A stretch of 64,000 nt of DNA. It comes from Melioribacteraceae bacterium (GTDB lineage Bacteria; Bacteroidota; Ignavibacteria; Ignavibacteriales; Melioribacteraceae). A program made the translations under genes and the position numbers. The stretch is from positions 62,001 to 126,000 of the forward strand of contig JAEINS010000013.1 of assembly GCA_016342755.1 (NCBI GenBank), written 5' to 3'. Below are positions 1-64,000 of the stretch, piece by piece; the stretch's first letter is position 1, and each line of letters starts with the position of its first letter. The notes beneath the pieces were generated by a model, which worked only from the letters and a program-made list of their open reading frames with translations, ran no database searches and was not told the DNA's origin.

Positions 1-1110
1 CGGCCATGTGTAATTTTTCATTTTATCAAGTGCTGATTTCGATATATCCAGAGAATCCTTATTATATTTTTTTCTAAATGATATTAAAAAATGTTCAGAA
101 AGAAGCGGAATATCTTCAACTCTTTCTCTAAGCGGCGGCAGATTTATTTCAACAGTATTTATCCTGTATAAAAGATCTTGTCTAAATTTACTCTCGTTAA
201 CCATATTGCTTAAAGGCATATTGGTAGCACAGATTAGGCGTATATCAATGGGTATTAACTTGTTAGAGCCAACTCTGCGGACTTCTCTGTTCTGCAAAAC
301 CGAAAGGAGTTTAGGCTGAAGTTCCAAAGGCAAATTTCCAATCTCGTCTAAAAATAAAGAGCCGCCCGAAGCAATTTCAAATCTGCCTGCTCTGTCTTCG
401 CGTGCGTCAGTAAAAGCTCCCTTTACATGTCCAAATAGTTCGCTCTCAAAAAGTGTTGATGAGATAGCACCCATATCAAGATTTATGAAAGCTTCTTCAG
501 CCCGCTGCGACTGCCGATGCAGAGCCCGGGCAACTAATTCTTTCCCGGTTCCATTTTCACCAAGTATTAAAACATTTGCCTCAGTTAAAGCAACTTTGTT
601 TATGATATCAAAAACTTCTTTCATTTTATCAGAAATTCCAATTAGATTATGAAATTTTTGATCGAGATCATTACTTAATTGTTTCTGCTGATTACGCAGA
701 TTAGCAAGTGCTACTTTCGATTCGCGCAGTTTTAATGCCGATGTAATTGTTGTTAGAAATTTTTCATTCTGCCAGGGTTTTAGAACAAAATCTGTAGCAC
801 CTTCCTTAACGGCTTTTACTGCCATTTCAACATCGCCAAAGGCGGTAATCAGAAGTACTACAGCCGACGGATCGATTTGTATTATTTTATTCAGCCAGTA
901 AAAACCTTCATGCCCGCTTGTAACATCCTGAGTGAAATTCATATCAAGAAGAATAACATCGTAGTTTTCTTTGTCTAAAAGGTTTGGGATTTTATTTGGA
1001 TCTTCTTCAGTTGTTATAAAATCGATATGAGGTTTTAACAATAGTTTTGCGGCAAGTAAAACATCGGGGTTATCATCTACTATTAATATTTTTGTTTTTT
1101 CTTTTTGCAT
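1..1110 (-). CDS. Sigma-54-dependent response regulator (NtrC family), C-terminus cut by window edge
   Basis: The reading frame is open from an ATG at 1108-1110 down to base 1, giving about 370 residues without a stop. Residues 1-120 are a receiver domain with the acidic pair D12/D13 and the phospho-acceptor D56 in DVILLDMNF. An AAA+ domain follows, with Walker A GENGTGKE near residue 183, FLDEIGNLP as Walker B, and the sigma-54 contact loop as GAFTDA rather than the textbook GAFTGA, a variant I know from Bacteroidota regulators. The Fis-type HTH lies beyond the edge. It is transcribed away from the efflux operon, and the shared intergenic region carries paired palindromes and a sigma-54-like promoter, so control of that operon is likely (inference). 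Its sensor kinase is not in the window. Confidence 0.93.
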   Translation of the reverse strand, partial: MQKEKTKILIVDDNPDVLLAAKLLLKPHIDFITTEEDPNKIPNLLDKENYDVILLDMNFTQDVTSGHEGFYWLNKIIQIDPSAVVLLITAFGDVEMAVKAVKEGATDFVLKPWQNEKFLTTITSALKLRESKVALANLRNQQKQLSNDLDQKFHNLIGISDKMKEVFDIINKVALTEANVLILGENGTGKELVARALHRQSQRAEEAFINLDMGAISSTLFESELFGHVKGAFTDAREDRAGRFEIASGGSLFLDEIGNLPLELQPKLLSVLQNREVRRVGSNKLIPIDIRLICATNMPLSNMVNESKFRQDLLYRINTVEINLPPLRERVEDIPLLSEHFLISFRKKYNKDSLDISKSALDKMKNYTWP

Positions 1111-1197
1111 TTAGAATTTAGCTTTAATAAAAAGAATCTTATAACAATAATTATACCTTGCAATTTGATCTGGAAATTAAAGAAAAAAAAACAAAGA

Positions 1198-1232
1198 TGT
1201 TCGATTCCGAACACAATAAATACGATATCGTA
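1198..1232. promoter_or_regulatory. Two palindromic sites 21 bp apart, candidate enhancer (UAS) for the NtrC-type regulator
   Basis: TGTTCG-ATTC-CGAACA (1198-1213) is a perfect 6-bp inverted repeat with a 4-bp spacer. TACGATATCGTA (1221-1232) is a perfect 12-bp palindrome. Their centres lie 21 bp apart, about two helical turns, and aligned as 16-mers they share CGAT in the left half and CG and ACA in the right. They sit between the divergent regulator and the efflux operon, roughly 65-110 bp upstream of a -24/-12-like element, where an enhancer-binding protein would be expected. Binding by the adjacent regulator is inferred. Confidence 0.6.
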
Positions 1233-1295
1233 CACTTCTTTTATTGATTCATAAAAAATAGGTTAATATTAAAATGAAATTGGAGAATAATATTC

Positions 1296-1310
1296 AGGCA
1301 CATTTGTTGA
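1296..1310 (+). promoter_or_regulatory. Candidate sigma-54 (-24/-12) promoter of the efflux operon
   Basis: AGGCAC-ATTTG-TTGA matches the sigma-54 consensus TGGCAC-N5-TTGC at most positions, with the correct 5-bp spacer. The first T and the last C differ. It lies 19-28 bp before the candidate starts of the adaptor gene, and a sigma-54 activator gene is divergently encoded. Confidence 0.5.
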
Positions 1311-1337
1311 ATATTTAATAAAAAAAAAGTGCGGGTT

Positions 1338-2588
1338 ATGGATAGACAAATTGAAAAGAAGTTTTGGTCATTAAAAAGAATTCTGGGAATATCGTTCGGG
1401 ATTTTATTTTTAGCATTTATAGTTTACAGTTTTGTTTTTGGCGACAGCAGCAGAAAGCTAAATGTTGATAAAGACAGAATAACAATTTCAACAGTCAGAG
1501 TTGAAGCGTTCCGTGAATTCATACCTCCTATTGGTGAAGTGATGCCGATAGAAACGTTCTTTCTTGATGTAACTGAAGGAGGAAGAATTGTTGAAAAATT
1601 TATTGAAGAAGGAGCTTTTGTTGATATTGGTGATCCGATAATTAAATTGGATAACCCGACTCTGTCGTTAAGTTTAATGTTTAACGAGTCGCAAGTTTTC
1701 CAGTCCTTAAACGATCTTCGCGGCACCAGACTGCAGATGGAGCAATATAAATTAGATATAAAAAGAAGATTGCTTGATATCGATTTTCAGATAAAATCGC
1801 AGAAGCGTGAATATGAACTGAGAAAAAAGTTGTTTGAAAAAGGACTGGGTTCACAAATTGAATACGAAGAGAGCAAGGATAATTACGATTATTTAAAAGA
1901 GTATAAGGCCTTAACACTCGAAACACAGCGTCAGGACTCACTTTTTAGAGTAGAGCAGATTAGAAATCAGGAGAGCAATGTTAAACAAATGGAACTTAGT
2001 TTAGGCTCAATTAGAAAACAGTTGGATAACCTTACTGTTAAAGCTCCAATTAAAGGTCAACTGACTTCCTTAAACGGTGAAATTGGGCAGGCAATTAACC
2101 GCGGACAAAACCTGGGCAGAATTGATGATATTGATTCTTTCAAAGTAAGAGTACCAGTTGATGAATATTATCTGGCAAGAATTAGAACCGGTCTTGAAGG
2201 TGAGTTTGAGTTTAACGGTAAAGTTCATCAGTTAGTTATTTCAGCGGTGTTTCCGCAAATACAGGATGGCAGATTTAATGTAGATATGTTATTTAAGGGT
2301 GAACTGCCAAAAGGAATTAGAAGAGGGCAGACTGTTCATCTACGATTGGCGTTGAGTGATGTTTCGGAATCGATGGTTGTTGATAGAGGCGGATTTTATC
2401 AGGCTACCGGCGGGCAATGGACTTTTGTAGTCGATCCATCGGGAGAGTTTGCGGTTAAACGAAAAATTAAAATTAACAGAGAGAATACAGAAGTTTACGA
2501 AATTAGTGACGGCTTAATAAAAGGAGAGAAAGTTATTATTTCTTCTTATGATAATTTTGGAGACGCTGAGAAACTGATTTTGAAGTAG
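1338..2588 (+). CDS. HlyD/MacA-type periplasmic adaptor of an ABC efflux system
   Basis: This is a membrane-fusion protein linking an inner-membrane ABC exporter to an outer-membrane channel. A single N-terminal membrane anchor lies around residues 13-35. A split lipoyl-like hairpin follows (GGRIVEKFIEEGAFVDIGDPI and, near residue 235, VKAPIKGQLTSLNGEIGQ). A charged alpha-helical coiled-coil hairpin separates the two halves (about residues 110-225), and a beta-barrel and membrane-proximal domain follow. About 416 aa is normal for the family. A GTG at 1329 would add three residues; neither start has a strong ribosome binding site, and ATG 1338 is preferred. It heads the operon of two ATPases and three permeases. 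The substrate is unknown. Confidence 0.9.
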   Translation: MDRQIEKKFWSLKRILGISFGILFLAFIVYSFVFGDSSRKLNVDKDRITISTVRVEAFREFIPPIGEVMPIETFFLDVTEGGRIVEKFIEEGAFVDIGDPIIKLDNPTLSLSLMFNESQVFQSLNDLRGTRLQMEQYKLDIKRRLLDIDFQIKSQKREYELRKKLFEKGLGSQIEYEESKDNYDYLKEYKALTLETQRQDSLFRVEQIRNQESNVKQMELSLGSIRKQLDNLTVKAPIKGQLTSLNGEIGQAINRGQNLGRIDDIDSFKVRVPVDEYYLARIRTGLEGEFEFNGKVHQLVISAVFPQIQDGRFNVDMLFKGELPKGIRRGQTVHLRLALSDVSESMVVDRGGFYQATGGQWTFVVDPSGEFAVKRKIKINRENTEVYEISDGLIKGEKVIISSYDNFGDAEKLILK

Positions 2589-2610
2589 CAGAGAGCGGAG
2601 TCGAAGTACG
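2589..2610. repeat. Possible remnant of a dispersed GAGCGGAGTCGAAGT-type repeat
   Basis: Directly after the adaptor stop codon lies AGAGAGCGGAGTCGAAGTA. A degenerate version, GACTGAGAGAAATCGAAGTA, follows the TPR gene stop near 13249. The shared core GAG-G-A-TCGAAGTA placed just after stop codons suggests a dispersed intergenic repeat. Two copies are weak evidence. Confidence 0.35.
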
Positions 2611-2673
2611 ATTTCGATAAAATAGAATTAAGACTGAAACAAAATAAAAAACGCTTCAAGTTAGGAGAATAAA

Positions 2674-3363
2674 ATGATTAGAACTAACCAGCTAAAAAAA
2701 GTTTACATGACTGAAGAGGTGGAAACTACAGCTCTTGCGGAAGTTAATGTAGAGATTAATGAAAAGGAATTTGTTTCTATAATGGGACCATCCGGTTGTG
2801 GTAAATCAACTTTGATGAACATTCTCGGGTTGCTTGATAATCCATCTTCTGGCGAATATTTTTTCCTGGATGAAGAGGTTGCAAAATACTCTGAAAGAAA
2901 AAGGGCAAAATTACGTAAAGAGAATATTGGTTTTGTATTCCAGAGTTTTAATCTAATTGATGAACTAACAGTTTTTGAAAATGTTGAATTACCGCTTCTG
3001 TATTTAGGAAGGTTATCAAGTGAGAGAAAAAAGAAAGTAAACGAAGTTTTAGAACGCATGGGAATTATGCATCGTGTAAATCATTTCCCACAACAACTTT
3101 CTGGCGGGCAGCAGCAAAGAGTAGCTGTAGCACGTGCAATTGTGGGTGATCCAAAAATAATTCTTGCCGATGAACCGACTGGTAATCTTGATTCTAAACA
3201 TGGTGATGAAGTAATGAACATGCTTACTGAACTTAATGAAGCTGGAACTACAATCGTGATGGTAACACACTCCCCAACTTATGCTGAATACGGAAACAGA
3301 GTAATACATCTCTTTGACGGTCAGATTGTGACTGAGAATTTTAATGAGAAGTTTTATGTGTAG
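2674..3363 (+). CDS. ABC transporter ATP-binding protein (LolD/MacB type)
   Basis: This 229-aa nucleotide-binding subunit would power the FtsX-type permeases encoded downstream. The Walker A is GPSGCGKST (about residues 39-47), the Q-loop region is [12 protein letters not shown], the signature is [14 protein letters not shown], and the Walker B with D-loop is [12 protein letters not shown]. The H-loop histidine is in VTHS. All catalytic motifs are intact. The start has a good ribosome binding site, AGGAGAATAAAATG. LolD/MacB-type ATPases drive mechanotransmission through periplasmic domains rather than classical substrate translocation, which fits the adaptor encoded just upstream. It is separated from a second ATPase gene by a four-helix-bundle insertion. 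Confidence 0.95.
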
Positions 3364-3786
3364 AGCTATTAGCGGTTGGCTGATAGCTTTTAGCTAAAGA
3401 AAATGGAGAATAAAATGAGGGATTTTAAAAAATATTCAGTTTGGGAAAAGAGTCATGAAATAGTTTTAGAAATTTATAGGATAACTAAAAATTTTCCGAA
3501 AGATGAATTCTATGGGTTAGTTTCACAGATGAGGAGATCTTCATCTTCAATCCCAACTAATATTGCGGAGGGATGCGGAAGGTATACAGACCCGGATTTT
3601 GCTAGGTTCATTGTAATAGCATCAGGAAGTGCTTGCGAATTGGAGTATCAAATTATTTTATCACACTCCTTAAAATATATTAACACAGAACAATTTAAAA
3701 AATTAAATGAACATGTAAACGAAGTAAAGAAAATGTTAGCTGGATTGCACAATAAGCTAACAGCTAAAGGCAAATAGCTAATTGCT
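3364..3786 (+). repeat. Inverted-repeat-bounded insertion (IVS-like element) carrying a four-helix-bundle gene
   Basis: The left arm at 3364-3395 begins on the base after the upstream stop codon. The right arm at 3755-3786 lies just before the ribosome binding site of the next ABC gene. The left arm and the reverse complement of the right arm match at 24 of 32 positions without gaps, and both are built from TTAGCT/TAGCT words. Between them lies one gene of the S23/IVS family, so transcription would give a long stem closing the coding loop, as in intervening sequences of 23S rRNA. Placement between two ABC ATPase genes suggests insertion into an existing operon. Confidence 0.7.
3415..3777 (+). 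CDS. Four-helix bundle protein (23S rRNA intervening-sequence / S23 family)
   Basis: The protein of about 120 residues begins MRDFKKYSVWEKSHEIVLEI and has the family hallmarks: a K-W-K/S-H-I-V-L-E-Y opening, then YGLVSQMRRSSSSIPTNIAEG, then a helical C-terminal half rich in E, Y and L. ATG 3415 is chosen over ATG 3403 because GGAGAATAAA precedes it at ideal spacing. Members were first known from insertions in 23S rRNA genes; their biochemical role is unresolved, although they form pentameric four-helix bundles. It is unrelated in function to the ABC genes on both sides and is bounded by inverted repeats, so it looks like a passenger of a small mobile or selfish unit. Confidence 0.9.
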   Translation: MRDFKKYSVWEKSHEIVLEIYRITKNFPKDEFYGLVSQMRRSSSSIPTNIAEGCGRYTDPDFARFIVIASGSACELEYQIILSHSLKYINTEQFKKLNEHVNEVKKMLAGLHNKLTAKGK

Positions 3787-3807
3787 TAATTGTCCTCGGA
3801 GAAAACA

Positions 3808-4470
3808 ATGATTCAACTTAAAAACATTACCAAATATTATAAAAACAAATTCATAAAAACTTTTGTCCTTAGAAATATTAATCTTGAAGTTAAAGAAGGC
3901 GAGTTCATTTCTGTGATGGGACCATCCGGTTCTGGTAAATCTACTTTGTTAAATATAATCGGGATGTTAGATGCTCCGTCCGAAGGTGAATATAATTTTT
4001 ATGATGAGTCTGTTCACAAGATGAAAGAAAAACAGCTTACAGAACTGCATAAATCGCACATTGGATTTGTATTTCAGCAGTATCACTTAATAGATGAACT
4101 TACAGTATTCGAAAATCTTGAAACTCCTTTGTTATACCAGAAAGTTAAAACAAAAGAACGCAAAGCCAGAGTTGCGGAAATTCTGGATCAATTTAATATT
4201 GTAACAAAAAAAAATCTTTTCCCAAGTCAGTTGTCTGGCGGACAGCAGCAGCTTGTGGCAGTTGCAAGAGCAATTATAACTCAGCCAAAACTAATATTAG
4301 CGGATGAACCGACCGGGAACCTTCATTCTGAGCAGGGTAAAGAAATAATGGAATTGTTGAAGAAGTTAAATAAAGATGGAACAACAATAATTCAGGTTAC
4401 ACACTCAGAAGAAAACGCAAAGTATGGAAACAGAATTATTAGGCTGATGGACGGCTGGATAGAGGAATAA
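3808..4470 (+). CDS. ABC transporter ATP-binding protein, second copy, with altered D-loop
   Basis: This 220-residue ATPase is paralogous to the one at 2674. ATG 3808 is chosen because GGAG lies 6 bp upstream; an in-frame TTG at 3790 would overlap the flanking inverted repeat. The Walker A is GPSGSGKST, the signature LSGGQQQLVAVARA, the Walker [10 protein letters not shown] and the H-loop VTHS. The D-loop is NLHS instead of the usual NLDS, and the signature arginine (QQQR) is leucine, while the sister copy has the standard residues at both places. It could form an asymmetric heterodimer with the first ATPase or serve a different permease of the operon (inference). Confidence 0.92.
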   Translation: MIQLKNITKYYKNKFIKTFVLRNINLEVKEGEFISVMGPSGSGKSTLLNIIGMLDAPSEGEYNFYDESVHKMKEKQLTELHKSHIGFVFQQYHLIDELTVFENLETPLLYQKVKTKERKARVAEILDQFNIVTKKNLFPSQLSGGQQQLVAVARAIITQPKLILADEPTGNLHSEQGKEIMELLKKLNKDGTTIIQVTHSEENAKYGNRIIRLMDGWIEE

Positions 4471-4509
4471 AAACTATACAAGTCTTTGCTCAATTGTGGA
4501 GAATTAAAA

Positions 4510-6840
4510 ATGTTGTTAAATTATTTTAAGATTGCATATAGAAATCTATTTAGAGAAAAAACATATAGTTTCATAAATATATTTGGACTTGCTCTTGGTA
4601 TTGCCTGTACGATCCTAATTTATAAATGGGTTCAGGATGAACTAAGTTATGATCGTTTTCATGAAAATGCTGATGATCTTTATGTTGCTACTTTTAGTAA
4701 TGGAAGTACTACAACTCCAACTGCATTGTGCGAATTCTTAAAAAAAGAATACCTAGAAATTAAATATGCATCTCGTTGTAGTTGGGATAAGGATTATATG
4801 ATTCATTACGGTGATATTAAAGCCAATCAGAATGGAGGCTATCTCGTTGATAAAGATTTTTTTTCAATGTTTACGTTTGAGTTTGTTAAGGGAAACTCTA
4901 AAAGTGCATTAAATGATCCATATTCAATTGTATTATCTAAGACATTAGCAAAAAAATATTTTGGAGATGAAAATCCTCTTGGCAAGATTATTACTTGGAA
5001 TGTCGATTATGATTTGAAAGTTACAGGAGTAATTAAAGACTATCCATTAAATTCTCATTTTGACTTTAAATATTTCGTGCCCTTAGAACTTGCTAAAAAA
5101 TGGAACAGAAATCTTGATACTTGGCAAGCTAATACAATACAAACATTTGTTCAACTTCATGATAATGTTACCTCTAAAAGTATAAATGCAAAAATTTCTG
5201 ATGTTGTCGAAAAACAAATATCAAGAGATAAACGTGTTCTTTCTCTTCAGCCAATTACTGAATTGCACCTATATGACTTCCCTAACGGTGGTGGATTAAT
5301 AACCTACGTGTATATATTTTCAGCAATGGCTGCATTTATTTTATTAATTGCATGTATTAATTTTATGAATTTGACAACTGCCAGATCAGCAAGTAGGGCT
5401 CTCGAAGTTGGAATTAGAAAAGCTGCCGGTGCAAAAAAATCTGATTTGGTAAAACAGTTTTTTAGCGAATCAATTGTACTAACATTATTGTCGATGTTTC
5501 TTGGTTTAATTTTAGTCGTAATATTTCTTCCAATTTTTAATAGTCTTACAAACAAACAATTTACAATCGATTTTCTCATTAATACAAAAATGGTTTTGGG
5601 AATAATTGTAATTACAGTTATAACTGGAATCATTTCAGGCAGTTATCCAGCACTTTATCTTTCACACTTTCAACCTGTGAAAGTTCTTAAGGGTTCTATA
5701 AGAGCCGGAGTAAAAAACTCTTCACTAAGAAAAATTCTTGTAGTTACTCAATTTTCAATTTCAATATTCTTGATAATAGGATCTCTATTAATTCTAAATC
5801 AAATAAATTTTATGAAAAACAAAGATTTAGGGATTGAAAAGGATAATATTATTCATATGAGAGTTGGGAGCAGGTTTTATAAAAATTATGATTTGATTAA
5901 AAAACAATTACTTGATAATCCAAATATTAGTCACATTACACTAACAAATTGTGCTCCTTATTATTGGGATTCAAATGCAGGTTTGGGTTCAGTTTTTTGG
6001 GAAGGACAAACTAATCAGCAAACGAGAATGGTTGATACAGCTGTAGAATATGATTTTCTAGAAACGTTTAATTTGAAATTATCTGAGGGTAGATTTTTTT
6101 CTAAAGAACATAGTAGTGATATTGAAGATGCATATGTGGTAAACCAGGCCGCAATAAAAGCAATGGAAATGGAATTTCCAATTGGGAAAGAACTTATAAT
6201 ATCTGGCAGAAAAGGAAAAATAATAGGTGTTTTAGAAGACTATAATTACCAATCACTTCACAAGCCAGTATTACCAATGGTTATGAGCATAAAACCATAC
6301 TGGCTTACAACGGCTTGTCTTAAAATAAACTCACATAATGTTTCTGAAACAATAGAGTTTATTGGGGAAAAGTATAAAGAGATTTATCCGGAATATGAGT
6401 TTAACATTAGTTCTCTTGATGAGTCTATAGAAAAACAATACATGGCCGAAGAAGGAATCGGAAAAATATTTAAATATTTCACATTTCTAGCTATTTTTAT
6501 TTCATGCTTGGGGTTGTTCGGTCTCTCCTCCTTTACAGCGGAAAGAAGAAGAAAAGAAATAGGTATTAGAAAAGTTCTTGGTGCATCAGGTTCGGGTATA
6601 TTAATGCTACTAACAACAGATTTTATTAAGTGGGTATTTGTTGCAAACCTGATAGCTTGGCCTGTAGCTTGGTATTTTATCAATAATTGGTTACAAGCCT
6701 TTGCTTACAGAATTGAGATAAATATAGTTCCGTTTGTTATATCAGGAGTTTTGACATTAATAATATCCGTACTTACAGTTAGCTTCCAAACTATTAAAGC
6801 AGCACTTGCAAATCCTGTAGAATCCTTGCGCAATGAGTAA
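4510..6840 (+). CDS. FtsX/MacB-type ABC transporter permease 1
   Basis: This large permease of about 776 aa has two MacB periplasmic-core/FtsX repeats. It opens with NYFKIAYRNLFREKTYSFINI, followed by a first membrane helix GLALGIACTILI. A periplasmic domain runs to about residue 265, then three helices (IFSAMAAFILLIACINFMNL onward), a second core domain, and a final FtsX block ending ANPVESLRNE. ATG 4510 with GGAG upstream is preferred over TTG 4486. The EVGIRKAAGA and EIGIRKVLGA coupling-helix motifs that contact the ATPase are present. It is the first of three tandem paralogues that presumably work with the upstream ATPases and adaptor. Confidence 0.93.
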   Translation: MLLNYFKIAYRNLFREKTYSFINIFGLALGIACTILIYKWVQDELSYDRFHENADDLYVATFSNGSTTTPTALCEFLKKEYLEIKYASRCSWDKDYMIHYGDIKANQNGGYLVDKDFFSMFTFEFVKGNSKSALNDPYSIVLSKTLAKKYFGDENPLGKIITWNVDYDLKVTGVIKDYPLNSHFDFKYFVPLELAKKWNRNLDTWQANTIQTFVQLHDNVTSKSINAKISDVVEKQISRDKRVLSLQPITELHLYDFPNGGGLITYVYIFSAMAAFILLIACINFMNLTTARSASRALEVGIRKAAGAKKSDLVKQFFSESIVLTLLSMFLGLILVVIFLPIFNSLTNKQFTIDFLINTKMVLGIIVITVITGIISGSYPALYLSHFQPVKVLKGSIRAGVKNSSLRKILVVTQFSISIFLIIGSLLILNQINFMKNKDLGIEKDNIIHMRVGSRFYKNYDLIKKQLLDNPNISHITLTNCAPYYWDSNAGLGSVFWEGQTNQQTRMVDTAVEYDFLETFNLKLSEGRFFSKEHSSDIEDAYVVNQAAIKAMEMEFPIGKELIISGRKGKIIGVLEDYNYQSLHKPVLPMVMSIKPYWLTTACLKINSHNVSETIEFIGEKYKEIYPEYEFNISSLDESIEKQYMAEEGIGKIFKYFTFLAIFISCLGLFGLSSFTAERRRKEIGIRKVLGASGSGILMLLTTDFIKWVFVANLIAWPVAWYFINNWLQAFAYRIEINIVPFVISGVLTLIISVLTVSFQTIKAALANPVESLRNE

Positions 6841-6845
6841 ATAAT

Positions 6846-6897
6846 AAACCTCCGAGGTTTGGAAATATTTTGCAGTTACTTGCTACGGCAAGTGACT
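6846..6897. repeat. Two short intergenic hairpins between permease genes
   Basis: AAACC-TCCGA-GGTTT (6846-6860) is a small hairpin. A closely related sequence, AAACCTCCGGGTTT, lies at 9347-9360 in the next permease gap. A second hairpin, AGTTACTTG-CTACGG-CAAGTGACT (6874-6897), has a 9-bp stem with one wobble pair. No T-tract follows, so these look more like dispersed palindromes or mRNA-processing structures than terminators. Confidence 0.45.
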
Positions 6898-6928
6898 AAT
6901 GTAAAAAATATAAATTTGAGGAAAGAAC

Positions 6929-9343
6929 ATGTTTAGCAATTATCTAAAAATAGCACTTAGAAATTTACTAAAGCATAAAGTATTTAGTTTAGTAAATATA
7001 CTAGGACTTTCAGTTGGCATAACCTGTACAGTGCTTTTATCGCTTTATGTACAGCATGAGTTAAGTTATGATCACTATCATCCTAAGGCAGATAGAATCT
7101 ATCGTGTAGCGGCTTCTTATGCATTAATGGGACAAGCTTATGAATTAGCTGTAACACCTGCTCCGCTTGCAAATGCTTTATTAACAGAGTTTTCTGAAGT
7201 TGAAGAAGTGGCCCGATTTAGAAAAAGAGGCGCAGAAGTTTTTAGATATATGAACCAGAGTTTTAAAGAGGATGAATCAATTTATGCTGATGCCTCAATT
7301 TTTAATGTATTCAAAATTGATTTAATAAAAGGTAATACTGAAACTGCCTTACAATCTCCTAATACAATAATTCTAAATGAGAAAACCGCAAGAAAATATT
7401 TTGGCGATGAAAATCCGATTGGCAAAGCTATAGTTGTAGATAACGGAGATAATTTTAAAGTAACAGGAATATTTAAAGAAATTCCAAATAATACTCATTT
7501 CCAATTTGATTTAATTTTATCGATAACCTCATTAGATGAAAGCATGGAACCTTATTGGTTCAGTAATAATTTTAATACTTATATAGTTCTTAATAAACAT
7601 GCAAATCCTAAAACTGTTGAAGCTAAATTTCCGGCATTGCTCGAAAAATACTTAGGTCCGGAAGTTGAACAGTTATTGGGAAAACCATTTTCTGAAATGA
7701 CAGATGATGAAGGACACGCTAGATTTTATTTGCAGCCAGTTACTGATATTCATCTTACATCGGATCTTATGTCAGAGCTCGGACAAAACAGCGATATTAA
7801 GTATGTATATATATTCTCTGCTATAGCTTTATTTATCTTAATTATAGCCGGCATAAATTATATGAACATTTCTACTGCACAGTCTGCTTCAAGAGCAAAA
7901 GAAGTTGGTGTCAGGAAAGTTTTAGGTTCTAATAAAAATCAATTAATAAGGCAGTTTTTAACTGAATCATTTTTAACAGTACTGATTTCCATAATTATAT
8001 CGGTGCTTTTAACCGAATTATCTATGTCGCATTTTAATGATTTAACTAACAAAGTATTATCATTAAACTATTTCAGCAATTACTTTATCGCGGGTTTACT
8101 TTTTGGGATTTTTACTTTTGTAGGCATTTTCTCCGGAGTATATCCGGCCTTTGTTATATCGTCATTTAATCCGGCAAGTGTTCTTAGTAGAAAAATAATT
8201 AAAGGAGCTAAATCCGGTTTATTAAGAAATGGACTTGTTATACTTCAATTTGCCACATCTATAATTATGATTATAGCAACTCTTGTAGTTTTGAATCAGC
8301 TCAACTTTATCCAGAATAAAAAACTTGGTTTCAATAAAGATCACGTAATTATACTTAATGAAGCATATCTGCTTGGTGATCAGGTAAAATCAATGAAAAA
8401 CAGTATGCTCGGATATTCGGCTGTGGAAAGTGCTTCAATAAGCGGTTTCTTGCCTGTTCCTTCTAATGGTAATACTTCGGCAGTTTTTCCATACGGTAAA
8501 AAAGAAAAAACAGTTGCTGTTCAGCAATGGCAAGTTGATAATGATTACATAAAAACTATGGGAATGGAAATTGTTGAGGGTCGTGATTTTTCGAAAGAAT
8601 TTGGAAATGAAAATGAGAACATAATTATTAACGAGGCGATGGTAAAACAGTTTGGGTTTAAGAATCCAATTGGAGAAAGAATAGTACACTATACAAGTCA
8701 TAATAATGATTCAAAAGCAAATACTGTAATAGGTGTGGTAAAAGATTTTCATTTCGAATCACTAAGAAATAATATTGCACCGCTGATAATGTTCTTCGAG
8801 AATAATGACGGTTCTATTGCCTTTAAGGTGAAAAGTGAAAGTCTGACTGAAGTAATTGATTTAATGAAAATGAATTGGAAAAAATTCGCTCCAAATCAGC
8901 CGTTTAATTATTCCTTTCTCGATCTGCGTTTTGATGCCATGTATAGATCGGAACAGAGAATAAGCCGTGTATTTGCTGTCTTTTCCGGTTTGGCAATATT
9001 CTTAGGCTGTTTAGGATTATTCAGTCTCTCAGCGTTTAGCGCGGAAAGGAAAACAAAAGAAATTGGAATTAGAAAAGTTTTGGGTTCTTCAGTATTAAAA
9101 ATTGTGTACATGTTATCTAAAGAGTTTTTTGCTATGATATTTATATCCTTTTTAATTGCCGCTCCAATAGCATATTATTTTATGAATAAATGGCTTATGG
9201 ATTTTGCATACAGAATTAGTCTTGATATTTGGGTGTTTATAGGAACCGGACTGATAACATATTTTATAGCAATGATTGCGGTTAGTTATAACGCGGTTAG
9301 AGCTGCGTTCTCAAATCCCGTGGATAGTTTAAGGAATGAATAG
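6929..9343 (+). CDS. FtsX/MacB-type ABC transporter permease 2
   Basis: This 804-aa paralogue of the preceding gene starts NYLKIALRNLLKHKVFSLVN, with a first helix GLSVGITCTVLLSLYV. Both FtsX blocks carry the coupling motif (EVGVRKVLGSNK near residue 325 and EIGIRKVLGSS near residue 710), and the protein ends SNPVDSLRNE. A GAGGAAAG ribosome binding site precedes the ATG. Eight membrane segments are expected. The periplasmic domains differ from those of the neighbours much more than the membrane blocks do, which suggests that the three permeases have separate partners or substrates (inference). Confidence 0.93.
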   Translation: MFSNYLKIALRNLLKHKVFSLVNILGLSVGITCTVLLSLYVQHELSYDHYHPKADRIYRVAASYALMGQAYELAVTPAPLANALLTEFSEVEEVARFRKRGAEVFRYMNQSFKEDESIYADASIFNVFKIDLIKGNTETALQSPNTIILNEKTARKYFGDENPIGKAIVVDNGDNFKVTGIFKEIPNNTHFQFDLILSITSLDESMEPYWFSNNFNTYIVLNKHANPKTVEAKFPALLEKYLGPEVEQLLGKPFSEMTDDEGHARFYLQPVTDIHLTSDLMSELGQNSDIKYVYIFSAIALFILIIAGINYMNISTAQSASRAKEVGVRKVLGSNKNQLIRQFLTESFLTVLISIIISVLLTELSMSHFNDLTNKVLSLNYFSNYFIAGLLFGIFTFVGIFSGVYPAFVISSFNPASVLSRKIIKGAKSGLLRNGLVILQFATSIIMIIATLVVLNQLNFIQNKKLGFNKDHVIILNEAYLLGDQVKSMKNSMLGYSAVESASISGFLPVPSNGNTSAVFPYGKKEKTVAVQQWQVDNDYIKTMGMEIVEGRDFSKEFGNENENIIINEAMVKQFGFKNPIGERIVHYTSHNNDSKANTVIGVVKDFHFESLRNNIAPLIMFFENNDGSIAFKVKSESLTEVIDLMKMNWKKFAPNQPFNYSFLDLRFDAMYRSEQRISRVFAVFSGLAIFLGCLGLFSLSAFSAERKTKEIGIRKVLGSSVLKIVYMLSKEFFAMIFISFLIAAPIAYYFMNKWLMDFAYRISLDIWVFIGTGLITYFIAMIAVSYNAVRAAFSNPVDSLRNE

Positions 9344-9407
9344 TTGAAACCTCCGGGTTTTAGAAGTCCAGTAGGTTTGGATATCAAAATTAAATTGGGA
9401 AAAGATC

Positions 9408-11765
9408 ATGATAAAAAACTATATAATTGTTACACTTCGTAATATTTTTAATAATAAAATTTATTCTTTTATAAATCTGCTTGGGCTTTCTGTCGGGATT
9501 GCATGTACAATTCTTATAATTGTCTGGGTAAGATATGAGTTAGGATATGATAACTTCCATACAAAGCTAAATCAAATTTATAGAGTAGTTACCGAATATG
9601 ATGGTTTTAGAACACCAACCACTCCCGGACCAATGGCTGCTTATCTTAAATCTGAAATACCCGAAATTGTTGAAGCCACTAGATTTAAAGGTGATAACAT
9701 AATCCTACAGTACAGAGATAAAAGCTGCAAAATAAATGGTATAAATGCCGAACCAATGTTTCTTGATCTGTTTACGTTCCCATCAGTAAAGGGGAATCCG
9801 GCACTAGCACTGGATGACGCAAGTTCTATTGTTCTAACTCAGTCTGGGGCAGAAAAGCTATTTGGTGATGAAGATCCCATTGGTAAGGTTGTTAAAGTTT
9901 CTAATAAATGGACGGCAACTGTTAAATCTGTAGTTGAAGATGTACCAAAAAATTCAAGTCCGCCTTTAAACTTTGAATATTTATATCCTTTCAAAGTTTA
10001 TTACTACTGGCGTGATCCTGACAATTGGACAAATAATTCTGATTATAATACTTGGGTATTGTTAGATGAAAAGGCTGATTTTACAGAAGTTAACAGAAAA
10101 ATTGATGAGCTGATTAAAAGACATAATCCTGATCCGAAATTAAAATTTTTTGTACAGCCATTAAGCGAAATTCATTTAAACGCAAATACACATCGCTGGG
10201 ACGGACCTCACGGTGATATAAATACAGTGCTAATATTTTCATTTTTAGCGATGATTATTTTAGCCATCGCGTGTATTAATTTCACCAATTTAGCGACCGC
10301 AAAATCATCTTTAAGATCAAAAGAGATTGGTATTAGAAAGGTTATTGGGGCAACCCGGTTACAAATTATAAAACAGCATTTAGGCGAATCTTTTATATTT
10401 ACATCCCTTTCAGTTCCAATTTCTCTAATTATGATTGAACTGTTTCTACCCTCATTTAATGAAATTGCGGGAAATATTTATTCAATAAATTATTTGGAAT
10501 CTTGGTTTATAATCAGCTTAATATCAATTCTAATTATTACCGCGTTCTTCTCCGGTTTATATCCATCAATAATGCTTTCATCATTAGGAATTACAAAAAT
10601 ACTGCAGGAAAATGAAAGTTTTTCAAATGACAGGAAAAATTGGAGCCAAATTTCTTTTAGAAAAGTATTAGTGATTTTTCAATTCTCAATTTCAATAATT
10701 GTGATAATATCAACACTGTTAATATTTAATCAGTTACAATATATTTTTGAAAAGGATTTAGGATACGATGCGGAAAACCTGCTCTATATAACAACAGGAA
10801 GAAACTATTCTCCCGAAGTTTATGAAAGATTTAATCATGAGATTTTGGAGCTTTCGTCAGTAGTATCAACAGGCAGTTCTGATCAGATTCCGACAGATAC
10901 AGATTTTGTTCTCGGAGTTAATTATTTCCACAATGATCAAAAAATTTCAGCTTCATCACCGGCATTTATGATTGATGAAAATTTTTTAGCAAACTACAAA
11001 ATAGAATTAATAGCCGGTGAAAATTTCAAACCCGAAAATAAAACAAGTTTAAAAGAATCATTTATAATAAATGAAACTGCGGTTAGGGAGTTTGGTTTAA
11101 AAAATCCGATTGGAAGTTATTTTGAAGCCTATAATAGGAAAGGAAAAGTTATAGGAGTTGTAAAAGATTTTCATTTCGAAAATTTAAAAGAGAAAATTGA
11201 ACCTTTGGTTTTTATGTATTTTGATGAATGTTATTTTTTGAATATCAGGATTAAGAGCAACAATACCGCAGAATCTATTAATTCTATTAAAGCATTAGTA
11301 GAAAAACATTTCCCGGGACATCCATTTATTTACTCCTTTGTTGATGATAAAATAGAAGCCCTGTATAAAAAGGAAGTAAGAATGGGCGAATTATTTAAAT
11401 ATTTTTCTTTCCTTGCTATTTTTATATCTATACTTGGTTTATATGGGTTAGTTGCTTTTATAGTTGATCAGAAAACAAAAGAAATAAGTATTAGAAAAGT
11501 TCTGGGTTCTTCAGTTAGTTCTGTGGTTCGTAATTTAATCAGCAGTTTTATTATATGGATTGTAATTGCAAATATAATTGCCTGGCCAATTACATATTGG
11601 GCAATTACCAAATGGCTTCAAAATTTTGAATATAAAACTGAAATTGATTTAGGAGTATTTGTAATAGTAGGGGTAATAATTTTGCTGCTATCATTATTTA
11701 CGGTAAGTTTACACGCGGTAAAAGCGGCATTAATAAATCCGGTTAAAAATTTAAGAAATGAATAA
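9408..11765 (+). CDS. FtsX/MacB-type ABC transporter permease 3
   Basis: The third tandem permease has 785 aa. It opens NYIIVTLRNIFNNKIYSFINL and continues with helix GLSVGIACTILIIVWV. The first coupling motif is EIGIRKVIGAT near residue 305; the second is EISIRKVLGSS. It ends INPVKNLRNE, the same C-terminal signature as the other two. It is the last gene of the operon; an AT-rich hairpin (TTTTAATAAC 11772-11781 with GTTATTAAAA 11794-11803) follows the stop codon and may mark the operon end, though it has no T-tract. The order adaptor, two ATPases, three permeases resembles multi-permease MacAB-like clusters of Bacteroidota. Confidence 0.93.
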   Translation: MIKNYIIVTLRNIFNNKIYSFINLLGLSVGIACTILIIVWVRYELGYDNFHTKLNQIYRVVTEYDGFRTPTTPGPMAAYLKSEIPEIVEATRFKGDNIILQYRDKSCKINGINAEPMFLDLFTFPSVKGNPALALDDASSIVLTQSGAEKLFGDEDPIGKVVKVSNKWTATVKSVVEDVPKNSSPPLNFEYLYPFKVYYYWRDPDNWTNNSDYNTWVLLDEKADFTEVNRKIDELIKRHNPDPKLKFFVQPLSEIHLNANTHRWDGPHGDINTVLIFSFLAMIILAIACINFTNLATAKSSLRSKEIGIRKVIGATRLQIIKQHLGESFIFTSLSVPISLIMIELFLPSFNEIAGNIYSINYLESWFIISLISILIITAFFSGLYPSIMLSSLGITKILQENESFSNDRKNWSQISFRKVLVIFQFSISIIVIISTLLIFNQLQYIFEKDLGYDAENLLYITTGRNYSPEVYERFNHEILELSSVVSTGSSDQIPTDTDFVLGVNYFHNDQKISASSPAFMIDENFLANYKIELIAGENFKPENKTSLKESFIINETAVREFGLKNPIGSYFEAYNRKGKVIGVVKDFHFENLKEKIEPLVFMYFDECYFLNIRIKSNNTAESINSIKALVEKHFPGHPFIYSFVDDKIEALYKKEVRMGELFKYFSFLAIFISILGLYGLVAFIVDQKTKEISIRKVLGSSVSSVVRNLISSFIIWIVIANIIAWPITYWAITKWLQNFEYKTEIDLGVFVIVGVIILLLSLFTVSLHAVKAALINPVKNLRNE

Positions 11766-11771
11766 AATAAC

Positions 11772-11803
11772 TTTTAATAACAAATAGTCAGCCGTTATTA
11801 AAA
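11772..11803 (+). terminator. Weak AT-rich hairpin after the efflux operon
   Basis: TTTTAATAAC and GTTATTAAAA pair perfectly over 10 bp with a 12-nt loop, just after the third permease stop. The low GC content and missing T-run make this a weak terminator candidate. Confidence 0.3.
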
Positions 11804-11874
11804 AGATGTAAATAAAATTGCACCGCAACTTTTCATAAGTATCTGCATCTTATTCATCAAAAGAAAAGATATTA

Positions 11875-12276
11875 ATGAAAGTTTTAATAATCTTCATTTT
11901 GATCACGTTTTTATTTCAGGAAGAATATACTCCATTTAAAAAGCTTTATGAAAAAGATGGTCTCTTAATTAATTATGTCTTTTATAGTGAAGGAAACGGA
12001 GTAAAAGATAACGGAATAACTTTATTTCTGCATAACAAAAATAATTTTGGCATTGAATATAGTTTTGATCTTATCTTTAGAGCCGGGAAAACAGATAAAT
12101 ATCAAAAAGTGGATGGTAAGTTAAAAGCGGGAGAAAAGAAGACCGGAAGTTCGGAAAAGCTGTTTTGGATACCATTTGATGACAAAAGAACAATAACTGA
12201 GTTGGGAATTACAAACTTTAGCATCAAAAAAATGGAACCTGCAAAAAATATTACTGTAGAAGAAACCAAATTGTAG
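11875..12276 (+). CDS. Hypothetical exported protein, 133 aa
   Basis: I do not recognise the family. Residues 1-15 (KVLIIFILITFLF) are a short hydrophobic export signal with little positive charge and no lipobox. The mature part looks beta-rich and polar: GITLFLHNKNNFGIEYSFDLIFR, followed by GKLKAGEKKTGSSEKLFWIPF. This pattern is reminiscent of a small immunoglobulin-like or FxLYD-type domain, which is a guess from alternating hydrophobic strands. It starts 109 bp after the efflux operon and ends 77 bp before tRNA-Leu, with no clear partner. Confidence 0.65.
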   Translation: MKVLIIFILITFLFQEEYTPFKKLYEKDGLLINYVFYSEGNGVKDNGITLFLHNKNNFGIEYSFDLIFRAGKTDKYQKVDGKLKAGEKKTGSSEKLFWIPFDDKRTITELGITNFSIKKMEPAKNITVEETKL

Positions 12277-12353
12277 GTTAAGTACAATATAATACATTAA
12301 GAATTATATTGATTTTTTTTTGAATCTACTATATGTTTGAACTTTGTTTTTTT

Positions 12354-12437
12354 GCGGAAGTGGTGAAATTGGTAGACACGCTATCTTGAGGGGGTAGTGC
12401 TCTTCTGGGCATACGGGTTCAAGTCCCGTCTTCCGCA
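12354..12437 (+). tRNA. tRNA-Leu (anticodon GAG)
   Basis: The acceptor arms GCGGAAG (12354-12360) and CTTCCGC (12430-12436) pair perfectly, followed by discriminator A. The anticodon stem CTATC/GGTAG closes a 7-nt loop TTGAGGG with anticodon GAG. A long variable arm (typical for Leu) and the T-loop GGTTCAAGTCC are present. CCA is not encoded. The 84-nt length fits a class II tRNA. Confidence 0.97.
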
Positions 12438-12470
12438 CAAGTTTTTTATAAATAAATAGGTGTAAGTAAT

Positions 12471-13232
12471 ATGAAAAAAATCGTAAAAAGTATACTTTTA
12501 GTACTGATAGTTCTTTCTTCTACATTCTTAGCTCAAACTGCCGAGATGGATAATGATTCGAAAAAGATCTATAATGAAGGAAACAAACTAAGAAAATCAG
12601 GTGATTATGCTGGAGCAATTGCTAAATACGATGAAGCTTTGAAACTAACATCCGACTACAGAGTATATTATAATAAATCAGTTACATTAAAAAAATTAAG
12701 AAAGTATGATGAAGCTGAAGCTGCTCTTTTAAGTTGTATTGAAAACAAAAAAGATTTCTCATCTGCATATAACGCATTAGGCGGAATTTATTTTGCTAAC
12801 GGACAATACAGCGAAGCTATTGAGCAATTTGAAAAATTCAAACAATATTCTGATCAGGATAAACACAAGGAAAAAGCAGATCAGTATATTGCACAAGCTT
12901 ATACTAAATTGGCTTTAAAAGAAAAATCTGATAACAAGTATCCAAAAGCAGTTGAATATTTGTTAAAAGCTGTTGATCATGCAAAATTTGACAAAGCTTA
13001 TTTAGCTTTAGCTGAAGTTTATATTGATATGCAAAAATGGGATGAAGCTTTAGAAGCTGGTGATAAAGCTCTTAATTATAGAAAGAAAATTTCTAAAGGC
13101 GGACCAAATTATTTTAAAGGAATGGCATTTAAAGGTAAAGGCGATAATGTAAAAGCAAAAGAATGTTTCCTTGCCGGTAAAAATGATAAAACATACGGAC
13201 AAAACTGTAAGTATGAATTAGAATCATTATAA
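12471..13232 (+). CDS. Exported TPR-repeat protein
   Basis: The protein has 253 aa with a classical signal peptide (KKIVKSILLVLIVLSSTFLAQ) and then several tetratricopeptide repeats: NEGNKLRKSGDYAGAIAKYDEAL, YYNKSVTLKKLRKYDEAEAAL, AYNALGGIYFANGQYSEAIEQF and further degenerate copies. TPR proteins act as protein-interaction scaffolds; the periplasmic location is inferred from the signal. The gene starts 33 bp after tRNA-Leu and ends at a strong bidirectional terminator shared with the convergent outer-membrane protein gene. The partner is unknown. Confidence 0.85.
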   Translation: MKKIVKSILLVLIVLSSTFLAQTAEMDNDSKKIYNEGNKLRKSGDYAGAIAKYDEALKLTSDYRVYYNKSVTLKKLRKYDEAEAALLSCIENKKDFSSAYNALGGIYFANGQYSEAIEQFEKFKQYSDQDKHKEKADQYIAQAYTKLALKEKSDNKYPKAVEYLLKAVDHAKFDKAYLALAEVYIDMQKWDEALEAGDKALNYRKKISKGGPNYFKGMAFKGKGDNVKAKECFLAGKNDKTYGQNCKYELESL

Positions 13233-13270
13233 AATTTATTAGCAATTTGACTGAGAGAAATCGAAGTATT

Positions 13271-13304
13271 AAAAAAAGCCCTTCAATAATTGAAGGGCTT
13301 TTTT
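13271..13304. terminator. Bidirectional intrinsic terminator
   Basis: GCCCTTCAA-TAA-TTGAAGGGC (13278-13298) is a perfect 9-bp stem with A7 on the left and T6 on the right. It can stop the TPR gene on the plus strand and the beta-barrel gene on the minus strand. Confidence 0.92.
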
Positions 13305-13336
13305 GTATCCAATATTTTTGCTGTCACATAAATTAA

Positions 13337-13954
13337 TTACAGAATACCAAACAGAATATTAGCGGTTAAATTAATTGTATTAAAATTATCTTCCCAGTCT
13401 TCTTTTCCAATAAGATTATTGAAATTATATTTTAAGGTTAAATCAACGTCAATAGTCGGAAGAAGTTTAAAATCAACACCGGCACCAATTCCTAATCCGT
13501 ATCTTGATTCACCGGAAGTTGATACATCGTAAATATTGCTATAAGAAATATCAGTATCGCCAAAAGAGCTAATTAAAAAATCTGCTGCAATGTAAGGCTG
13601 TACCGGACCAGGAATCAAAGCCCATTCGCCTCCAATTCCAATTGATAGCAAACTTGTTTCAACTTTTACATCTGTCTTTGTTAAGCTAGAAAAAATTGGA
13701 GGTATTGCATTTCCGCTTCCCTCAAAGCTTGTATAAATAACATGAGCCTGAATTTTTAACGGAAGCATTGGTAAACTAAGTTTTGCTTTAACTCCGTAGT
13801 GTAAATTATTATCAAGATCAGGCATTGATGGACCGAAAATACCAGATTCCTGAACAGCGGTGAATCCGACTGCCGGACCAATTCTTAGCGACTGTGCTTT
13901 AGAGATTGAAACCAAAAGAAGTAAAATAATTAAACTTTGAAATATTTTTTTCAT
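13337..13954 (-). CDS. Outer-membrane beta-barrel protein (OmpA/OmpW-like porin fold)
   Basis: This 205-aa protein has a signal peptide (KKIFQSLIILLLLVSISKAQ) followed by alternating amphipathic strands. These include RIGPAVGFTAVQ, VKAKLSLPMLPLKIQAHV, SIGIGGEWALI, YGLGIGAGVDFKLLP and DVDLTLKYNFNN, typical of an 8-stranded barrel with outer-membrane protein beta-barrel domain features. ATG 13954 is chosen because AGGTTT lies just upstream; an earlier in-frame ATG at 14011 would place 19 non-signal residues before the signal peptide. The function is unknown, perhaps structural. It is convergent with the TPR gene and divergent from the 993-aa TPR gene. Confidence 0.82.
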   Translation of the reverse strand: MKKIFQSLIILLLLVSISKAQSLRIGPAVGFTAVQESGIFGPSMPDLDNNLHYGVKAKLSLPMLPLKIQAHVIYTSFEGSGNAIPPIFSSLTKTDVKVETSLLSIGIGGEWALIPGPVQPYIAADFLISSFGDTDISYSNIYDVSTSGESRYGLGIGAGVDFKLLPTIDVDLTLKYNFNNLIGKEDWEDNFNTINLTANILFGIL

Positions 13955-14245
13955 TGTAAACCTCAGAATTTGTTTAAAATATTTTTTAAATAATTGTAAA
14001 GTTGACATCAATTTAATAGTTTATTTATTATAATACAATATTTTAGGTAAATCCTCTTCTAATTTACTTTAAGTTAAATAGAGTTTTCTTTATATTTTCT
14101 AATAATTTTTGAAAACTTTTTATATCAAGGAATTTTGGGTCTCTTATTTTTACATGTATTAAGATTTTGGAACCTAAAACAAATGAAAACGTATAAAATC
14201 CTAAAATTCTGATATTTTATTTTTGATAATTTTAATGAGTAAATT

Positions 14246-17227
14246 TTGAAAAAAATACGATTTACACTCTTAGCATTTTTAATTTTAACACTGACAAATA
14301 TTCTAACCGCACAGAAAATCCCAAATCAGTTAACGGATGCTATGCAGGCTTTTGATAACGGTGAATTTGTTAAAGCATATAATATTTTTAAGAATTTCAA
14401 AGATGACAATAATGTTGAAAGTTATGTTCAGTCGGTGGCAAGGTTTTATTCCGCGGAATGCTTAGCAAATCTTAAAAGCCTTGATGGTGCAGCTACGGAG
14501 TTTGAAGAGTTTTTGGATAATCATAAATATTCGTTGCTTAGAAAAGATGCTTTATACAAGCTTGGAATAATTTATTACGATCTGAAAATCTATATGAGAA
14601 GCCGTGCACGACTAAATAGGTTATTAGAAGAATACCCCAACGATGAAATATCCGGTTCAGCACTGTATTGGATTGGTCAGGCTTATTTAGCGGAAGATAA
14701 TTTCACATCTGCTGAAGAATTTTTAAGAGAAGCGATTGCAAAAAAATCTAATAACAATTTTATAGATTACAGTATTTATTCTCTGGCCAATTTATATGAA
14801 GAAACAAAAGATTATCAAAATGCCGTTTCATATTATACCCAGATTTTAGATTACTACAGTACAAGTGAATTAGCGCCATATTCTCAGCTTAGAATCGGGA
14901 TCTGCTATTTTAATTTGAAAGAATATGATAACGCGGTTTTAGAACTTTCTGATCCTCAGATAAGCGAACTTCCCGACGAATCGCAAAACGAAGCTAAATT
15001 AATTTTGGCGAATGCTTTTTTTAGATTAAAAGAATTTGAAAACGCTTCAGAAGCTTATACAAGTATATTAGCAAAATATCCGGCCGGAATTGAAGCTGAC
15101 CAGATTAAGTACGGATTAGCCTGGATCAGTTTCCAAATGTATAATTATGATTCCGCTTACAATGAGTTTTCAGAATTGGCAGAAGAATCGGTTGATTCAA
15201 TTAAAATAAATTCTCTTTTCTGGAGCGGTGAATGTAAACGTTATGCGGGCGAGACGGACGGTGCTTTAGAAATTTACAGAAAATTTTTAGAGTTATATCC
15301 TGAGCATAAATTATCTCCCAAAGTTAAGTTAAACATGTCCTTAATTTATTTTAATGAAGATGATATTGCAAAAGCTGAACGTAATTTAATTGGTGCGCTG
15401 GATTCTGATGATTACAGCACTCATGCAAGGGCTTATGTTCTGCTGGGTGAAATTAGCCTTAATAAAAAGGATTATGAAGGAGCGGTTAATTATTTTAAAA
15501 GATCGCTAGAAGTAAAAGAAATATCGAGTGAACATAAAAATAGAGCTATACTCGGATTAGGAATAAGTCAGTATTATTTAGGCAGTTATAATGATGCTGT
15601 AATGAACCTGATGGATATAAATGTTCGCGAGAAAAGATTTGAAAGAGATAAAGTGAATTTTTTCCTTGCAGAATCATATTTTGAGAAGGGCGATTATAAA
15701 TCTGCTATTAAACATTACACCAGAGTCGGGTTAGCAAACAATGAGCTGGAAAGAGATGTCTTGTACGGTAAAGCTTATGCTTATTTTAATAGTAAGGATT
15801 TTGATAACGCAATTTATTATCTAAATGAATTTGCACAAAAATATAAAAACGATAAAGAAGTTTATGATGTAAAACTTAGACTTGCCGACAGTCATTATGC
15901 AACCAAGAATTTTTATCAGGCAAGTAAAATTTATAGAGAAGTTTATAGAAGTAAAAATAGTCTTTTGAATAGTGGATATGCTTATTTCCAATATTCGCAG
16001 GCTTTGTTTCAATCGGGTGATTACAAAAACGCAATTAGTAATTTAAATAAGCTTCAGCAGAAATTCAGTAAATCGCGATATGCCGATGAAGCACAACGGC
16101 TTATTGGCTGGATTCACTTTAAACAAAATGATTATAGAAACGCAATCAGCAATTTTGAAAAGCTGTTTATTACGTATCCAAAATCAGATTTAAAACCAAG
16201 TGCTTATTACTTAATTGGCGATTCTTATTATAACATGGGGCTTTATGATACAGCTATAACTTATTATAATACTCTTATCTATGAATTCCCTAATACTAAT
16301 TATGTGTTTGACGCAGTTAACGGAATTCAATATTGTTACTTAGCTAAAGATGAACCGGAAAATGCTGTACTGTTAATCAATCAGTTTGTAAATGATAATA
16401 AAGATTCAAAATATGCGGATCAGATTTTACTGAAAAAGGGTGAAATATATGTTAGTCTAGGTGAATCTGAAAAAGCTAAAATGAGTTACGCAGAATATAT
16501 TGAAAAATTTCCTAAGGGAAGTTCGCTTGCAAAAGCTTATTTAGGTCTGGCCGAAAGTGCTTCGGAGTTAAAAGAAAAGGAATTTGCAATTCAGAATTAT
16601 AAAACATTAATAAGTAATTTCCCTAAAACTGACGAAGGAATTTCCGGCGTAATCTCTCTTGGCCAGATATACTTAGACGATAAAGATTTCGCCTCGGCAA
16701 TATTAAATTATGATAATAGTATTAAGGCGAATAAAGAGTCTATAAGGATTCCTGAGCTGATGTACTTAAAATCATTGGCTCTTATAAACGCAGGCGATTT
16801 GGAAGGCGCGTACGCCAACCTTGAGTATGTTAGCAGTTATTATGATGAATCGCTTTACGCTGCAAAATCGAAGCTGGAGCTTGGTTTATTGGAGATGGTT
16901 AGAAAAAATTATGAGAATGCGGAAACTTTATTTATGGGAATTGCTGAAACCAGAACAGATGATCTTGGTGCGCAGGGTCAATATTATTATGGTATGACTT
17001 TATATGAACAAGATAAAATTGATGACGCAATATCCGCACTTGTAAGAGTCCGTTCTGTATTTAACACTTATGATGAGTGGTATTCAAAATCGCTTATATT
17101 ACTGGGCGATTGTTACATAAAATTGAAAGAATACAAAAAAGCAAAAGAGATGTTTAAAGCGGTAATTAAGAAACATAAAAACGATGAAATAGGAAAAGAA
17201 GCTAACAAAAAATTAAAAACATTATGA
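14246..17227 (+). CDS. Large exported TPR-repeat protein (first gene of the envelope module)
   Basis: The 993-aa protein starts at TTG 14246 (KKIRFTLLAFLILTLTNILTAQ is the signal peptide; no upstream ATG fits). About 25 consecutive TPR-like units follow, many of YbgF/CpoB or outer-membrane-assembly-lipoprotein type, for example DALYKLGIIYYDLKIYMRS, SALYWIGQAYLAEDNFTSAE and EAQRLIGWIHFKQNDYRNAI. The stop codon overlaps the next ATG (ATGA at 17224-17227), so translation of the two is probably coupled. In Bacteroidota and relatives such solenoids often scaffold outer-membrane complexes; here it precedes a beta-barrel and TonB energising genes, so a periplasmic scaffold role is inferred. Confidence 0.88.
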   Translation: MKKIRFTLLAFLILTLTNILTAQKIPNQLTDAMQAFDNGEFVKAYNIFKNFKDDNNVESYVQSVARFYSAECLANLKSLDGAATEFEEFLDNHKYSLLRKDALYKLGIIYYDLKIYMRSRARLNRLLEEYPNDEISGSALYWIGQAYLAEDNFTSAEEFLREAIAKKSNNNFIDYSIYSLANLYEETKDYQNAVSYYTQILDYYSTSELAPYSQLRIGICYFNLKEYDNAVLELSDPQISELPDESQNEAKLILANAFFRLKEFENASEAYTSILAKYPAGIEADQIKYGLAWISFQMYNYDSAYNEFSELAEESVDSIKINSLFWSGECKRYAGETDGALEIYRKFLELYPEHKLSPKVKLNMSLIYFNEDDIAKAERNLIGALDSDDYSTHARAYVLLGEISLNKKDYEGAVNYFKRSLEVKEISSEHKNRAILGLGISQYYLGSYNDAVMNLMDINVREKRFERDKVNFFLAESYFEKGDYKSAIKHYTRVGLANNELERDVLYGKAYAYFNSKDFDNAIYYLNEFAQKYKNDKEVYDVKLRLADSHYATKNFYQASKIYREVYRSKNSLLNSGYAYFQYSQALFQSGDYKNAISNLNKLQQKFSKSRYADEAQRLIGWIHFKQNDYRNAISNFEKLFITYPKSDLKPSAYYLIGDSYYNMGLYDTAITYYNTLIYEFPNTNYVFDAVNGIQYCYLAKDEPENAVLLINQFVNDNKDSKYADQILLKKGEIYVSLGESEKAKMSYAEYIEKFPKGSSLAKAYLGLAESASELKEKEFAIQNYKTLISNFPKTDEGISGVISLGQIYLDDKDFASAILNYDNSIKANKESIRIPELMYLKSLALINAGDLEGAYANLEYVSSYYDESLYAAKSKLELGLLEMVRKNYENAETLFMGIAETRTDDLGAQGQYYYGMTLYEQDKIDDAISALVRVRSVFNTYDEWYSKSLILLGDCYIKLKEYKKAKEMFKAVIKKHKNDEIGKEANKKLKTL

Positions 17228-18804
17228 TAAAGAAAATATTTCTAATTTTATTATTGCCTGTTGTAATGATTGGTCAGGAGAATCAGGGTATTGAATTGCC
17301 GGATTTCGTAATTACGGGAGAACGTAAAGTATCGATACCAACTGCTAAAAAGAAGAAAGCAAAACCAATAAGTATACTTTCTAAGGAATTTTTCACTCCC
17401 GTAAAATCGCCAGAGGAATTTAGTTTATCCAAAATGTCGAAGCCCGATATTTTGGATACCAATATTACATTGAAAAAATCACCTTACAATGGCTCGCTTT
17501 ATTTAGGAGCAGGAATTAATACAATGCCAATTGGCGAGTTCAATTATAATACTGGTTCAAGGCATGTTTTGTTTTCGGCCAGTGTATTTGGCTCCGATGA
17601 AAGGGAATACATTGATAATGCCGGTTATAACGTTTCTGGCGCAAGTTTAGGTGCCGATTTTTTCATTTCTTCTAAATCTTCATTTATCCCCGGATCAAGA
17701 ATAAGACTTTCCGGTGATTTTATTAGAGATGAATATAATTTGTACGGAGCTATTCTTCCTAATCAGAATAGAAAAACACAGTCTGGTTCAGTCTCTATCG
17801 GATTAACAAATGAATATTCTAATTATATAAACTATGGATTCGGATTTGATATTAATTCATTTTCGGCTGAAGAGGATAATAATCTTAAGGAAAATCTTGT
17901 TAAAGGTGAAGGTTATTTGAAAATCTTTTTCGACAGATTTTCAGTAAAGACAACTGGTGAAATTATAACACAAGATTATTCATCGGATATAGCAGTAAAA
18001 AATGATGATTCATATCTAAAGTTAAATGCCAGAGCTGATCTTAAACCGATTAAGGATTTGAATGTTAGCTTTGGTTTTAACTATTCAAAACTTGGATCAC
18101 AAAATCAGTTTGTACCTAACGTTGTTTTATCGGCTAAGTTAGCAAATGGTCTTGCTATATTTGGCGAATATGCTCCTGGTTCAGAGTTTTTAACGACAAG
18201 AGATTTTTTGTCCGCAAATAGATATTACAAAATAAATGGTGTTCAAAGTTTATTTACAAAACATACTTCAAATATTAAAGCTGCTCTAAAGTATGAGTAT
18301 TTAAGGTTTTTTGAAGTCAATGGCGGTTTTGGTACTATGAATAGTGATAATGCCGGTTACTTTACATTCGTAGGCGGCGAGCATCAATTTAGAATTGCTA
18401 ATGATATTAGCAGAGTTAATTTATTTGTAAATTTGTTGTTCCATCTGGGTTCTTATGGCAGATTGTATGGAAGCATAAATTATGACAAATCAAGTTTAGC
18501 AAATGATAATACTGTTCCCAATATGCCTGGTTATTATTCTGATATAATATATGGCTTAAACTTAAATGAAAAGTTTGATATAGAAACAAAATTATCGCTT
18601 AAGTCGAAAATTTATTCTGATGAAACGAATAGCATAAAATCACCAAGTTTTATTAACTTTGCAGTATCATTAAAATATAAGTTTACCAAAGGGTTAAATT
18701 TTATTGCCGACTTAAACAATTTATTGAATAGAGATAACTTCCTAATATATAATTTTGAAGAAAAGCCTTTGGATGCTGTAATAGGAATAGAGTATCGTTG
18801 GTAA
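17224..18804 (+). CDS. TonB-receptor-like outer-membrane beta-barrel protein
   Basis: The 526-aa protein has a signal peptide (KKIFLILLLPVVMIGQ). A TonB-box-like stretch follows, LPDFVITGERKVSIP near residues 24-38, which resembles the plug-proximal sequence of TonB-dependent receptors. A K-rich linker and then a run of amphipathic strands follow, ending in VIGIEYRW with a C-terminal aromatic residue typical of outer-membrane barrels. It is shorter than full TonB receptors (600-1000 aa) and I see no complete plug domain. Its start overlaps the TPR gene stop. With ExbB, ExbD and TonB encoded 2.5 kb downstream, a TonB-energised or TonB-anchored role is plausible but inferred. Confidence 0.8.
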   Translation: MIKKIFLILLLPVVMIGQENQGIELPDFVITGERKVSIPTAKKKKAKPISILSKEFFTPVKSPEEFSLSKMSKPDILDTNITLKKSPYNGSLYLGAGINTMPIGEFNYNTGSRHVLFSASVFGSDEREYIDNAGYNVSGASLGADFFISSKSSFIPGSRIRLSGDFIRDEYNLYGAILPNQNRKTQSGSVSIGLTNEYSNYINYGFGFDINSFSAEEDNNLKENLVKGEGYLKIFFDRFSVKTTGEIITQDYSSDIAVKNDDSYLKLNARADLKPIKDLNVSFGFNYSKLGSQNQFVPNVVLSAKLANGLAIFGEYAPGSEFLTTRDFLSANRYYKINGVQSLFTKHTSNIKAALKYEYLRFFEVNGGFGTMNSDNAGYFTFVGGEHQFRIANDISRVNLFVNLLFHLGSYGRLYGSINYDKSSLANDNTVPNMPGYYSDIIYGLNLNEKFDIETKLSLKSKIYSDETNSIKSPSFINFAVSLKYKFTKGLNFIADLNNLLNRDNFLIYNFEEKPLDAVIGIEYRW

Positions 18805-18855
18805 TGCCCGGCATTACTGCATAAAGTTGACTACTAACAACTAAATAGAATAGAA

Positions 18856-21228
18856 ATGAGTAAAGAACAACTAGTAGGTAAAATTTCAGAAAAACTTGGA
18901 GTTTCCAGTACTGAAAAAGATCTGGCTTATGAAGTCTTTTTAAATTCAATTGTAGATATAATTGAACATGATGAGGCTTTGAAAGTAGATGGCATTGGTA
19001 TATTCCAGTTAAAAAGAAAATCGGGTAGCACTGCCGGATCGGGGAAAGGAGATACCCTGATTTATACTCCTGCTACAGAAGAATTTTCTCAAGAATCTGA
19101 TTCTCTCTTTTTATCAATAGATGTAACGGGTAAAAAGAAGCAAAGTTTTGAGTTTAGTGATGAGTTGTTCAGTATTGGTGTGGGCAAACCGCTAATACCG
19201 CTTTCTGAGAATGATTCATTTGAAAATGATTCTGACATATCATATTTCTTACTGAAAAAATCAATACAGGAAAGAACTAATGAAATAGTTGGTGACTCAG
19301 AGCGTTTAGGAAATTTTGATCTTGTAAACGATTTCTTAAAAGGAATTGAACCTGAAGCCGGAGAGTTGGTTGAAGAAGAGCCTGCGGTTGTTTTAGAAGA
19401 AGTGGTGGAAGCTGCAGAGGAAGAAATTATTGATGAAGTTGTTAAAGAAAGTTCTGATGATATAAATGACCAGCTTGATAATGAAGTTGAAGACACCGTT
19501 GCTGATGAAATTATAGAGACTGAAGATATAGATGTGTCGGAAAGTTTAGAGCCTGTAGATTCTTCAGAAGAGATTGTAATGGATGAACCTGAATCTGAGT
19601 TAGACGATATAAAAATAGATGAAGAAGATTCTGCTCTTTTAGATATTGATTTGGATAGTGAGGAACCCGCTAATGTAATGTCTGATTCAGAGGAACTATT
19701 AGATGAAGCGGAATTAGTTCCTGATCCTTTTGCAGATGCAGAAGTAATGGAACCAGTTGAAGAAACTTCAGAATTATTGGAAGATGATTTTATGGAGGAA
19801 ATTAATCTTTTAGATGATCCGGATGAAGTGAAACCGGTTGAAATAGATATAGAGGGTTTATCTGAAGATACAGATGATGAAACTCTTAATGCTGAGGATT
19901 TACTTAATGAAGAATTAAATTTAGATGAAGAAAAAGATGAGTCGGTTGAGATTGATCCTTTAGATGCTGATCTGGCGGCTATTAGAGCAATGGCTGAGGA
20001 ACAGGGTATTGAAGAAGTATTGGAAGTTGAAGAAGATTCCTTCGAAGAGGATCAGGAAAGTAGTGATAACAGTTTGTTAGAAGATGCTGATGATGAATTA
20101 GAACTTCCGGAAGAGATCTTAGAATCGGGCGAGAATATTGTTGCAATGGAAGAAGAACTTTCAATTGAAGATTTACCGCTAACTAGTGAGACTGATGATA
20201 TTTTAGTTGACGAAGCCGGAATGCTTCTGGATGAATTTGATCTTGATGCGGATGATGAACATGAAGAAAATTCGGAACTTGAAGATTGGGATTGGGGCGA
20301 TGAACTTAAAAAAGAATTAACTGAAGAAGAAATTGGTGAAACTGAAGAAACATTAGAAGATGTTAATGAAAATACAACCGCTGATAACGCGGTTGAAGAA
20401 ACACCTGAATTGGAAGAAGTTGCTGAAGAGGAATTAAAGAAAGAACAGACTTTAGCTGCAGAAGCTAAAATTGAGGAAGTCAGCAAAGAAACAAAAGAAG
20501 ATAGCGGTTCTAAGAAAAAATGGAGGATACCATTCTTGGATAAAATTAATATTGGTTTTGGAAAGGTTTTCTGGATCTTAGTTGCTTCTTTTGTTTTAGT
20601 AACTGCCGGAGGAGTGTATTTAATATTATTTACCGGTTCAGATGCAGATGAACACTCTTTAGCTGTTGTTGATTCTACTGCAGTGCATGGTGAAGAAATA
20701 ACAGAACATCCTAAAAAAGAGGAAACACACCATGATGATAAACATGCAGATTCAAAGGGAGCCAGAGTTACAACTATAAACGGAAAGAAAGTTATTATAG
20801 ATCCTCATTTTAAAGAGGAAAAGGCGGAAGATACAAAACATGCTGATGCTGAAAAAACAGATCATGGTGAAGTAAAAAAAGAATCAGATAAAGTTACCCA
20901 TGATGCAAAAATAGATACTAAACATGAAGTTGAAAAACCGAAGAAAAAGGTTAGTAAACCAGTTGGTCCTGTAAAATATAGATTAGACAGGGAAGAAAAA
21001 GAGATTGCCCAGTTTATTTACCACGGCAAAGATGATTATAGTGTTCAGGTAGCTTCTTTTAAAAGGCAGACTACTGCTGAAAAAGAGGCAAACAGACTTA
21101 TAAAAAATGGTCATGATGCATTTATAGTAAAGGCACTTCTTCAAACTTTAGGTACATGGTACAGAGTTAGAATTGGTGGTTTCAAATCAAAAGATGAAGC
21201 AATAGAATTTCAAAAATCGTACAAATAA
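18856..21228 (+). CDS. HU-like DNA-binding domain fused to acidic linker, transmembrane helix and SPOR domain
   Basis: This 790-aa protein begins with an HU/IHF-like fold (residues 1-60: KEQLVGKISEKLGVSSTEK, then DGIGIFQLKRKSGS). A very acidic region of nearly 400 residues rich in E, D, S and V follows. Then comes a basic patch (SKKKWRIPFLDK), one transmembrane helix (about residues 568-592, VFWILVASFVLVTAGGVYLI), a His/Lys/Glu-rich periplasmic linker, and a C-terminal SPOR domain (about 724-790, DYSVQVASFKRQTTAEKEA) that in other proteins binds denuded peptidoglycan at division sites. The topology places the HU part in the cytoplasm and SPOR in the periplasm. HU-SPOR proteins are known in Bacteroidota. 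It lies just ahead of exbB. A DNA-to-wall tether is inferred. Confidence 0.87.
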   Translation: MSKEQLVGKISEKLGVSSTEKDLAYEVFLNSIVDIIEHDEALKVDGIGIFQLKRKSGSTAGSGKGDTLIYTPATEEFSQESDSLFLSIDVTGKKKQSFEFSDELFSIGVGKPLIPLSENDSFENDSDISYFLLKKSIQERTNEIVGDSERLGNFDLVNDFLKGIEPEAGELVEEEPAVVLEEVVEAAEEEIIDEVVKESSDDINDQLDNEVEDTVADEIIETEDIDVSESLEPVDSSEEIVMDEPESELDDIKIDEEDSALLDIDLDSEEPANVMSDSEELLDEAELVPDPFADAEVMEPVEETSELLEDDFMEEINLLDDPDEVKPVEIDIEGLSEDTDDETLNAEDLLNEELNLDEEKDESVEIDPLDADLAAIRAMAEEQGIEEVLEVEEDSFEEDQESSDNSLLEDADDELELPEEILESGENIVAMEEELSIEDLPLTSETDDILVDEAGMLLDEFDLDADDEHEENSELEDWDWGDELKKELTEEEIGETEETLEDVNENTTADNAVEETPELEEVAEEELKKEQTLAAEAKIEEVSKETKEDSGSKKKWRIPFLDKINIGFGKVFWILVASFVLVTAGGVYLILFTGSDADEHSLAVVDSTAVHGEEITEHPKKEETHHDDKHADSKGARVTTINGKKVIIDPHFKEEKAEDTKHADAEKTDHGEVKKESDKVTHDAKIDTKHEVEKPKKKVSKPVGPVKYRLDREEKEIAQFIYHGKDDYSVQVASFKRQTTAEKEANRLIKNGHDAFIVKALLQTLGTWYRVRIGGFKSKDEAIEFQKSYK

Positions 21229-21245
21229 TTTGAATAAGGTTTAAC

Positions 21246-21902
21246 ATGAATTTACTTTCGGTATTATTTAAGGGTGGTTGGTTAATGCTGCCGATTTTTA
21301 TATGCTCTATAATTGTTTTTGCGGTAATAATTGATAGAATACTTGTAATAAGAAAGTCTAAACTTAATGTTCCGGCATTTATGCTTAAGATTAGAAATAT
21401 GCTTAAGAAGAATGATATTAGAGGAGCTATTGCACATTGTGTTGAAGAAAAAACTCCGGCTTCAAATATTATCCGTAAAGGATTAAAAAAATATAAGTTT
21501 GGTCACGAAAGAGTTAAAGAAGCAATAGAAAGTGCCGGGCGCCAGGAAATAAATAAGCTTGAAAAAGGATTGTCAATTATGGCAACTATATCAGGTGTTG
21601 CTCCTTTGCTAGGATTTTTAGGTACTGTAACTGGTATGATTTCGGCTTTTATGAAAATAGAAAACCTGGAAGGTTCTGCAAATCCAAGTGATTTGGCAGG
21701 AGGTATCTGGGAAGCTCTTTTAACAACAGCTGCCGGACTTGCTGTTGGTATTATTGCCTATGGAGCTTACAATTATCTTCTTGCAAAAATAAATAAACTT
21801 GTAATTGATATGGAAGTGATTTCAAACGATGTTGTTGATATAATTGAAGAAACACATAGCGAATCGCAAACGGTAGAAGAAGAACTAGACATTGAGTTAT
21901 AG
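21246..21902 (+). CDS. exbB: MotA/TolQ/ExbB proton-channel family protein
   Basis: The 218-aa inner-membrane subunit forms, with the ExbD homologue, a proton-driven motor. It has an N-terminal helix (LPIFICSIIVFAVIIDRILVI, about 15-35), a cytoplasmic loop with ASNIIRKGLKKYKFG, and two C-terminal helices. The second bears the family signature GVAPLLGFLGTVTGMISAF and the third AGGIWEALLTTAAGLAVGIIA. The gene lies 17 bp after the HU-SPOR gene and 8 bp before exbD. Assignment to TonB rather than Tol energisation rests on the adjacent TonB gene and is moderately sure. Confidence 0.92.
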   Translation: MNLLSVLFKGGWLMLPIFICSIIVFAVIIDRILVIRKSKLNVPAFMLKIRNMLKKNDIRGAIAHCVEEKTPASNIIRKGLKKYKFGHERVKEAIESAGRQEINKLEKGLSIMATISGVAPLLGFLGTVTGMISAFMKIENLEGSANPSDLAGGIWEALLTTAAGLAVGIIAYGAYNYLLAKINKLVIDMEVISNDVVDIIEETHSESQTVEEELDIEL

Positions 21903-21910
21903 GAGCTAAG

Positions 21911-22315
21911 ATGAAATTTGAAACAGCAAATAAACGTCTTGAGATTTTTAGTTTTTCTTCTCTAACAGATATTGTTATGTTATTACTGATCTTTTTCCTA
22001 CTGACTTCTCAATTCGTAATTCAGACTGGTGTAAAAGTAAAACTGCCTGGTGCTAAAAACAATGAGCAGACAACTCCTTCGCGTGTTATTGTAAGTATTA
22101 CAAAAGCCGGTGAATTTTTTCTTGGATCAGAAAAAGTCCCTCTTCAAAACTTAGCGTTAAAGATTGAACAATTGATTGCTAATGTTAAAGATAAAAATTT
22201 AGTTATCCGTGCTGATAAATCAGTTGAGTTCGATAGAGTAATTAAAGTGATGGACGCGGCTAAAGGTGTTGGTGTAACCAAGTTTATAATGGAAACTGAA
22301 AAAGAGTCCTTTTAA
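21911..22315 (+). CDS. exbD: ExbD/TolR family biopolymer transport protein
   Basis: The 134-aa protein has a single N-terminal helix (SSLTDIVMLLLIFFLLTSQFV) that contains the essential aspartate of the proton path (D in SLTDIVM). A short periplasmic domain follows, with the ExbD pattern PSRVIVSITKAGEFFLGSEKV and VIRADKSVEFDRVIKVMDAA. Length and topology are normal. It lies 8 bp after exbB and 2 bp before tonB, so the three genes are one transcriptional unit. Confidence 0.93.
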   Translation: MKFETANKRLEIFSFSSLTDIVMLLLIFFLLTSQFVIQTGVKVKLPGAKNNEQTTPSRVIVSITKAGEFFLGSEKVPLQNLALKIEQLIANVKDKNLVIRADKSVEFDRVIKVMDAAKGVGVTKFIMETEKESF

Positions 22316-22317
22316 TA

Positions 22318-22986
22318 ATGAAAAAAAGTAATTCATCATATTCATATTTTATTTCATTTCTATTACATCTTGTTTTAGGGATAGGGCTTTTTTTCATTAA
22401 TTTCTCTGCTGAACTTGAAGAGGAAGAGTATGTAACAATTGGATTTGGCGCATATGGTAAATCGAGTTCTGCTCCTAAAAGGACGGTAAAAAAAGAAGTT
22501 GTTAAACAACCTGAAAAAAAGAAGCAGGAGCCTAAGAAAGAAAAGGATAAAGTTGAGGTTCCTAAAACTGTGAACAATGATGATTCTAATGTAATTAAAG
22601 AAGTTAAAAAAGAGATTAAAAAAGAGGAACCGAAAAAGAAAGAAGAAGAAAACAAAGAAGAGGAAGCAAACGAAGAATTAAGTGAAGACGGTATTAATGC
22701 GGGTGATTTTTCATTTGACTGGGGAGGAAAAAATATAAGAAAAATTTATGACTATCAGCTTCCCCGATATCCGGAAGGAGTTTCCAAAGAAATTGATGTA
22801 AAGTTACGATTTAATATTAAACCGGATGGAACTGTTGGAAGCATACTTCCGCTTATTAAAGCCGATACCCGTTTGGAAATGGCTGCTATGGACGCTTTGA
22901 AAAAATGGAGATTCGAGCCAATTCCTTCTCACAAAAAACAGGTTACACAAAAGGTTATTATAATTTTCCCATTCAGATTAAAATAA
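22318..22986 (+). CDS. tonB: TonB-like energy transducer
   Basis: The 222-aa protein has an N-terminal anchor (YFISFLLHLVLGIGLFFINF, about 9-28). A K/E/P-rich periplasm-spanning segment (about 55-125) follows, and then a C-terminal TonB domain (about 135-222) with YPEGVSKEIDVKLRFNIKPDG and ALKKWRFEPIPS, which is the usual R-Y-P...W-F-P pattern. It would carry proton-motive energy from ExbBD to outer-membrane receptors, possibly the barrel protein at 17224. It is the last gene of the unit and converges on the minus-strand gene at 22992 with a 5-bp gap and no visible terminator. Confidence 0.88.
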   Translation: MKKSNSSYSYFISFLLHLVLGIGLFFINFSAELEEEEYVTIGFGAYGKSSSAPKRTVKKEVVKQPEKKKQEPKKEKDKVEVPKTVNNDDSNVIKEVKKEIKKEEPKKKEEENKEEEANEELSEDGINAGDFSFDWGGKNIRKIYDYQLPRYPEGVSKEIDVKLRFNIKPDGTVGSILPLIKADTRLEMAAMDALKKWRFEPIPSHKKQVTQKVIIIFPFRLK

Positions 22987-22991
22987 TACGT

Positions 22992-23495
22992 CTATTTTTT
23001 TTCAATATTTTTTGAGTTTAAAATTTGCATTCCTATTAAACCGCCAACCATTCCGAATATTGGATCTGTTAAAAGACTTCCGCCAAATATAAAAACTGCA
23101 TATAAGCCAGAAAAGCCCGTTGCAGTAATGTCTTTAGCAATCTGTGCGTAAATATCTATAACTTCCTTTACAATTGAATTTGCGGGCATTCCGCCAAGCA
23201 TTTCCTGTATTTGCGGAAGATTTGTAACTACTTCGTTACTTTTAGTTATATATGTAATTATTAAATCGAGAGACGTACCAAATACAGCGGCAAACAATCC
23301 GGTGAGAAGCCCAAATAAAATTGCTTTGGAAACCCGAATCTTTGCATAATTATTATTTGCTTTTTGATCTAGAAGCAGTGCAAAAAATGCAGCGGCCGGA
23401 ATAACCAGACAACATGAAAGTCCTTTAATTATAGGAACAATTTTTAGTACACCTGCACCAAATCCAGTTACAAAAGCAGCTATAGTTTTTTTCAT
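22992..23495 (-). CDS. Integral membrane protein of unknown function (DUF4199-like topology)
   Basis: The 167-aa protein has four predicted membrane stretches: GFGAGVLKIVPIIKGLSC, LVIPAAAFFALLL, AILFGLLTGLFAAVFGTSLD and GLYAVFIFGGSLLTDPIFGM. The central loop (NLPQIQEMLGGMPANSIVKE) resembles small DUF4199-type proteins, but I am not certain of the family. Its start codon overlaps the stop of the DUF2085 gene by 4 bp (23492-23495), so the two are translated together. No function can be assigned. Confidence 0.75.
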   Translation of the reverse strand: MKKTIAAFVTGFGAGVLKIVPIIKGLSCCLVIPAAAFFALLLDQKANNNYAKIRVSKAILFGLLTGLFAAVFGTSLDLIITYITKSNEVVTNLPQIQEMLGGMPANSIVKEVIDIYAQIAKDITATGFSGLYAVFIFGGSLLTDPIFGMVGGLIGMQILNSKNIEKK

Positions 23496-23953
23496 GTTTT
23501 GTCTTCCGATCTTAATTCTATAAATAACTTATTAATTGCATCATGAATATAAAAAATTACAACTGAACCAGAAAGGAGTCCGGTTATAAAAGCTATGGTT
23601 TTAGAATATTCGTATATATCTAGCGAGGTTAAAATTACATCAGCCAGCATTGGTAAAAGCCCTATGAATAAAGGATATATAGATAACCCGGATTTAGAAC
23701 AAAGAAATAACAGTATAATTGAAAATAATAAAACTCCGCTGTAAATTCCTGCACATCTTGAACAGACCATAGAATGATTACCGCTTTCAGAAATTAATCT
23801 TCCCGGATTTTGATGACACACATTTGAGTATACATTATCTGATAGAAGTGAAATGAGATTTGAAGTTCCTTTTTCAAATAAGAATTGATTAAAAATTCCG
23901 ATACACCAAATTGTTATAAAAAAGAGAAATACTATTTTGATTAAAAGTTTCAA
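23492..23953 (-). CDS. DUF2085 membrane protein
   Basis: The 153-aa membrane protein carries the DUF2085 pattern CHQNPGRLISESG followed by VCSRCAGIYSGVLL, where paired cysteines near residues 47 and 67-70 may bind metal. The motif is the known family signature; the function of the family is unknown. There are about four membrane segments. It is translationally coupled to the downstream membrane protein gene and lies 7 bp after the NHL-repeat protein gene, so the three form a minus-strand operon. Confidence 0.85.
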   Translation of the reverse strand: MKLLIKIVFLFFITIWCIGIFNQFLFEKGTSNLISLLSDNVYSNVCHQNPGRLISESGNHSMVCSRCAGIYSGVLLFSIILLFLCSKSGLSIYPLFIGLLPMLADVILTSLDIYEYSKTIAFITGLLSGSVVIFYIHDAINKLFIELRSEDKT

Positions 23954-23960
23954 GGAGTAA

Positions 23961-24788
23961 TTATTTTTGCTGTTTGTAAAGAATGATGTTATTGGATGTT
24001 AGCACATATAGAATTTTATCAAAAATAGCAGCCTGCATAATTTTATCCTGAGATGGAATTATGGTTATTTTGTTGAGCTTTATTTTAGCAAGGTCAGAAT
24101 TTGAATGAAAAATTTCTGTTGATGAATTTAACACCAAATTTGAATGAGTTATACTAAGGTTTTCGCAGCTACAGTTAAGAACTGCCTTTTTTAATCCGGT
24201 TCCAAACTGATCAAAAATTACAAGTGATGAATCATCAAGTACAAAAACATTAAAGTCATCCGATATTCTAAAACGTTTTGGCGCATTTAAAGTATAATCC
24301 CCCGATTCATAATCTCCAAATTTTAAAATATATTCACCATCAATATTTAGTTTTAATATTTTTGAATTATCAGAATCAAGTAAAAGTAAATCGCCTTGTA
24401 TTGTACTTCCAATTGAGAGAGGATAAGCAAAATCAGTGTTATCATTATTCAATTCAGATAAATAGTTTAAATCCTTATCAAGAAAAACAATACGGTTATT
24501 ATTTTTATCCGCAACGTAAACATTAAGGGTAGAGGCAATTATATCGCAAGGGTTATCAAATGATTCGGTATCCCAGCCGTATCCTCCTTTTACAATAAGT
24601 TCTTTCCCGTTTTTATCAAATTTTGTTACTTCATTTGTTGATGCATCTGTAACGTAAATATTTCCCTGCTGATTTATTGAAAAAGAAACAGCTTCCTGAA
24701 AGCTTCCAAATTCAGCTATTTGGCTGAATATTTGAGCTTGTAATGTAATTACAGAGAAAATTGAACAAAGATAAATAAGTTTATACAT
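23961..24788 (-). CDS. NHL-repeat (beta-propeller) exported protein
   Basis: The 275-aa protein has a signal peptide (YKLIYLCSIFSVITLQAQIF) and NHL-like repeats of a six-bladed propeller: GNIYVTDASTNEVTKFDKNG, LNVYVADKNNNRIVFLDKD, GDLLLLDSDNSKILKLNIDG and FNVFVLDDSSLVIFDQFG. NHL propellers are binding scaffolds or enzyme frameworks, and no catalytic motif is visible. It is the first gene of the minus-strand trio. Its start is divergent from the TPR lipoprotein at 24877, with an 88-bp shared promoter region. Confidence 0.85.
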   Translation of the reverse strand: MYKLIYLCSIFSVITLQAQIFSQIAEFGSFQEAVSFSINQQGNIYVTDASTNEVTKFDKNGKELIVKGGYGWDTESFDNPCDIIASTLNVYVADKNNNRIVFLDKDLNYLSELNNDNTDFAYPLSIGSTIQGDLLLLDSDNSKILKLNIDGEYILKFGDYESGDYTLNAPKRFRISDDFNVFVLDDSSLVIFDQFGTGLKKAVLNCSCENLSITHSNLVLNSSTEIFHSNSDLAKIKLNKITIIPSQDKIMQAAIFDKILYVLTSNNIILYKQQK

Positions 24789-24876
24789 AAGTATTCTTAA
24801 GAAAAATTAAAAAAACTGAATGATTTTTCGAATATACACATTAGAAGATTAAATTTTTGCACAATAAAGATTATTC

Positions 24877-25314
24877 ATGAAAAAAATAATAAATATATTG
24901 TTCTTAATAATATTTGCGGTTTCCATTTTGGGATGTAATAATTCGGATACATATTCTTATAAAGTGAATGTTGAAGCGAAAAAATATTATGATAAGGCGA
25001 AAAAAGAATACAAAAAGAGTCAGTTTAAAAGAGCTATTATTACACTTACAAAAGCTATTAGGCTAGATCCTAAAAACGCAAAATTGTATACAAAGCGGGG
25101 TGACTGTTACAGAAAAATAAGAAAAGCCCAAAAAGCTATTAAGGATTATGATATAGCGATAAAATATAATAAAAGCAGTGCCAGAGCATATTATCACAGA
25201 GGAACATTAAAAATTATTTTAGGGAAAAAAGATGACGGTTGTCTGGATGTTAAAAAGTCTAAATCGTTAGCTTATATACCGGCAAATAACTATTACAAAG
25301 AACATTGCGAATAA
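24877..25314 (+). CDS. TPR-repeat lipoprotein
   Basis: The 145-aa protein has a lipoprotein signal (KKIINILFLIIFAVSILGC) with the lipobox cysteine at about residue 20. Two TPR units (YDKAKKEYKKSQFKRAIITL, then AKLYTKRGDCYRKIRKAQKA) and a third, RAYYHRGTLKIILGKKDDGC, follow. A membrane-attached interaction module is inferred. It lies 21 bp upstream of a small conserved-looking gene and is divergent from the NHL gene. Confidence 0.83.
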   Translation: MKKIINILFLIIFAVSILGCNNSDTYSYKVNVEAKKYYDKAKKEYKKSQFKRAIITLTKAIRLDPKNAKLYTKRGDCYRKIRKAQKAIKDYDIAIKYNKSSARAYYHRGTLKIILGKKDDGCLDVKKSKSLAYIPANNYYKEHCE

Positions 25315-25335
25315 CTAAATAATTAGGATTGTAAA

Positions 25336-25539
25336 ATGTGGATAGAAATTAATGATCAACTGATCAACTTAAGTCATGTAATTAAAGTGAATAAAAAAAC
25401 GGATTTGAATGAATTAGAGTTTCATACAGATCAGAAAATAATTATTATGAAAATGCAGAATACTAATGAATTAGAACAGGTTTATTTCAATTTATTAGAA
25501 ATGCTTGGCTCTAAACCGGTTGATGGTTTTAGAAAATAA
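25336..25539 (+). CDS. Small hypothetical protein, 67 aa
   Basis: I do not recognise the family. The sequence (MWIEINDQLINLSHVIKVNK onward) shows alternating hydrophobic strands and a C-terminal helix, like a tiny beta-beta-alpha cytoplasmic domain with no signal or membrane segment. It lies 21 bp downstream of the TPR lipoprotein and in the same direction, so cotranscription is likely. The opening resembles small proteins predicted to sense or bind through a two-strand sheet, but nothing specific can be claimed. Confidence 0.6.
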   Translation: MWIEINDQLINLSHVIKVNKKTDLNELEFHTDQKIIIMKMQNTNELEQVYFNLLEMLGSKPVDGFRK

Positions 25540-25614
25540 CAATAAAAATAATAGATACTTTCTGAATTCATTTCAAAATCGAATATAATTATTGCAAAAC
25601 AACAGAGGTAGTTG

Positions 25615-25764
25615 ATGTCACTTTTAGTTTTTGTAATAATTGCGTTTAATTCGTTAATCTTCGGATTTTTAATGTTCTCACTTCTTTATGCTTCTAAAAG
25701 GGGGGATGAAAAACTACAAATGTTAACTGAACTTCCCAGAAGAGAAAATGTAGAGATTAAATAA
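25615..25764 (+). CDS. Small single-pass membrane protein, 49 aa
   Basis: This short frame starts at ATG 25615 with AGAGG 8 bp upstream. One hydrophobic helix (SLLVFVIIAFNSLIFGFLMF, residues 2-21) is followed by a polar tail, SKRGDEKLQMLTELPRREN. The codon use, the ribosome binding site and the positive residues just after the helix support a real gene. It is not CcoS, which has a different aromatic-rich pattern. No function can be named; it may belong with the two preceding small genes. Confidence 0.5.
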   Translation: MSLLVFVIIAFNSLIFGFLMFSLLYASKRGDEKLQMLTELPRRENVEIK

Positions 25765-25930
25765 AAATGATAATTTGAATATTCGATAGTTTACATCGGA
25801 TATTGGGGCAATTTTTTTAATTTCTTTTGGAGAAAATTAATGCTTTATTTCATTTTTTTTTGAGTTGCGGGTTGATATCATAATTTTATTAAAATTTGCA
25901 AAATATAATCATCCTAAATAGGAGGGTTAA

Positions 25931-27871
25931 ATGCGATCAAAGTTATTTTTAATCTCAATTCTTATATTCTCTTGCACATCCATATTTTCACAAAATATCC
26001 TTACCAAAGCCGATGACTATTATTCAGGTATATCACCATCATTAACCGGTAATTTGCTTAAAGCAGCATTACATAATCTAATTGACGGACATACTGTTAT
26101 ACCCTATGACTCGGATGGAATAGATGTACTAGATATTATTAAAGAATCAGACAAGGATCCTGATCCAGGTTATCCAGACAATGTTATTCTGGTCTATACT
26201 GGCAGATCGCAGGATAAATTATTAAACATAGTTGAAAATACAGATAACTCCATACCAAGAGATAATAAATGGAGCAGAGAACATATTTGGGCAAAAATTC
26301 ATGGCGACTTTATGTTAACTCCACCAGCGGGAACAGATATTCATAATTTGAAACCTTGTGATAATTCTGTGAATAATGACCGGAATCAATTAGAATTTGA
26401 TAATGGCGGTCAGGCTCACGGAGAAGCTATAGGTTGCTTTTATGATACCGATTCGTGGGAGCCCGGGGATGCTGTAAAAGGTGATGTAGCGCGTATAATG
26501 TTTTATATGGCTACAAGATATGAAGGGGATATTGGCGGTTCCGGAGATCCTGATCTCGAAATAGTAGATAATACAAATAATACAAATAGTACTGCTCCTG
26601 TTCATGGTAAACTTTCGTCATTGTTAGCATGGAATGCCAATGATCCGCCAGATGATTTTGAACGGAATAGAAATGATGTAATTTATAGTTATCAGGGAAA
26701 TAGAAACCCGTTTATCGATCATCCCGAATATGCCGCAAAAATTTGGGCTATAGATTATAATATTGTGATCAACGAATTTCTAGCTTCTCCGGCCGATGAT
26801 TTATCAGGTGATGCAAATGGTGATGGAATTACAGATGCTGAGGATGATGAATTTGTAGAGATTTATAATAACCCGGATTTTGATGTGGATATCTCGGGCT
26901 GGACGTTATCCGATACCGCTGGCATTAAACATATATTTACGGCAGGTACAATATTATCAGCAAATAGCTGTATTGTTGTTTTTGGAGGAGGCTCGCCAAC
27001 TGGTGATTTTGGAGGCGCGTTAGTGCAAACAGCTAGTTCCGGTGCTCTGGGATTAGACAATAATGGAGATGATATTATTCTTCATGATGGTTCAATAGCA
27101 GTTGATTTATATACTTATGGAAATGCGGCAAATAATGGTGAATCCTTAACACGTGATCCTGATATTACCGGCGGTTTTGAAAGGCATTCATTAGCTGCCG
27201 GTTCCGGCGGAACTTTATTTTCACCGGGCAAAAAACTAGATGGTTCTCCATTGCCGGTTGAGCTGGTTTCATTTACAGCTTGTGTTAATGATGAGGGAGT
27301 TATCCTAAATTGGGAAACAGCAACAGAGGTAAATAATTACGGATTCGAAATAGAGCGTTTTGCCGCGAAAAGTAGTTACTTGTCAAATCAGTATACACAG
27401 AGCAGCGCTGAGGAATGGGAAAAAATTGCCTTTGTTGAAGGGCACGGAAACAGCAATTCGCCAAAGTATTATTCATTAGAAGACAAAAATGTTCTGGCTG
27501 ATAATGTAAAGTACCGTTTAAAACAGATAGATATTGATGGCGGATTTGAATACTCTGACGTAATTGAGTGTGAGATTGAATCAGCGGAATTAACATTGCT
27601 GAAACAGAATTATCCAAACCCGTTTAATCCTTCAACAATTATAGAATATAGAATTCATCCGGCAGGAACACAGCGCGGCGTTTCAGTACAATTGAGAATT
27701 TATGATATTTTAGGGAATGAAATTGTAAAACTGGTTAACGAAAAACAGAGACCAGGGCGTTATAAAGTAGTACTTGATGCGGCAAAGTATAATCTGGCAA
27801 GCGGTGTATATTACTATAGTCTTATTTCAGATTCCGGAATAAAGGTTAAGAAAATGCTTTTTTTAAAGTAA
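25931..27871 (+). CDS. Secreted endonuclease I-type nuclease with lamin-tail domain and T9SS sorting region
   Basis: The 646-aa protein has a signal peptide (SKLFLISILIFSCTSIFS) and then an endonuclease I (EndA) domain. The catalytic region is NKWSREHIWAKIHGD (about 114-128) plus DIHNLKPCDNSVNNDRNQ. A lamin-tail domain (about 278-415: INEFLASPADD, FVEIYNNPDFDVDISGWTLS) and a beta-sandwich linker follow. The C-terminal region LLKQNYPNPFNPSTIIEYRI is the type A sorting region used by type IX secretion in Ignavibacteria. It carries a strong AGGAGGG ribosome binding site. The enzyme would cut extracellular DNA or RNA, perhaps for nutrient capture (inference). Confidence 0.92.
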   Translation: MRSKLFLISILIFSCTSIFSQNILTKADDYYSGISPSLTGNLLKAALHNLIDGHTVIPYDSDGIDVLDIIKESDKDPDPGYPDNVILVYTGRSQDKLLNIVENTDNSIPRDNKWSREHIWAKIHGDFMLTPPAGTDIHNLKPCDNSVNNDRNQLEFDNGGQAHGEAIGCFYDTDSWEPGDAVKGDVARIMFYMATRYEGDIGGSGDPDLEIVDNTNNTNSTAPVHGKLSSLLAWNANDPPDDFERNRNDVIYSYQGNRNPFIDHPEYAAKIWAIDYNIVINEFLASPADDLSGDANGDGITDAEDDEFVEIYNNPDFDVDISGWTLSDTAGIKHIFTAGTILSANSCIVVFGGGSPTGDFGGALVQTASSGALGLDNNGDDIILHDGSIAVDLYTYGNAANNGESLTRDPDITGGFERHSLAAGSGGTLFSPGKKLDGSPLPVELVSFTACVNDEGVILNWETATEVNNYGFEIERFAAKSSYLSNQYTQSSAEEWEKIAFVEGHGNSNSPKYYSLEDKNVLADNVKYRLKQIDIDGGFEYSDVIECEIESAELTLLKQNYPNPFNPSTIIEYRIHPAGTQRGVSVQLRIYDILGNEIVKLVNEKQRPGRYKVVLDAAKYNLASGVYYYSLISDSGIKVKKMLFLK

Positions 27872-27932
27872 AGCAATATTGAATCAAAATTAGTAATCTA
27901 ATATTTACGCTAAATCAGTATTTATGCAGCCT

Positions 27933-27970
27933 AATAGCGACTAAAAGTTTCTGGTTTTTTAGTCGCTATT
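27933..27970 (+). terminator. Hairpin after the nuclease gene
   Basis: AATAGCGACTAAAA and TTTTAGTCGCTATT (27933-27946, 27957-27970) form a perfect 14-bp stem with a 10-nt loop. The T-run is inside the loop side rather than after the stem, so termination efficiency is uncertain. Confidence 0.5.
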
Positions 27971-28093
27971 CTAATCCTTATAGATCAACAGGTTTTCTTA
28001 TTCTGTGTGACAGAAAATTCTTTAATTTTACTATTGGCGAAAAGGCAAAGTTTTTTTAGACTTGTAAAACTTCAATAAATATAATGGGGAATT

Positions 28094-29881
28094 ATGAAGT
28101 ATTTACAAAAAATATTTATTTGCATAGTTATATTTGCCTCAACAATTTTATCACAAGATAGCTGGATCAGAATAAATCAATTAGGTTATCAAAAAGAATC
28201 AATTAAAACAGCAGTTTTTGTAAGTAAAACAGATGTAAAATTAAACTCTTTTCAGGTAATTAATTCTGATAATAATGAAGTTGTAATTAACGGAACCAAT
28301 GTTAAAGCCTTTAATGAATACGCTAGTTTTAAGTCGACATTTAGATTGAATTTTTCTGAACTTAAAGAAGATGGAAATTACTACATTCAGGCAGAAGGAA
28401 TAAAATCTCCAGCGTTCAAAATTTCTGATAATGTTTATGATGGGTCAGCCGATTTTCTGCTCAATTATATGCGTCAGCAGCGATGCGGATATAATCCTTT
28501 TTTCAAGGACTCTTGCCATACACACGATGGATTTTTAGTTGATAATCCGGGACATGATTCGGTTTATGTAGATGTAAAAGGAGGCTGGCACGACGCATCC
28601 GATTATCTTCAGTATTTAACCACTTCTGCAAATGCTACATATCAAATGTTATTTGCATTTTCAAAAAATCCAGAAGTGTTTAAGGATCATTTTGATAAAG
28701 ATGGGAATAAGGGTGGTAATGGAATTCCCGATATTCTGGATGAGGCTAAATGGGGTTTAGACTGGCTTGTTAAAATGAATCCAGAATATGGAGTAATGTA
28801 TAATCAGATTGCAGACGATAGAGACCATGCGGGTTACAGACTTCCGACAAAAGATTCAGTTAGTTATGGAAAGGGATTTGAAAGACCTGTTTATTTTATA
28901 ACGGGAAAGAGACAAGGATTGGCAAAGTATAAAAACAGAACCACCGGAGTTTCATCTTCAGCCGCAAAATTTGCATCAGCCTTTGCGTTGGGTTCCGATC
29001 TGTTAAAAAAGTATTATCCGGATTTTGCGGAATCGATATTAAATAAAGCTGAAGACGCATATAAGTTTGCGAAATCAGATATTGGTGTAACTCAGACAGC
29101 GTCAAATATTTCTCCGTATTTTTATGAAGAAGATAATTATGCTGATGATATGGAACTTGCAGCGGTTCAATTATACGTGACTAAAAATGATGACGGGTAT
29201 TTAAGTGAAGCTATATATTGGGGACAAGTTGAACCTTTTACTCCATGGATGGGAGCTGATACGGCAAGACATTATCAGTGGTATCCGTTTGTAAATTTAG
29301 GACACTATCATTTATCAAAAGTGGAAGATGAAAAAAGCTCTTCCTTGTTTAAAAGTCATTTAATAAAAGGACTTCAAAAAATATATGACAGGGGTAAGGA
29401 TAATGCTTTTATAAATGGAGTTCCGTATATCTGGTGTTCAAATAACCTTGTGGCAGCGGCTTTAACTCAGGTCAGATTATATGAAGAATTGACAGGGAAC
29501 AAAAAGTTCGCAGAAATGGAAGCATCTTTAAGGGACTGGCTGTTTGGATGCAATCCATGGGGAACAAGCATGATAGTCGGGTTACCTGAAAACGGCGATT
29601 TCCCAACTCATCCGCATTCATCTCTAACAGTTTTGCATAATTATGAAATCTCAGGCGGATTAGTTGATGGTCCGGTTTACGGTAAAATATTTAAAAGTTT
29701 AATTGGATTAAAATTGTACGAAGAAGATGAATATGCGAAGTTCCAATCAGATTTAGTTGTTTATCATGACGACTTTGGAGATTACTCAACAAACGAACCG
29801 ACAATGGACGGGACAGCTTCATTAAGCTTTTATTTATCGGCATTAGAAGCACTAGGAAAGAAGAAAAAGAAAATTGATTAG
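28094..29881 (+). CDS. Glycoside hydrolase family 9 (cellulase-type) with N-terminal CelD-like Ig domain
   Basis: The 595-aa exported protein has a signal (KYLQKIFICIVIFASTILSQ) followed by the Ig-like N-terminal domain of GH9 enzymes (about 20-110, WIRINQLGYQKESIKTAVFV). The alpha/alpha-barrel carries GGWHDASDYLQY (about 162-173), whose aspartates are the base and helper in GH9. The motif with the second substrate-binding His is PTHPHSSLT, and NEPTMDGTASL (about 567-577) holds the general-acid glutamate. Length and order are normal for theme-E GH9. It acts on beta-glucans; cellulose or chitooligosaccharide cannot be told apart. Unlike the nuclease upstream it has no C-terminal sorting domain. 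Confidence 0.92.
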   Translation: MKYLQKIFICIVIFASTILSQDSWIRINQLGYQKESIKTAVFVSKTDVKLNSFQVINSDNNEVVINGTNVKAFNEYASFKSTFRLNFSELKEDGNYYIQAEGIKSPAFKISDNVYDGSADFLLNYMRQQRCGYNPFFKDSCHTHDGFLVDNPGHDSVYVDVKGGWHDASDYLQYLTTSANATYQMLFAFSKNPEVFKDHFDKDGNKGGNGIPDILDEAKWGLDWLVKMNPEYGVMYNQIADDRDHAGYRLPTKDSVSYGKGFERPVYFITGKRQGLAKYKNRTTGVSSSAAKFASAFALGSDLLKKYYPDFAESILNKAEDAYKFAKSDIGVTQTASNISPYFYEEDNYADDMELAAVQLYVTKNDDGYLSEAIYWGQVEPFTPWMGADTARHYQWYPFVNLGHYHLSKVEDEKSSSLFKSHLIKGLQKIYDRGKDNAFINGVPYIWCSNNLVAAALTQVRLYEELTGNKKFAEMEASLRDWLFGCNPWGTSMIVGLPENGDFPTHPHSSLTVLHNYEISGGLVDGPVYGKIFKSLIGLKLYEEDEYAKFQSDLVVYHDDFGDYSTNEPTMDGTASLSFYLSALEALGKKKKKID

Positions 29882-29883
29882 CG

Positions 29884-29908
29884 GAAAGTAAATAGAATTT
29901 TTACTTTC
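29884..29908 (+). terminator. Weak hairpin after the GH9 gene
   Basis: GAAAGTAAA and TTTACTTTC pair over 9 bp with a 7-nt loop (29884-29892, 29900-29908), followed by TATTTTG. It is placed directly after the stop codon and is plausible as a terminator. Confidence 0.5.
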
Positions 29909-30076
29909 TATTTTGTTCATTATAGCAGAAGTAAAATTTTAAGATAATTAGCTTTGAAATTTATTATTTTAAAAATTCCCTAGCCTGAACTAAAATTAAA
30001 ACTACAACACTTTTTTTTATTAATGAAAACTGTCTTATATTATCAATCAATAAATTGATAAAGTTTAGGACTAAAA

Positions 30077-31204
30077 ATGAAAATTGGAATCACCTGTTAT
30101 CCCACTTATGGCGGAAGCGGAGTTATAGCAACTGAATTAGGCAAGGCGCTTGCAGATAAGGGACACGAAATACATTTTATTAGTTATTCATTACCACAAA
30201 GATTAAATGGATTTGTTGGAAATATATTTTTTCACGAAGTAGAGATGAGTAAATATCCTTTATTTGAAAACCAGATTTATGGAATTACACTAACTGGTAA
30301 AACTCTTGAGGTTATTGAATATGCCAATCTCGATATTCTGCATGTACATTATGCATTACCTCATGCAGTTAGCGGTTATTTAACAAAGCAGATACTAAAA
30401 AAGAATAATAAAGATATAAAACTTATAACTACGCTTCATGGTACCGATATTACTTTAGTTGGCTTAGAACCGGCATTTCTACCGTTGGTTAAATTTAGCA
30501 TTGAAGAAAGTGACGGTGTTACAACTGTTTCTGAATACTTAAAGCAGCGTACTATTGAAAATTATGGTGTTAAAAACGAAATTGAAGTAATTCCAAACTT
30601 CATTGATTTAAATGAATTTAAGCCGGAAGAGGTTGGCTGCTGTAAAAAATCAATTGCGCCGGCAGGTGAAAAAATACTAGTTCATGTTTCCAATTTTAGA
30701 AAAGTTAAAAGAATTAAAGATACCATTAAGATTGTGAATAAGCTTAAAGATGAAATACCGGTTAAATTATTATTAATTGGTGACGGACCGGAAAGATCGG
30801 ATTGTGAAAAACTTGCCAGAGATCTTGGTTTAATAAAGGAAGTTCTGTTTATGGGTAAACAGAGTGAGATTAAAAATATTTTATCGGTCTCCGATTTATT
30901 CCTTTTACCTTCCAAAGAAGAGAGTTTTGGTTTATCGGCTCTGGAAGCCATGTCTTGTGGTGTTCCTGTAATAAGCAGTAATATTGGCGGTATTCCCGAA
31001 GTTAATATACATGGAGAAACCGGATTCCTTTCTGAAGTAGGTGATATTAATGATATGGCAAATAATTGTAAAAAGCTCCTGCTTAATGAAAATCTGAGGA
31101 AAAGATTCTCTAACAATTGTCTGGTGCGTGCTAAGGTTCACTTCGATAAAAATATTATTGTTCCCCAGTACGAAAATTATTATGAAAGAGTATTAAGTAA
31201 ATAA
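30077..31204 (+). CDS. bshA: N-acetyl-alpha-D-glucosaminyl L-malate synthase (bacillithiol biosynthesis)
   Basis: The 375-aa GT4-family glycosyltransferase starts with the BshA-specific ITCYPTYGGSGVIATELGKA (about 4-23). It also has LHVHYALPHAVSGYL and TTLHGTDITLVG, and the C-terminal nucleotide-sugar site EESFGLSALEAMSCGVPVI. It joins UDP-GlcNAc and L-malate in the first step of bacillithiol synthesis; the deacetylase BshB and the ligase BshC are not in this window. It is a single-gene unit ending at a strong bidirectional terminator. Confidence 0.95.
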   Translation: MKIGITCYPTYGGSGVIATELGKALADKGHEIHFISYSLPQRLNGFVGNIFFHEVEMSKYPLFENQIYGITLTGKTLEVIEYANLDILHVHYALPHAVSGYLTKQILKKNNKDIKLITTLHGTDITLVGLEPAFLPLVKFSIEESDGVTTVSEYLKQRTIENYGVKNEIEVIPNFIDLNEFKPEEVGCCKKSIAPAGEKILVHVSNFRKVKRIKDTIKIVNKLKDEIPVKLLLIGDGPERSDCEKLARDLGLIKEVLFMGKQSEIKNILSVSDLFLLPSKEESFGLSALEAMSCGVPVISSNIGGIPEVNIHGETGFLSEVGDINDMANNCKKLLLNENLRKRFSNNCLVRAKVHFDKNIIVPQYENYYERVLSK

Positions 31205-31270
31205 TTATAATATTTCCAGTCGGCCTGTATAATTAGGGTTATCCGGGAAAAACAAAGTGGATTTAAAGGA

Positions 31271-31302
31271 AAAAAAAGGCTTGAATTTCTTCAAGCCTTT
31301 TT
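31271..31302. terminator. Bidirectional intrinsic terminator
   Basis: GGCTTGAA-TTTC-TTCAAGCC (31278-31297) is a perfect 8-bp stem flanked by A7 and T5. It is shared by bshA (plus) and the mechanosensitive channel gene (minus). Confidence 0.92.
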
Positions 31303-31314
31303 AGTAAGCAATAG

Positions 31315-32127
31315 CTAATCTTTAGGAGTGATAATGTGTACATCGCTTTGTGGATAAGGAATTGAGATATTTGCTTCATCAAATTTATATTTAACATTTT
31401 CGTTGAAATCAAAAAATACATTCCAGTAATCAGCTTTGTTAACCCATGGACGAACAGCAATATTAATGCTGCTATCCGCAAGTTCCACAACACCAATTGT
31501 TGGCGCAGGGTCTTTTAAGATTCTTGAATCTTCTTCAATCATTTTTGTAAGTACTTCTTTTGCTTTTTTAATGTCATCACCGTATCCAATTCCAAAAACA
31601 AAATCAACACGACGAGTATCCTTTGCGGAGAAGTTAACAATGTTTCCACCCATTATATTTGTGTTTGGACAAATAATAAGTTTATTATCCGGCGATTTTA
31701 ATATTGTTGTAAATATCTGAATTTTTTCAACAGTACCGGTAACACCGCCAGCATCAATAAAATCACCAACCGTAAAAGGCTTAAAAATTATTATTAAAAC
31801 ACCGGCCGCAAAGTTTGATAATGATCCTTGCAACGCTAAACCAACTGCTAAACCAGCCGCACCAATTATGGCTACAAAAGATGTTGTTTCAACACCCAGT
31901 TGCGAAAGTGCCGCCAATATTACAAATACTATTAGAAGTGTGTAAACTAAATCTGAAGTAAATGAAATAACTGCTCCATCAACTTCTTTTTTCTTCATCA
32001 TTTTTTCCAGGACACTTTTAACAATTTTTGCCACCCAACGCCCAACAATAAAAATTACTAATGCAATTAAAAACGCAAAGCCGAACTGTGTAATATAATG
32101 TTCACCCTGTTGCAGTAAATTTTCCAT
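31315..32127 (-). CDS. Small-conductance mechanosensitive channel (MscS family)
   Basis: The 270-aa protein has three membrane helices. The pore helix has the Gly/Ala pattern of MscS (AIIGAAGLAVGLALQGSLSNFAAG, about 85-108), followed by FKPFTVGDFIDAGG and the beta-domain PNTNIMGGNIVNFS. The length is close to MscS of E. coli (286 aa). It would release solutes upon hypo-osmotic shock. It lies 21 bp downstream of the DUF3078 gene on the minus strand and probably shares its transcript. Confidence 0.95.
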   Translation of the reverse strand: MENLLQQGEHYITQFGFAFLIALVIFIVGRWVAKIVKSVLEKMMKKKEVDGAVISFTSDLVYTLLIVFVILAALSQLGVETTSFVAIIGAAGLAVGLALQGSLSNFAAGVLIIIFKPFTVGDFIDAGGVTGTVEKIQIFTTILKSPDNKLIICPNTNIMGGNIVNFSAKDTRRVDFVFGIGYGDDIKKAKEVLTKMIEEDSRILKDPAPTIGVVELADSSINIAVRPWVNKADYWNVFFDFNENVKYKFDEANISIPYPQSDVHIITPKD

Positions 32128-32148
32128 ATTGTTTCCTTTTTCTAGGTT

Positions 32149-32988
32149 TTAAAATAGTGTATATGAAATACCAAACTGTAAAGCTTCTTTGACCTGTGTT
32201 TTTAATGACTGCTGTTTTTCATAGATTAAAAGTACATTTAGATTAACGTTAAAAAGATCTGAAATTTTTGCTGTTACTGTATTATCCCAGCGAACATCAA
32301 CAACATCTATTTCTTCGAAACGCGTAAATAATCTTAATTGACTTTCCAATTGTATATTTTCCTTAAAAGTGTATTTTGCCTTTGTAACCGATTCAATACC
32401 AGTTTCAAATTTGAACGACTCAACTTCATCATGTGTATCAGGATCATCAGCATAATGTTTAAAATCACTTGTAATTACTTCCTGCAGCGCGAAACCAAGT
32501 CTGGTCGAAAATCCTGCGAGTTTATCGTACATTAAACCAAAACTCTGTGTTAAATAACCGGGATCTAAAATTGCGGATGTTTTAATTTTTGGTGATGAAC
32601 TGTAATCATACCCTGGTCCTAATACTGAGCGGAAAGTATTACTGAAGAAAGGAGTAACTTCCCAGTCAACATCGTAACCCAGCACATTCTCAAGATAAAT
32701 TTCATTATCGTTTGTTATAAAATCAGCATCGCCAATTTTGGTTTTACCAAAAGAAAGTTTCAAATTATTTTTTAATGTGATAGGAGCTTTAGTATAAACA
32801 GCTTCAAATTTCCCAAATATAGTCCATGAAAAGGTATTATCGCCTCCTTGAGACCAGTTACTTAAAGATATCTGGTTTGCGTTTAGACCAACTACTCCAG
32901 AATTTACCCATCCGTCTTTTGGTTTATCATCTTGTGCTAAAATTGAAATGCTTAGAGTTAAAAATATTATTAGTAAATATTTTTTCAT
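32149..32988 (-). CDS. DUF3078 outer-membrane-like protein
   Basis: The 279-aa protein has a signal peptide (KKYLLIIFLTLSISILAQD). The DUF3078 hallmark follows: GVVGLNANQISLSNWSQGGD, with aromatic-rich strands NTFSWTIFGKFEAVYTKAP after it. The rest alternates like beta-barrel strands and ends LQFGISYTLF. The family is common in Bacteroidota and Ignavibacteria; its function is unknown. It is followed on the same strand by the mscS-type gene. Confidence 0.88.
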   Translation of the reverse strand: MKKYLLIIFLTLSISILAQDDKPKDGWVNSGVVGLNANQISLSNWSQGGDNTFSWTIFGKFEAVYTKAPITLKNNLKLSFGKTKIGDADFITNDNEIYLENVLGYDVDWEVTPFFSNTFRSVLGPGYDYSSSPKIKTSAILDPGYLTQSFGLMYDKLAGFSTRLGFALQEVITSDFKHYADDPDTHDEVESFKFETGIESVTKAKYTFKENIQLESQLRLFTRFEEIDVVDVRWDNTVTAKISDLFNVNLNVLLIYEKQQSLKTQVKEALQFGISYTLF

Positions 32989-33090
32989 TATTGTAATCCC
33001 GCTATTAGTTTTAAAATATTTGAATAAAATTAAAATGAAAATTTTATTATTCTAAATTAAATTAATAAAAGATATGATGCCCGAATATAA

Positions 33091-33119
33091 TAACCGTTTC
33101 ACAAAAAGAGAAACGGTTA
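33091..33119 (-). terminator. Hairpin downstream of ugd
   Basis: TAACCGTTTC and GAAACGGTTA pair perfectly over 10 bp with a 9-nt loop (33091-33100, 33110-33119). It lies just past the ugd stop on the minus strand. The T-run is poor (TTATTATA), so confidence is moderate. Confidence 0.55.
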
Positions 33120-33129
33120 TTTAAAATAA

Positions 33130-34452
33130 TTATTTGATTGGAGTTCTGCCGATGCTGTAATAAACAAATCCTAATTCTTTCATTTTGGAAGGATCAAAAA
33201 CATTTCTTCCGTCGAATACAATTTTATTATTAAGTTTTTCTGCAACTATATCGAAATCAGGATTTCTAAACTCATTCCATTCAGTTAACAATAACAGCGC
33301 TTCCGCATTATCAAGAGCTTCGTATTGTTCCGGAACATATTCAATTCTATCCTCTAGATAAAATTTCGCATTCTCCTGAGCTTCAGGATCGTATGCTCTG
33401 ACTTTAGCACCAAGTTCTAATAATTTGTTAATTATAACAACCGCCGGAGCTTCGCGCATATCGTCTGTATTTGGTTTGAACGATAATCCCCAAACCGCAA
33501 ATACTTTACCCTTAACATCGCCAAAATGATCAACAACTTTATTAACAAGAACAAGCTTCTGATTTTTATTTACCTGATCAACTAATTTAAGAATACTCAT
33601 TTCTGAACCACGTTCTCCAGATGTTTTTATCAATGCATTAACATCTTTAGGGAAACATGAACCGCCATATCCAATGCCGGGGAATAAAAAGCGTTTACCA
33701 ATACGCGAATCTGTTCCCATTCCTTTACGGATTAAATCTACATTTGCGCCGACTTTTTCGCAGAAATTTGCAAGTTCGTTCATATAAGTAATTCTCATTG
33801 CCAAATATGAATTTGAAGCATATTTAGTAACTTCAGAACTAAACGGATCCATTTCTATTATTGGATTTCCCTGTCTTACAAATGGTTCGTAAAGTGATTT
33901 CATTTTTTGCATTGTTTCATCTGTCCAAGTACCAATGACTATTCTATCAGGTTTCATAAAATCATCAACAGCAAAACCTTCTCTCAAAAATTCAGGATTA
34001 GAGCAGACTTCGAAATTTTTAACACCATATTTACTGATTATCTTTGTGGTTTGTTCGCAAGTACCAACCGGAACAGTACTTTTATTAACTATTATTTTGA
34101 AATCCTTATCGCCATTGTCTTTTAATATCTGACCAATTTCTTCGGCAATTCCAAAAACATATTTAAGATCGGCTGAACCATCTTCGTCCTGCGGAGTTGG
34201 CAAACATAAAAATATAATATCGGCATCCAATACCGATGATTTCAAATCGTCTGTAAATAACAATCTTTTTTTAGCAATATTTCTATAGAATAATACATCA
34301 AGTCCCGGTTCATAAATTGGAACCTCGGCATCTTTTAGTTTTGCTAATTTTTCCGGGTTATTATCAACACAAATAACATGACTCCCCATTTCGGCAAAAC
34401 ATGTTCCAGATACTAACCCAACATAACCAGTTCCTATTACAGCAAGTTTCAT
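33130..34452 (-). CDS. ugd: UDP-glucose 6-dehydrogenase
   Basis: The 440-aa enzyme oxidises UDP-glucose to UDP-glucuronate with NAD. The Rossmann start is KLAVIGTGYVGLVSGTCFAE. The catalytic-lysine and active-site regions are NELANFCEKVGANVDLIRKG and GIGYGGSCFPKDVNAL, the latter with the nucleophilic cysteine near residue 261. The C-terminal domain has WGLSFKPNTDDMREAPAVVI. ATG 34452 is preferred because GAGGGAGG sits 5 bp upstream. It is the last gene of the minus-strand operon galE-rfbC-ugd, supplying precursors for surface polysaccharide. Confidence 0.96.
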   Translation of the reverse strand: MKLAVIGTGYVGLVSGTCFAEMGSHVICVDNNPEKLAKLKDAEVPIYEPGLDVLFYRNIAKKRLLFTDDLKSSVLDADIIFLCLPTPQDEDGSADLKYVFGIAEEIGQILKDNGDKDFKIIVNKSTVPVGTCEQTTKIISKYGVKNFEVCSNPEFLREGFAVDDFMKPDRIVIGTWTDETMQKMKSLYEPFVRQGNPIIEMDPFSSEVTKYASNSYLAMRITYMNELANFCEKVGANVDLIRKGMGTDSRIGKRFLFPGIGYGGSCFPKDVNALIKTSGERGSEMSILKLVDQVNKNQKLVLVNKVVDHFGDVKGKVFAVWGLSFKPNTDDMREAPAVVIINKLLELGAKVRAYDPEAQENAKFYLEDRIEYVPEQYEALDNAEALLLLTEWNEFRNPDFDIVAEKLNNKIVFDGRNVFDPSKMKELGFVYYSIGRTPIK

Positions 34453-34470
34453 TCTTGCCTCCCTCAATTC

Positions 34471-35019
34471 TTAATAAATAAAATCTTTTTCAATTTCTTT
34501 AAATTTTTGAGCTACCAGATCTTTATCAGATACAATTGGATTTTCAACTTGCCAATCAATGTTTAAATCATTATCAGAAAATAAAATTGCACGCTCATCT
34601 TTTTTACTGTAAGAAGCCGTGCATTTATACATGAATATAGCTTCATCAGATAAGACTGAGAATCCGTGGGCAAATCCCGGAGGAAGCCAGAACTGTTTTT
34701 TATTTTCTTCACTTAGCTCAATAGAAAAATATTGCCCAAATGTTGGTGATCCAAATCTTATATCAAGTGCAACATCAAGTACTTTTCCAACTAAAACCTG
34801 ACACAGTTTACCTTGTGCAAATTCACCAACCTGATAATGCAAGCCTCTTGTTGTTCCATAAACAGATTTAGAAATATTATCCTGTACAAATTTTTTATTT
34901 AATCCATTCTGTTCATATTTGTTCTGATTATAAGATTCAAAAAAATACCCTCTGTTATCAGAAAAAACATCGGGTTCAAATACAATTAAACCACTAATAG
35001 GTGTATCAATAATGTTCAT
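34471..35019 (-). CDS. rfbC: dTDP-4-dehydrorhamnose 3,5-epimerase
   Basis: The 182-aa cupin-fold enzyme of the dTDP-rhamnose pathway has the motifs DNRGYFFESYNQNKYEQNG, FVQDNISKSVYGTTRGLHYQ (catalytic His in RGLHYQ), LCQVLVGKVLDVALDIR and LPPGFAHGFSVLSDEA. The length is typical (about 180 aa). rfbA, rfbB and rfbD are not in the window. It lies 9 bp after galE and 18 bp before ugd. Confidence 0.95.
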   Translation of the reverse strand: MNIIDTPISGLIVFEPDVFSDNRGYFFESYNQNKYEQNGLNKKFVQDNISKSVYGTTRGLHYQVGEFAQGKLCQVLVGKVLDVALDIRFGSPTFGQYFSIELSEENKKQFWLPPGFAHGFSVLSDEAIFMYKCTASYSKKDERAILFSDNDLNIDWQVENPIVSDKDLVAQKFKEIEKDFIY

Positions 35020-35028
35020 TTTAACTCA

Positions 35029-36000
35029 TCAATATTTAGGAGCTTTGTGCCAGCTCCATGCTGTTTTAATAATTTCTTCAATATTCTTTTTTGGTTCCCA
35101 GCCTAATAGATCTTTTGCTTTTTTATTGTCTGCAACCAGTTTTGCCGGGTCACCTTCTCTGCGCGGCGTAATTTCATATAAAATATTTTCGCTTGTAATT
35201 TTTTCGGTCAGTTTAATTAATTCTAGAACTGAAGTTCCTTCACCCGTTCCCAGATTAATTACCTCATTAGTTTTATTCTGATCCAAAAAATTCAATGCTC
35301 TTAAATGTGCATCCGCAAGATCCGCTACATGAATATAATCTCTTATACAAGTACCGTCATCAGTATTATAATCATTACCGAAAATAAAAACTTTTTCCCT
35401 TTTTCCCAAAGCAGTTTCAATAATAATTGGAATAATATGAGGTTCAGGATTGTGGCTCTCGCCAATTAAGCCATTTGGGTTATCTCCAGCAGCGTTAAAA
35501 TATCTAAGAGCAACAAAATTAAAATTATTTACATTAGAAAAATCTGATAATATTCTCTCAATCATAAGTTTTGAACTTGCGTAAGGATTTATTGGATCGG
35601 GAATATCAGTTTCTGAAATTGGTACAGATGCATTGTTTCCATAAATTGAGCAGGTTGAAGAGAATACAATTTTGGTTACATTATTTTCAACTGCTGCTTT
35701 TATCAGATTAAGACTTCCGGCAACATTGTTAGTGTAATAAAGTCCGGGATCTTCAACAGATTCACCAACATAAGCAAAAGCGGCAAAGTGTACAATTGCA
35801 TCAATTTTATATTTTTTCATTCTGGACGAAAGGTCAGCGTAATTTAGAATATCAACTTCTTCAAAGGGAGTGTTTTTAGGAACAGCTTCTTTATGTCCGC
35901 GGGAGAGATTATCAAAAACTACAACTTCTTTATTTTCTTTAATTAACAGATCAACAAAATGTGAACCTATGTAACCAGCACCGCCTGTAACCAGAATCAT
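35029..36000 (-). CDS. galE: UDP-glucose 4-epimerase
   Basis: The 323-aa extended SDR enzyme has the NAD-binding motif GGAGYIGSHFVDLL (about 6-19), the active-site SST with YASSK (IYGNNASVPISETD then INPYASSKLMIERI, catalytic Tyr in Y-x3-K), and YFNAAGDNPNGLIGE. It interconverts UDP-glucose and UDP-galactose. It is the first gene of the three-gene operon; its promoter must lie in the 434-bp gap upstream, which it shares with the divergent redox operon. Confidence 0.96.
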   Translation of the reverse strand: MILVTGGAGYIGSHFVDLLIKENKEVVVFDNLSRGHKEAVPKNTPFEEVDILNYADLSSRMKKYKIDAIVHFAAFAYVGESVEDPGLYYTNNVAGSLNLIKAAVENNVTKIVFSSTCSIYGNNASVPISETDIPDPINPYASSKLMIERILSDFSNVNNFNFVALRYFNAAGDNPNGLIGESHNPEPHIIPIIIETALGKREKVFIFGNDYNTDDGTCIRDYIHVADLADAHLRALNFLDQNKTNEVINLGTGEGTSVLELIKLTEKITSENILYEITPRREGDPAKLVADNKKAKDLLGWEPKKNIEEIIKTAWSWHKAPKY

Positions 36001-36365
36001 TAAATCCTCTGAATAATTTTATAAATCAATAATAAAAGATATTATAATATGAGTTAGATTCGAAATATTTTGGTTTAAATATTTAAGATTTTATAAAAAA
36101 CGAAGTTTAATAATAACTTTATTACTCTGGACTAGCAGAAAAATCAATTTGAAAATTATTTAATTCTCTAAATTATGAAATTGTTTTATTGCCGGATATC
36201 CAAACACCCGTAGAAAAATACAACACTGCCAAACCCTTTAATTTTAAGAGCTTAACAAGACAAGATTCAAACTGTGGAAAAACACAACAACTGCCACAAT
36301 TTTCTTAACAATTCTACAAGCGTGTAACTCCAATAAAAACAACAACATATAACTTTAAGAATTTT
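36001..36365. other. Long intergenic region between galE and the redox operon
   Basis: No gene is seen in this AT-rich stretch. It contains two direct repeats, TACAACACTGCCAAA (36219-36233) and CACAACAACTGCCACAA (36283-36299), and a small palindrome TACA-AGCG-TGTA (36315-36326). These lie about 50-150 bp upstream of a -24/-12-like element, a position suitable for an activator, but the match to any known operator is not established. The galE promoter (minus strand) should lie at the left end. Confidence 0.5.
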
Positions 36366-36380
36366 TGGCATCTTTGTTGG
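36366..36380 (+). promoter_or_regulatory. Candidate sigma-54 (-24/-12) promoter of the redox operon
   Basis: TGGCAT-CTTTG-TTGG fits TGGCAC-N5-TTGC with two mismatches and correct spacing, and resembles the element at 1296-1310 (both contain GGCA-N3-TTTGTTG or close to it). It lies 54 bp before the ATG of the first gene. A sigma-54 regulator is encoded 5.3 kb downstream. A palindrome GTGTT-N9-AACAC (36388-36406) lies just after the predicted start of transcription. Confidence 0.5.
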
Positions 36381-36434
36381 TTAAATAGTGTTGAAAATTG
36401 AAACACATTAAAATTTAATAAATAGGAGTCCAAG

Positions 36435-37100
36435 ATGGTTTTTGCATTAGTTTTTATAACCGTTGTTTTCTTTCTTCTAGCAGACTATTTTATAAAGAGA
36501 GAAGATAAAAAAACAGAAAAAAGACTTAAAGAAAATAAGTCGCCAATCTTTTTATCGCCAGAAAAAGCATTACTTAAACTAGGTGATGAAGAAAAAAGAC
36601 TTTATCACACAAGTCACACATGGGCAATGAAATCAGAAAATAAAGATGTTTATGTAGGGCTTGATGATTTTGTTTCTGAAATTTTTTCTGACACAGTAAA
36701 AGTTGAAAAACTTCCTTTTATCGGTGAGTTTGTTTCACAGGGCAGTGAAATCTGGCAAATCAATTATGCCGGAAAATTAGTAAAACAATTAGCTCCGGTT
36801 TCTGGTGAAGTTATTGAAATTAATCCGGCTCTAAAAATGGATATTCCTCTTGCATCTAAAGATTTAGAACATTCATGGATGGTTAAAATAAAACCTAAAA
36901 ACTATGATAATGAAAGAAATAATCTGATAAACCACGAGCAGCACAAATTTATTGCTAAATCAATACGCGATGAAGTAATTATGAATGCACAGGAAGAACA
37001 TTTTTTGAATGACGGCGGAGAAATTCATTCCGATTTTATAAAACACATGGAAGTTGGGGAATGGAATGATTTCTTAAAAAAATATTTTCCATATCACTAA
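36435..37100 (+). CDS. Membrane-anchored H-protein-like (lipoyl-fold) protein 1
   Basis: The 221-aa protein has an N-terminal helix (FALVFITVVFFLLADYFI, about 3-20) and a soluble domain with the fold of glycine-cleavage H protein: HTSHTWAMKSENKDVYVGLD, then LPFIGEFVSQGSEIWQINYA, then KQLAPVSGEVIEIN. In true GcvH the lipoyl lysine is 8 residues before the P of PVSGEV; here that position is Gly and a Lys lies one residue later. It is longer than GcvH (about 130 aa) and has an extra C-terminal part (HLND onward). No glycine decarboxylase genes are near; instead it heads an operon for a NrfD-type complex. An AGGAG ribosome binding site is present. Confidence 0.78.
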   Translation: MVFALVFITVVFFLLADYFIKREDKKTEKRLKENKSPIFLSPEKALLKLGDEEKRLYHTSHTWAMKSENKDVYVGLDDFVSEIFSDTVKVEKLPFIGEFVSQGSEIWQINYAGKLVKQLAPVSGEVIEINPALKMDIPLASKDLEHSWMVKIKPKNYDNERNNLINHEQHKFIAKSIRDEVIMNAQEEHFLNDGGEIHSDFIKHMEVGEWNDFLKKYFPYH

Positions 37101-37146
37101 ACCGTAATAAGAATTTTGTTTAAGATAAAATAAAAAGGATGCTAGA

Positions 37147-37998
37147 ATGGATAGAAGAAATTTTATGAAGGCAGTTGGTCTAATGGGGCTGGCAACTATG
37201 CCCGGAAAAAAGACAAAAGCCGGTCAGTCGGTTTCTGATAAAGAATTTAACGCAATATTAATTGACACAACTTTGTGCGAGGGTTGTGAAGCATGTTTAG
37301 ATGCCTGTTCGGAAAGCAATAAATTGCCGGAAGCTGTAACTGACCCAGTAGCCGGTATTGAAAATAAAACATCGCCAAATCAGCTTGCTGTAGTAAACAT
37401 GTATAATGTTGAAGATCTAGAGGTAACAGTAAAAAAGCAGTGTATGCATTGTAATCAGCCGGCATGTGCTTCGGCCTGTTTAACAAACGCCATGTTTAAA
37501 ACAGAAGAAGGTCCGGTAATTTGGAGAGCGGATAAATGTATGGGCTGCCGTTTCTGTATGTTATCCTGTCCTTATGATATTCCAAAATTTGAATATGAAA
37601 AAGTTAATCCGGATATAAAAAAATGTAATATGTGTTACGATAGAATAAAGGATGGTGATATTCCGGCGTGTGCGGAAGCTTGCCCGGCAGAAGCAATTGT
37701 TTATGGAACAAGAAAAGATATGCTTGAAGAAGCAAGAAGAAGAATTTATCAGAATCCGGATGATTATGTACATCACATTTTTGGAGAAGATGAAGTTGGC
37801 GGAGCGAGTGTGTTATATTTATCAGCCGTTCCTTTTGAAAAATTAGGCTTCAAAACAAAATTAGGTAACGAAGCAATGCCAAAATTAACTACCGATTTCT
37901 TATACAGTGTGCCGGTTATAGAAACACTTTTACCGCCATTTTTATTGGCTATAAGTTTTGCCGCAAAAAAAAGTAAAGAAGCAGGAGAGGGGAAATAA
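37147..37998 (+). CDS. Tat-exported four-cluster 4Fe-4S subunit (HybA/DmsB type)
   Basis: The 283-aa protein has the N-terminal Tat-type motif DRRNFMKAVGLMGL (RRxFxK). Four cysteine sets follow: CEGCEACLDAC, CMHCNQPACASAC, CMGCRFCMLSC and CNMC then ACAEAC, the pattern of HybA/DmsB/NrfC/HmcB electron-transfer subunits. A hydrophobic C-terminal segment (VIETLLPPFLLAISFAA, about 256-272) may anchor it. It would pass electrons between a periplasmic partner and the NrfD-type membrane subunit encoded 2 bp downstream. No catalytic molybdopterin or hydrogenase subunit lies alongside. Confidence 0.92.
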   Translation: MDRRNFMKAVGLMGLATMPGKKTKAGQSVSDKEFNAILIDTTLCEGCEACLDACSESNKLPEAVTDPVAGIENKTSPNQLAVVNMYNVEDLEVTVKKQCMHCNQPACASACLTNAMFKTEEGPVIWRADKCMGCRFCMLSCPYDIPKFEYEKVNPDIKKCNMCYDRIKDGDIPACAEACPAEAIVYGTRKDMLEEARRRIYQNPDDYVHHIFGEDEVGGASVLYLSAVPFEKLGFKTKLGNEAMPKLTTDFLYSVPVIETLLPPFLLAISFAAKKSKEAGEGK

Positions 37999-38000
37999 AT

Positions 38001-39257
38001 ATGGAAAAGAATAAAAAGAACAAACCGAATTTCTCATCAGAGTTTAAAAATTTCTTTAAATTTCTTTTGAGCGAAATGAAACCAAAAGGCAAATTGTTAA
38101 CTCCCTTTAATATAATTGCTGCGTTTGTAATTGCTTTAGGCGGAGTGTTAATATTCTTCCGATTTTATAATGGTCTTGCAAGTGTTACAAATCTTTCACA
38201 AGAATTCCCATGGGGCATTTGGGTGGGATTTGATGTTATTACGGGAGTTGCATTTGCTGGCGGAGCTTATGTTGTAACTTTTTTAGTTTACATTTTAAGA
38301 ATGGAAAAATATCATGCTATTGTCCGTGTTACAGTATTAAACGGTCTTTTAGCTTATATGTTCTATGCTGGCGCTTTATTGCTGGATCTTGGTAAACCCT
38401 GGAATATTATAAATCCGGTTATTGGTAATTCTTTTGGTATGAATTCGGTAATGTTTCTGGTGGCCTGGCATTTTTTACTTTATATGACTGCTGAGTTCCT
38501 GGAATTTTCGCCTGCAATTGCCGAATGGCTTGGATGGAAAAAAGTTAGAAAAGTACTTCATGGAATGACTTTGGCAACAGTAATTGTCGGTATTACTTTA
38601 TCAATACTGCATCAGGCAGGTTTAGGCGGATTATTTTTAATGGCAAAAAGTAAAATTCATCCGTTATGGTATTCAGAGTTTATTCCAATTCTATTTTTTG
38701 TTTCAAGTATTTTTGCCGGACTTTCAATGGTAATTCTTGAAGGAAGTATTACTCATAAGGTATTTTTTAGAAAGTTAACTCCCGAGCTAAAAAGAACTCA
38801 TCATGATATATTGTTGGGTTTATCAAAAATATGCGGCGGAACAATGTTTGTATATTTATTTCTAAAAGCCTTAACATTTTTACATGAGCAGCATTGGCAT
38901 TATATATTTTCACCAATGGGTAACTGGTTTTTAGTTGAAATAGTTTTCTTTGTTGTATTACCAATGATTATGTTTACACAGGCTGCCAGATACCGCAACG
39001 TAAAACTTGTAAAAGCTTCATCAATTTTAACCCTTTTGGGAATTGCGTTAAACAGATTAAACATCTCTATAATTGCTTTTAAATGGGATGCTGTGGAAAG
39101 ATACGTTCCTACATGGATGGAAATTGAAATTACAATGGCAATTATTTTAGTTGAAATAGTTGTACTTGGCTGGATAATAAATAGAATGCCAGTGTTGGGT
39201 GAATCTCCAATGTGGGTGAAAGAACAAGAAAAAGCAGCAGAAAATTTAGCACATTAA
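38001..39257 (+). CDS. HybB/NrfD-family membrane subunit
   Basis: The 418-aa integral membrane protein has about ten helices of the HybB/HmcC branch. Typical stretches are FPWGIWVGFDVITGVAFAGG (about 68-87), LNGLLAYMFYAGALLLDLGKPW and HQAGLGGLFLMAKSKIHPLW. Family members exchange electrons with the quinone pool without haem, through the Fe-S partner. It starts 2 bp after the ferredoxin gene and is followed after 15 bp by a second H-protein-like gene. Confidence 0.93.
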   Translation: MEKNKKNKPNFSSEFKNFFKFLLSEMKPKGKLLTPFNIIAAFVIALGGVLIFFRFYNGLASVTNLSQEFPWGIWVGFDVITGVAFAGGAYVVTFLVYILRMEKYHAIVRVTVLNGLLAYMFYAGALLLDLGKPWNIINPVIGNSFGMNSVMFLVAWHFLLYMTAEFLEFSPAIAEWLGWKKVRKVLHGMTLATVIVGITLSILHQAGLGGLFLMAKSKIHPLWYSEFIPILFFVSSIFAGLSMVILEGSITHKVFFRKLTPELKRTHHDILLGLSKICGGTMFVYLFLKALTFLHEQHWHYIFSPMGNWFLVEIVFFVVLPMIMFTQAARYRNVKLVKASSILTLLGIALNRLNISIIAFKWDAVERYVPTWMEIEITMAIILVEIVVLGWIINRMPVLGESPMWVKEQEKAAENLAH

Positions 39258-39272
39258 ATTAGAGGTTATAAA

Positions 39273-39971
39273 ATGGAAGGATTTCATCAAGTAGATCTTT
39301 TTGCAACTAAAGGAATTGAATACATCCTTGTTATAGGATTTTTAGTGGCCTTTACATTATATATAAAATACTTAAATGGTACACCAAAAAAATTGAGACA
39401 AAAAGTTAATGAATTTGAACCACAATTATCATTAGTTGATTGGTTCTATCTAGCGAAAGATTATTTATATCACCAAGGACACAGTTGGGTTTTGCCGCAA
39501 GGCGCAACTGAAGTAAAAATTGGCGTGGATGATTTTTTACAGAAAATGGTTGGCAAACCTGATAAAATTAATCTGCCTGATGTTGGTGCGGCAATTTATC
39601 AAAATAAAGTCGGCTGGAATTTTGAAATTGATAACAAAACAATTGATATACTTGCGCCAATTGACGGGAAAGTGTTAGAGATAAATAAAGAAGTTCTTAA
39701 TAATCCTGAGTTATTAAATAAGAATAGTTATAAAGATGGCTGGTTAATGAAAGTTGAAGTTAAAAATTTGCCAACTCAGAAAAAAGTATTGTTCACCGGA
39801 AATTTAGCCAAAGCATGGATTGAAGATACAATAGAGAATGTAAATTTAATGATGAATGGAGAGCCTGGTGTTGTAATGCAGGACGGCGGTTCTTTAATGC
39901 CTGGTTTTATAAAAGAGATTTCTAAAGAAAACTGGCATAATGAGATTAAGAAATTTTTGTTAACTGAATAA
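39273..39971 (+). CDS. Membrane-anchored H-protein-like (lipoyl-fold) protein 2
   Basis: The 232-aa protein is paralogous to the gene at 36435. Its N-terminal helix is YILVIGFLVAFTLYIKYL (about 17-34). The H-protein-like domain has HQGHSWVLPQGATEVKIGVD, VGAAIYQNKVGWNFEIDN and DILAPIDGKVLEINKEVL. As in copy 1, a Lys lies 7 residues before the P of the APxxGxV turn, not 8 as in lipoylated GcvH, and the position expected for lipoyl-Lys is Asn. The C-terminal part (MQDGGSLMPGFIKEIS) matches the DGG-x4-FIK region of copy 1. Its stop is followed by a strong hairpin, so it ends the operon. Confidence 0.78.
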   Translation: MEGFHQVDLFATKGIEYILVIGFLVAFTLYIKYLNGTPKKLRQKVNEFEPQLSLVDWFYLAKDYLYHQGHSWVLPQGATEVKIGVDDFLQKMVGKPDKINLPDVGAAIYQNKVGWNFEIDNKTIDILAPIDGKVLEINKEVLNNPELLNKNSYKDGWLMKVEVKNLPTQKKVLFTGNLAKAWIEDTIENVNLMMNGEPGVVMQDGGSLMPGFIKEISKENWHNEIKKFLLTE

Positions 39972-40002
39972 TATTTTCATAATAATCTTATTAAGTTTAT
40001 AG

Positions 40003-40045
40003 TGTAATTATCAGCAATAAATATTATTGTTGGTAATTACATTTT
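40003..40045 (+). terminator. 18-bp hairpin between the redox operon and the kinase gene
   Basis: 40003-40020 and 40024-40041 pair over all 18 positions (two G-U pairs) around a 3-nt loop, followed by TTTT. It lies 31 bp after the second H-protein-like gene and 36 bp before the kinase. It is likely to end or weaken readthrough. Confidence 0.75.
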
Positions 40046-40080
40046 ATAAATATAGCTATGTACAAATATCTTGAGCTAAA

Positions 40081-41670
40081 ATGAAAATATTTAAACTACT
40101 TAGTTTTAAGCTATTCATTTTTATTACAATTTTACTAACGGCGCTTACATTTCTTTTTTCGCTTACTCACCTAAAAGAAGAAGAAAAAAGATTTGAAAAA
40201 ATGCTTACTGATTGTTCAGTTAGGGCAAGTAACACAATACTAGGCTCAACTTACAGTTCAATGCTGAAAAATAGAAAAGAAGAAGCTTTCGAAATTATTC
40301 ATCATATCTCAAATCAGGCCGATATTGAAAAGGTGAGGATTTTTAATAAGAATGGCGTAATTATCTACTCCTCGGATACACTAGAAATAAACACGGTAGT
40401 TGATCTGCAAAACGAATCATGTATTATTTGTCATACTGGTTCGGAAATTGTTAAGCCGTTAACTAAAAATCAGAGAAAAAGAATTTTTGAAAAAGACGGG
40501 CACAGAGTTCTTGGGATGACATCTCCAATTGAAAATTCTAAATCATGTTCTAATTTAGATTGTCATGTTAGTCCGGAAGTGCAGCTTGTACTTGGAGTGT
40601 TAGATGTTCAGATGTCTCTATTAAAAACTGATGGATATGTGGCCGAAAGAAAATCAACTTTATATTCCCAAAATATTTCAATTACATTAATTATAGCTTT
40701 ATCAGTCGGGTTAATGATATTTATTATGGTTCATCAGCCAGTAAAAAAAGTTATTATAGGTACAAAAGAAGTTTCTTCGGGAAATCTTAATTATAAAATT
40801 AATTGTAATAATAAAAATGAAATCGGTTCGCTGGCAAGGTCGTTTAACAGAATGACTGATGATTTGAATAGTGCCAAAAAGGAAATTACTGCATGGTCCG
40901 ATGAACTTGAAAAACGAGTAGAAGAAAAAACAGAAGAATTAAAAAAAACACAGGCTAGAATAATTCATATAGAAAAAATGGCTTCGTTAGGCAAACTTTC
41001 CGCAACAGTTGCGCATGAGTTAAATAATCCTCTTGCAGGTATTTTAACCTACAGTAAACTTATTCAGAAAAAATTAAATAAAGAAGGTGTACACCTGGCC
41101 GAAAAGGAAGCACTGTTAAAATATTTAGGTATGATTGAATCAGAGAGCGGTCGCTGTGGATCAATAGTTAAAAACATGCTGCTGTTTTCTAAAAAACAAG
41201 ATATTGAATTTAAAAAACTTGATATAAATAAAGTTATTGATAGTACAATTCATTTAGTTGATCATCATCTTAAAATTAATAATATTAGTCTTAATACAAA
41301 CTTAGCGGAAAATTTACCTCTAATTTCTATTGATGAGAATCAGATTAAACAGGCATTGCTTGCCATTTATTTAAATGCTGTTGAGGCAATTGAAAAGGAT
41401 GGAACTCTGAGTGTTAAAAGTGAATTAAATATTAAAACAAACAGAGTAATTATTTCTATTCAGGATAATGGACGCGGAATTCCAGAAAAAATAAAATCCC
41501 AAATTTTTGAACCATTCTTTACAACTAAAAACGCGGTTAAAGGCGTAGGACTTGGACTTTCGATAGTTTATGGTATTATAGAAAAACATAATGGCGAAAT
41601 TTTTGTAGAATCAGAAGTAGACAAGGGAGCAACCTTTATTATAAAACTTCCTGTAGATAAAAAGGAGTAA
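40081..41670 (+). CDS. Sensor histidine kinase with haem c motif in the extracytoplasmic domain
   Basis: The 529-aa kinase has a first helix at about 8-27 and a periplasmic domain (about 28-195) containing CIICH near residue 118, a c-type haem binding motif. A second related motif, CSNLDCH (C-x4-CH), lies near residue 160. A second helix follows ([17 protein letters not shown]), then HAMP, a coiled coil, HisKA with [11 protein letters not shown], and HATPase with [15 protein letters not shown] and GLGLSIVYG. It would sense redox state or a haem ligand. The response regulator gene follows after 2 bp, so the two form a two-component pair with the redox operons as likely targets. Confidence 0.9.
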
Positions 41671-41672
41671 AA

Positions 41673-43025
41673 ATGGATCCTGCTAATGTAAAAATTCTTG
41701 TAGTTGATGATGATGAAATTGTAAGAGAATCATTATCCGACTGGTTTGAAGAAGACGGTTATTCTGTGGGAACAGCCTGTGACTCAAAAGAAGCTCTGGC
41801 AAAGTTGAATGAAGCCAGATGGGACATTTACTTTCTTGATATAAAAATGCCCGGCATGGATGGTCTTGAACTTCATAAAAGAATTAAGGACTTTGATAAA
41901 GACGCTATAGTTATAATTATTACGGCCTTTGCTTCGGTTGATACAGCTGTAAACGCGTTAAAAGACGGTGCCTTCGATTATGTTACTAAACCGTTTGATC
42001 CAGATTCCTTAACTCACATTATCAGAAACGCTATTAAGCAGAGAAATTTAACTAAAGAAAATCTGGAACTTAAAGAAAGCCTTGAATCCTTAACTCTGCC
42101 CCCTGAGATAATTGGGCAAAGTAAACATATAAGAGAGATTCAAGAGTCAATTAAAACAGTAGCGGCAACTAATACTACTGTTATGATAAGGGGTGAAAGC
42201 GGAACAGGTAAAGAGTTGGTTGCACAATCAATTCATTTTAAAAGTAACAGAAAATTTGCACCTATGGTTTCTGTTAACTGTGGTGCTTTATCGGAAACGC
42301 TTCTGGAAAGCGAATTATTTGGGCATGAGCGCGGATCCTTTACCGGAGCGCACAGCAGGCGCAAAGGTAAATTGGAAATTGCTGATGGCGGAACCTTGTT
42401 TCTGGATGAGATAGGATCAATTCAGACTAAGACACAAATTGATCTGTTAAGGGCAATTGATGCAAAAGAGTTTACCAGACTGGGTGGAAACGAAATAATT
42501 AAATCTGATTTCAGAATTGTGTGCGCAACTAACACCAATCTGGAAGAAGCCGTGAAAAAGGGTGAATTCCGTGAAGACCTTTATTACAGGCTTCAGGTTT
42601 ACACAATTTATTTAAAGCCTTTAAGAGAGCGTTCGGATGATATTCCTGAACTTGTAAACCATTTTATAAGAGTTTATAACGCTAAGATGAACAAAAAAAT
42701 TACGGGAATTGAAACTTCTGCTCTAAACAGAATGATTAATTTTAGCTGGCAGGGAAATATAAGAGAATTAGAAAATACTATTGAACGTGCTATGGTTTCA
42801 GCAAAAGGTATAATGTTAAGTAACCATGATTTTGCGTTTATTAATTGCGATGATAAACTTACACTCAGTCAGAATCTTTCATTAGCGGAAGTGGAAAAAA
42901 GGCATATTATAAAAGTGCTGGATCAAACTGATTGGAATATATCGCAGACAGCTAAAATTCTGGAGATTGATAGAGCCACAATTTATACAAAACTTCAAAA
43001 ATATGGAATTTCAAGGCCGGACTGA
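41673..43025 (+). CDS. Sigma-54-dependent response regulator (NtrC family)
   Basis: The 450-aa protein has a receiver domain (VVDDDEIV; phospho-acceptor in [11 protein letters not shown] near residue 55), an AAA+ domain with Walker [13 protein letters not shown], sigma-54 loop GSFTGA and Walker B LFLDEIGS, and a C-terminal Fis-type helix-turn-helix ([20 protein letters not shown]). The sigma-54 loop has Ser for Ala at its second position. It is the partner of the haem-type kinase just upstream, and a -24/-12-like element lies in front of the operon at 36435. It lacks its own promoter signature and is cotranscribed with the kinase. Confidence 0.95.
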
Positions 43026-43026
43026 T

Positions 43027-43545
43027 ATGAGAAATCTAATAATTTCGCATGTTAATTTTGAGTATTCCAAATTACTTGATGAAATAAATAATGAGATTTC
43101 TGAATTAACAAGATCTGTATTAAAAATAGAACAAATCGATAAAAATTTTGATGAGTTTTTTAATTCGGAACGAGGGCAGTACGACGCATCAAAGATCATT
43201 AAATCACTTCAAAAGAAAGACGATTCAAAGACAATAATATTTACGAGCGTGGATATATATATACCTATTTTTACATATGTATTTGGCTTAGCAAAGTTAA
43301 ATGGCTGTACCGGAGTTATTTCTTCTCAGCGGCTTTCCAATAATTATTATGGAATTCCTGAGAACCCGGATATTCTTAAAAGAAGATTAGTTGTTGAAAC
43401 TGTACATGAATTTGGTCATTTAATGGGGCTTAGGCATTGTGAAAATGTAAGCTGCGTAATGGCAAGTTCAACTGCTGTGGATGAACTGGATGTTAAAAAC
43501 ACAGACTATTGTAAAAAATGTTCTTCTATCTTTATCAATTATTGA
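43027..43545 (+). CDS. Archaemetzincin-family metalloprotease
   Basis: The protein has 172 aa. It starts at ATG 43027, one base after the regulator stop. It contains the full archaemetzincin zinc signature: HEFGHLMGLRHC, then CVM four residues on, then about 16 residues to CKKC. The catalytic Glu and third zinc His are present (HExxHxxGxxH), and the four cysteines form the second zinc site of the family. Archaemetzincins are proteases with few known substrates; in bacteria the role is unknown. Tight coupling to the two-component pair suggests a role in turnover or maturation of redox proteins (inference). Confidence 0.9.
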   Translation: MRNLIISHVNFEYSKLLDEINNEISELTRSVLKIEQIDKNFDEFFNSERGQYDASKIIKSLQKKDDSKTIIFTSVDIYIPIFTYVFGLAKLNGCTGVISSQRLSNNYYGIPENPDILKRRLVVETVHEFGHLMGLRHCENVSCVMASSTAVDELDVKNTDYCKKCSSIFINY

Positions 43546-43575
43546 CCAATCTAAATTTACTGCTTTCATAAATAG

Positions 43576-43589
43576 TTGCTAAATAGCAA
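43576..43589. promoter_or_regulatory. Palindrome, candidate MarR-family operator
   Basis: TTGCTA-AA-TAGCAA is a perfect 6+6 inverted repeat that extends to TA/TA with one mismatch. It lies 99 bp before the MarR gene start and resembles TTGC-N-GCAA MarR-type boxes. An autoregulatory role is likely but inferred. Confidence 0.5.
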
Positions 43590-43687
43590 TTAAAAAAAAG
43601 ACAACATATCCAGAAATAAAAATACTTGCGTATCCTAAAATTAGATGTTATTTTAGTCTATAAAACAAAAAGGAGGTATTAATAAAA

Positions 43688-44146
43688 ATGAATGAAAATC
43701 AAAAGTTCGATTCATTATCAAAGGAACTTACTTTTTTAACATGCGAGTTATCAAGAGCTTGTCAAAATAAAGAGAAATTCTTCGCTTCTACTTTCAATTT
43801 AACACTTGCGGAGTTCAAATGTTTAAGATTGTTTACTGGAAGATCGTATCTTTCTATTAAAGAATTAGCTAGTGAAATGAACATAACTCCGGGCAGAATT
43901 ACTCACATATTAACTTCTTTAGAGGATAAAAAGTTTATCTTAAGAAAGATTGACCAGACTGATAGACGAAATGTAATTGTGCATCTTACTTCTAAAAGTG
44001 AACCTTTTATAAAAAATCTAAATGAAAGTCATGTTAAACAACATAAAGAAATTTTGGATAAGATAGCACCTGAAAACCGTGACCTGGTAATTTCAGCCAT
44101 TAAGGATTTGATTAAAGCTATTAAGCATTGGTCTGAAAAATCGTAA
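43688..44146 (+). CDS. MarR-family transcriptional regulator
   Basis: The 152-aa winged-helix protein has recognition region LSIKELASEMNITPGRITHI (about 57-76) and wing KKFILRKIDQTDRRNVIVHL (DRR motif of MarR). An AGGAGG-type ribosome binding site is present. MarR proteins usually repress neighbouring genes and release DNA upon binding a ligand or oxidation; Cys18, Cys26 and Cys43 lie in the N-terminal half. It lies 44 bp before the multihaem cytochrome gene and is the probable regulator of that gene and of itself. Confidence 0.93.
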   Translation: MNENQKFDSLSKELTFLTCELSRACQNKEKFFASTFNLTLAEFKCLRLFTGRSYLSIKELASEMNITPGRITHILTSLEDKKFILRKIDQTDRRNVIVHLTSKSEPFIKNLNESHVKQHKEILDKIAPENRDLVISAIKDLIKAIKHWSEKS

Positions 44147-44190
44147 CATTTATAAATAATTATTAAGACTAACGTAAAATAGGAAAGGAA

Positions 44191-46269
44191 ATGAAATTTA
44201 CTTCTAAAACTTTAATAACTCTATTTGCTTTAATTATATTGACCGTATTTACCCCGATTAAAGCTCAAGAAGAAACATGCATTGATTGTCATGACGAAGA
44301 AGAATTCACACCGATTTTAGCAGAATCAGTTCATGCAGATAATGAGTGTGCCGATTGTCATACGTATGCTGCTGAAAAAATTGAAACTCATGGCGATGAT
44401 GGAATTCCCGTCGCGCAAAAAGCTGATTGCATTAGTTGTCATGAAGATATAGTAGAAGAACATAAAGAAAGTGTTCATGGATTATCCATTGCAAATGGTT
44501 TTGATGAAGCCGCTCAATGCTGGAGCTGTCATGGAGGACATGATATAAGTTTTGTTGCCGATTCAACATCAAAAGTAAATTCCGCAAACATTGCGGAAAC
44601 CTGTGATAAATGCCATGCCGATGAGGATCTGATAGAAAAATATAATTTAACTATCAGTGGTCCCGGGGCAATGTATAGTGAATCAATTCATGGAAAATTA
44701 GTAAAAGAAGGTAAAGATGCCGCAAGATGCGAATCATGTCACGGAGTTCATGATATAAAAAATAGAATGCAGCCGAATTCGAAAATTGCTAGTTATAATA
44801 TTCCGGAAACCTGCGGCGAATGTCATTCCGAAATTGCTGAAGAATATAAGCAGTCAATTCACTGGTTAAGAGCCAGAAAAGGAATAAAGAATGCTCCGGT
44901 TTGTAACGATTGCCACAGTGAACATAGTATTAAAGGACTTTCAGAAGGAAGCAAAAGAAAGAAAAGCATTAAACTTCAGCAAGAAACATGTTTAAAATGT
45001 CATCAGGATTTAGTAACTCAAAATAGATACACATCTTCTGTTAGCCAGGCAGCCAGTTACCAGGATAGTTACCATGGTCTTGCAATTATGAGAGATGATG
45101 AAGATGCGGCTATGTGTGTTGATTGTCATGATGTTCATAAAATTCTTCCGGCAATGCACGCCGAATCAAGCGTTTCTAAAGAAAATGTAACAGCTACATG
45201 TCAAAAGTGTCATGAAAATGCTACAGAAAATTTCTCTGTAAGTTATTCGCATCAAACAATAGACAAAGATGCCAGATTTATTGAATCTGTTGTAGAGAAT
45301 GTATATTTCTGGATGATTATAGTTGTAATTGGCGGAATGGTTATTCATAATCTAATAATATTCATTTTCGAAATTTATAAACGCAGACAAAAACAAAAAA
45401 GAGTTATTACCGTTCCAAGATTTACTAAAAACGAATTAGTTCAGCATTTAATGTTGTTGGTAACATTTATATTACTAGCAATAACAGGTTTCGCTCTAAA
45501 ATATCCAAACAGCTGGTGGGCCGAAGGTTTACAAGCAGCCGGTATGACCGAAACTGTAAGACAATGGACTCATAGAATTTCTGCTGTTCTTATGCTTGTT
45601 GCCGGTTTTTACCACGTGTTTTACCTATTTGCAACCGGTCGTGGCCGGGAAGTTCTTTTAGGATTTTTGCCAACGTTAAAAGATTTAACCGGTGCAAAAG
45701 ATAATGTTCTTTATCATTTAGGAATAAAAAAAGAGAAACCAGAATTTGAAGTTTACAATTATGCCGAAAAAGCAGAATACTGGGCTTTAATTTGGGGTAC
45801 ATTTGTAATGGGTGCTACAGGTTTCATTTTATGGTTCCCAACAATTATTGGTGACTGGGCTCCAGTCTGGCTGATAAAAGTGAGTGAAATTATTCACTTC
45901 TACGAAGCAATTCTAGCCACACTTGCTATTATTGTATGGCACTGGTTCTTTGTTATATTCCATCCTGGTGAATACCCAATGAGTTTCACTTGGATTGATG
46001 GTGAAATGACTATTAACCATTATAAAGAGCATCATAGAAAACATTTTAAAAAAGTTGCTTTAGAACTTGTTGAAGTTGAACATAAAACTAAGTTAGCAGA
46101 AGATTTAAGTGTGACAACTAAATTATTTGTAAATACACTTAAGAAGCATGGATTTGATCCGTATGAAGTTGTGCATAAACAAATGCATGATGATGCTGAA
46201 TTGAAAGCATGGATTGAAGATAAATTTGGTACAATTAAAATCGATTCTTCAAAATATGATTTAGGATAG
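44191..46269 (+). CDS. Undecahaem cytochrome c fused to b-type membrane cytochrome (CbcL-like)
   Basis: The 692-aa protein has a signal peptide (KTLITLFALIILTVFTPIKAQ). A periplasmic region follows with 11 CxxCH motifs that I counted by reading (CIDCH, CADCH, CISCH, CWSCH, CDKCH, CESCH, CGECH, CNDCH, CLKCH, CVDCH, CQKCH). Then come about five membrane helices of the HydC/FdnI b-type cytochrome family (from VYFWMIIVVIGG at about 370, TGFALKYPNSWW, WTHRISAVLMLVAGFYHVFY, WHWFFVIFHPGEYP). This arrangement is that of CbcL, which oxidises menaquinol for low-potential extracellular electron transfer in Geobacter (9 haems there). Substrate and outer partners are not seen here. Confidence 0.9.
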   Translation: MKFTSKTLITLFALIILTVFTPIKAQEETCIDCHDEEEFTPILAESVHADNECADCHTYAAEKIETHGDDGIPVAQKADCISCHEDIVEEHKESVHGLSIANGFDEAAQCWSCHGGHDISFVADSTSKVNSANIAETCDKCHADEDLIEKYNLTISGPGAMYSESIHGKLVKEGKDAARCESCHGVHDIKNRMQPNSKIASYNIPETCGECHSEIAEEYKQSIHWLRARKGIKNAPVCNDCHSEHSIKGLSEGSKRKKSIKLQQETCLKCHQDLVTQNRYTSSVSQAASYQDSYHGLAIMRDDEDAAMCVDCHDVHKILPAMHAESSVSKENVTATCQKCHENATENFSVSYSHQTIDKDARFIESVVENVYFWMIIVVIGGMVIHNLIIFIFEIYKRRQKQKRVITVPRFTKNELVQHLMLLVTFILLAITGFALKYPNSWWAEGLQAAGMTETVRQWTHRISAVLMLVAGFYHVFYLFATGRGREVLLGFLPTLKDLTGAKDNVLYHLGIKKEKPEFEVYNYAEKAEYWALIWGTFVMGATGFILWFPTIIGDWAPVWLIKVSEIIHFYEAILATLAIIVWHWFFVIFHPGEYPMSFTWIDGEMTINHYKEHHRKHFKKVALELVEVEHKTKLAEDLSVTTKLFVNTLKKHGFDPYEVVHKQMHDDAELKAWIEDKFGTIKIDSSKYDLG

Positions 46270-46290
46270 AAAAGAAACATTATAGTAAAA

Positions 46291-46329
46291 GTCATTCCGA
46301 ACCAGCCTTGCCGGCAGATTCGGAATGAC
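46291..46329. repeat. Palindromic intergenic repeat GTCATTCCGAA...TTCGGAATGAC
   Basis: GTCATTCCGAA (46291-46301) and TTCGGAATGAC (46319-46329) pair perfectly over 11 bp around a 17-nt GC-rich loop that contains TGCCGGCA. It stands between convergent genes and could terminate both. The GC content exceeds the local average, and the sequence has the form of dispersed GTCATTCC-type repeats known from many bacteria. Confidence 0.65.
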
Positions 46330-46354
46330 AACTATTTTTAATTCGTTATTTCTT

Positions 46355-46903
46355 TTATTTCAATATTCCGCTATTAAAACCTTTCGAAAAAATATCGTTA
46401 ATCAAAAAATTGCTACTGGCATCAATTGAAGATAAATGAAATAATTGCAGTAGTTCATCGTCCGAATATTTTTCATCTTCCTTTAACTTATTATATATAC
46501 CTGTAGTAAACCCGTTAGTTAAATGAAAAATAAACTGATCAAAATATTCATTCAATATTGAAATAGTTTCAATAGATGACTCTCTGTTTGTTATAGGGTT
46601 ATCTACCAGCAGAAAATTAATTGATATGGATTTTGCAATGAATACAGATTCTATAGCTTCGTCTAAAGAAAAATTTTCTGTGTAATAAGAATATCCAAGT
46701 TTTTCTATTCTTTCTAAATTATTCTCCTGTTCCAGCCACAGAACAAGTTCCTCAAAAATAATTTCTCCTTTATTAATTAATTTACTGTTAGTTAATACAT
46801 TAAGTTTCTTGAAGTGGGCAGAGTCTTTGATTTGTTCGAACCAGATATATACCAGATAATCAACATTTTCTCTAACAACGGAAATTAAGTTTGCTACTTT
46901 CAT
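46355..46903 (-). CDS. RsbRD-like N-terminal sensor-domain protein
   Basis: The 182-aa all-helical protein matches the RsbT co-antagonist RsbRD N-terminal domain pattern: NVDYLVYIWFEQIKDS, then GEIIFEELVLWLEQEN, then ERIEKLGYSYYTENFSLDEA. No STAS domain follows, so it is a stand-alone sensor domain; the family is often found alone or fused to kinases. It is transcribed toward the multihaem cytochrome gene and ends in their shared repeat. The ligand is unknown. Confidence 0.75.
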   Translation of the reverse strand: MKVANLISVVRENVDYLVYIWFEQIKDSAHFKKLNVLTNSKLINKGEIIFEELVLWLEQENNLERIEKLGYSYYTENFSLDEAIESVFIAKSISINFLLVDNPITNRESSIETISILNEYFDQFIFHLTNGFTTGIYNKLKEDEKYSDDELLQLFHLSSIDASSNFLINDIFSKGFNSGILK

Positions 46904-47106
46904 AGCTACCTCCTATTAACGTTGGAAATAGTAACGATAATTTGAAATATGGAAAGAATGTAATTGAAAGTTCTAAAAGAAAAAAGCTAAAAAATAACCT
47001 ACCAATTTTAAATAAAAACACTAAAAATTAAATTATTTATTTGGGTAAGTCCTGATAAAATAATATTTTAAAAGTCTGTAATTAAAATAATTAAAGACTG
47101 GAAATC

Positions 47107-47137
47107 TTGACTTTAAAGGTCTGCAAGATTATATTTG
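47107..47137 (+). promoter_or_regulatory. rplM: Bacteroidota-type promoter of rplM
   Basis: TTG (47107-47109) and TATATTTG (47130-47137) are 20 bp apart, which matches the TTG/TAnnTTTG promoter consensus of Bacteroidota. They lie about 43 bp before the rplM start. Confidence 0.7.
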
Positions 47138-47179
47138 TAGACTTTGTAAAAAATAATCTGGTTTTTGGAGGATAGTAAA

Positions 47180-47620
47180 GTGAAGCAAGAGAAAATGACC
47201 AAGTTCATTAGGACTGAAGACGTTGATAAGAAATGGTTTGTGATTGATGCACAAGATCAGATCCTAGGTCGTCTAGCAACCAAATGCGCTAGAGTTATTA
47301 GAGGTAAAGAAAAACCAATCTTTACACCTAATATGGATACCGGTGATTTTGTTGTAGTAATTAATGCTGACAAAATTAAGTTAACTGGTAAAAGAGAACT
47401 GCAAAAAGAATATTTTTCACATTCAGGATATCCTGGTGGTGTAAGAATTAGAACTTTCGCTGAAATGATGGAAAAAAATCCAGCATTTGTGATTGAACAT
47501 GCAGTTAAAGGAATGTTACCTAAAAATAGATTAGGTAGAAAATTAATTAAAAAGTTAAAAGTATATGCAGGTGAAGAACATCCACATGCAGCACAACAAC
47601 CTGAAACAATTAGTCTTTAA
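47180..47620 (+). CDS. rplM: 50S ribosomal protein L13
   Basis: The 146-aa protein starts at GTG 47180, chosen because GGAGG (47167-47171) is 8 bp upstream; ATG 47195 is an alternative. L13 hallmarks: [60 protein letters not shown] and [19 protein letters not shown]. It binds 23S rRNA early in 50S assembly. The gene is followed by rpsI after 12 bp, the classic L13-S9 pair, and has a Bacteroidota-type promoter upstream. Confidence 0.97.
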
Positions 47621-47632
47621 TGGAGTAAATCG

Positions 47633-48019
47633 ATGGCAGACAATATAGTAGTAGGTCGTAGAAAAACATCGGTAGCTAGAGTTTATTTAAGAAGCGGTCA
47701 AGGTAAAGTTACTGTAAATAAAAGTGAATTTGGAAAACATTTTCCAACTGAGTTTGTACAGAATAGCATTTTAAGACCCCTTGTAGTTACAGAAACTTTA
47801 GGTAAATATGATGTATATGCAAATGTAAGAGGTGGCGGAATGACTGGTCAAGCAGAAGCTGTGAGATTAGGCATTGCCAGAGCATTAGTAGAAATCAATG
47901 CAGATTTCAGACCAATGCTTAAATCTGAAGGATTATTGAAGAGAGATCCTCGTATGGTTGAACGTAAGAAATATGGACAGCCAAAAGCGAGAAAAAGATT
48001 CCAATTCTCAAAACGTTAA
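47633..48019 (+). CDS. rpsI: 30S ribosomal protein S9
   Basis: The 128-aa protein has the S9 pattern [20 protein letters not shown] near the start, [20 protein letters not shown] in the middle and the basic C-terminal tail [16 protein letters not shown], which reaches the P-site tRNA. The length is normal. It follows rplM by 12 bp. Confidence 0.97.
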
Positions 48020-48063
48020 TTTTTTATTTATTAAACAATTTTTATATCAAACATACTTTCGGA

Positions 48064-48107
48064 TTTGCCCCCTGTGTCCCGCTAAAGTAAGCGGGATCTA
48101 AGGCAAA
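48064..48107 (+). ncRNA. Candidate structured leader of rpsB
   Basis: TTTGCC (48064-48069) pairs with GGCAAA (48102-48107), enclosing a second perfect stem TCCCGCT-AAAGTA-AGCGGGA (48077-48096). It lies 37 bp before rpsB, where autoregulatory S2-binding leaders occur in other bacteria. It lacks a T-run, so it is not a standard terminator. It could also be a dispersed GC-rich repeat. Confidence 0.4.
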
Positions 48108-48143
48108 GTAGATGAAGGTAGGTGATTAAACAGGAGACAAAAG

Positions 48144-49088
48144 ATGAAAAAAATTGAGCTTACAGAGCTTATTGAAGCTGGTGCGCACTTTGGGCATTTA
48201 ACCCGCCGTTGGAACCCTAAAATGAGAAAATTTATTTTCATGGAAAAAAACGGGATCCATATAATAGATCTTAAAAAAACTCAAAAAGAAATTGATAAAG
48301 CATCAACTGCTTTATATAATATAGTTTCTAAAGGCAATAAAGTTCTTTTTGTTGGTACCAAAAAACAAGCTAAATCAGTTGTTTCTAATGAAGCAAATCA
48401 GTGTGAAATGAACTGGGTTACTGAAAGATGGCTTGGCGGTATGTTAACAAACTTTTCTACTATTCGCAAAAGTATAAAAAGATTACAGACCATTGATAAA
48501 ATGGAAAGTGATGGTACTTTTGAAAAAATCACAAAAAAAGAACGTTTATTCTTAACTAGAGAAAAAGATAAGTTAAGAAGAATTCTTGATGGTGTTGAAA
48601 GCATGGGTAGATTACCAGGTGCTTTATTTATTGTTGATATCAAAAAAGAATCTATTGCTGTTAAAGAAGCACAAAGATTAAACATTCCTACTTTTGCAAT
48701 TGTTGATACAAACTGTGATCCTAATGAAGTTGATTACGCAATACCTGCAAACGATGACGCGGTTAAAACAATTGAATTGATAACCAAAGTTATGGCAGAA
48801 GCAATTACAGAAGGTAATGTAAAAGCTAAAGAGCTTAGAGCTCATGAAACAGCTGAAAAAGAAAGACAAAGAAAAGAAAAAGCTGATAGACCTGATGATA
48901 ATAAAGTAAAAGTAAGAAGATTTAGATCAGACGGTAAAAAAACTGACAATAAAAGAAGATTTAAAAAAGATGATGCTCCAAGAGCAGTGGAAGCACCTAA
49001 AACAGTAGAAACTCCAAAAACTGAAAGTGCTCCTGCAGCAGTAAAAGAAGTTAAGGTTGAAAACAAAGAATCAGAGAATAAAGAATAA
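48144..49088 (+). CDS. rpsB: 30S ribosomal protein S2 with extended C-terminus
   Basis: The 314-aa protein has S2 motifs [73 protein letters not shown] and [20 protein letters not shown]. The core ends near residue 235. The last 80 residues are low-complexity K, E, A and P-rich sequence ([15 protein letters not shown] onward), longer than in E. coli (241 aa) but of a kind seen in several phyla. It is followed by tsf after 12 bp. Confidence 0.96.
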
Positions 49089-49100
49089 GGTAAATTAAAG

Positions 49101-49961
49101 ATGGCTATAAGTGCAAAAGATGTTAAAGAGCTTAGAGATAAGACTGGCGCTGGCATGATGGACTGTAAAAAAGCCCTTACAGAAGCCGATGGCGATTTTG
49201 AAAAAGCTATCGAAGTTCTGAGAAAAAAAGGTGCTGCAGTTGCTGCAAAAAGAGCAGACAGAAGTGCTAATGAAGGTATTGTAATTACTAAAGTTCTTGA
49301 CGGTGGTAAAACTGCAATAATGGTTGAAGTTAACTGTGAAACAGATTTCGTTGCCAAGAGTGATGATTTTGTTAATTTCAGTGAATTTGTTTTAAAAGTA
49401 ATTGTTGAAAATAAACCGGCAAATATTGAAGAATTATTAGCATTAGTTGTTGATGGCAAGAATGTTGGCGAAGAATTAACTGCTATTACTGGTAGAATTG
49501 GTGAAAAAATTGAAATTTCAAGATTTATAATTGAAACTGCTGAAAACGGTGTTGTTGTTGATTATATTCATCACGGTGCTAAATTAGGTGTTTTAATTAA
49601 ACTTGAAGGTGATAACAGTGATGAATTAGTTGCATTAGGTAAAGATTTTGCAATGCAGGTTGCTGCAATGAATCCGCCTTATGTAAATAAAGAAGCAGTT
49701 CCTGCTGAAATAGTTCAGAAAGAAATAGAACTTTACAAAGAAATCGCGAAAAACGAAGGTAAACCTGAACAAATTCTTGAGAAAATTGCTCAAGGAAGAT
49801 TAGGTAAATTTTATAGCGAAAACTGCTTAGTTGAACAATCATCTGTAAAAGATAACAGCAAAAGCGTTAACGATTTTGTAAAAGAATATAATACTAAAAA
49901 TTCTAAAGAAGTTAGTTTAGTATTATTCCATAGGTTCCATCTCAGTGATGAAAACAAGTAA
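49101..49961 (+). CDS. tsf: Elongation factor Ts
   Basis: The 286-aa nucleotide-exchange factor for EF-Tu has an N-terminal UBA-like module VKELRDKTGAGMMDCKKALT, then VEVNCETDFVAKSDDF, and a C-terminal dimerisation/exchange region ending AKNEGKPEQILEKIAQGRLG. The TDFVA motif that contacts EF-Tu is intact. It ends at an intrinsic terminator and completes the rpsB-tsf pair. Confidence 0.96.
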   Translation: MAISAKDVKELRDKTGAGMMDCKKALTEADGDFEKAIEVLRKKGAAVAAKRADRSANEGIVITKVLDGGKTAIMVEVNCETDFVAKSDDFVNFSEFVLKVIVENKPANIEELLALVVDGKNVGEELTAITGRIGEKIEISRFIIETAENGVVVDYIHHGAKLGVLIKLEGDNSDELVALGKDFAMQVAAMNPPYVNKEAVPAEIVQKEIELYKEIAKNEGKPEQILEKIAQGRLGKFYSENCLVEQSSVKDNSKSVNDFVKEYNTKNSKEVSLVLFHRFHLSDENK

Positions 49962-49977
49962 TCTATTTTTATATAAA

Positions 49978-50007
49978 AGCCTTATTTTTTAATAAGGCTT
50001 TTTTTTT
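49978..50007 (+). terminator. Intrinsic terminator after tsf
   Basis: AGCCTTATT-TTTT-AATAAGGCT (49978-49999) is a perfect 9-bp stem followed by an uninterrupted T-run to 50007. It separates tsf from pyrH, which starts only 21 bp later. Confidence 0.9.
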
Positions 50008-50028
50008 ATCAATAAAACTTTGGGTGTT

Positions 50029-50760
50029 ATGAAATACAAAAGAATATTGTTAAAACTTAGTGGCGAATCCTTAATGGGAGAAAAGGGTCACGGAATTGAT
50101 CCAGATAGATTAAACTTTTTTGCTGATGAAATTAAAAAAGTACACAACTTGGGTATTCAGGTTGGAATTGTAATTGGCGGTGGTAATATTTTCCGTGGTT
50201 TAAATGCTGAAGCACAGGGAATTGACCGTGTTACAGGGGATCATATGGGAATGCTTGCTACCATGATAAATTCATTAGCTTTGCAAAATGCATGTGAAAA
50301 AGCCGGAATTTACACCAGATTAATGAGTGCAATTCATATGGAAGCAATTGCGGAGCCTTATATAAGGCGTAGAGCCGAACGTCACTTAGAAAAAGGAAGG
50401 GTCGTAATTTTTGGAGCCGGAACGGGACATCCATATTTTAGTACCGATACTGCCGCATCTTTAAGAGCCGTTGAGATAGAAGCTGATGCCATTCTTAAAG
50501 GTACCAGAGTAGATGGTGTTTATGATGCTGATCCGGAAAAAGATGCCAACGCTACAAAATACCAGAAGATTTCATATTTTGATGTTCTTCAGAAGAATTT
50601 GAGAGTGATGGATCTTACGGCTATAAGTTTATGCCAGGAAAATGAATTACCTTTAATAGTTTTTAATATGAATAAAACAGATAATTTACTTAAATTAGTA
50701 GAAGGCAATTCAATTGGTACTATTGTTGGTAAAGAAAAGACTAAAATTATTACTAATTAA
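50029..50760 (+). CDS. pyrH: Uridylate (UMP) kinase
   Basis: The 243-aa amino-acid-kinase-fold enzyme that phosphorylates UMP has [60 protein letters not shown] and [23 protein letters not shown] 50029 is the usual family start; TTG 50020 adds three residues. It lies just after a terminator, so it needs its own promoter or depends on readthrough. frr follows after 20 bp. Confidence 0.96.
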
Positions 50761-50780
50761 AAATAAATTCTGAGGTAACT

Positions 50781-51335
50781 ATGAATCCATTTGTAAAAGA
50801 TGCTGATGACAGAATGGATAAATCTGTTGAGGCATTCCGATCAGAAATATCGAAAATTAGAACAGGTAAAGCAACAACTGCGTTATTAGATGGTATTAGA
50901 GTTGATTATTATGGAACTATGAGTCCTGTAAATCAAGTTGGTAATGTGTCAGTTTTAGACGCACATACATTATCAATAACTCCATGGGATAAAGGTATGG
51001 TAAATCTGATAGAAAAAGCTATACTAAAATCTGAACTTGGATTAAATCCTGCAAACGATGGAACAAATATTAGAATTCCTATACCTGCACTTAATGAGGA
51101 AAGAAGAAAAGAATTAGTTAAACTTGTTAAGAAATTTGCCGAAGAGGCAAAAATTGCCTGCCGAAATGTAAGACGGGATGCTAATGAGCATCTTAAAAAA
51201 CAGGAAAAGGATAAAGACATTTCTGAAGATATACGACATGATCTCGAGATAGAAGTTCAAAAAATAATGGACATTCATTCAAAAAAAATTGATGAAATAA
51301 CAAAACATAAAGAAGCTGAAATTTTAGAAGTATAA
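50781..51335 (+). CDS. frr: Ribosome recycling factor
   Basis: The 184-aa protein has the RRF signatures AFRSEISKIRTGKATTALLD, GNVSVLDAHTLSITPWDKGM, GLNPANDGTNIRIPIPALNE and the helical tail ARRDANEHLKKQEKD-like segment (RRDANEHLKKQEKD). It splits post-termination ribosomes with EF-G. The pyrH-frr arrangement is widely conserved. A terminator follows 5 bp after the stop codon. Confidence 0.97.
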   Translation: MNPFVKDADDRMDKSVEAFRSEISKIRTGKATTALLDGIRVDYYGTMSPVNQVGNVSVLDAHTLSITPWDKGMVNLIEKAILKSELGLNPANDGTNIRIPIPALNEERRKELVKLVKKFAEEAKIACRNVRRDANEHLKKQEKDKDISEDIRHDLEIEVQKIMDIHSKKIDEITKHKEAEILEV

Positions 51336-51340
51336 AGAGG

Positions 51341-51367
51341 AGCCGCTGCAGTAAGCGGCTTTTTCTA
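51341..51367 (+). terminator. Intrinsic terminator after frr
   Basis: AGCCGCT-GCAGTA-AGCGGCT (51341-51360) forms a perfect 7-bp GC-rich stem, followed by TTTTCTATTTT. Confidence 0.9.
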
Positions 51368-51453
51368 TTTTGTTCTTAGTTTTTCTTACTCTACAACCTT
51401 GTTAATTAAAAAGATAATCCCATCTAATTATATTAAAATAAAGGATAAGAGAT

Positions 51454-53706
51454 ATGACCACCCTCAAAGAAGATGCATTACGGTACCACAGCGAAGGCAG
51501 AAAGGGTAAAATTGAAGTTATTGCTTCAAAACCCTGCTTCACATCCAGAGAACTTTCACTAGCCTATACACCGGGAGTTGCTGCTCCATGCCTGGAAATA
51601 AGTGAATGTGATGAAAAAGTATATGAATACACTGCAAAAGGTAATTTGGTTGCTGTTGTTTCAAATGGCACGGCGGTATTAGGATTAGGCGATATTGGAC
51701 CACACGCCGGAAAACCAGTAATGGAAGGAAAAGGAGTATTATTCAAAAGATTTGCTGACATTGATGTTTTTGATATTGAGCTGGATACAAAGGATCCAAA
51801 AGAAATTATTAGGGCAGTACAATTATTAGAACCCACATTTGGCGGTATTAATCTGGAAGATATTAAAGCACCCGAATGTTTTGAAGTTGAAGAAGAACTT
51901 AAAAAGACCATGAACATACCGGTATTTCATGATGATCAGCATGGAACCGCAATTATATCGTGTGCGGCATTGTTAAATGCTTTGGAAATTGCTAATAAAA
52001 ACATTTCCGATGTCAAGATTGTTGTTTCAGGAGCCGGAGCATCCGCGGTTGCATGCAGTAATTTATATATACTTGCCGGTGCAAAAAGAGAAAATATTTT
52101 TATGTTCGATTCTAAGGGGCTTTTAAGTACATCACGCAGCGACTTAAACAAGTATAAAATGGCCTTTGCACAGGATGCGCATTTCGATTCGTTAGGTGAC
52201 GGAATGAAAGGTGCCGATGTATTGGTAGGTTTATCCAGAGCCGATTTAGTATCAGCGGACATGATTAAAGGAATGGCAGAAAATCCAATTGTTTTTGCAA
52301 TGGCAAATCCTGATCCAGAAATAAGATATGAAATTGCTGTTGAAGCAAGAAAAGATATTATAATGGCAACCGGTAGAAGTGATTATCCAAATCAGGTTAA
52401 CAATGTATTAGGATTCCCTTTTATTTTTAGGGGAGCGCTTGATGTAAAAGCCAAAGCTATAAATGATGAAATGAAAATGGCAGCTGTAAAAGCACTTTCA
52501 GAACTGGCTAAAGAAAAAGTGCCGGAAACTGTTATAAGTGCCTATGGCGGAAAGAAATTTAATTTTGGCAGAGAATATATAATTCCAAAACCTTTTGATC
52601 CACGTGTATTATGGAAAGTTGCGCCTGCAGTTGCTAAAGCGGCAATGGATACAGGTGTAGCGCGCAAGCCAATAACTAATTGGAAAAGTTATGAAGATGA
52701 ATTAAAAGAGAGGTTAGGATTTTCTAAAGAATTAATTAGAAATATAATCCATAGAGCGGCGGAAAATCCCGTTACAGTGGTTTATCCTGAAGGAGAAGAA
52801 GAAAATATTATACGTGCCGCGTCAATTGTACAGCAAGAGCACATTGCTAATCCGGTGCTGATTGGAAATGAAGAAAAAATAAAAACTTTATCTAAACAAT
52901 TAAAAATTGATAGTTCAAATTTTAAAATTGTTGATCCTTTTAATAATTCAAAATATGATGATTTTCCGGAAAGATTTTTTGAATTGCGAAAGAGAAAAGG
53001 GGCAAGACTGGCTGACGCGAAAAAGCTTATGCTTAACAATAATTACTTTGCGTCAATGATGGTACAATCGGGGAATGCTGACGCTCTTATAAGCGGACTT
53101 ACAACTAATTATCCCGATACAATAAGACCGGCCCTACAATGCGTTGGAAAAAAAGAAAATGTAAATGTTGTTTCGGGACTTTATATAGTAATAATAAAAA
53201 GTCGTGTCTTCTTTCTTGCTGATACAACCGTTAATATTAATCCTAATGCCGAAGAACTTGCTGAAATAGCTATTTGTACTGCTAATACAGTTTCTCGATT
53301 TGAATTGGAACCTAAGATAGCTATGTTATCATTCAGTAATTTTGGAAGTGCTGATTATCCAGAAAGCAAAAAAGTTCGTGAAGCAGTGAAAATTATTAAA
53401 CGATTAAGACCAGAACTTATTGTTGATGGAGAAATGCAGGCTGATACTGCCGTTGTCCCGGAAATAATTGAAAATGAATATCCATTTTCTGATTTAAAGG
53501 GTGGAGCAAACGTTTTAATATTTCCTGATTTAAGCTCTGGAAATATTGCCTACAAATTACTTCAGAGATTAACTGATGCAACAGTTATTGGTCCTATTTT
53601 AATGGGATTGAAAAAACCTGTTCATGTATTGCAAATGGGTGCTACAGTTGATGACATAATAAATATGACAGCTATAGCTGTAGTTGAAGCAAATTACCAA
53701 AAATAA
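51454..53706 (+). CDS. maeB: NADP-dependent malic enzyme with C-terminal phosphotransacetylase-like domain
   Basis: The 750-aa fusion has an N-terminal malic enzyme part (YTPGVAAPCLEISECDEK, FHDDQHGTAIISCAALLNAL with metal ligands, and the NAD(P)-binding VVSGAGASAVACSNLYILAG). It oxidatively decarboxylates malate to pyruvate. From about residue 430 a phosphate acetyltransferase-like domain follows (VVYPEGEEENIIRAASIV, VLIFPDLSSGNIAYKLLQRL), which in MaeB of other bacteria is catalytically silent but binds acetyl-CoA for allosteric control. It is a single-gene unit with a terminator. Confidence 0.96.
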   Translation: MTTLKEDALRYHSEGRKGKIEVIASKPCFTSRELSLAYTPGVAAPCLEISECDEKVYEYTAKGNLVAVVSNGTAVLGLGDIGPHAGKPVMEGKGVLFKRFADIDVFDIELDTKDPKEIIRAVQLLEPTFGGINLEDIKAPECFEVEEELKKTMNIPVFHDDQHGTAIISCAALLNALEIANKNISDVKIVVSGAGASAVACSNLYILAGAKRENIFMFDSKGLLSTSRSDLNKYKMAFAQDAHFDSLGDGMKGADVLVGLSRADLVSADMIKGMAENPIVFAMANPDPEIRYEIAVEARKDIIMATGRSDYPNQVNNVLGFPFIFRGALDVKAKAINDEMKMAAVKALSELAKEKVPETVISAYGGKKFNFGREYIIPKPFDPRVLWKVAPAVAKAAMDTGVARKPITNWKSYEDELKERLGFSKELIRNIIHRAAENPVTVVYPEGEEENIIRAASIVQQEHIANPVLIGNEEKIKTLSKQLKIDSSNFKIVDPFNNSKYDDFPERFFELRKRKGARLADAKKLMLNNNYFASMMVQSGNADALISGLTTNYPDTIRPALQCVGKKENVNVVSGLYIVIIKSRVFFLADTTVNINPNAEELAEIAICTANTVSRFELEPKIAMLSFSNFGSADYPESKKVREAVKIIKRLRPELIVDGEMQADTAVVPEIIENEYPFSDLKGGANVLIFPDLSSGNIAYKLLQRLTDATVIGPILMGLKKPVHVLQMGATVDDIINMTAIAVVEANYQK

Positions 53707-53720
53707 ATGAACTTCTTAAA

Positions 53721-53745
53721 AGGCGGAGAAATCCGCCTCTTTTTA
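53721..53745 (+). terminator. Intrinsic terminator after maeB
   Basis: AGGCGGA-GAAA-TCCGCCT (53721-53738) is a perfect 7-bp stem with a GNRA-type loop, followed by CTTTTT. Confidence 0.9.
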
Positions 53746-53822
53746 ATAATAGCAAATAACCGTTTAATTTTAAAACTTATTGTATTATTTTTACATTTCA
53801 CTAAAATAATAGCCTCGCATAA

Positions 53823-54434
53823 GTGTTACGTAATATTTTACTTTTAGTTTGCAGTATTGTTTTATTTATAATCGGAATGATCGTCTATGGAATCATTCTG
53901 AATATAAGGAATGTTCCGCTTTCAGAAGCAATGCATGAACTGGATATTATAAAATTGCAAAAAATTTCAATTGTTGTGGAAAGGAAAAGTTATAAACTGC
54001 ATTTATATTCAGATACCCTGTTAGTTAAAAGTTACAGAGCCGTATTTGGAAGAAACAATAATGTAAAGAAATTGCGTAACGATTTTTCAACTCCAATAGG
54101 TAATTATAAAGTAGTTTCCATTTCAGACTCAACTGAGTTTTATAAATATTTTAAACTCAATTATCCTAATAAATTGGATGTTGGAGAAGCACTAAAAAAT
54201 AGTGAGATAACAAAACCAGAGTTCGATGTTTTTGTTGGAGCAATTAAAAAAGGGAAATATGGAATTGATAACGAGTTTATTGGTATTCAGGGTTTAGGTG
54301 AATATGATTTTATATTTAAGAATCTTCCTTTTGTTTTTAATTGGACTAACGGATCGATTGCCATTAGCAACGATGCAATTGATGAATTAACAAAATTTAT
54401 TAAAGTTGGAACACCTGTAATAATCAAAAATTAA
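53823..54434 (+). CDS. L,D-transpeptidase-fold (YkuD) protein lacking catalytic residues
   Basis: The 203-aa protein starts at GTG 53823. An N-terminal membrane helix (ILLLVCSIVLFIIGMIVYGI) is followed by a YkuD fold: VERKSYKLHLYSDTLLVKSY, then NDFSTPIGNYKV, then IGIQGLGE, and NGSIAISNDAIDELTKFI with VGTPVII. In active enzymes the last motifs read IHG and SHGCIRL; here the His is Gln, the catalytic Cys is Ser, the motif His is Asn and the Arg is Ala. It is therefore very likely a non-enzymatic relative, anchored at the inner membrane and facing the periplasm. It lies 16 bp before an Omp85-family gene. Confidence 0.8.
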   Translation: MLRNILLLVCSIVLFIIGMIVYGIILNIRNVPLSEAMHELDIIKLQKISIVVERKSYKLHLYSDTLLVKSYRAVFGRNNNVKKLRNDFSTPIGNYKVVSISDSTEFYKYFKLNYPNKLDVGEALKNSEITKPEFDVFVGAIKKGKYGIDNEFIGIQGLGEYDFIFKNLPFVFNWTNGSIAISNDAIDELTKFIKVGTPVIIKN

Positions 54435-54450
54435 ATAGTAATGTGAAAAT

Positions 54451-56565
54451 TTGAAAATAAGATTTATTTTAATATTGTTTTATATAACCGCCTTAACATC
54501 TTCTATTTTTTCTCAGACAGAAAGAATAGAATTATTGAATCTTGAATTTGAGGGTAATACACAAATTCCAACATCCAAACTTGAAACAGTAATTTCACAC
54601 AATGAAAGCTCCTGGTGGTTTATTAGAACTGCTCCTGACGACGATTTCTCGGGAATTAAGGGTTTATTCTTAAACATATTAAGCTTCGGTGTAGAAGAAC
54701 AATATTTGGATACGCTTAGAATTGTAAATGATATTTCATTATTGAAAAAATATTATTGGTCAGAGGGTTTCTTTGAAGTTGATATAAAATCTGAATATTC
54801 TTTTCAAACTGAAAATTCTGAAGGTGAATTGAAATTTATAATCTCGGAAAATGAACCCTTTGTAATTAAAAAATTAAATATTGGCGGATTCGAAAAATTA
54901 TCGAAATCATTATTCGAAGCTGTAAAAAATCAGCTTACAATAGACACTAATAATCAGTATTCTGAGCGGCTTGTACAGGAAAACAACGATATAATAATGA
55001 ATTACCTGGGTGATAGAGGAAGAATGTTTGTTAGCTCAGAAGATCCAAATATAGTTATTGATACTGCGTTAAATAAAGTAGATGTAAATCTTAAGTTTGA
55101 TGTAGGCGATAGTTTTAGCATAAGTGATGTGCAAGTTGAAAGAACCGGCAGCGGAAAAGAATTAGTTGAAGATAATTTATTAACAGATATAGTTGGTATT
55201 GAAAAAGGTGATAGATTCAGTTTTTATGAAATGCAGAGAGGTCAGGTTCGTTTGTATCGTACTAACCTTTTTTCATCCGCTTCAGTTAGTGCTGTTAGAG
55301 CCGATACATCAAACGGTACCGTTCCAATACTAATTAGTGCTGAGGTAGGTTCTCTTTATGAATTTTCACCAGAGTTGATTCTAAATGATCAGGAAGGATT
55401 TAATCTTGGTTTGGGTCTTGGTTTTACGAGAAAGAATTTTTTAGGCGATGCACGTAAACTTTCCTTAAATTTTTCTATCGCTTCCCAAAATCCATGGAAA
55501 TTTTTGCAGGAAATATCCGCATCCAATTCAAATTTGTATGGATACGCAGATGCACGTTTAGTTTTAGAACAGCCGTTTTTATTTGGCAAGGCAATCAATA
55601 CCAGATTCGAAAGTTACTTTACACATCAGATTAGAAAAGATTTTTGGGATGCGAATTTAATTGGTACAAAAATAAGTCTTGATTTTGAATTACCGCGATA
55701 CACATATATAACTTCGCTTAGGGTATTTTTAAACTGGGAAAACTCAGAGTATATGTATTCTGATAATTATATAGATCAGGTTCTTAGCGATACTACTTTA
55801 ATATATAATGAAGAATTGAAGGATGAAATTAATACTAATCCTCAGAGCAATTATGTGCTGCTTGGTGTGAATATTGGTGTTAATAAGACTAATGATTTTT
55901 TATTTCCCACCCGCGGATATAATCTGAATTTTATTTTCGAGGATGGTAATCTGCTACATTACCTTGCCAGCGAAGCATTTAATTCTACTATGAATAGACC
56001 TGTCTATTATAAAACTCTTATGAAATCAGCGTATTATTTTCCATTTCAATTTATAAGTGATGGGGTACTAGGATTAAAATTGATAAGCGGATACATTCAT
56101 ACTTATAGGGGACGCAAGGATTTAATCCCATTTAATCAGAGGTTTACGGCTGGCGGCAGTAACTCTGTACGCGGCTGGGAGACTAGGGGATTAACACCTT
56201 CAAGACAGTTTATAGATTATGAAAATTTATCTAAAGAAGATTTTGACGCATTGTTTAACCAGCAATTAACACCAGGCGGATTTTTTATTATTGAAGGTTC
56301 ATTTGAAACCAGGTACAAATTGTCAGATGAATTTGGGTCAGCTATATTTGTTGATTATGGGAATACATGGAATGATCCTGACGAATTCAGGTTTAATGAA
56401 TTTGCGGTTGCTGCCGGTTTTGGATTTAGATATTACTCTCCGTTTGCACCAATTAGAGTTGATTTTGGATTTAAAGTGTATGACCCAAGTGATAGACGAA
56501 GTTTCTTTAAGAAAAATGTCTGGAACGAATTTGAATTTCAGTTAGGAATTGGAGAAGCATTCTAG
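54451..56565 (+). CDS. Omp85-family outer-membrane assembly protein (BamA/TamA-like)
   Basis: The 704-aa protein starts at TTG 54451 and has a signal peptide (KIRFILILFYITALTSSIFSQ). POTRA-like repeats (ERIELLNLEFEGNTQIPTSK, then KKLNIGGFEKLSKSLFEAVK, then FSISDVQVERTGSGKELVED) cover about the first 300 residues. A 16-strand barrel domain follows with the conserved loop-6 motif as VRGW (FTAGGSNSVRGWETRGL near residue 570), and it ends NEFEFQLGIGEAF. Three POTRA-like units rather than five point to a TamA- or accessory-type member rather than the main BamA. It may form a unit with the YkuD-fold protein upstream. Confidence 0.88.
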   Translation: MKIRFILILFYITALTSSIFSQTERIELLNLEFEGNTQIPTSKLETVISHNESSWWFIRTAPDDDFSGIKGLFLNILSFGVEEQYLDTLRIVNDISLLKKYYWSEGFFEVDIKSEYSFQTENSEGELKFIISENEPFVIKKLNIGGFEKLSKSLFEAVKNQLTIDTNNQYSERLVQENNDIIMNYLGDRGRMFVSSEDPNIVIDTALNKVDVNLKFDVGDSFSISDVQVERTGSGKELVEDNLLTDIVGIEKGDRFSFYEMQRGQVRLYRTNLFSSASVSAVRADTSNGTVPILISAEVGSLYEFSPELILNDQEGFNLGLGLGFTRKNFLGDARKLSLNFSIASQNPWKFLQEISASNSNLYGYADARLVLEQPFLFGKAINTRFESYFTHQIRKDFWDANLIGTKISLDFELPRYTYITSLRVFLNWENSEYMYSDNYIDQVLSDTTLIYNEELKDEINTNPQSNYVLLGVNIGVNKTNDFLFPTRGYNLNFIFEDGNLLHYLASEAFNSTMNRPVYYKTLMKSAYYFPFQFISDGVLGLKLISGYIHTYRGRKDLIPFNQRFTAGGSNSVRGWETRGLTPSRQFIDYENLSKEDFDALFNQQLTPGGFFIIEGSFETRYKLSDEFGSAIFVDYGNTWNDPDEFRFNEFAVAAGFGFRYYSPFAPIRVDFGFKVYDPSDRRSFFKKNVWNEFEFQLGIGEAF

Positions 56566-56574
56566 CTTTTATAT

Positions 56575-56657
56575 TTTCCTTCTTTCCTTCTTTCCTTCTT
56601 TCCTTCTTTCCTTCTTTCCTTCTTTCCTTCTTTCCTTCTTTCCTTCTTTCCTTCTTT
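56575..56657. repeat. Tandem octanucleotide tract, about 10 copies of TTCTTTCC
   Basis: 83 bp consist of the pure 8-bp unit TCTTTCCT repeated about 10.4 times, starting 10 bp after the Omp85-family stop codon. One strand is all pyrimidine, the other all purine. It lies between convergent genes and is outside any reading frame I can support. Confidence 0.97.
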
Positions 56658-56793
56658 AAATACTTAATGTATCTGCATTTTAAATAACACTAATAAATAA
56701 AGTAGTTTCCCAAATTTTATAAGCATCAAAACCGTTAAAAAAATATCATATAACAATTGATTTGAAGTATTAATTAATATTTTAGGTAGAAAG

Positions 56794-58056
56794 TTACCAG
56801 CTAACCGGCTGGCGTTTTATTGGCATCGTCATACATCTGCAACCGCCGCCGCCGCGCGATAATTCCGAACTTCTTATTGTGATTACATATTTCTCGTATT
56901 TAGTATAATCAACTTTTTTACTTATTATATCAGAGGCTTTTATAATCTCGAACCCGTGTTTATTCATTTCTTCAAGTGTATAAACATTTCTTCCGTAACC
57001 AATTATTTTACCGGGTGCCATTGCAAAAAAGTTTGCGCCGCTATGCCATTGTTCCCGTTCCTGAATCCATTTGTCGCCTGTTCCGCCGCAATAAATTGGT
57101 TCAACATCAAAGTTTAATTTGCTTAAAACTTCCAGAATATTTTTTTCTTCCATAATTTTTACTTTACCCTTATCAACTTCAATATGAACAGTTCTATATC
57201 TGTTAGGATTAAGTATTATAGGTTCATATATCATTACCTTATTTACATCCAGGAAAGTGAAAGTCATATCGAGATGTATAAATGATTCGGGCGAAGAAGG
57301 AAGTTCCTGCACAATTATATGTCTTTTATCCTCTTTGTTTTTGAAACGTTCAAGTATATAATCAATTCCCTGAGTAGAAGTTCTAATACTATTGCCAATT
57401 ATAATTACATCATCTCTGGCTACAAGAATATCGCCGCCTTCTATACTGATTTTTTCATCATAATTAATTTCATTTATAGGGTTAAATGTTTTTGTACTTA
57501 TAACGGGATGATGATTAAAAATGGATTCCATAATAATTGCTTCACGTTCACGAACCTTGTTTGCCATTCTGCCAATTTGAACTTTATTGCGTATGGTCAT
57601 AGCAGCATCACGCGTAAAAAAGAAATTATGAAGAGGTCTGAGAATATATCTTTCGTGACTCAAAAAATTTGTCAGGTTATTTCTTTTAAGTTCCAATCCT
57701 TCAATTAATGTTCTGGCCAACTCTTTCGAAGACATCTCCAGCAATGTATCGTGTATCTGAAAAAGATTTTCATTTGTGCAAATTCTTCTAACAATGTTAA
57801 GCTTAATTTCATCTTCGCTAAGAATATCCCGTAAAAGTTTTGAAACCTGAAATGTAGTTGCATGTTTATCTAAAATTGTTTTGAACTGGGTATATTCTTT
57901 TTCGGCTTCTGATAGATTAAGAATATCACTGTATAAAGCACGTTCAGCATTTTTAGGAGTCATATTTTCAACTTCTGGTCCGGGAGTATGTAAGATAACT
58001 CCTTCTAAAACTCCAATTTCTGAACGTATATCAATTTGCATATTTGTGTCGGGCAT
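56794..58056 (-). CDS. arcA: Arginine deiminase
   Basis: The 420-aa enzyme hydrolyses arginine to citrulline and ammonia. It has the family pattern SEIGVLEGVILHTPGPEVEN at the start, NFFFTRDAAMTIRN, IEGGDILVARDDVIIIG, HLDMTFTFLDVN, and the C-terminal nucleophile region SELSRGGGGCRCMTMPIKR (catalytic Cys in RCM, near residue 409). The usual RGRGGPRCM is here RGGGGCRCM, with an additional Cys. Ornithine carbamoyltransferase and carbamate kinase genes are not adjacent, so it stands alone. It is convergent with the Omp85 gene across the octamer tract. Confidence 0.93.
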   Translation of the reverse strand: MPDTNMQIDIRSEIGVLEGVILHTPGPEVENMTPKNAERALYSDILNLSEAEKEYTQFKTILDKHATTFQVSKLLRDILSEDEIKLNIVRRICTNENLFQIHDTLLEMSSKELARTLIEGLELKRNNLTNFLSHERYILRPLHNFFFTRDAAMTIRNKVQIGRMANKVREREAIIMESIFNHHPVISTKTFNPINEINYDEKISIEGGDILVARDDVIIIGNSIRTSTQGIDYILERFKNKEDKRHIIVQELPSSPESFIHLDMTFTFLDVNKVMIYEPIILNPNRYRTVHIEVDKGKVKIMEEKNILEVLSKLNFDVEPIYCGGTGDKWIQEREQWHSGANFFAMAPGKIIGYGRNVYTLEEMNKHGFEIIKASDIISKKVDYTKYEKYVITIRSSELSRGGGGCRCMTMPIKRQPVSW

Positions 58057-58112
58057 AAATCACCAATAGTTGAAGAAAATAAAGATCAAATATGCAATTT
58101 TTTAAGGAGAAA

Positions 58113-58140
58113 ATCACGAAGCCGGAATCAGCTTCGTGAT
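58113..58140 (-). terminator. Hairpin after the oligopeptidase gene
   Basis: ATCACGAAGC-CGGAATCA-GCTTCGTGAT is a perfect 10-bp stem with an 8-nt loop, just past the oligopeptidase stop on the minus strand. The stem is followed by TTTCTCC on that strand, so it is a moderate terminator. Confidence 0.6.
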
Positions 58141-58162
58141 ATAATAAAATGGACTTAGAGAA

Positions 58163-60283
58163 TTATTTTAATAAGTTTAATAGGAATGCGTATTCGAGTG
58201 ATATTTCTTTAAACGCCTGGAATCTTCCGGATGCTCCGCCATGACCGGCTTCCATATTGGTATTTAATAATAACATGTTATCATCAGTTTTAAGATCGCG
58301 CAGCTTTGCGATCCATTTGGCTGGTTCCCAGTATTGAACCTGAGAATCGTGGAGACCAGTTGTGACTAATAATGACGGGTAATTTTTTGCCTCAACCTGA
58401 TCATAAGGAGAATAGGAAAGCATATAATCGTAATAAGTTTTATCATTAGGATTTCCCCATTCATCATATTCACTTGTGGTTAGCGGAATTGATTCATCAA
58501 GCATAGTAGTAATTACATCAACAAAGGGAACCTGTGCAACTAACCCATTAAACAGATCCGGTGCCATGTTTGAAACTGCTCCAATTAATAAACCGCCAGC
58601 ACTTCCGCCCATTCCAAAGAGCTTATTCTGTTCGGTGTATTTTTCAGAAATTAAATATTCAGCGCAATCAATAAAATCTGTGAAACTGTTTTTCTTCTTA
58701 AGAAGTTTTCCGTTTTCGTACCAGTCACGTCCTAACTCCTGACCACCGCGTACGTGCGCAATTGCAAAAATAAATCCTCTATTTAACAGACTTAATCTGG
58801 TAAAAGAAAAATAAGGATCCATGCTGGCACCGTAAGAACCATAAGCATAAAGTAATAATGGATTTGTGGTATTTAATTTTATATCTTTTTTATATACAAG
58901 TGATATTGGAATTTGTGTACCGTCTTTTGCAGTAGCAAAAAGTCTTTTTGATAAATAATTTTCTTTGTTAAACTTACCCAGTACTTCCTGTTGTTTTATA
59001 AGTTTTTTCTTTTTTGTGTTCATATTATAATCGAACGTTGAGCTGGGTGTAGTTAAAGAAGAATAAGAAAATCTAAGTATATCGGTATTAAATTCAAAAT
59101 TATTTGAAGTATACGCGGAATATGTTTCTTCTCCAAAATCTAAATAATGCTCTGAGTTGGTTTGTAAATTTATAATACGGAAGTTTGTGAGCCCTTTTAT
59201 TCGTTCATTAAGAACTAAAAAATCATCAAAAATCTCAAAATCTTCAAGCAAAACATCTTTGTTGTGCGAAATAACTTCAGTCCAATATTTTTTTTCTGTT
59301 TTATTAATCGGAGTTTTCATTAACCTAAAGTTCTTTGCGTCAAGATTTGTTCTAATGTAGAAGTGATCATTTCTATGATCAACATGGTACTCAAGATTTT
59401 TTTCACGCGGAGTAATTAGTTTAAATTTTTCACTTGGTTCATCCGCTTTAATAAATCTAAACTCCGCCGAAAGTGTACTCTGTGAGCCTATAATTATATA
59501 TTCTTTAGATTTAGTTTTATAAACATATGTACTGAAAGCTTCATCAGATTCATGAAAAACTTCTACATCGTCTGATACATCTGAGCCAAGAACATGTTTG
59601 AAAATTTTATATGATCTAAGAGTTTTATCTTTTACAGTGTAGAAAGATGTTTTATTATCGTTAGCCCAGATAAGAGAACCGGTTGTGTTAGGTATTTCAT
59701 CTTTAAGGAGTTTACCGGTTTTAAGATCTTTAAATTTTATTGTATACCTTCTTCTGCTTAGTGTATCAATTCCAAAGGCTAAAATAATATTATTCGGGCT
59801 GACTGATAGATTTTGTACATGATAATAAGAATATGCTTGCGCTTTTTCAGGTACATTTAACAGTATAATTTCATCAGATTCAAAACCCTCTTTTTTTCTA
59901 CAATACAAAGGGTATTCCTGACCCTTTTCGTATCTGTTATAATAGTAATATTCATTTGAAAAGTAGGGTGCTGATTCATCCTCCTCTTTTACTCTTCCAA
60001 CCATTTCTTTATAAAGCTCATCTTGTAAACCTTCGGTATCTTCAAGTATTTTTTTTGTATAATTATTTTCATCCTCAAGATATTTAATTACTTCAGGGTT
60101 TTCTCTTTCATTAAGCCAGTAGTAATTATCAATTCTTTTATGATTATGCTTCACAAGTTCTGTAGGAATTTTTTTTGCCATGGGTGCTGTTATATTTTTA
60201 CTGTTCATATTATTTTCTTTACATCCTGAAACTGTTAGTGATACTAATATGATAATTATAAAAACTATCTTATTTTTTGTCAT
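58163..60283 (-). CDS. S9A prolyl oligopeptidase family (oligopeptidase B-like) lipoprotein
   Basis: The 706-aa serine peptidase has a lipoprotein signal (KIVFIIIILVSLTVSGC, lipobox Cys near residue 21), which most PtrB proteins lack. The propeller domain runs from about 90 to 430 and the alpha/beta-hydrolase domain follows. It has GMGGSAGGLLIGA (nucleophile Ser near residue 560), the catalytic Asp in TTGLHDSQVQYWEPAKW, and His in NMEAGHGGASGR. It would cut small peptides, probably after basic residues, at the periplasmic membrane face. It lies 14 bp after the M29 aminopeptidase gene and is cotranscribed with it. Confidence 0.93.
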   Translation of the reverse strand: MTKNKIVFIIIILVSLTVSGCKENNMNSKNITAPMAKKIPTELVKHNHKRIDNYYWLNERENPEVIKYLEDENNYTKKILEDTEGLQDELYKEMVGRVKEEDESAPYFSNEYYYYNRYEKGQEYPLYCRKKEGFESDEIILLNVPEKAQAYSYYHVQNLSVSPNNIILAFGIDTLSRRRYTIKFKDLKTGKLLKDEIPNTTGSLIWANDNKTSFYTVKDKTLRSYKIFKHVLGSDVSDDVEVFHESDEAFSTYVYKTKSKEYIIIGSQSTLSAEFRFIKADEPSEKFKLITPREKNLEYHVDHRNDHFYIRTNLDAKNFRLMKTPINKTEKKYWTEVISHNKDVLLEDFEIFDDFLVLNERIKGLTNFRIINLQTNSEHYLDFGEETYSAYTSNNFEFNTDILRFSYSSLTTPSSTFDYNMNTKKKKLIKQQEVLGKFNKENYLSKRLFATAKDGTQIPISLVYKKDIKLNTTNPLLLYAYGSYGASMDPYFSFTRLSLLNRGFIFAIAHVRGGQELGRDWYENGKLLKKKNSFTDFIDCAEYLISEKYTEQNKLFGMGGSAGGLLIGAVSNMAPDLFNGLVAQVPFVDVITTMLDESIPLTTSEYDEWGNPNDKTYYDYMLSYSPYDQVEAKNYPSLLVTTGLHDSQVQYWEPAKWIAKLRDLKTDDNMLLLNTNMEAGHGGASGRFQAFKEISLEYAFLLNLLK

Positions 60284-60297
60284 GATATGGTTTCCCC

Positions 60298-61488
60298 TTA
60301 TTTAGGTACAATCCAAATATTATTTTCTATTTCAAGCTTAACATCATCTAAGTATACAGCCCGTCCGGAGCCGCCTTCCCTAAAATCGGTAACTATATCA
60401 ACATGCTGGGCCGACTTATTCATAATTCCATTTTTAAGCAGTTCTTCTTTTTTTAATTCTTTATCAGAATCATCCGCACTAACAAAACATTCCGGGTAAC
60501 TTGCCCCAATTGCAATATGAAGTGTACCGCCAACTTTTTCTACAAATAATGGATGCTTAAGAACTTTTTCTATACCGTTATTCATTCCCAAAGCAACTTC
60601 TCCAAGTCTGTGCGATCCGTCGTCTGTTTCAATTATTTTTTGTAAAGCATCGAACCCTTTATTAGCTGAGTATTTTATAATCTTTCCATTTTCAAATTTT
60701 AGGTAAATTCCCTGTATATCAGTTCCACCCTGGAAAACAGGTAAGTCGACAAATATTTCGCCTTCCACAGTATTAGCATCAGGACTTGTAAAAACTTCGC
60801 CATCCGGGAAATTCCTTTTACCAGTACACTTAACAACATTTCGTCCGGCAATACTCATTGTTAGGGTTAATAGATTTTTTGTTTTAGGACATTCAGTTTC
60901 AATTTTTACCGTATCCGATTTATATAACTGATTATAGATATCTTCTTCAACATCCTCTAGCATTTTAGGATCAACAACAGAAGCATTAACAATTACATTT
61001 GTGTATTCTTCAAGTGTCATTCCCTCAAGATCCGCAAATCCTTTTGTTGGAAATAGTGTAAGTACCCATGGCTTAGAAAGTCTAATGTTTTTTATCGGTT
61101 CATCAGCTTTCATAATTGCCTGTGCTTTTTCTTCAATACCTCCCTTAAATAATTCAGGGTTTTCCGCGCCAAGTATTTCAATAAACTTTGTCATGTTGTT
61201 ATATCTGTCAACATGCCATTGAGGAACTCTTTTTATCTGATTAAGTTTGCCATGTTTAGCCATCGAATTTCCCCAGACTTTTCCCCTGTCATTATCCGGA
61301 CTTGTTAAGTTGATATCTGCAATTGCACCGGCAGATATAATTTTATCCTGCAGAGTCGAGATTAGAGTCCAGCAAATATGTTCACCTTTAATCATTATTA
61401 TATCGTCTTTATTAATACCACCAAAAGAATGGTGTAGAAGATATTCTGCCCATATATCCAATTTTTTTTGATCAATCAAATTATTCAT
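60298..61488 (-). CDS. M29-family aminopeptidase
   Basis: The 396-aa metallopeptidase has the M29 metal-site stretches CTGKRNFPDGEVFTSP (Glu ligand in GEVFTSP), HRLGEVALGMNN (Glu in LGE), GGTLHIAIGASYPE (His and Tyr) and AQHVDIVTDF (HVD ligands). The usual length is 400-415 aa. It would remove N-terminal residues from peptides, a sensible partner of the oligopeptidase encoded 14 bp downstream. No signal peptide is seen, so it is cytoplasmic, in contrast to its lipoprotein neighbour. Confidence 0.93.
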   Translation of the reverse strand: MNNLIDQKKLDIWAEYLLHHSFGGINKDDIIMIKGEHICWTLISTLQDKIISAGAIADINLTSPDNDRGKVWGNSMAKHGKLNQIKRVPQWHVDRYNNMTKFIEILGAENPELFKGGIEEKAQAIMKADEPIKNIRLSKPWVLTLFPTKGFADLEGMTLEEYTNVIVNASVVDPKMLEDVEEDIYNQLYKSDTVKIETECPKTKNLLTLTMSIAGRNVVKCTGKRNFPDGEVFTSPDANTVEGEIFVDLPVFQGGTDIQGIYLKFENGKIIKYSANKGFDALQKIIETDDGSHRLGEVALGMNNGIEKVLKHPLFVEKVGGTLHIAIGASYPECFVSADDSDKELKKEELLKNGIMNKSAQHVDIVTDFREGGSGRAVYLDDVKLEIENNIWIVPK

Positions 61489-61628
61489 ACTGATCCCTCG
61501 GTCTTTTTTATTAAAATTCTTTTAGCTAAATTGCTTCCTAAATTAAAAAAAGATTTTTCAAGTTGTAACCAATATTATAGATTTATAATTTTATATTCAA
61601 ATGCTACAAACAAAAAAGTGAGTAATCC

Positions 61629-62549
61629 ATGAAAAGAAGAGATTTTATATCAAATAGCATAAAGGCCGGAGTCTTATTAGGGTCAGCTTATTCCGTAACT
61701 GATGTTAACAGATTATTTGCTCAGGAAAGTAGTAATCCTATTTTTGATTTAGCGGCAATAAAAGGCGGCAGTGCCGAAAAAATGTTTGAAGAAGGTATAT
61801 CGGCACTTGGCGGAATGAAAAATTTTGTAAAGCCTAATCAGACTGTAGTTGTTAAACCTAATATTGGCTGGGACGTTATACCTGAGAATGCCGCTAATAC
61901 AAATCCTAACTTAATTGGCAGAATTGTTAAACACTGTGTTGATGCCGGTGCCAAAAAGGTTTATGTATTTGATCATACATGCGATAAATGGGATAAGTGT
62001 TATACAAACAGCGGAATTGAAAAAGCTGTTAAAGATAATGGCGGTTTAGTAGTTCCTGGAAATGATGAGAAATACTATCAGGATGTAGTTGTTACTGGCG
62101 GTAAAAGTCTTAAAGAAACTAAAGAGCATGAACTTATTTTAGAATCAGATGTATTTATAAATGTTCCTGTATTAAAAGATCACCGGGGAACAAAATTATC
62201 TATTTCCATGAAAAATCTTATGGGAATTGTATGGGACAGAAAATACTGGCATAGCAACGACCTTGCGCAATGTATAGCTGATTTTGCGTCCTATAGAAAG
62301 CCTGATCTAAACATTGTAGACGCATATGCTGTTATGAAGAGAAACGGACCCCGCGGAGTTTCTAAAGAGGATGTGATTTTATCTAAATCCCAAATTATAT
62401 CAACTGATATAGTTGCGGCAGATTCGGCGGCGGCAAAACTATTTGGTAAAGAACCTGATAAAATTGAGCACATTAAATTAGCCGATGAAATGAAAGCCGG
62501 TACAATGGATCTATCAAAATTGAATATTAAAAGAATCAAAATTTCATAA
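61629..62549 (+). CDS. Tat-exported DUF362 protein
   Basis: The 306-aa protein has a Tat signal (KRRDFISNSIKAGVLLGSAY). The DUF362 core follows: VKPNQTVVVKPNIGWDVIPE, VDAGAKKVYVFDHTCDKW, VFINVPVLKDHRGTKLSISM and MKNLMGIVWDRKYWHSNDLA. Family members often occur with ferredoxins, and the next gene is a polyferredoxin that starts immediately after this stop codon (TAAATG). Substrate and reaction are unknown; the periplasmic location is inferred from the Tat motif. Confidence 0.9.
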   Translation: MKRRDFISNSIKAGVLLGSAYSVTDVNRLFAQESSNPIFDLAAIKGGSAEKMFEEGISALGGMKNFVKPNQTVVVKPNIGWDVIPENAANTNPNLIGRIVKHCVDAGAKKVYVFDHTCDKWDKCYTNSGIEKAVKDNGGLVVPGNDEKYYQDVVVTGGKSLKETKEHELILESDVFINVPVLKDHRGTKLSISMKNLMGIVWDRKYWHSNDLAQCIADFASYRKPDLNIVDAYAVMKRNGPRGVSKEDVILSKSQIISTDIVAADSAAAKLFGKEPDKIEHIKLADEMKAGTMDLSKLNIKRIKIS

Positions 62550-64000
62550 ATGATTTATAACAATTTAAAAAAAATACGTGTTTATTTATCAGTAATAATT
62601 TTTTGTTTTACTTCCATATACTTTTTAGACTTTGTTAATCCTCTTCCAAACGGATTAACAGAGTCGGTTTTTTCAATTCAGTTTATTCCATCACTTATTA
62701 AATTTATTGCGGAAGTTTCTTTCTACTCAATAGGTTTTATAGCTATTCTTTTGGTCACGCTGGTCTGGGGCAGATTGTACTGTTCATTTATTTGTCCATT
62801 AGGTTTTTTGCAAGATATAATAAGCAGATTTAGAAAGAAGAAGTTTCGCTATAGGTTCTTCAAGGATTTCCCAAAACTAAAATATAGTTTTTTTGCAGTT
62901 ACTGTTTTGTTTTTATTAAGCGGCAGCCTTTTATTTGTTAGTCTGCTTGATCCGTTTAGTAATTACGGTAAAATTGTGGTTAATATATTTAAGCCGGTTT
63001 TTGTATTTGGAAATAACATTTTAACCGGAGCTTTAGAACTGTTTGATAATTATTCAGTTTCGCCAATTAAATTTAATGTTAGTCTTATCGGTTTTTCGTT
63101 TTCTATAACTGTATTAATTGTAGTATCGGTAATGTCTTATTATAAAGGACGATTATTCTGTAACACTGTTTGTCCGGTTGGTGCACTGCTCGGTTTAGTT
63201 TCAAAAATTTCATTGTTGAAAATTGAAGTTGACGAAAACTCTTGTAATGGCTGCGGTAAATGTGAGAGAGTTTGTAAATCGCAATGTATAGAAAGTAAAA
63301 CTAAGACCGTTGATTTTGATAGATGTGTTGGCTGTTTTAATTGTTTTGAAGCTTGTCCTACAAAAGGAATTGTTTTTACAACTCAGTTAAAATCAGAAAA
63401 GAAAGATTCGATTGATGAAGGGAGAAGGGGCTTTCTTTCAAGTTTAGCTATTTACGTACTTGGTTCTGCTATTGTTGCAAAAGCTCAAGAGAAGATTATT
63501 CCTAAGAAGGAAAGTACTATTCCAACAATTAAATCAAATCATTCATCTCCGCCTGGTGCAATAGATACAGATCGATTTAATGATAACTGTACTGCATGTC
63601 ACTTATGTGTTAGTGCGTGTCCAACAAATGTACTTCAACCATCTTTTCTGGAATATGGAGCTTTGAATATGCTTCATCCAGTTATGGATTATAAAAAATC
63701 ATTTTGTAATTTTGAATGTACAATTTGTGCGGAGGTTTGTCCTACAGATGCGATAAAGGAAATTACACTAGAAGAGAAAAAGCTAGTTCAGATAGGTGTT
63801 GCAAAGTTTGAAAAAGACAATTGTATTGTACACACTGAGGAAACTGAGTGTGGTGCTTGTTCAGAACATTGTCCAACAAAAGCTGTTAATATGGTTCCGC
63901 ATAAACATTTATTAGCACCAGAAGTTATTGAAGAATTTTGTATTGGTTGCGGGGCATGCGAGTTTGCTTGTCCTACTAAACCATACAAAGCCATTTACGT
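62550..64000 (+). CDS. NapH-like polyferredoxin membrane protein, C-terminus cut by window edge
   Basis: At least 483 residues are encoded and the frame is open to the window edge. Four to five membrane helices lie in the first 220 residues (VTLVWGRLYCSFICPLGFLQ is the NapH/MauN-type CxxxCP stretch; a second, LFCNTVCPVGALLGL, follows). Two 4Fe-4S sets follow (CNGCGKCERVC, CVGCFNCFEACP). Near residue 290 a twin-arginine-like segment GRRGFLSSLAIYVLGSAIVA leads into four more 4Fe-4S sets (CTACHLCVSACP, CNFECTICAEVCP, CGACSEHCP, CIGCGACEFACP). It looks like a NapH-like quinol oxidase domain fused to a NapG/MauM-like ferredoxin, coupled to the DUF362 gene. Confidence 0.9.
   Translation, partial: MIYNNLKKIRVYLSVIIFCFTSIYFLDFVNPLPNGLTESVFSIQFIPSLIKFIAEVSFYSIGFIAILLVTLVWGRLYCSFICPLGFLQDIISRFRKKKFRYRFFKDFPKLKYSFFAVTVLFLLSGSLLFVSLLDPFSNYGKIVVNIFKPVFVFGNNILTGALELFDNYSVSPIKFNVSLIGFSFSITVLIVVSVMSYYKGRLFCNTVCPVGALLGLVSKISLLKIEVDENSCNGCGKCERVCKSQCIESKTKTVDFDRCVGCFNCFEACPTKGIVFTTQLKSEKKDSIDEGRRGFLSSLAIYVLGSAIVAKAQEKIIPKKESTIPTIKSNHSSPPGAIDTDRFNDNCTACHLCVSACPTNVLQPSFLEYGALNMLHPVMDYKKSFCNFECTICAEVCPTDAIKEITLEEKKLVQIGVAKFEKDNCIVHTEETECGACSEHCPTKAVNMVPHKHLLAPEVIEEFCIGCGACEFACPTKPYKAIY

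What the first reader, a model, noticed from the sequence alone, without database searches (positions are those of the whole stretch)
36435..39971. Possible undescribed redox complex: two membrane-anchored H-protein-like subunits flank a Tat-type four-cluster ferredoxin and a NrfD/HybB subunit
HybA/HybB-like pairs normally partner a catalytic molybdoenzyme or hydrogenase, or multihaem cytochromes. Here the only partners in the operon are two lipoyl-fold proteins, each with an N-terminal membrane helix, placed symmetrically at both ends. No glycine-cleavage genes are present. The lipoyl-fold subunits could carry a swinging thiol or sulfur group, as lipoate-binding proteins do in sHdr sulfur oxidation, or act as structural subunits. 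This is the strongest candidate in the window for a new system.
Basis: partly seen in the sequence, partly recalled or inferred. Interest (0 to 1): 0.8.

Follow-up and report, generated by a model that had tools for sequence, protein, structure and literature searches.

The report
Redox sensing module with H-fold subunits
A four-gene membrane electron-transfer complex carries two copies of a protein fold normally used in glycine breakdown, and related genomes show that this fold belongs to a conserved unit with a haem-bearing sensor kinase, so it probably couples respiration to signalling rather than carrying a chemical group.

Summary
The four genes are real and intact: H1 (36435-37100), a Tat-signal ferredoxin with 16 Cys (37147-37998), NrfD (38001-39257), H2 (39273-39971). 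H1/H2 have a GcvH-type domain (AlphaFold of H2 matches GcvH structures) behind one membrane helix, but lack the lipoyl lysine (G and N; 17 of 17 GcvH have K). A swinging lipoyl arm is therefore unlikely.
The same-strand run continues with a histidine kinase bearing CXXCH+CX4CH haem motifs, a sigma54 response regulator, an archaemetzincin, MarR and an 11-haem c/b cytochrome. Relatives in Ignavibacteria, a KSB1 phylum and a Gemmatimonadales phylum keep H, FeS, NrfD, H2, kinase, regulator and archaemetzincin together. Elsewhere the H domain is fused to response-regulator receiver domains, or flanks a Qrc-like complex. In 38 related genomes kinase and H-like genes co-occur (29 of 31 with it; 0 of 7 without).
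Best reading: a redox-responsive module in which non-lipoylated, cytoplasmic H-fold subunits couple an Hmc-like quinone/cytochrome complex to a haem-sensing two-component system. The coupling is well supported; direction, signal and chemistry are inferred. Ten searches of one open-access library found no description. New variant of known parts.

The parts
36366..36381 (+). possible sigma54 (-24/-12) site TGGCAT-N5-TTGGT, 69 nt before H1
   Evidence: two mismatches; its score 11.5 is just under the background 95% level of 11.7, so weak on its own. Similar sites are enriched upstream of related TM-H genes (19 of 52 at or above that level)
36435..37100 (+). H1: one N-terminal helix + GcvH-type domain + DGG tail; no lipoyl lysine (G)
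37147..37998 (+). Tat-signal ferredoxin, 16 Cys, C-terminal hydrophobic stretch; HmcB/HybA-like
38001..39257 (+). NrfD/HmcC-like integral membrane subunit; N and C termini predicted cytoplasmic by K/R count; the only match to the HmcC model in this genome
39273..39971 (+). H2: HmcD-like N-terminal helix + GcvH-fold domain + DGG tail; no lipoyl lysine (N)
40081..41670 (+). sensor histidine kinase with periplasmic CXXCH and CX4CH (two predicted c-haem sites), HAMP, HisKA, HATPase
41673..43025 (+). sigma54-dependent response regulator (REC, AAA+ with GSFTGA, HTH_8)
   Evidence: sigma54 gene present in genome
43027..43545 (+). archaemetzincin-like zinc protease, HEFGHLMGLRHC (named from this motif, recalled; first listed start is at 42967, start at 43027 inferred)
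43688..44146 (+). MarR-type regulator between the module and the cytochrome gene (assigned by eye from the translation)
   Evidence: no family search run on it
44191..46269 (+). 11-haem c-type + b561-type membrane cytochrome (CbcL-like layout), neighbour of the module in 9 of 15 genomes of the family with a close orthologue

Best explanation
This is one operon of a conserved redox-signalling module. An HmcBC-like complex (periplasmic four-cluster ferredoxin + NrfD) exchanges electrons between the quinone pool and periplasmic carriers. H1 and H2 are non-lipoylated GcvH-fold domains held on the cytoplasmic face by one helix each; H2 uses an HmcD-like helix and so probably is a true subunit. They act as protein-protein coupling (adaptor or gating) subunits between the complex and the haem-motif sensor kinase, which reads periplasmic electron flow or a haem ligand. 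The kinase signals to a sigma54 regulator, which likely activates this operon and respiratory genes such as the neighbouring 11-haem c/b cytochrome. In relatives the same H domain is fused to a receiver domain, so there the kinase can act on the H domain directly. Shown: anatomy, loss of the lipoyl lysine, conservation, co-occurrence, fusions. Inferred: complex formation, signal, direction and targets.
For: Order H-FeS-NrfD-H2 followed by kinase, regulator and archaemetzincin in L033, L034, L054, L165, and with that set on the facing strand in L154. Seven H2 orthologues form one clade (support 0.93), and 59 H-like tips lie apart from 17 GcvH (support 0.96). REC-H and TM-REC-H fusions sit beside FeS-NrfD-13-haem-kinase, with the acidic pair, phospho-Asp, Thr and Lys of REC invariant in 11 of 11 rows. 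Of 108 kinase ORFs of 450-700 aa similar to the window's (E<1e-20, some partial copies of one gene), 104 carry both haem motifs (58 of 58 in the first set, 53 distinct sensor cores). The kinase occurs once or twice in each genome that has it; 30 of 36 kinase places lie within 10 kb of an H-like gene; 29 of 31 kinase-bearing genomes have an H-like gene against 0 of 7 without (Fisher 2.9e-6, not corrected for ancestry). G043 and G045 keep both halves although they lie on different contigs. H genes also flank a Qrc-like complex beside the same kinase set (L190, L191). 114 of 117 TM-anchored H proteins have more K/R after the helix. 9 of 15 close cytochrome orthologues lie within 10 kb of the kinase.
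Against: No biochemical or expression data. The two-component system could simply regulate expression of an ordinary respiratory complex. In the window the ferredoxin is exported, so cytoplasmic H domains cannot touch it and could only meet NrfD. L066 and L085 have H-X-kinase-regulator without FeS/NrfD in the fetched 18.7 kb. G044 has kinase, regulator and archaemetzincin and no H-like gene. In 7 of 54 FeS-NrfD pairs the neighbours held H and X but no kinase. Four of 108 similar kinases have one haem motif only, two of them (L168, L169) beside H-like genes. The 15 more distant cytochrome matches (35-41% identity) are never within 10 kb of the kinase, and over all fetched loci the cytochrome is within 8 kb of only 10 of 109 kinases. 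The window's own sigma54 site is weak, and such matches in the window are no more common than chance. The haem may sense NO rather than redox (preprint PMC12889525 on related single-haem Cache domains).
Confidence: 0.57

Rival explanations
1. An ordinary Hmc-like quinone:cytochrome c oxidoreductase in which H1/H2 are merely structural subunits; the neighbouring two-component system only controls its transcription.
For: FeS keeps 16 Cys, and FeS and NrfD score best with HmcB/HmcC. H2 has an HmcD-like helix. Sigma54-like sites are enriched upstream of related TM-H genes.
Against: Receiver-H fusions put the H domain inside the signalling pathway. H-X-kinase-regulator units exist without FeS/NrfD in the fetched stretch (L066, L085). 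The same H/kinase set attaches to a different, Qrc-like complex.
Confidence: 0.28
2. H1/H2 carry a lipoyl, thiol or sulfur group and feed it to the NrfD complex, as lipoate-binding proteins do in sHdr sulfur oxidation.
For: GcvH fold and homology; a lysine lies one residue after the lipoyl position in both.
Against: The lipoyl lysine is G in H1 and N in H2 and is not conserved in the family, while 17 of 17 true GcvH keep it. The domains lie cytoplasmic by charge while the window's ferredoxin is exported.
Confidence: 0.04
3. H1/H2 are assembly or quality-control factors for the FeS/NrfD complex, with the archaemetzincin as an associated protease.
For: Archaemetzincin with an intact zinc site in 57 of 59 copies is part of the conserved set. 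Cytoplasmic membrane-anchored accessory proteins next to FeS/NrfD are compatible with this.
Against: Receiver fusions and tight linkage to the haem-motif kinase are not expected of a chaperone; the HmcD-like anchor of H2 suggests a subunit.
Confidence: 0.08

Closest known systems
Hmc complex of Desulfovibrio (HmcB, HmcC, HmcD)
   Same: Best NCBIfam matches of FeS and NrfD; H2's helix matches HmcD weakly
   Different: All below curated cut-offs; no HmcA, HmcE or HmcF recognised by eye among the ORFs from 30 to 64 kb; added GcvH-fold domains; haem-motif kinase and sigma54 regulator
Qrc menaquinone reductase (QrcABCD)
   Same: NrfD-type complex. In L191 H-like genes flank a 5-haem/QrcB/QrcC/QrcD-like set (QrcD over cut-off, QrcB and QrcC under); L190 and L192 have the same layout
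   Different: The window has no molybdopterin-like subunit and its NrfD is nearer HmcC
GcvH of the glycine cleavage system
   Same: Same fold over about 120 residues
   Different: No lipoyl lysine, membrane helix, extra C-terminal DGG tail, respiratory/signalling neighbours, separate clade
c-haem periplasmic sensors (DUF3365/sCache_heme; Geobacter GSU0582, GSU0935; two-motif GSU0591 and GSU0599)
   Same: Periplasmic sensor with CXXCH, here with a second CX4CH, feeding a kinase. Passages of PMC8396549 and PMC3831638 report two-motif proteins in Geobacter and Anaeromyxobacter
   Different: No Pfam match to PF11845 at E<=0.1; linkage to NrfD and H-fold genes is not mentioned in the passages I read
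CbcL / CbcBA of Geobacter and their regulation (BccR, recalled)
   Same: The window cytochrome has the CbcL layout (multihaem c + b-type); a haem-sensor/sigma54 pair near such a cytochrome recalls GSU0599/BccR/CbcBA
   Different: Homology to CbcL or BccR not tested here; no H-fold or NrfD role known to me there

Membership tests
Glycine cleavage H protein (GcvH) | lipoyl lysine in the E-x-V-K hairpin | tested here: not met
   H1 G; H2 N (alignment read against it); 17 of 17 GcvH have K
Glycine cleavage H protein (GcvH) | score above curated GcvH cut-offs | tested here: not met
   H1 58.0/51.4 and H2 78.1/70.4 bits against 117/115.85
Glycine cleavage H protein (GcvH) | GcvH fold | tested here: met
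   (H2 model; H1 by profile only)
Hmc complex | HmcB, HmcC, HmcD over curated cut-offs | tested here: not met
   285/420, 394/550, 18.6/34 bits
Hmc complex | HmcA (16 haems), HmcE, HmcF in the operon | tested here: inconclusive
   none recognised by eye among ORFs of 30-64 kb; no profile search for them, in the window or genome-wide
HybA/HybB (hydrogenase 2) | curated cut-offs | tested here: not met
   217/263 and 258/450 bits
sHdr lipoate-binding proteins | lipoylation site | tested here: not met
sHdr lipoate-binding proteins | Hdr-like partner genes | not tested
   none recognised by eye; no profile search
sCache_heme (DUF3365, PF11845) sensors | PF11845 match | tested here: not met
   only Cache_WalK, E 0.0039, under its cut-off
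c-haem sensor kinases | periplasmic c-haem motif(s) + HAMP/HisKA/HATPase | tested here: met
   (haem attachment itself not testable here)
sigma54 enhancer-binding response regulators | REC + AAA+ with GAFTGA-type loop + Fis-type HTH | tested here: met
   sigma54 gene in genome
CbcL | multihaem c domain fused to b-type cytochrome | tested here: inconclusive
   11 CXXCH and PF01292; no direct comparison with CbcL made
Quinone-reactive NrfD complex | quinone binding and turnover | not testable with these tools
   needs biochemistry

The most novel reading that the evidence does not exclude
The GcvH fold has been recruited as a phosphorelay-linked regulatory domain of respiratory complexes: haem-sensing kinases gate quinone/cytochrome complexes (Hmc-like, 13-haem and Qrc-like) post-translationally through cytoplasmic H-fold subunits, either free with a DGG tail or fused to a receiver, giving bacteria direct two-component control of electron flux as well as of gene expression.
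Probability: 0.3. Interest if true: 0.9.

Novelty: new variant of a known kind. Interest (0 to 1): 0.74.

Why it matters
How anaerobes with branched, cytochrome-rich electron transport measure redox potential and choose a pathway is still open. Here a sensor with two haem motifs, a quinone-type complex and unusual H-fold proteins travel together in three phylum-level groups, which makes the question directly testable. It also warns against reading GCV_H annotations next to NrfD genes as glycine cleavage or sulfur carriers, and gives archaemetzincin a conserved bacterial context.

Tried and rejected
Lipoyl or thiol carrier: rejected on the lysine test. Chance neighbourhood: rejected by conserved order in many genomes. 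Direct ferredoxin contact with H1/H2 in the window: unlikely, opposite membrane sides (Tat motif against K/R rule). Flipped NrfD in loci whose ferredoxin has no Tat motif: the K/R pattern of loops is similar in the three types (4, 38 and 11 proteins), so how that ferredoxin is placed stays unexplained. Sigma54 consensus search in the whole window: 11 matches against 21.9 expected, no support by number. Scan for sigma70 promoters and terminators: at chance, uninformative. Sequence search of the sensor domain against solved structures: nothing convincing (best E 0.019). Model of X, the Cys-motif H protein: mean pLDDT 67, Cys region mostly under 60, not used for fold search. Literature: ten searches listed no paper that I recognised as describing this gene set; most subscription papers are not in that library. 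Papers: passages only of PMC4641369, PMC5585712, PMC3831638, PMC8396549, PMC10553843, PMC11434368; abstract, section list and passages of PMC12889525; others seen as search listings. BccR, GSU0598 and the cbcBA regulation are recalled.

Rows dropped before counts: one search left out a short H fragment of L073, five of 45 X proteins without a model-matched domain, and did not tabulate two H proteins without a detected helix. One search left out two pairs with truncated ferredoxins (L003, L004). In the 38-genome table the single match of each of the 7 kinase-free genomes, and of G001 and G044, was taken as GcvH from its frame length (130-139 aa). Many loci overlap; exact duplicates were removed by sequence, partial copies were not always. 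In one search, 109 kinase sequences include contig-edge and short-flank loci, where missing neighbours mean little: an H-like gene lies within 8 kb of 91 of 109 (28 of 31 non-edge), FeS 79, NrfD 82, sigma54 regulator 66, archaemetzincin 56, cytochrome 10. Most of these loci were fetched by H-like searches, so only the comparison is free of that bias. Gene labels are my own, from similarity to the window's proteins and three alignments, not curated annotation.

Full report
OBSERVATION. The four genes lie at 36435-37100, 37147-37998, 38001-39257 and 39273-39971, all + strand, 46, 2 and 15 nt apart. Pfam gives GCV_H for the first and last, 4Fe-4S domains for the second and NrfD for the third. The ferredoxin has 16 cysteines, an RRNF Tat motif and a C-terminal hydrophobic stretch followed by lysines. 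NCBIfam places ferredoxin and NrfD nearest to HmcB and HmcC, below the curated cut-offs, and ahead of HybA and HybB. The first helix of H2 gives a weak match to HmcD (E 0.0014), stronger in an orthologue (E 1.6e-4). AlphaFold of H2 (mean pLDDT 81) matches GcvH crystal structures, best E 1.9e-13.

NOT A CARRIER. I aligned H-domain proteins from fetched loci with 17 true GcvH. All 17 have the lipoyl lysine. At that column H1 has G, and by the family alignment H2 has N; among relatives K stands in 7 of 54 membrane-anchored H, 0 of 40 X, 1 of 32 REC-H and 9 of 28 TM-REC-H proteins. The 59 H-like tips of a 76-tip tree lie apart from GcvH (support 0.96). A DGG tail marks the proteins without a receiver (TM-H 80 of 81, H 16 of 16, X 59 of 62) and is missing in those with one (0 of 37 and 0 of 36). 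That mutual exclusion suggests that tail and receiver do related jobs; this is inference.

THE REAL UNIT IS LARGER. Downstream on the same strand come a histidine kinase with CXXCH and CX4CH in its periplasmic part, a sigma54 response regulator (GSFTGA), an archaemetzincin (HExGHxxGxxHC), MarR, and an 11-haem c/b561 cytochrome. In relatives the order H-FeS-NrfD-X-(4-haem)-kinase-regulator-archaemetzincin recurs, 25 of 54 FeS-NrfD pairs have H, X, kinase, sigma54 regulator and archaemetzincin all near. X is an H-like protein without a helix in most cases, with four cysteines invariant in 13 of 13 rows. The window's own order H-FeS-NrfD-H2 recurs in L033 and L034 (same family), L054 (Bacteroidetes MAG), L154 (phylum of a KSB1 MAG) and L165 (phylum of a Gemmatimonadales MAG); in L165 the ferredoxin begins with RK instead of the RR pair. 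In L155 (KSB1 phylum) FeS-NrfD-H2 is followed by a 3-haem protein, X and TM-H. In L154 and L155 the archaemetzincin-regulator-kinase set lies next to it on the facing strand. The seven H2 proteins, window included, form one clade (support 0.93). A second type has FeS-NrfD-13-haem cytochrome-kinase followed by REC-H and TM-REC-H fusions. A third has H genes on both sides of a 5-haem/QrcB/QrcC/QrcD-like set with kinase, archaemetzincin and regulator beside it on the other strand (L191: QrcD 585 bits, over its cut-off of 570; QrcB and QrcC under theirs; L190 alike by layout; L192 alike but with no archaemetzincin found).

CO-OCCURRENCE. In 38 genomes (own, family and order) the kinase sensor region was found in 31, at 36 places. 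Compared with the H2 search of the same genomes, 29 of the 31 have an H-like gene beyond GcvH and 0 of the 7 without the kinase do (Fisher 2.9e-6; shared ancestry not corrected). 30 of 36 kinase places lie within 10 kb of an H-like gene. Exceptions: G001 and G020:C302 lie at contig ends; G043 and G045 have the H-FeS-NrfD-X set on another contig; G047:C22 has none near; G044 has none in the genome at that sensitivity. Of 108 similar kinase ORFs 104 have both haem motifs; four (L168, L169 and second kinases of L155 and L193) have one. Matches to the H-family profile (E <= 1e-25) occur in 34 of 82 genomes of the KSB1 phylum (one of them, G388, only with a short frame of 156 aa) and 9 of 150 of the Gemmatimonadales phylum. 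In 118 genomes of the window's own phylum, the 13 matches outside its class have frames of 126-190 aa, as expected of plain GcvH. The host is an Ignavibacteria member: inferred from titles of contigs whose lengths equal those of same-family genomes. Other phyla, Desulfobacterota among them, were not searched except by one Cys-motif pattern.

CYTOCHROME. Close orthologues of the 11-haem c/b cytochrome (E <= 1e-190) occur in 15 of the 38 genomes; in 9 of the 15 (window included) they lie within 10 kb of the kinase. The 15 weaker matches (E 1e-126 to 1e-89) are in none of their genomes within 10 kb of it. A similar gene adjoins the kinase in KSB1-phylum loci L155, L157 and L158. Over all fetched loci it is near 10 of 109 kinases, so it is a frequent partner in the window's family and in some KSB1 loci, not a fixed one. 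[quoted passage not shown] I did not compare it with CbcL directly.

REGULATION. Sigma54-like sites are enriched upstream of related TM-H genes (19 of 52 regions at or above the 95% level of 321 control regions); sequences are related, so this is indicative. The window's own site scores just below that level. The genome encodes sigma54.

MECHANISM. Shown: anatomy, loss of the lipoyl site, conserved gene sets, receiver fusions with intact REC residues, a one- or two-copy kinase tied to H genes. Inferred: the ferredoxin/NrfD complex is quinone-linked and, in the window, periplasm-facing; H1/H2 sit on the cytoplasmic face (114 of 117 anchored H proteins follow the positive-inside pattern) and couple the complex to the kinase; the regulator drives the operon and cytochrome genes. 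Whether the complex informs the kinase, or the kinase gates the complex, is open: receiver fusions favour the second, free H plus sigma54 regulator fits the first.

KNOWN WORK. Sensors with c-haem, including two-motif ones such as GSU0591 and GSU0599, are known (passages of PMC8396549 and PMC3831638), and a 2026 preprint (PMC12889525, abstract and passages) reports haem Cache domains with NO-sensor properties when fused to signalling modules. None of the passages read links such sensors to H-fold proteins or NrfD. Ten searches of the open-access library listed no description of this gene set that I recognised.

Noticed in passing
43027-43545: Archaemetzincin-like protease usually follows the sigma54 regulator in this operon type; 57 of 59 copies keep the zinc site. 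Its role is unexplained.
   Followed up: partly
L042:11084-11836 and other X proteins: X proteins: H-like proteins with an N-terminal C-x12-C-x5-C-x2-C motif, possibly a metal or Fe-S site, placed where H2 sits in the window.
   Followed up: partly
L191:12400-13356, L190:14445-15386: Another Cys-rich N-terminal stretch on an H-like protein at the start of Qrc-like operons.
   Followed up: no
L039:6131-6889 and others of the 38 proteins of type b: Ferredoxin without Tat motif but with a C-terminal hydrophobic stretch and a positively charged tail, next to NrfD of unchanged charge pattern; its orientation is unclear.
   Followed up: partly
L036:5176-6303 and similar: 13-haem cytochrome c encoded between NrfD and the haem-motif kinase in the REC-H type operons.
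   Followed up: no
L038 (G012:C37:7234-7359): A short HmcD-like frame (about 50 aa, 44% identical to residues 1-41 of H2) follows NrfD where H2 would be; H is present there as REC-H and TM-REC-H instead.
   Followed up: partly
L224 (G044): Kinase-regulator-archaemetzincin set without any H-like or NrfD gene in the fetched 19 kb; an exception to the association.
   Followed up: no
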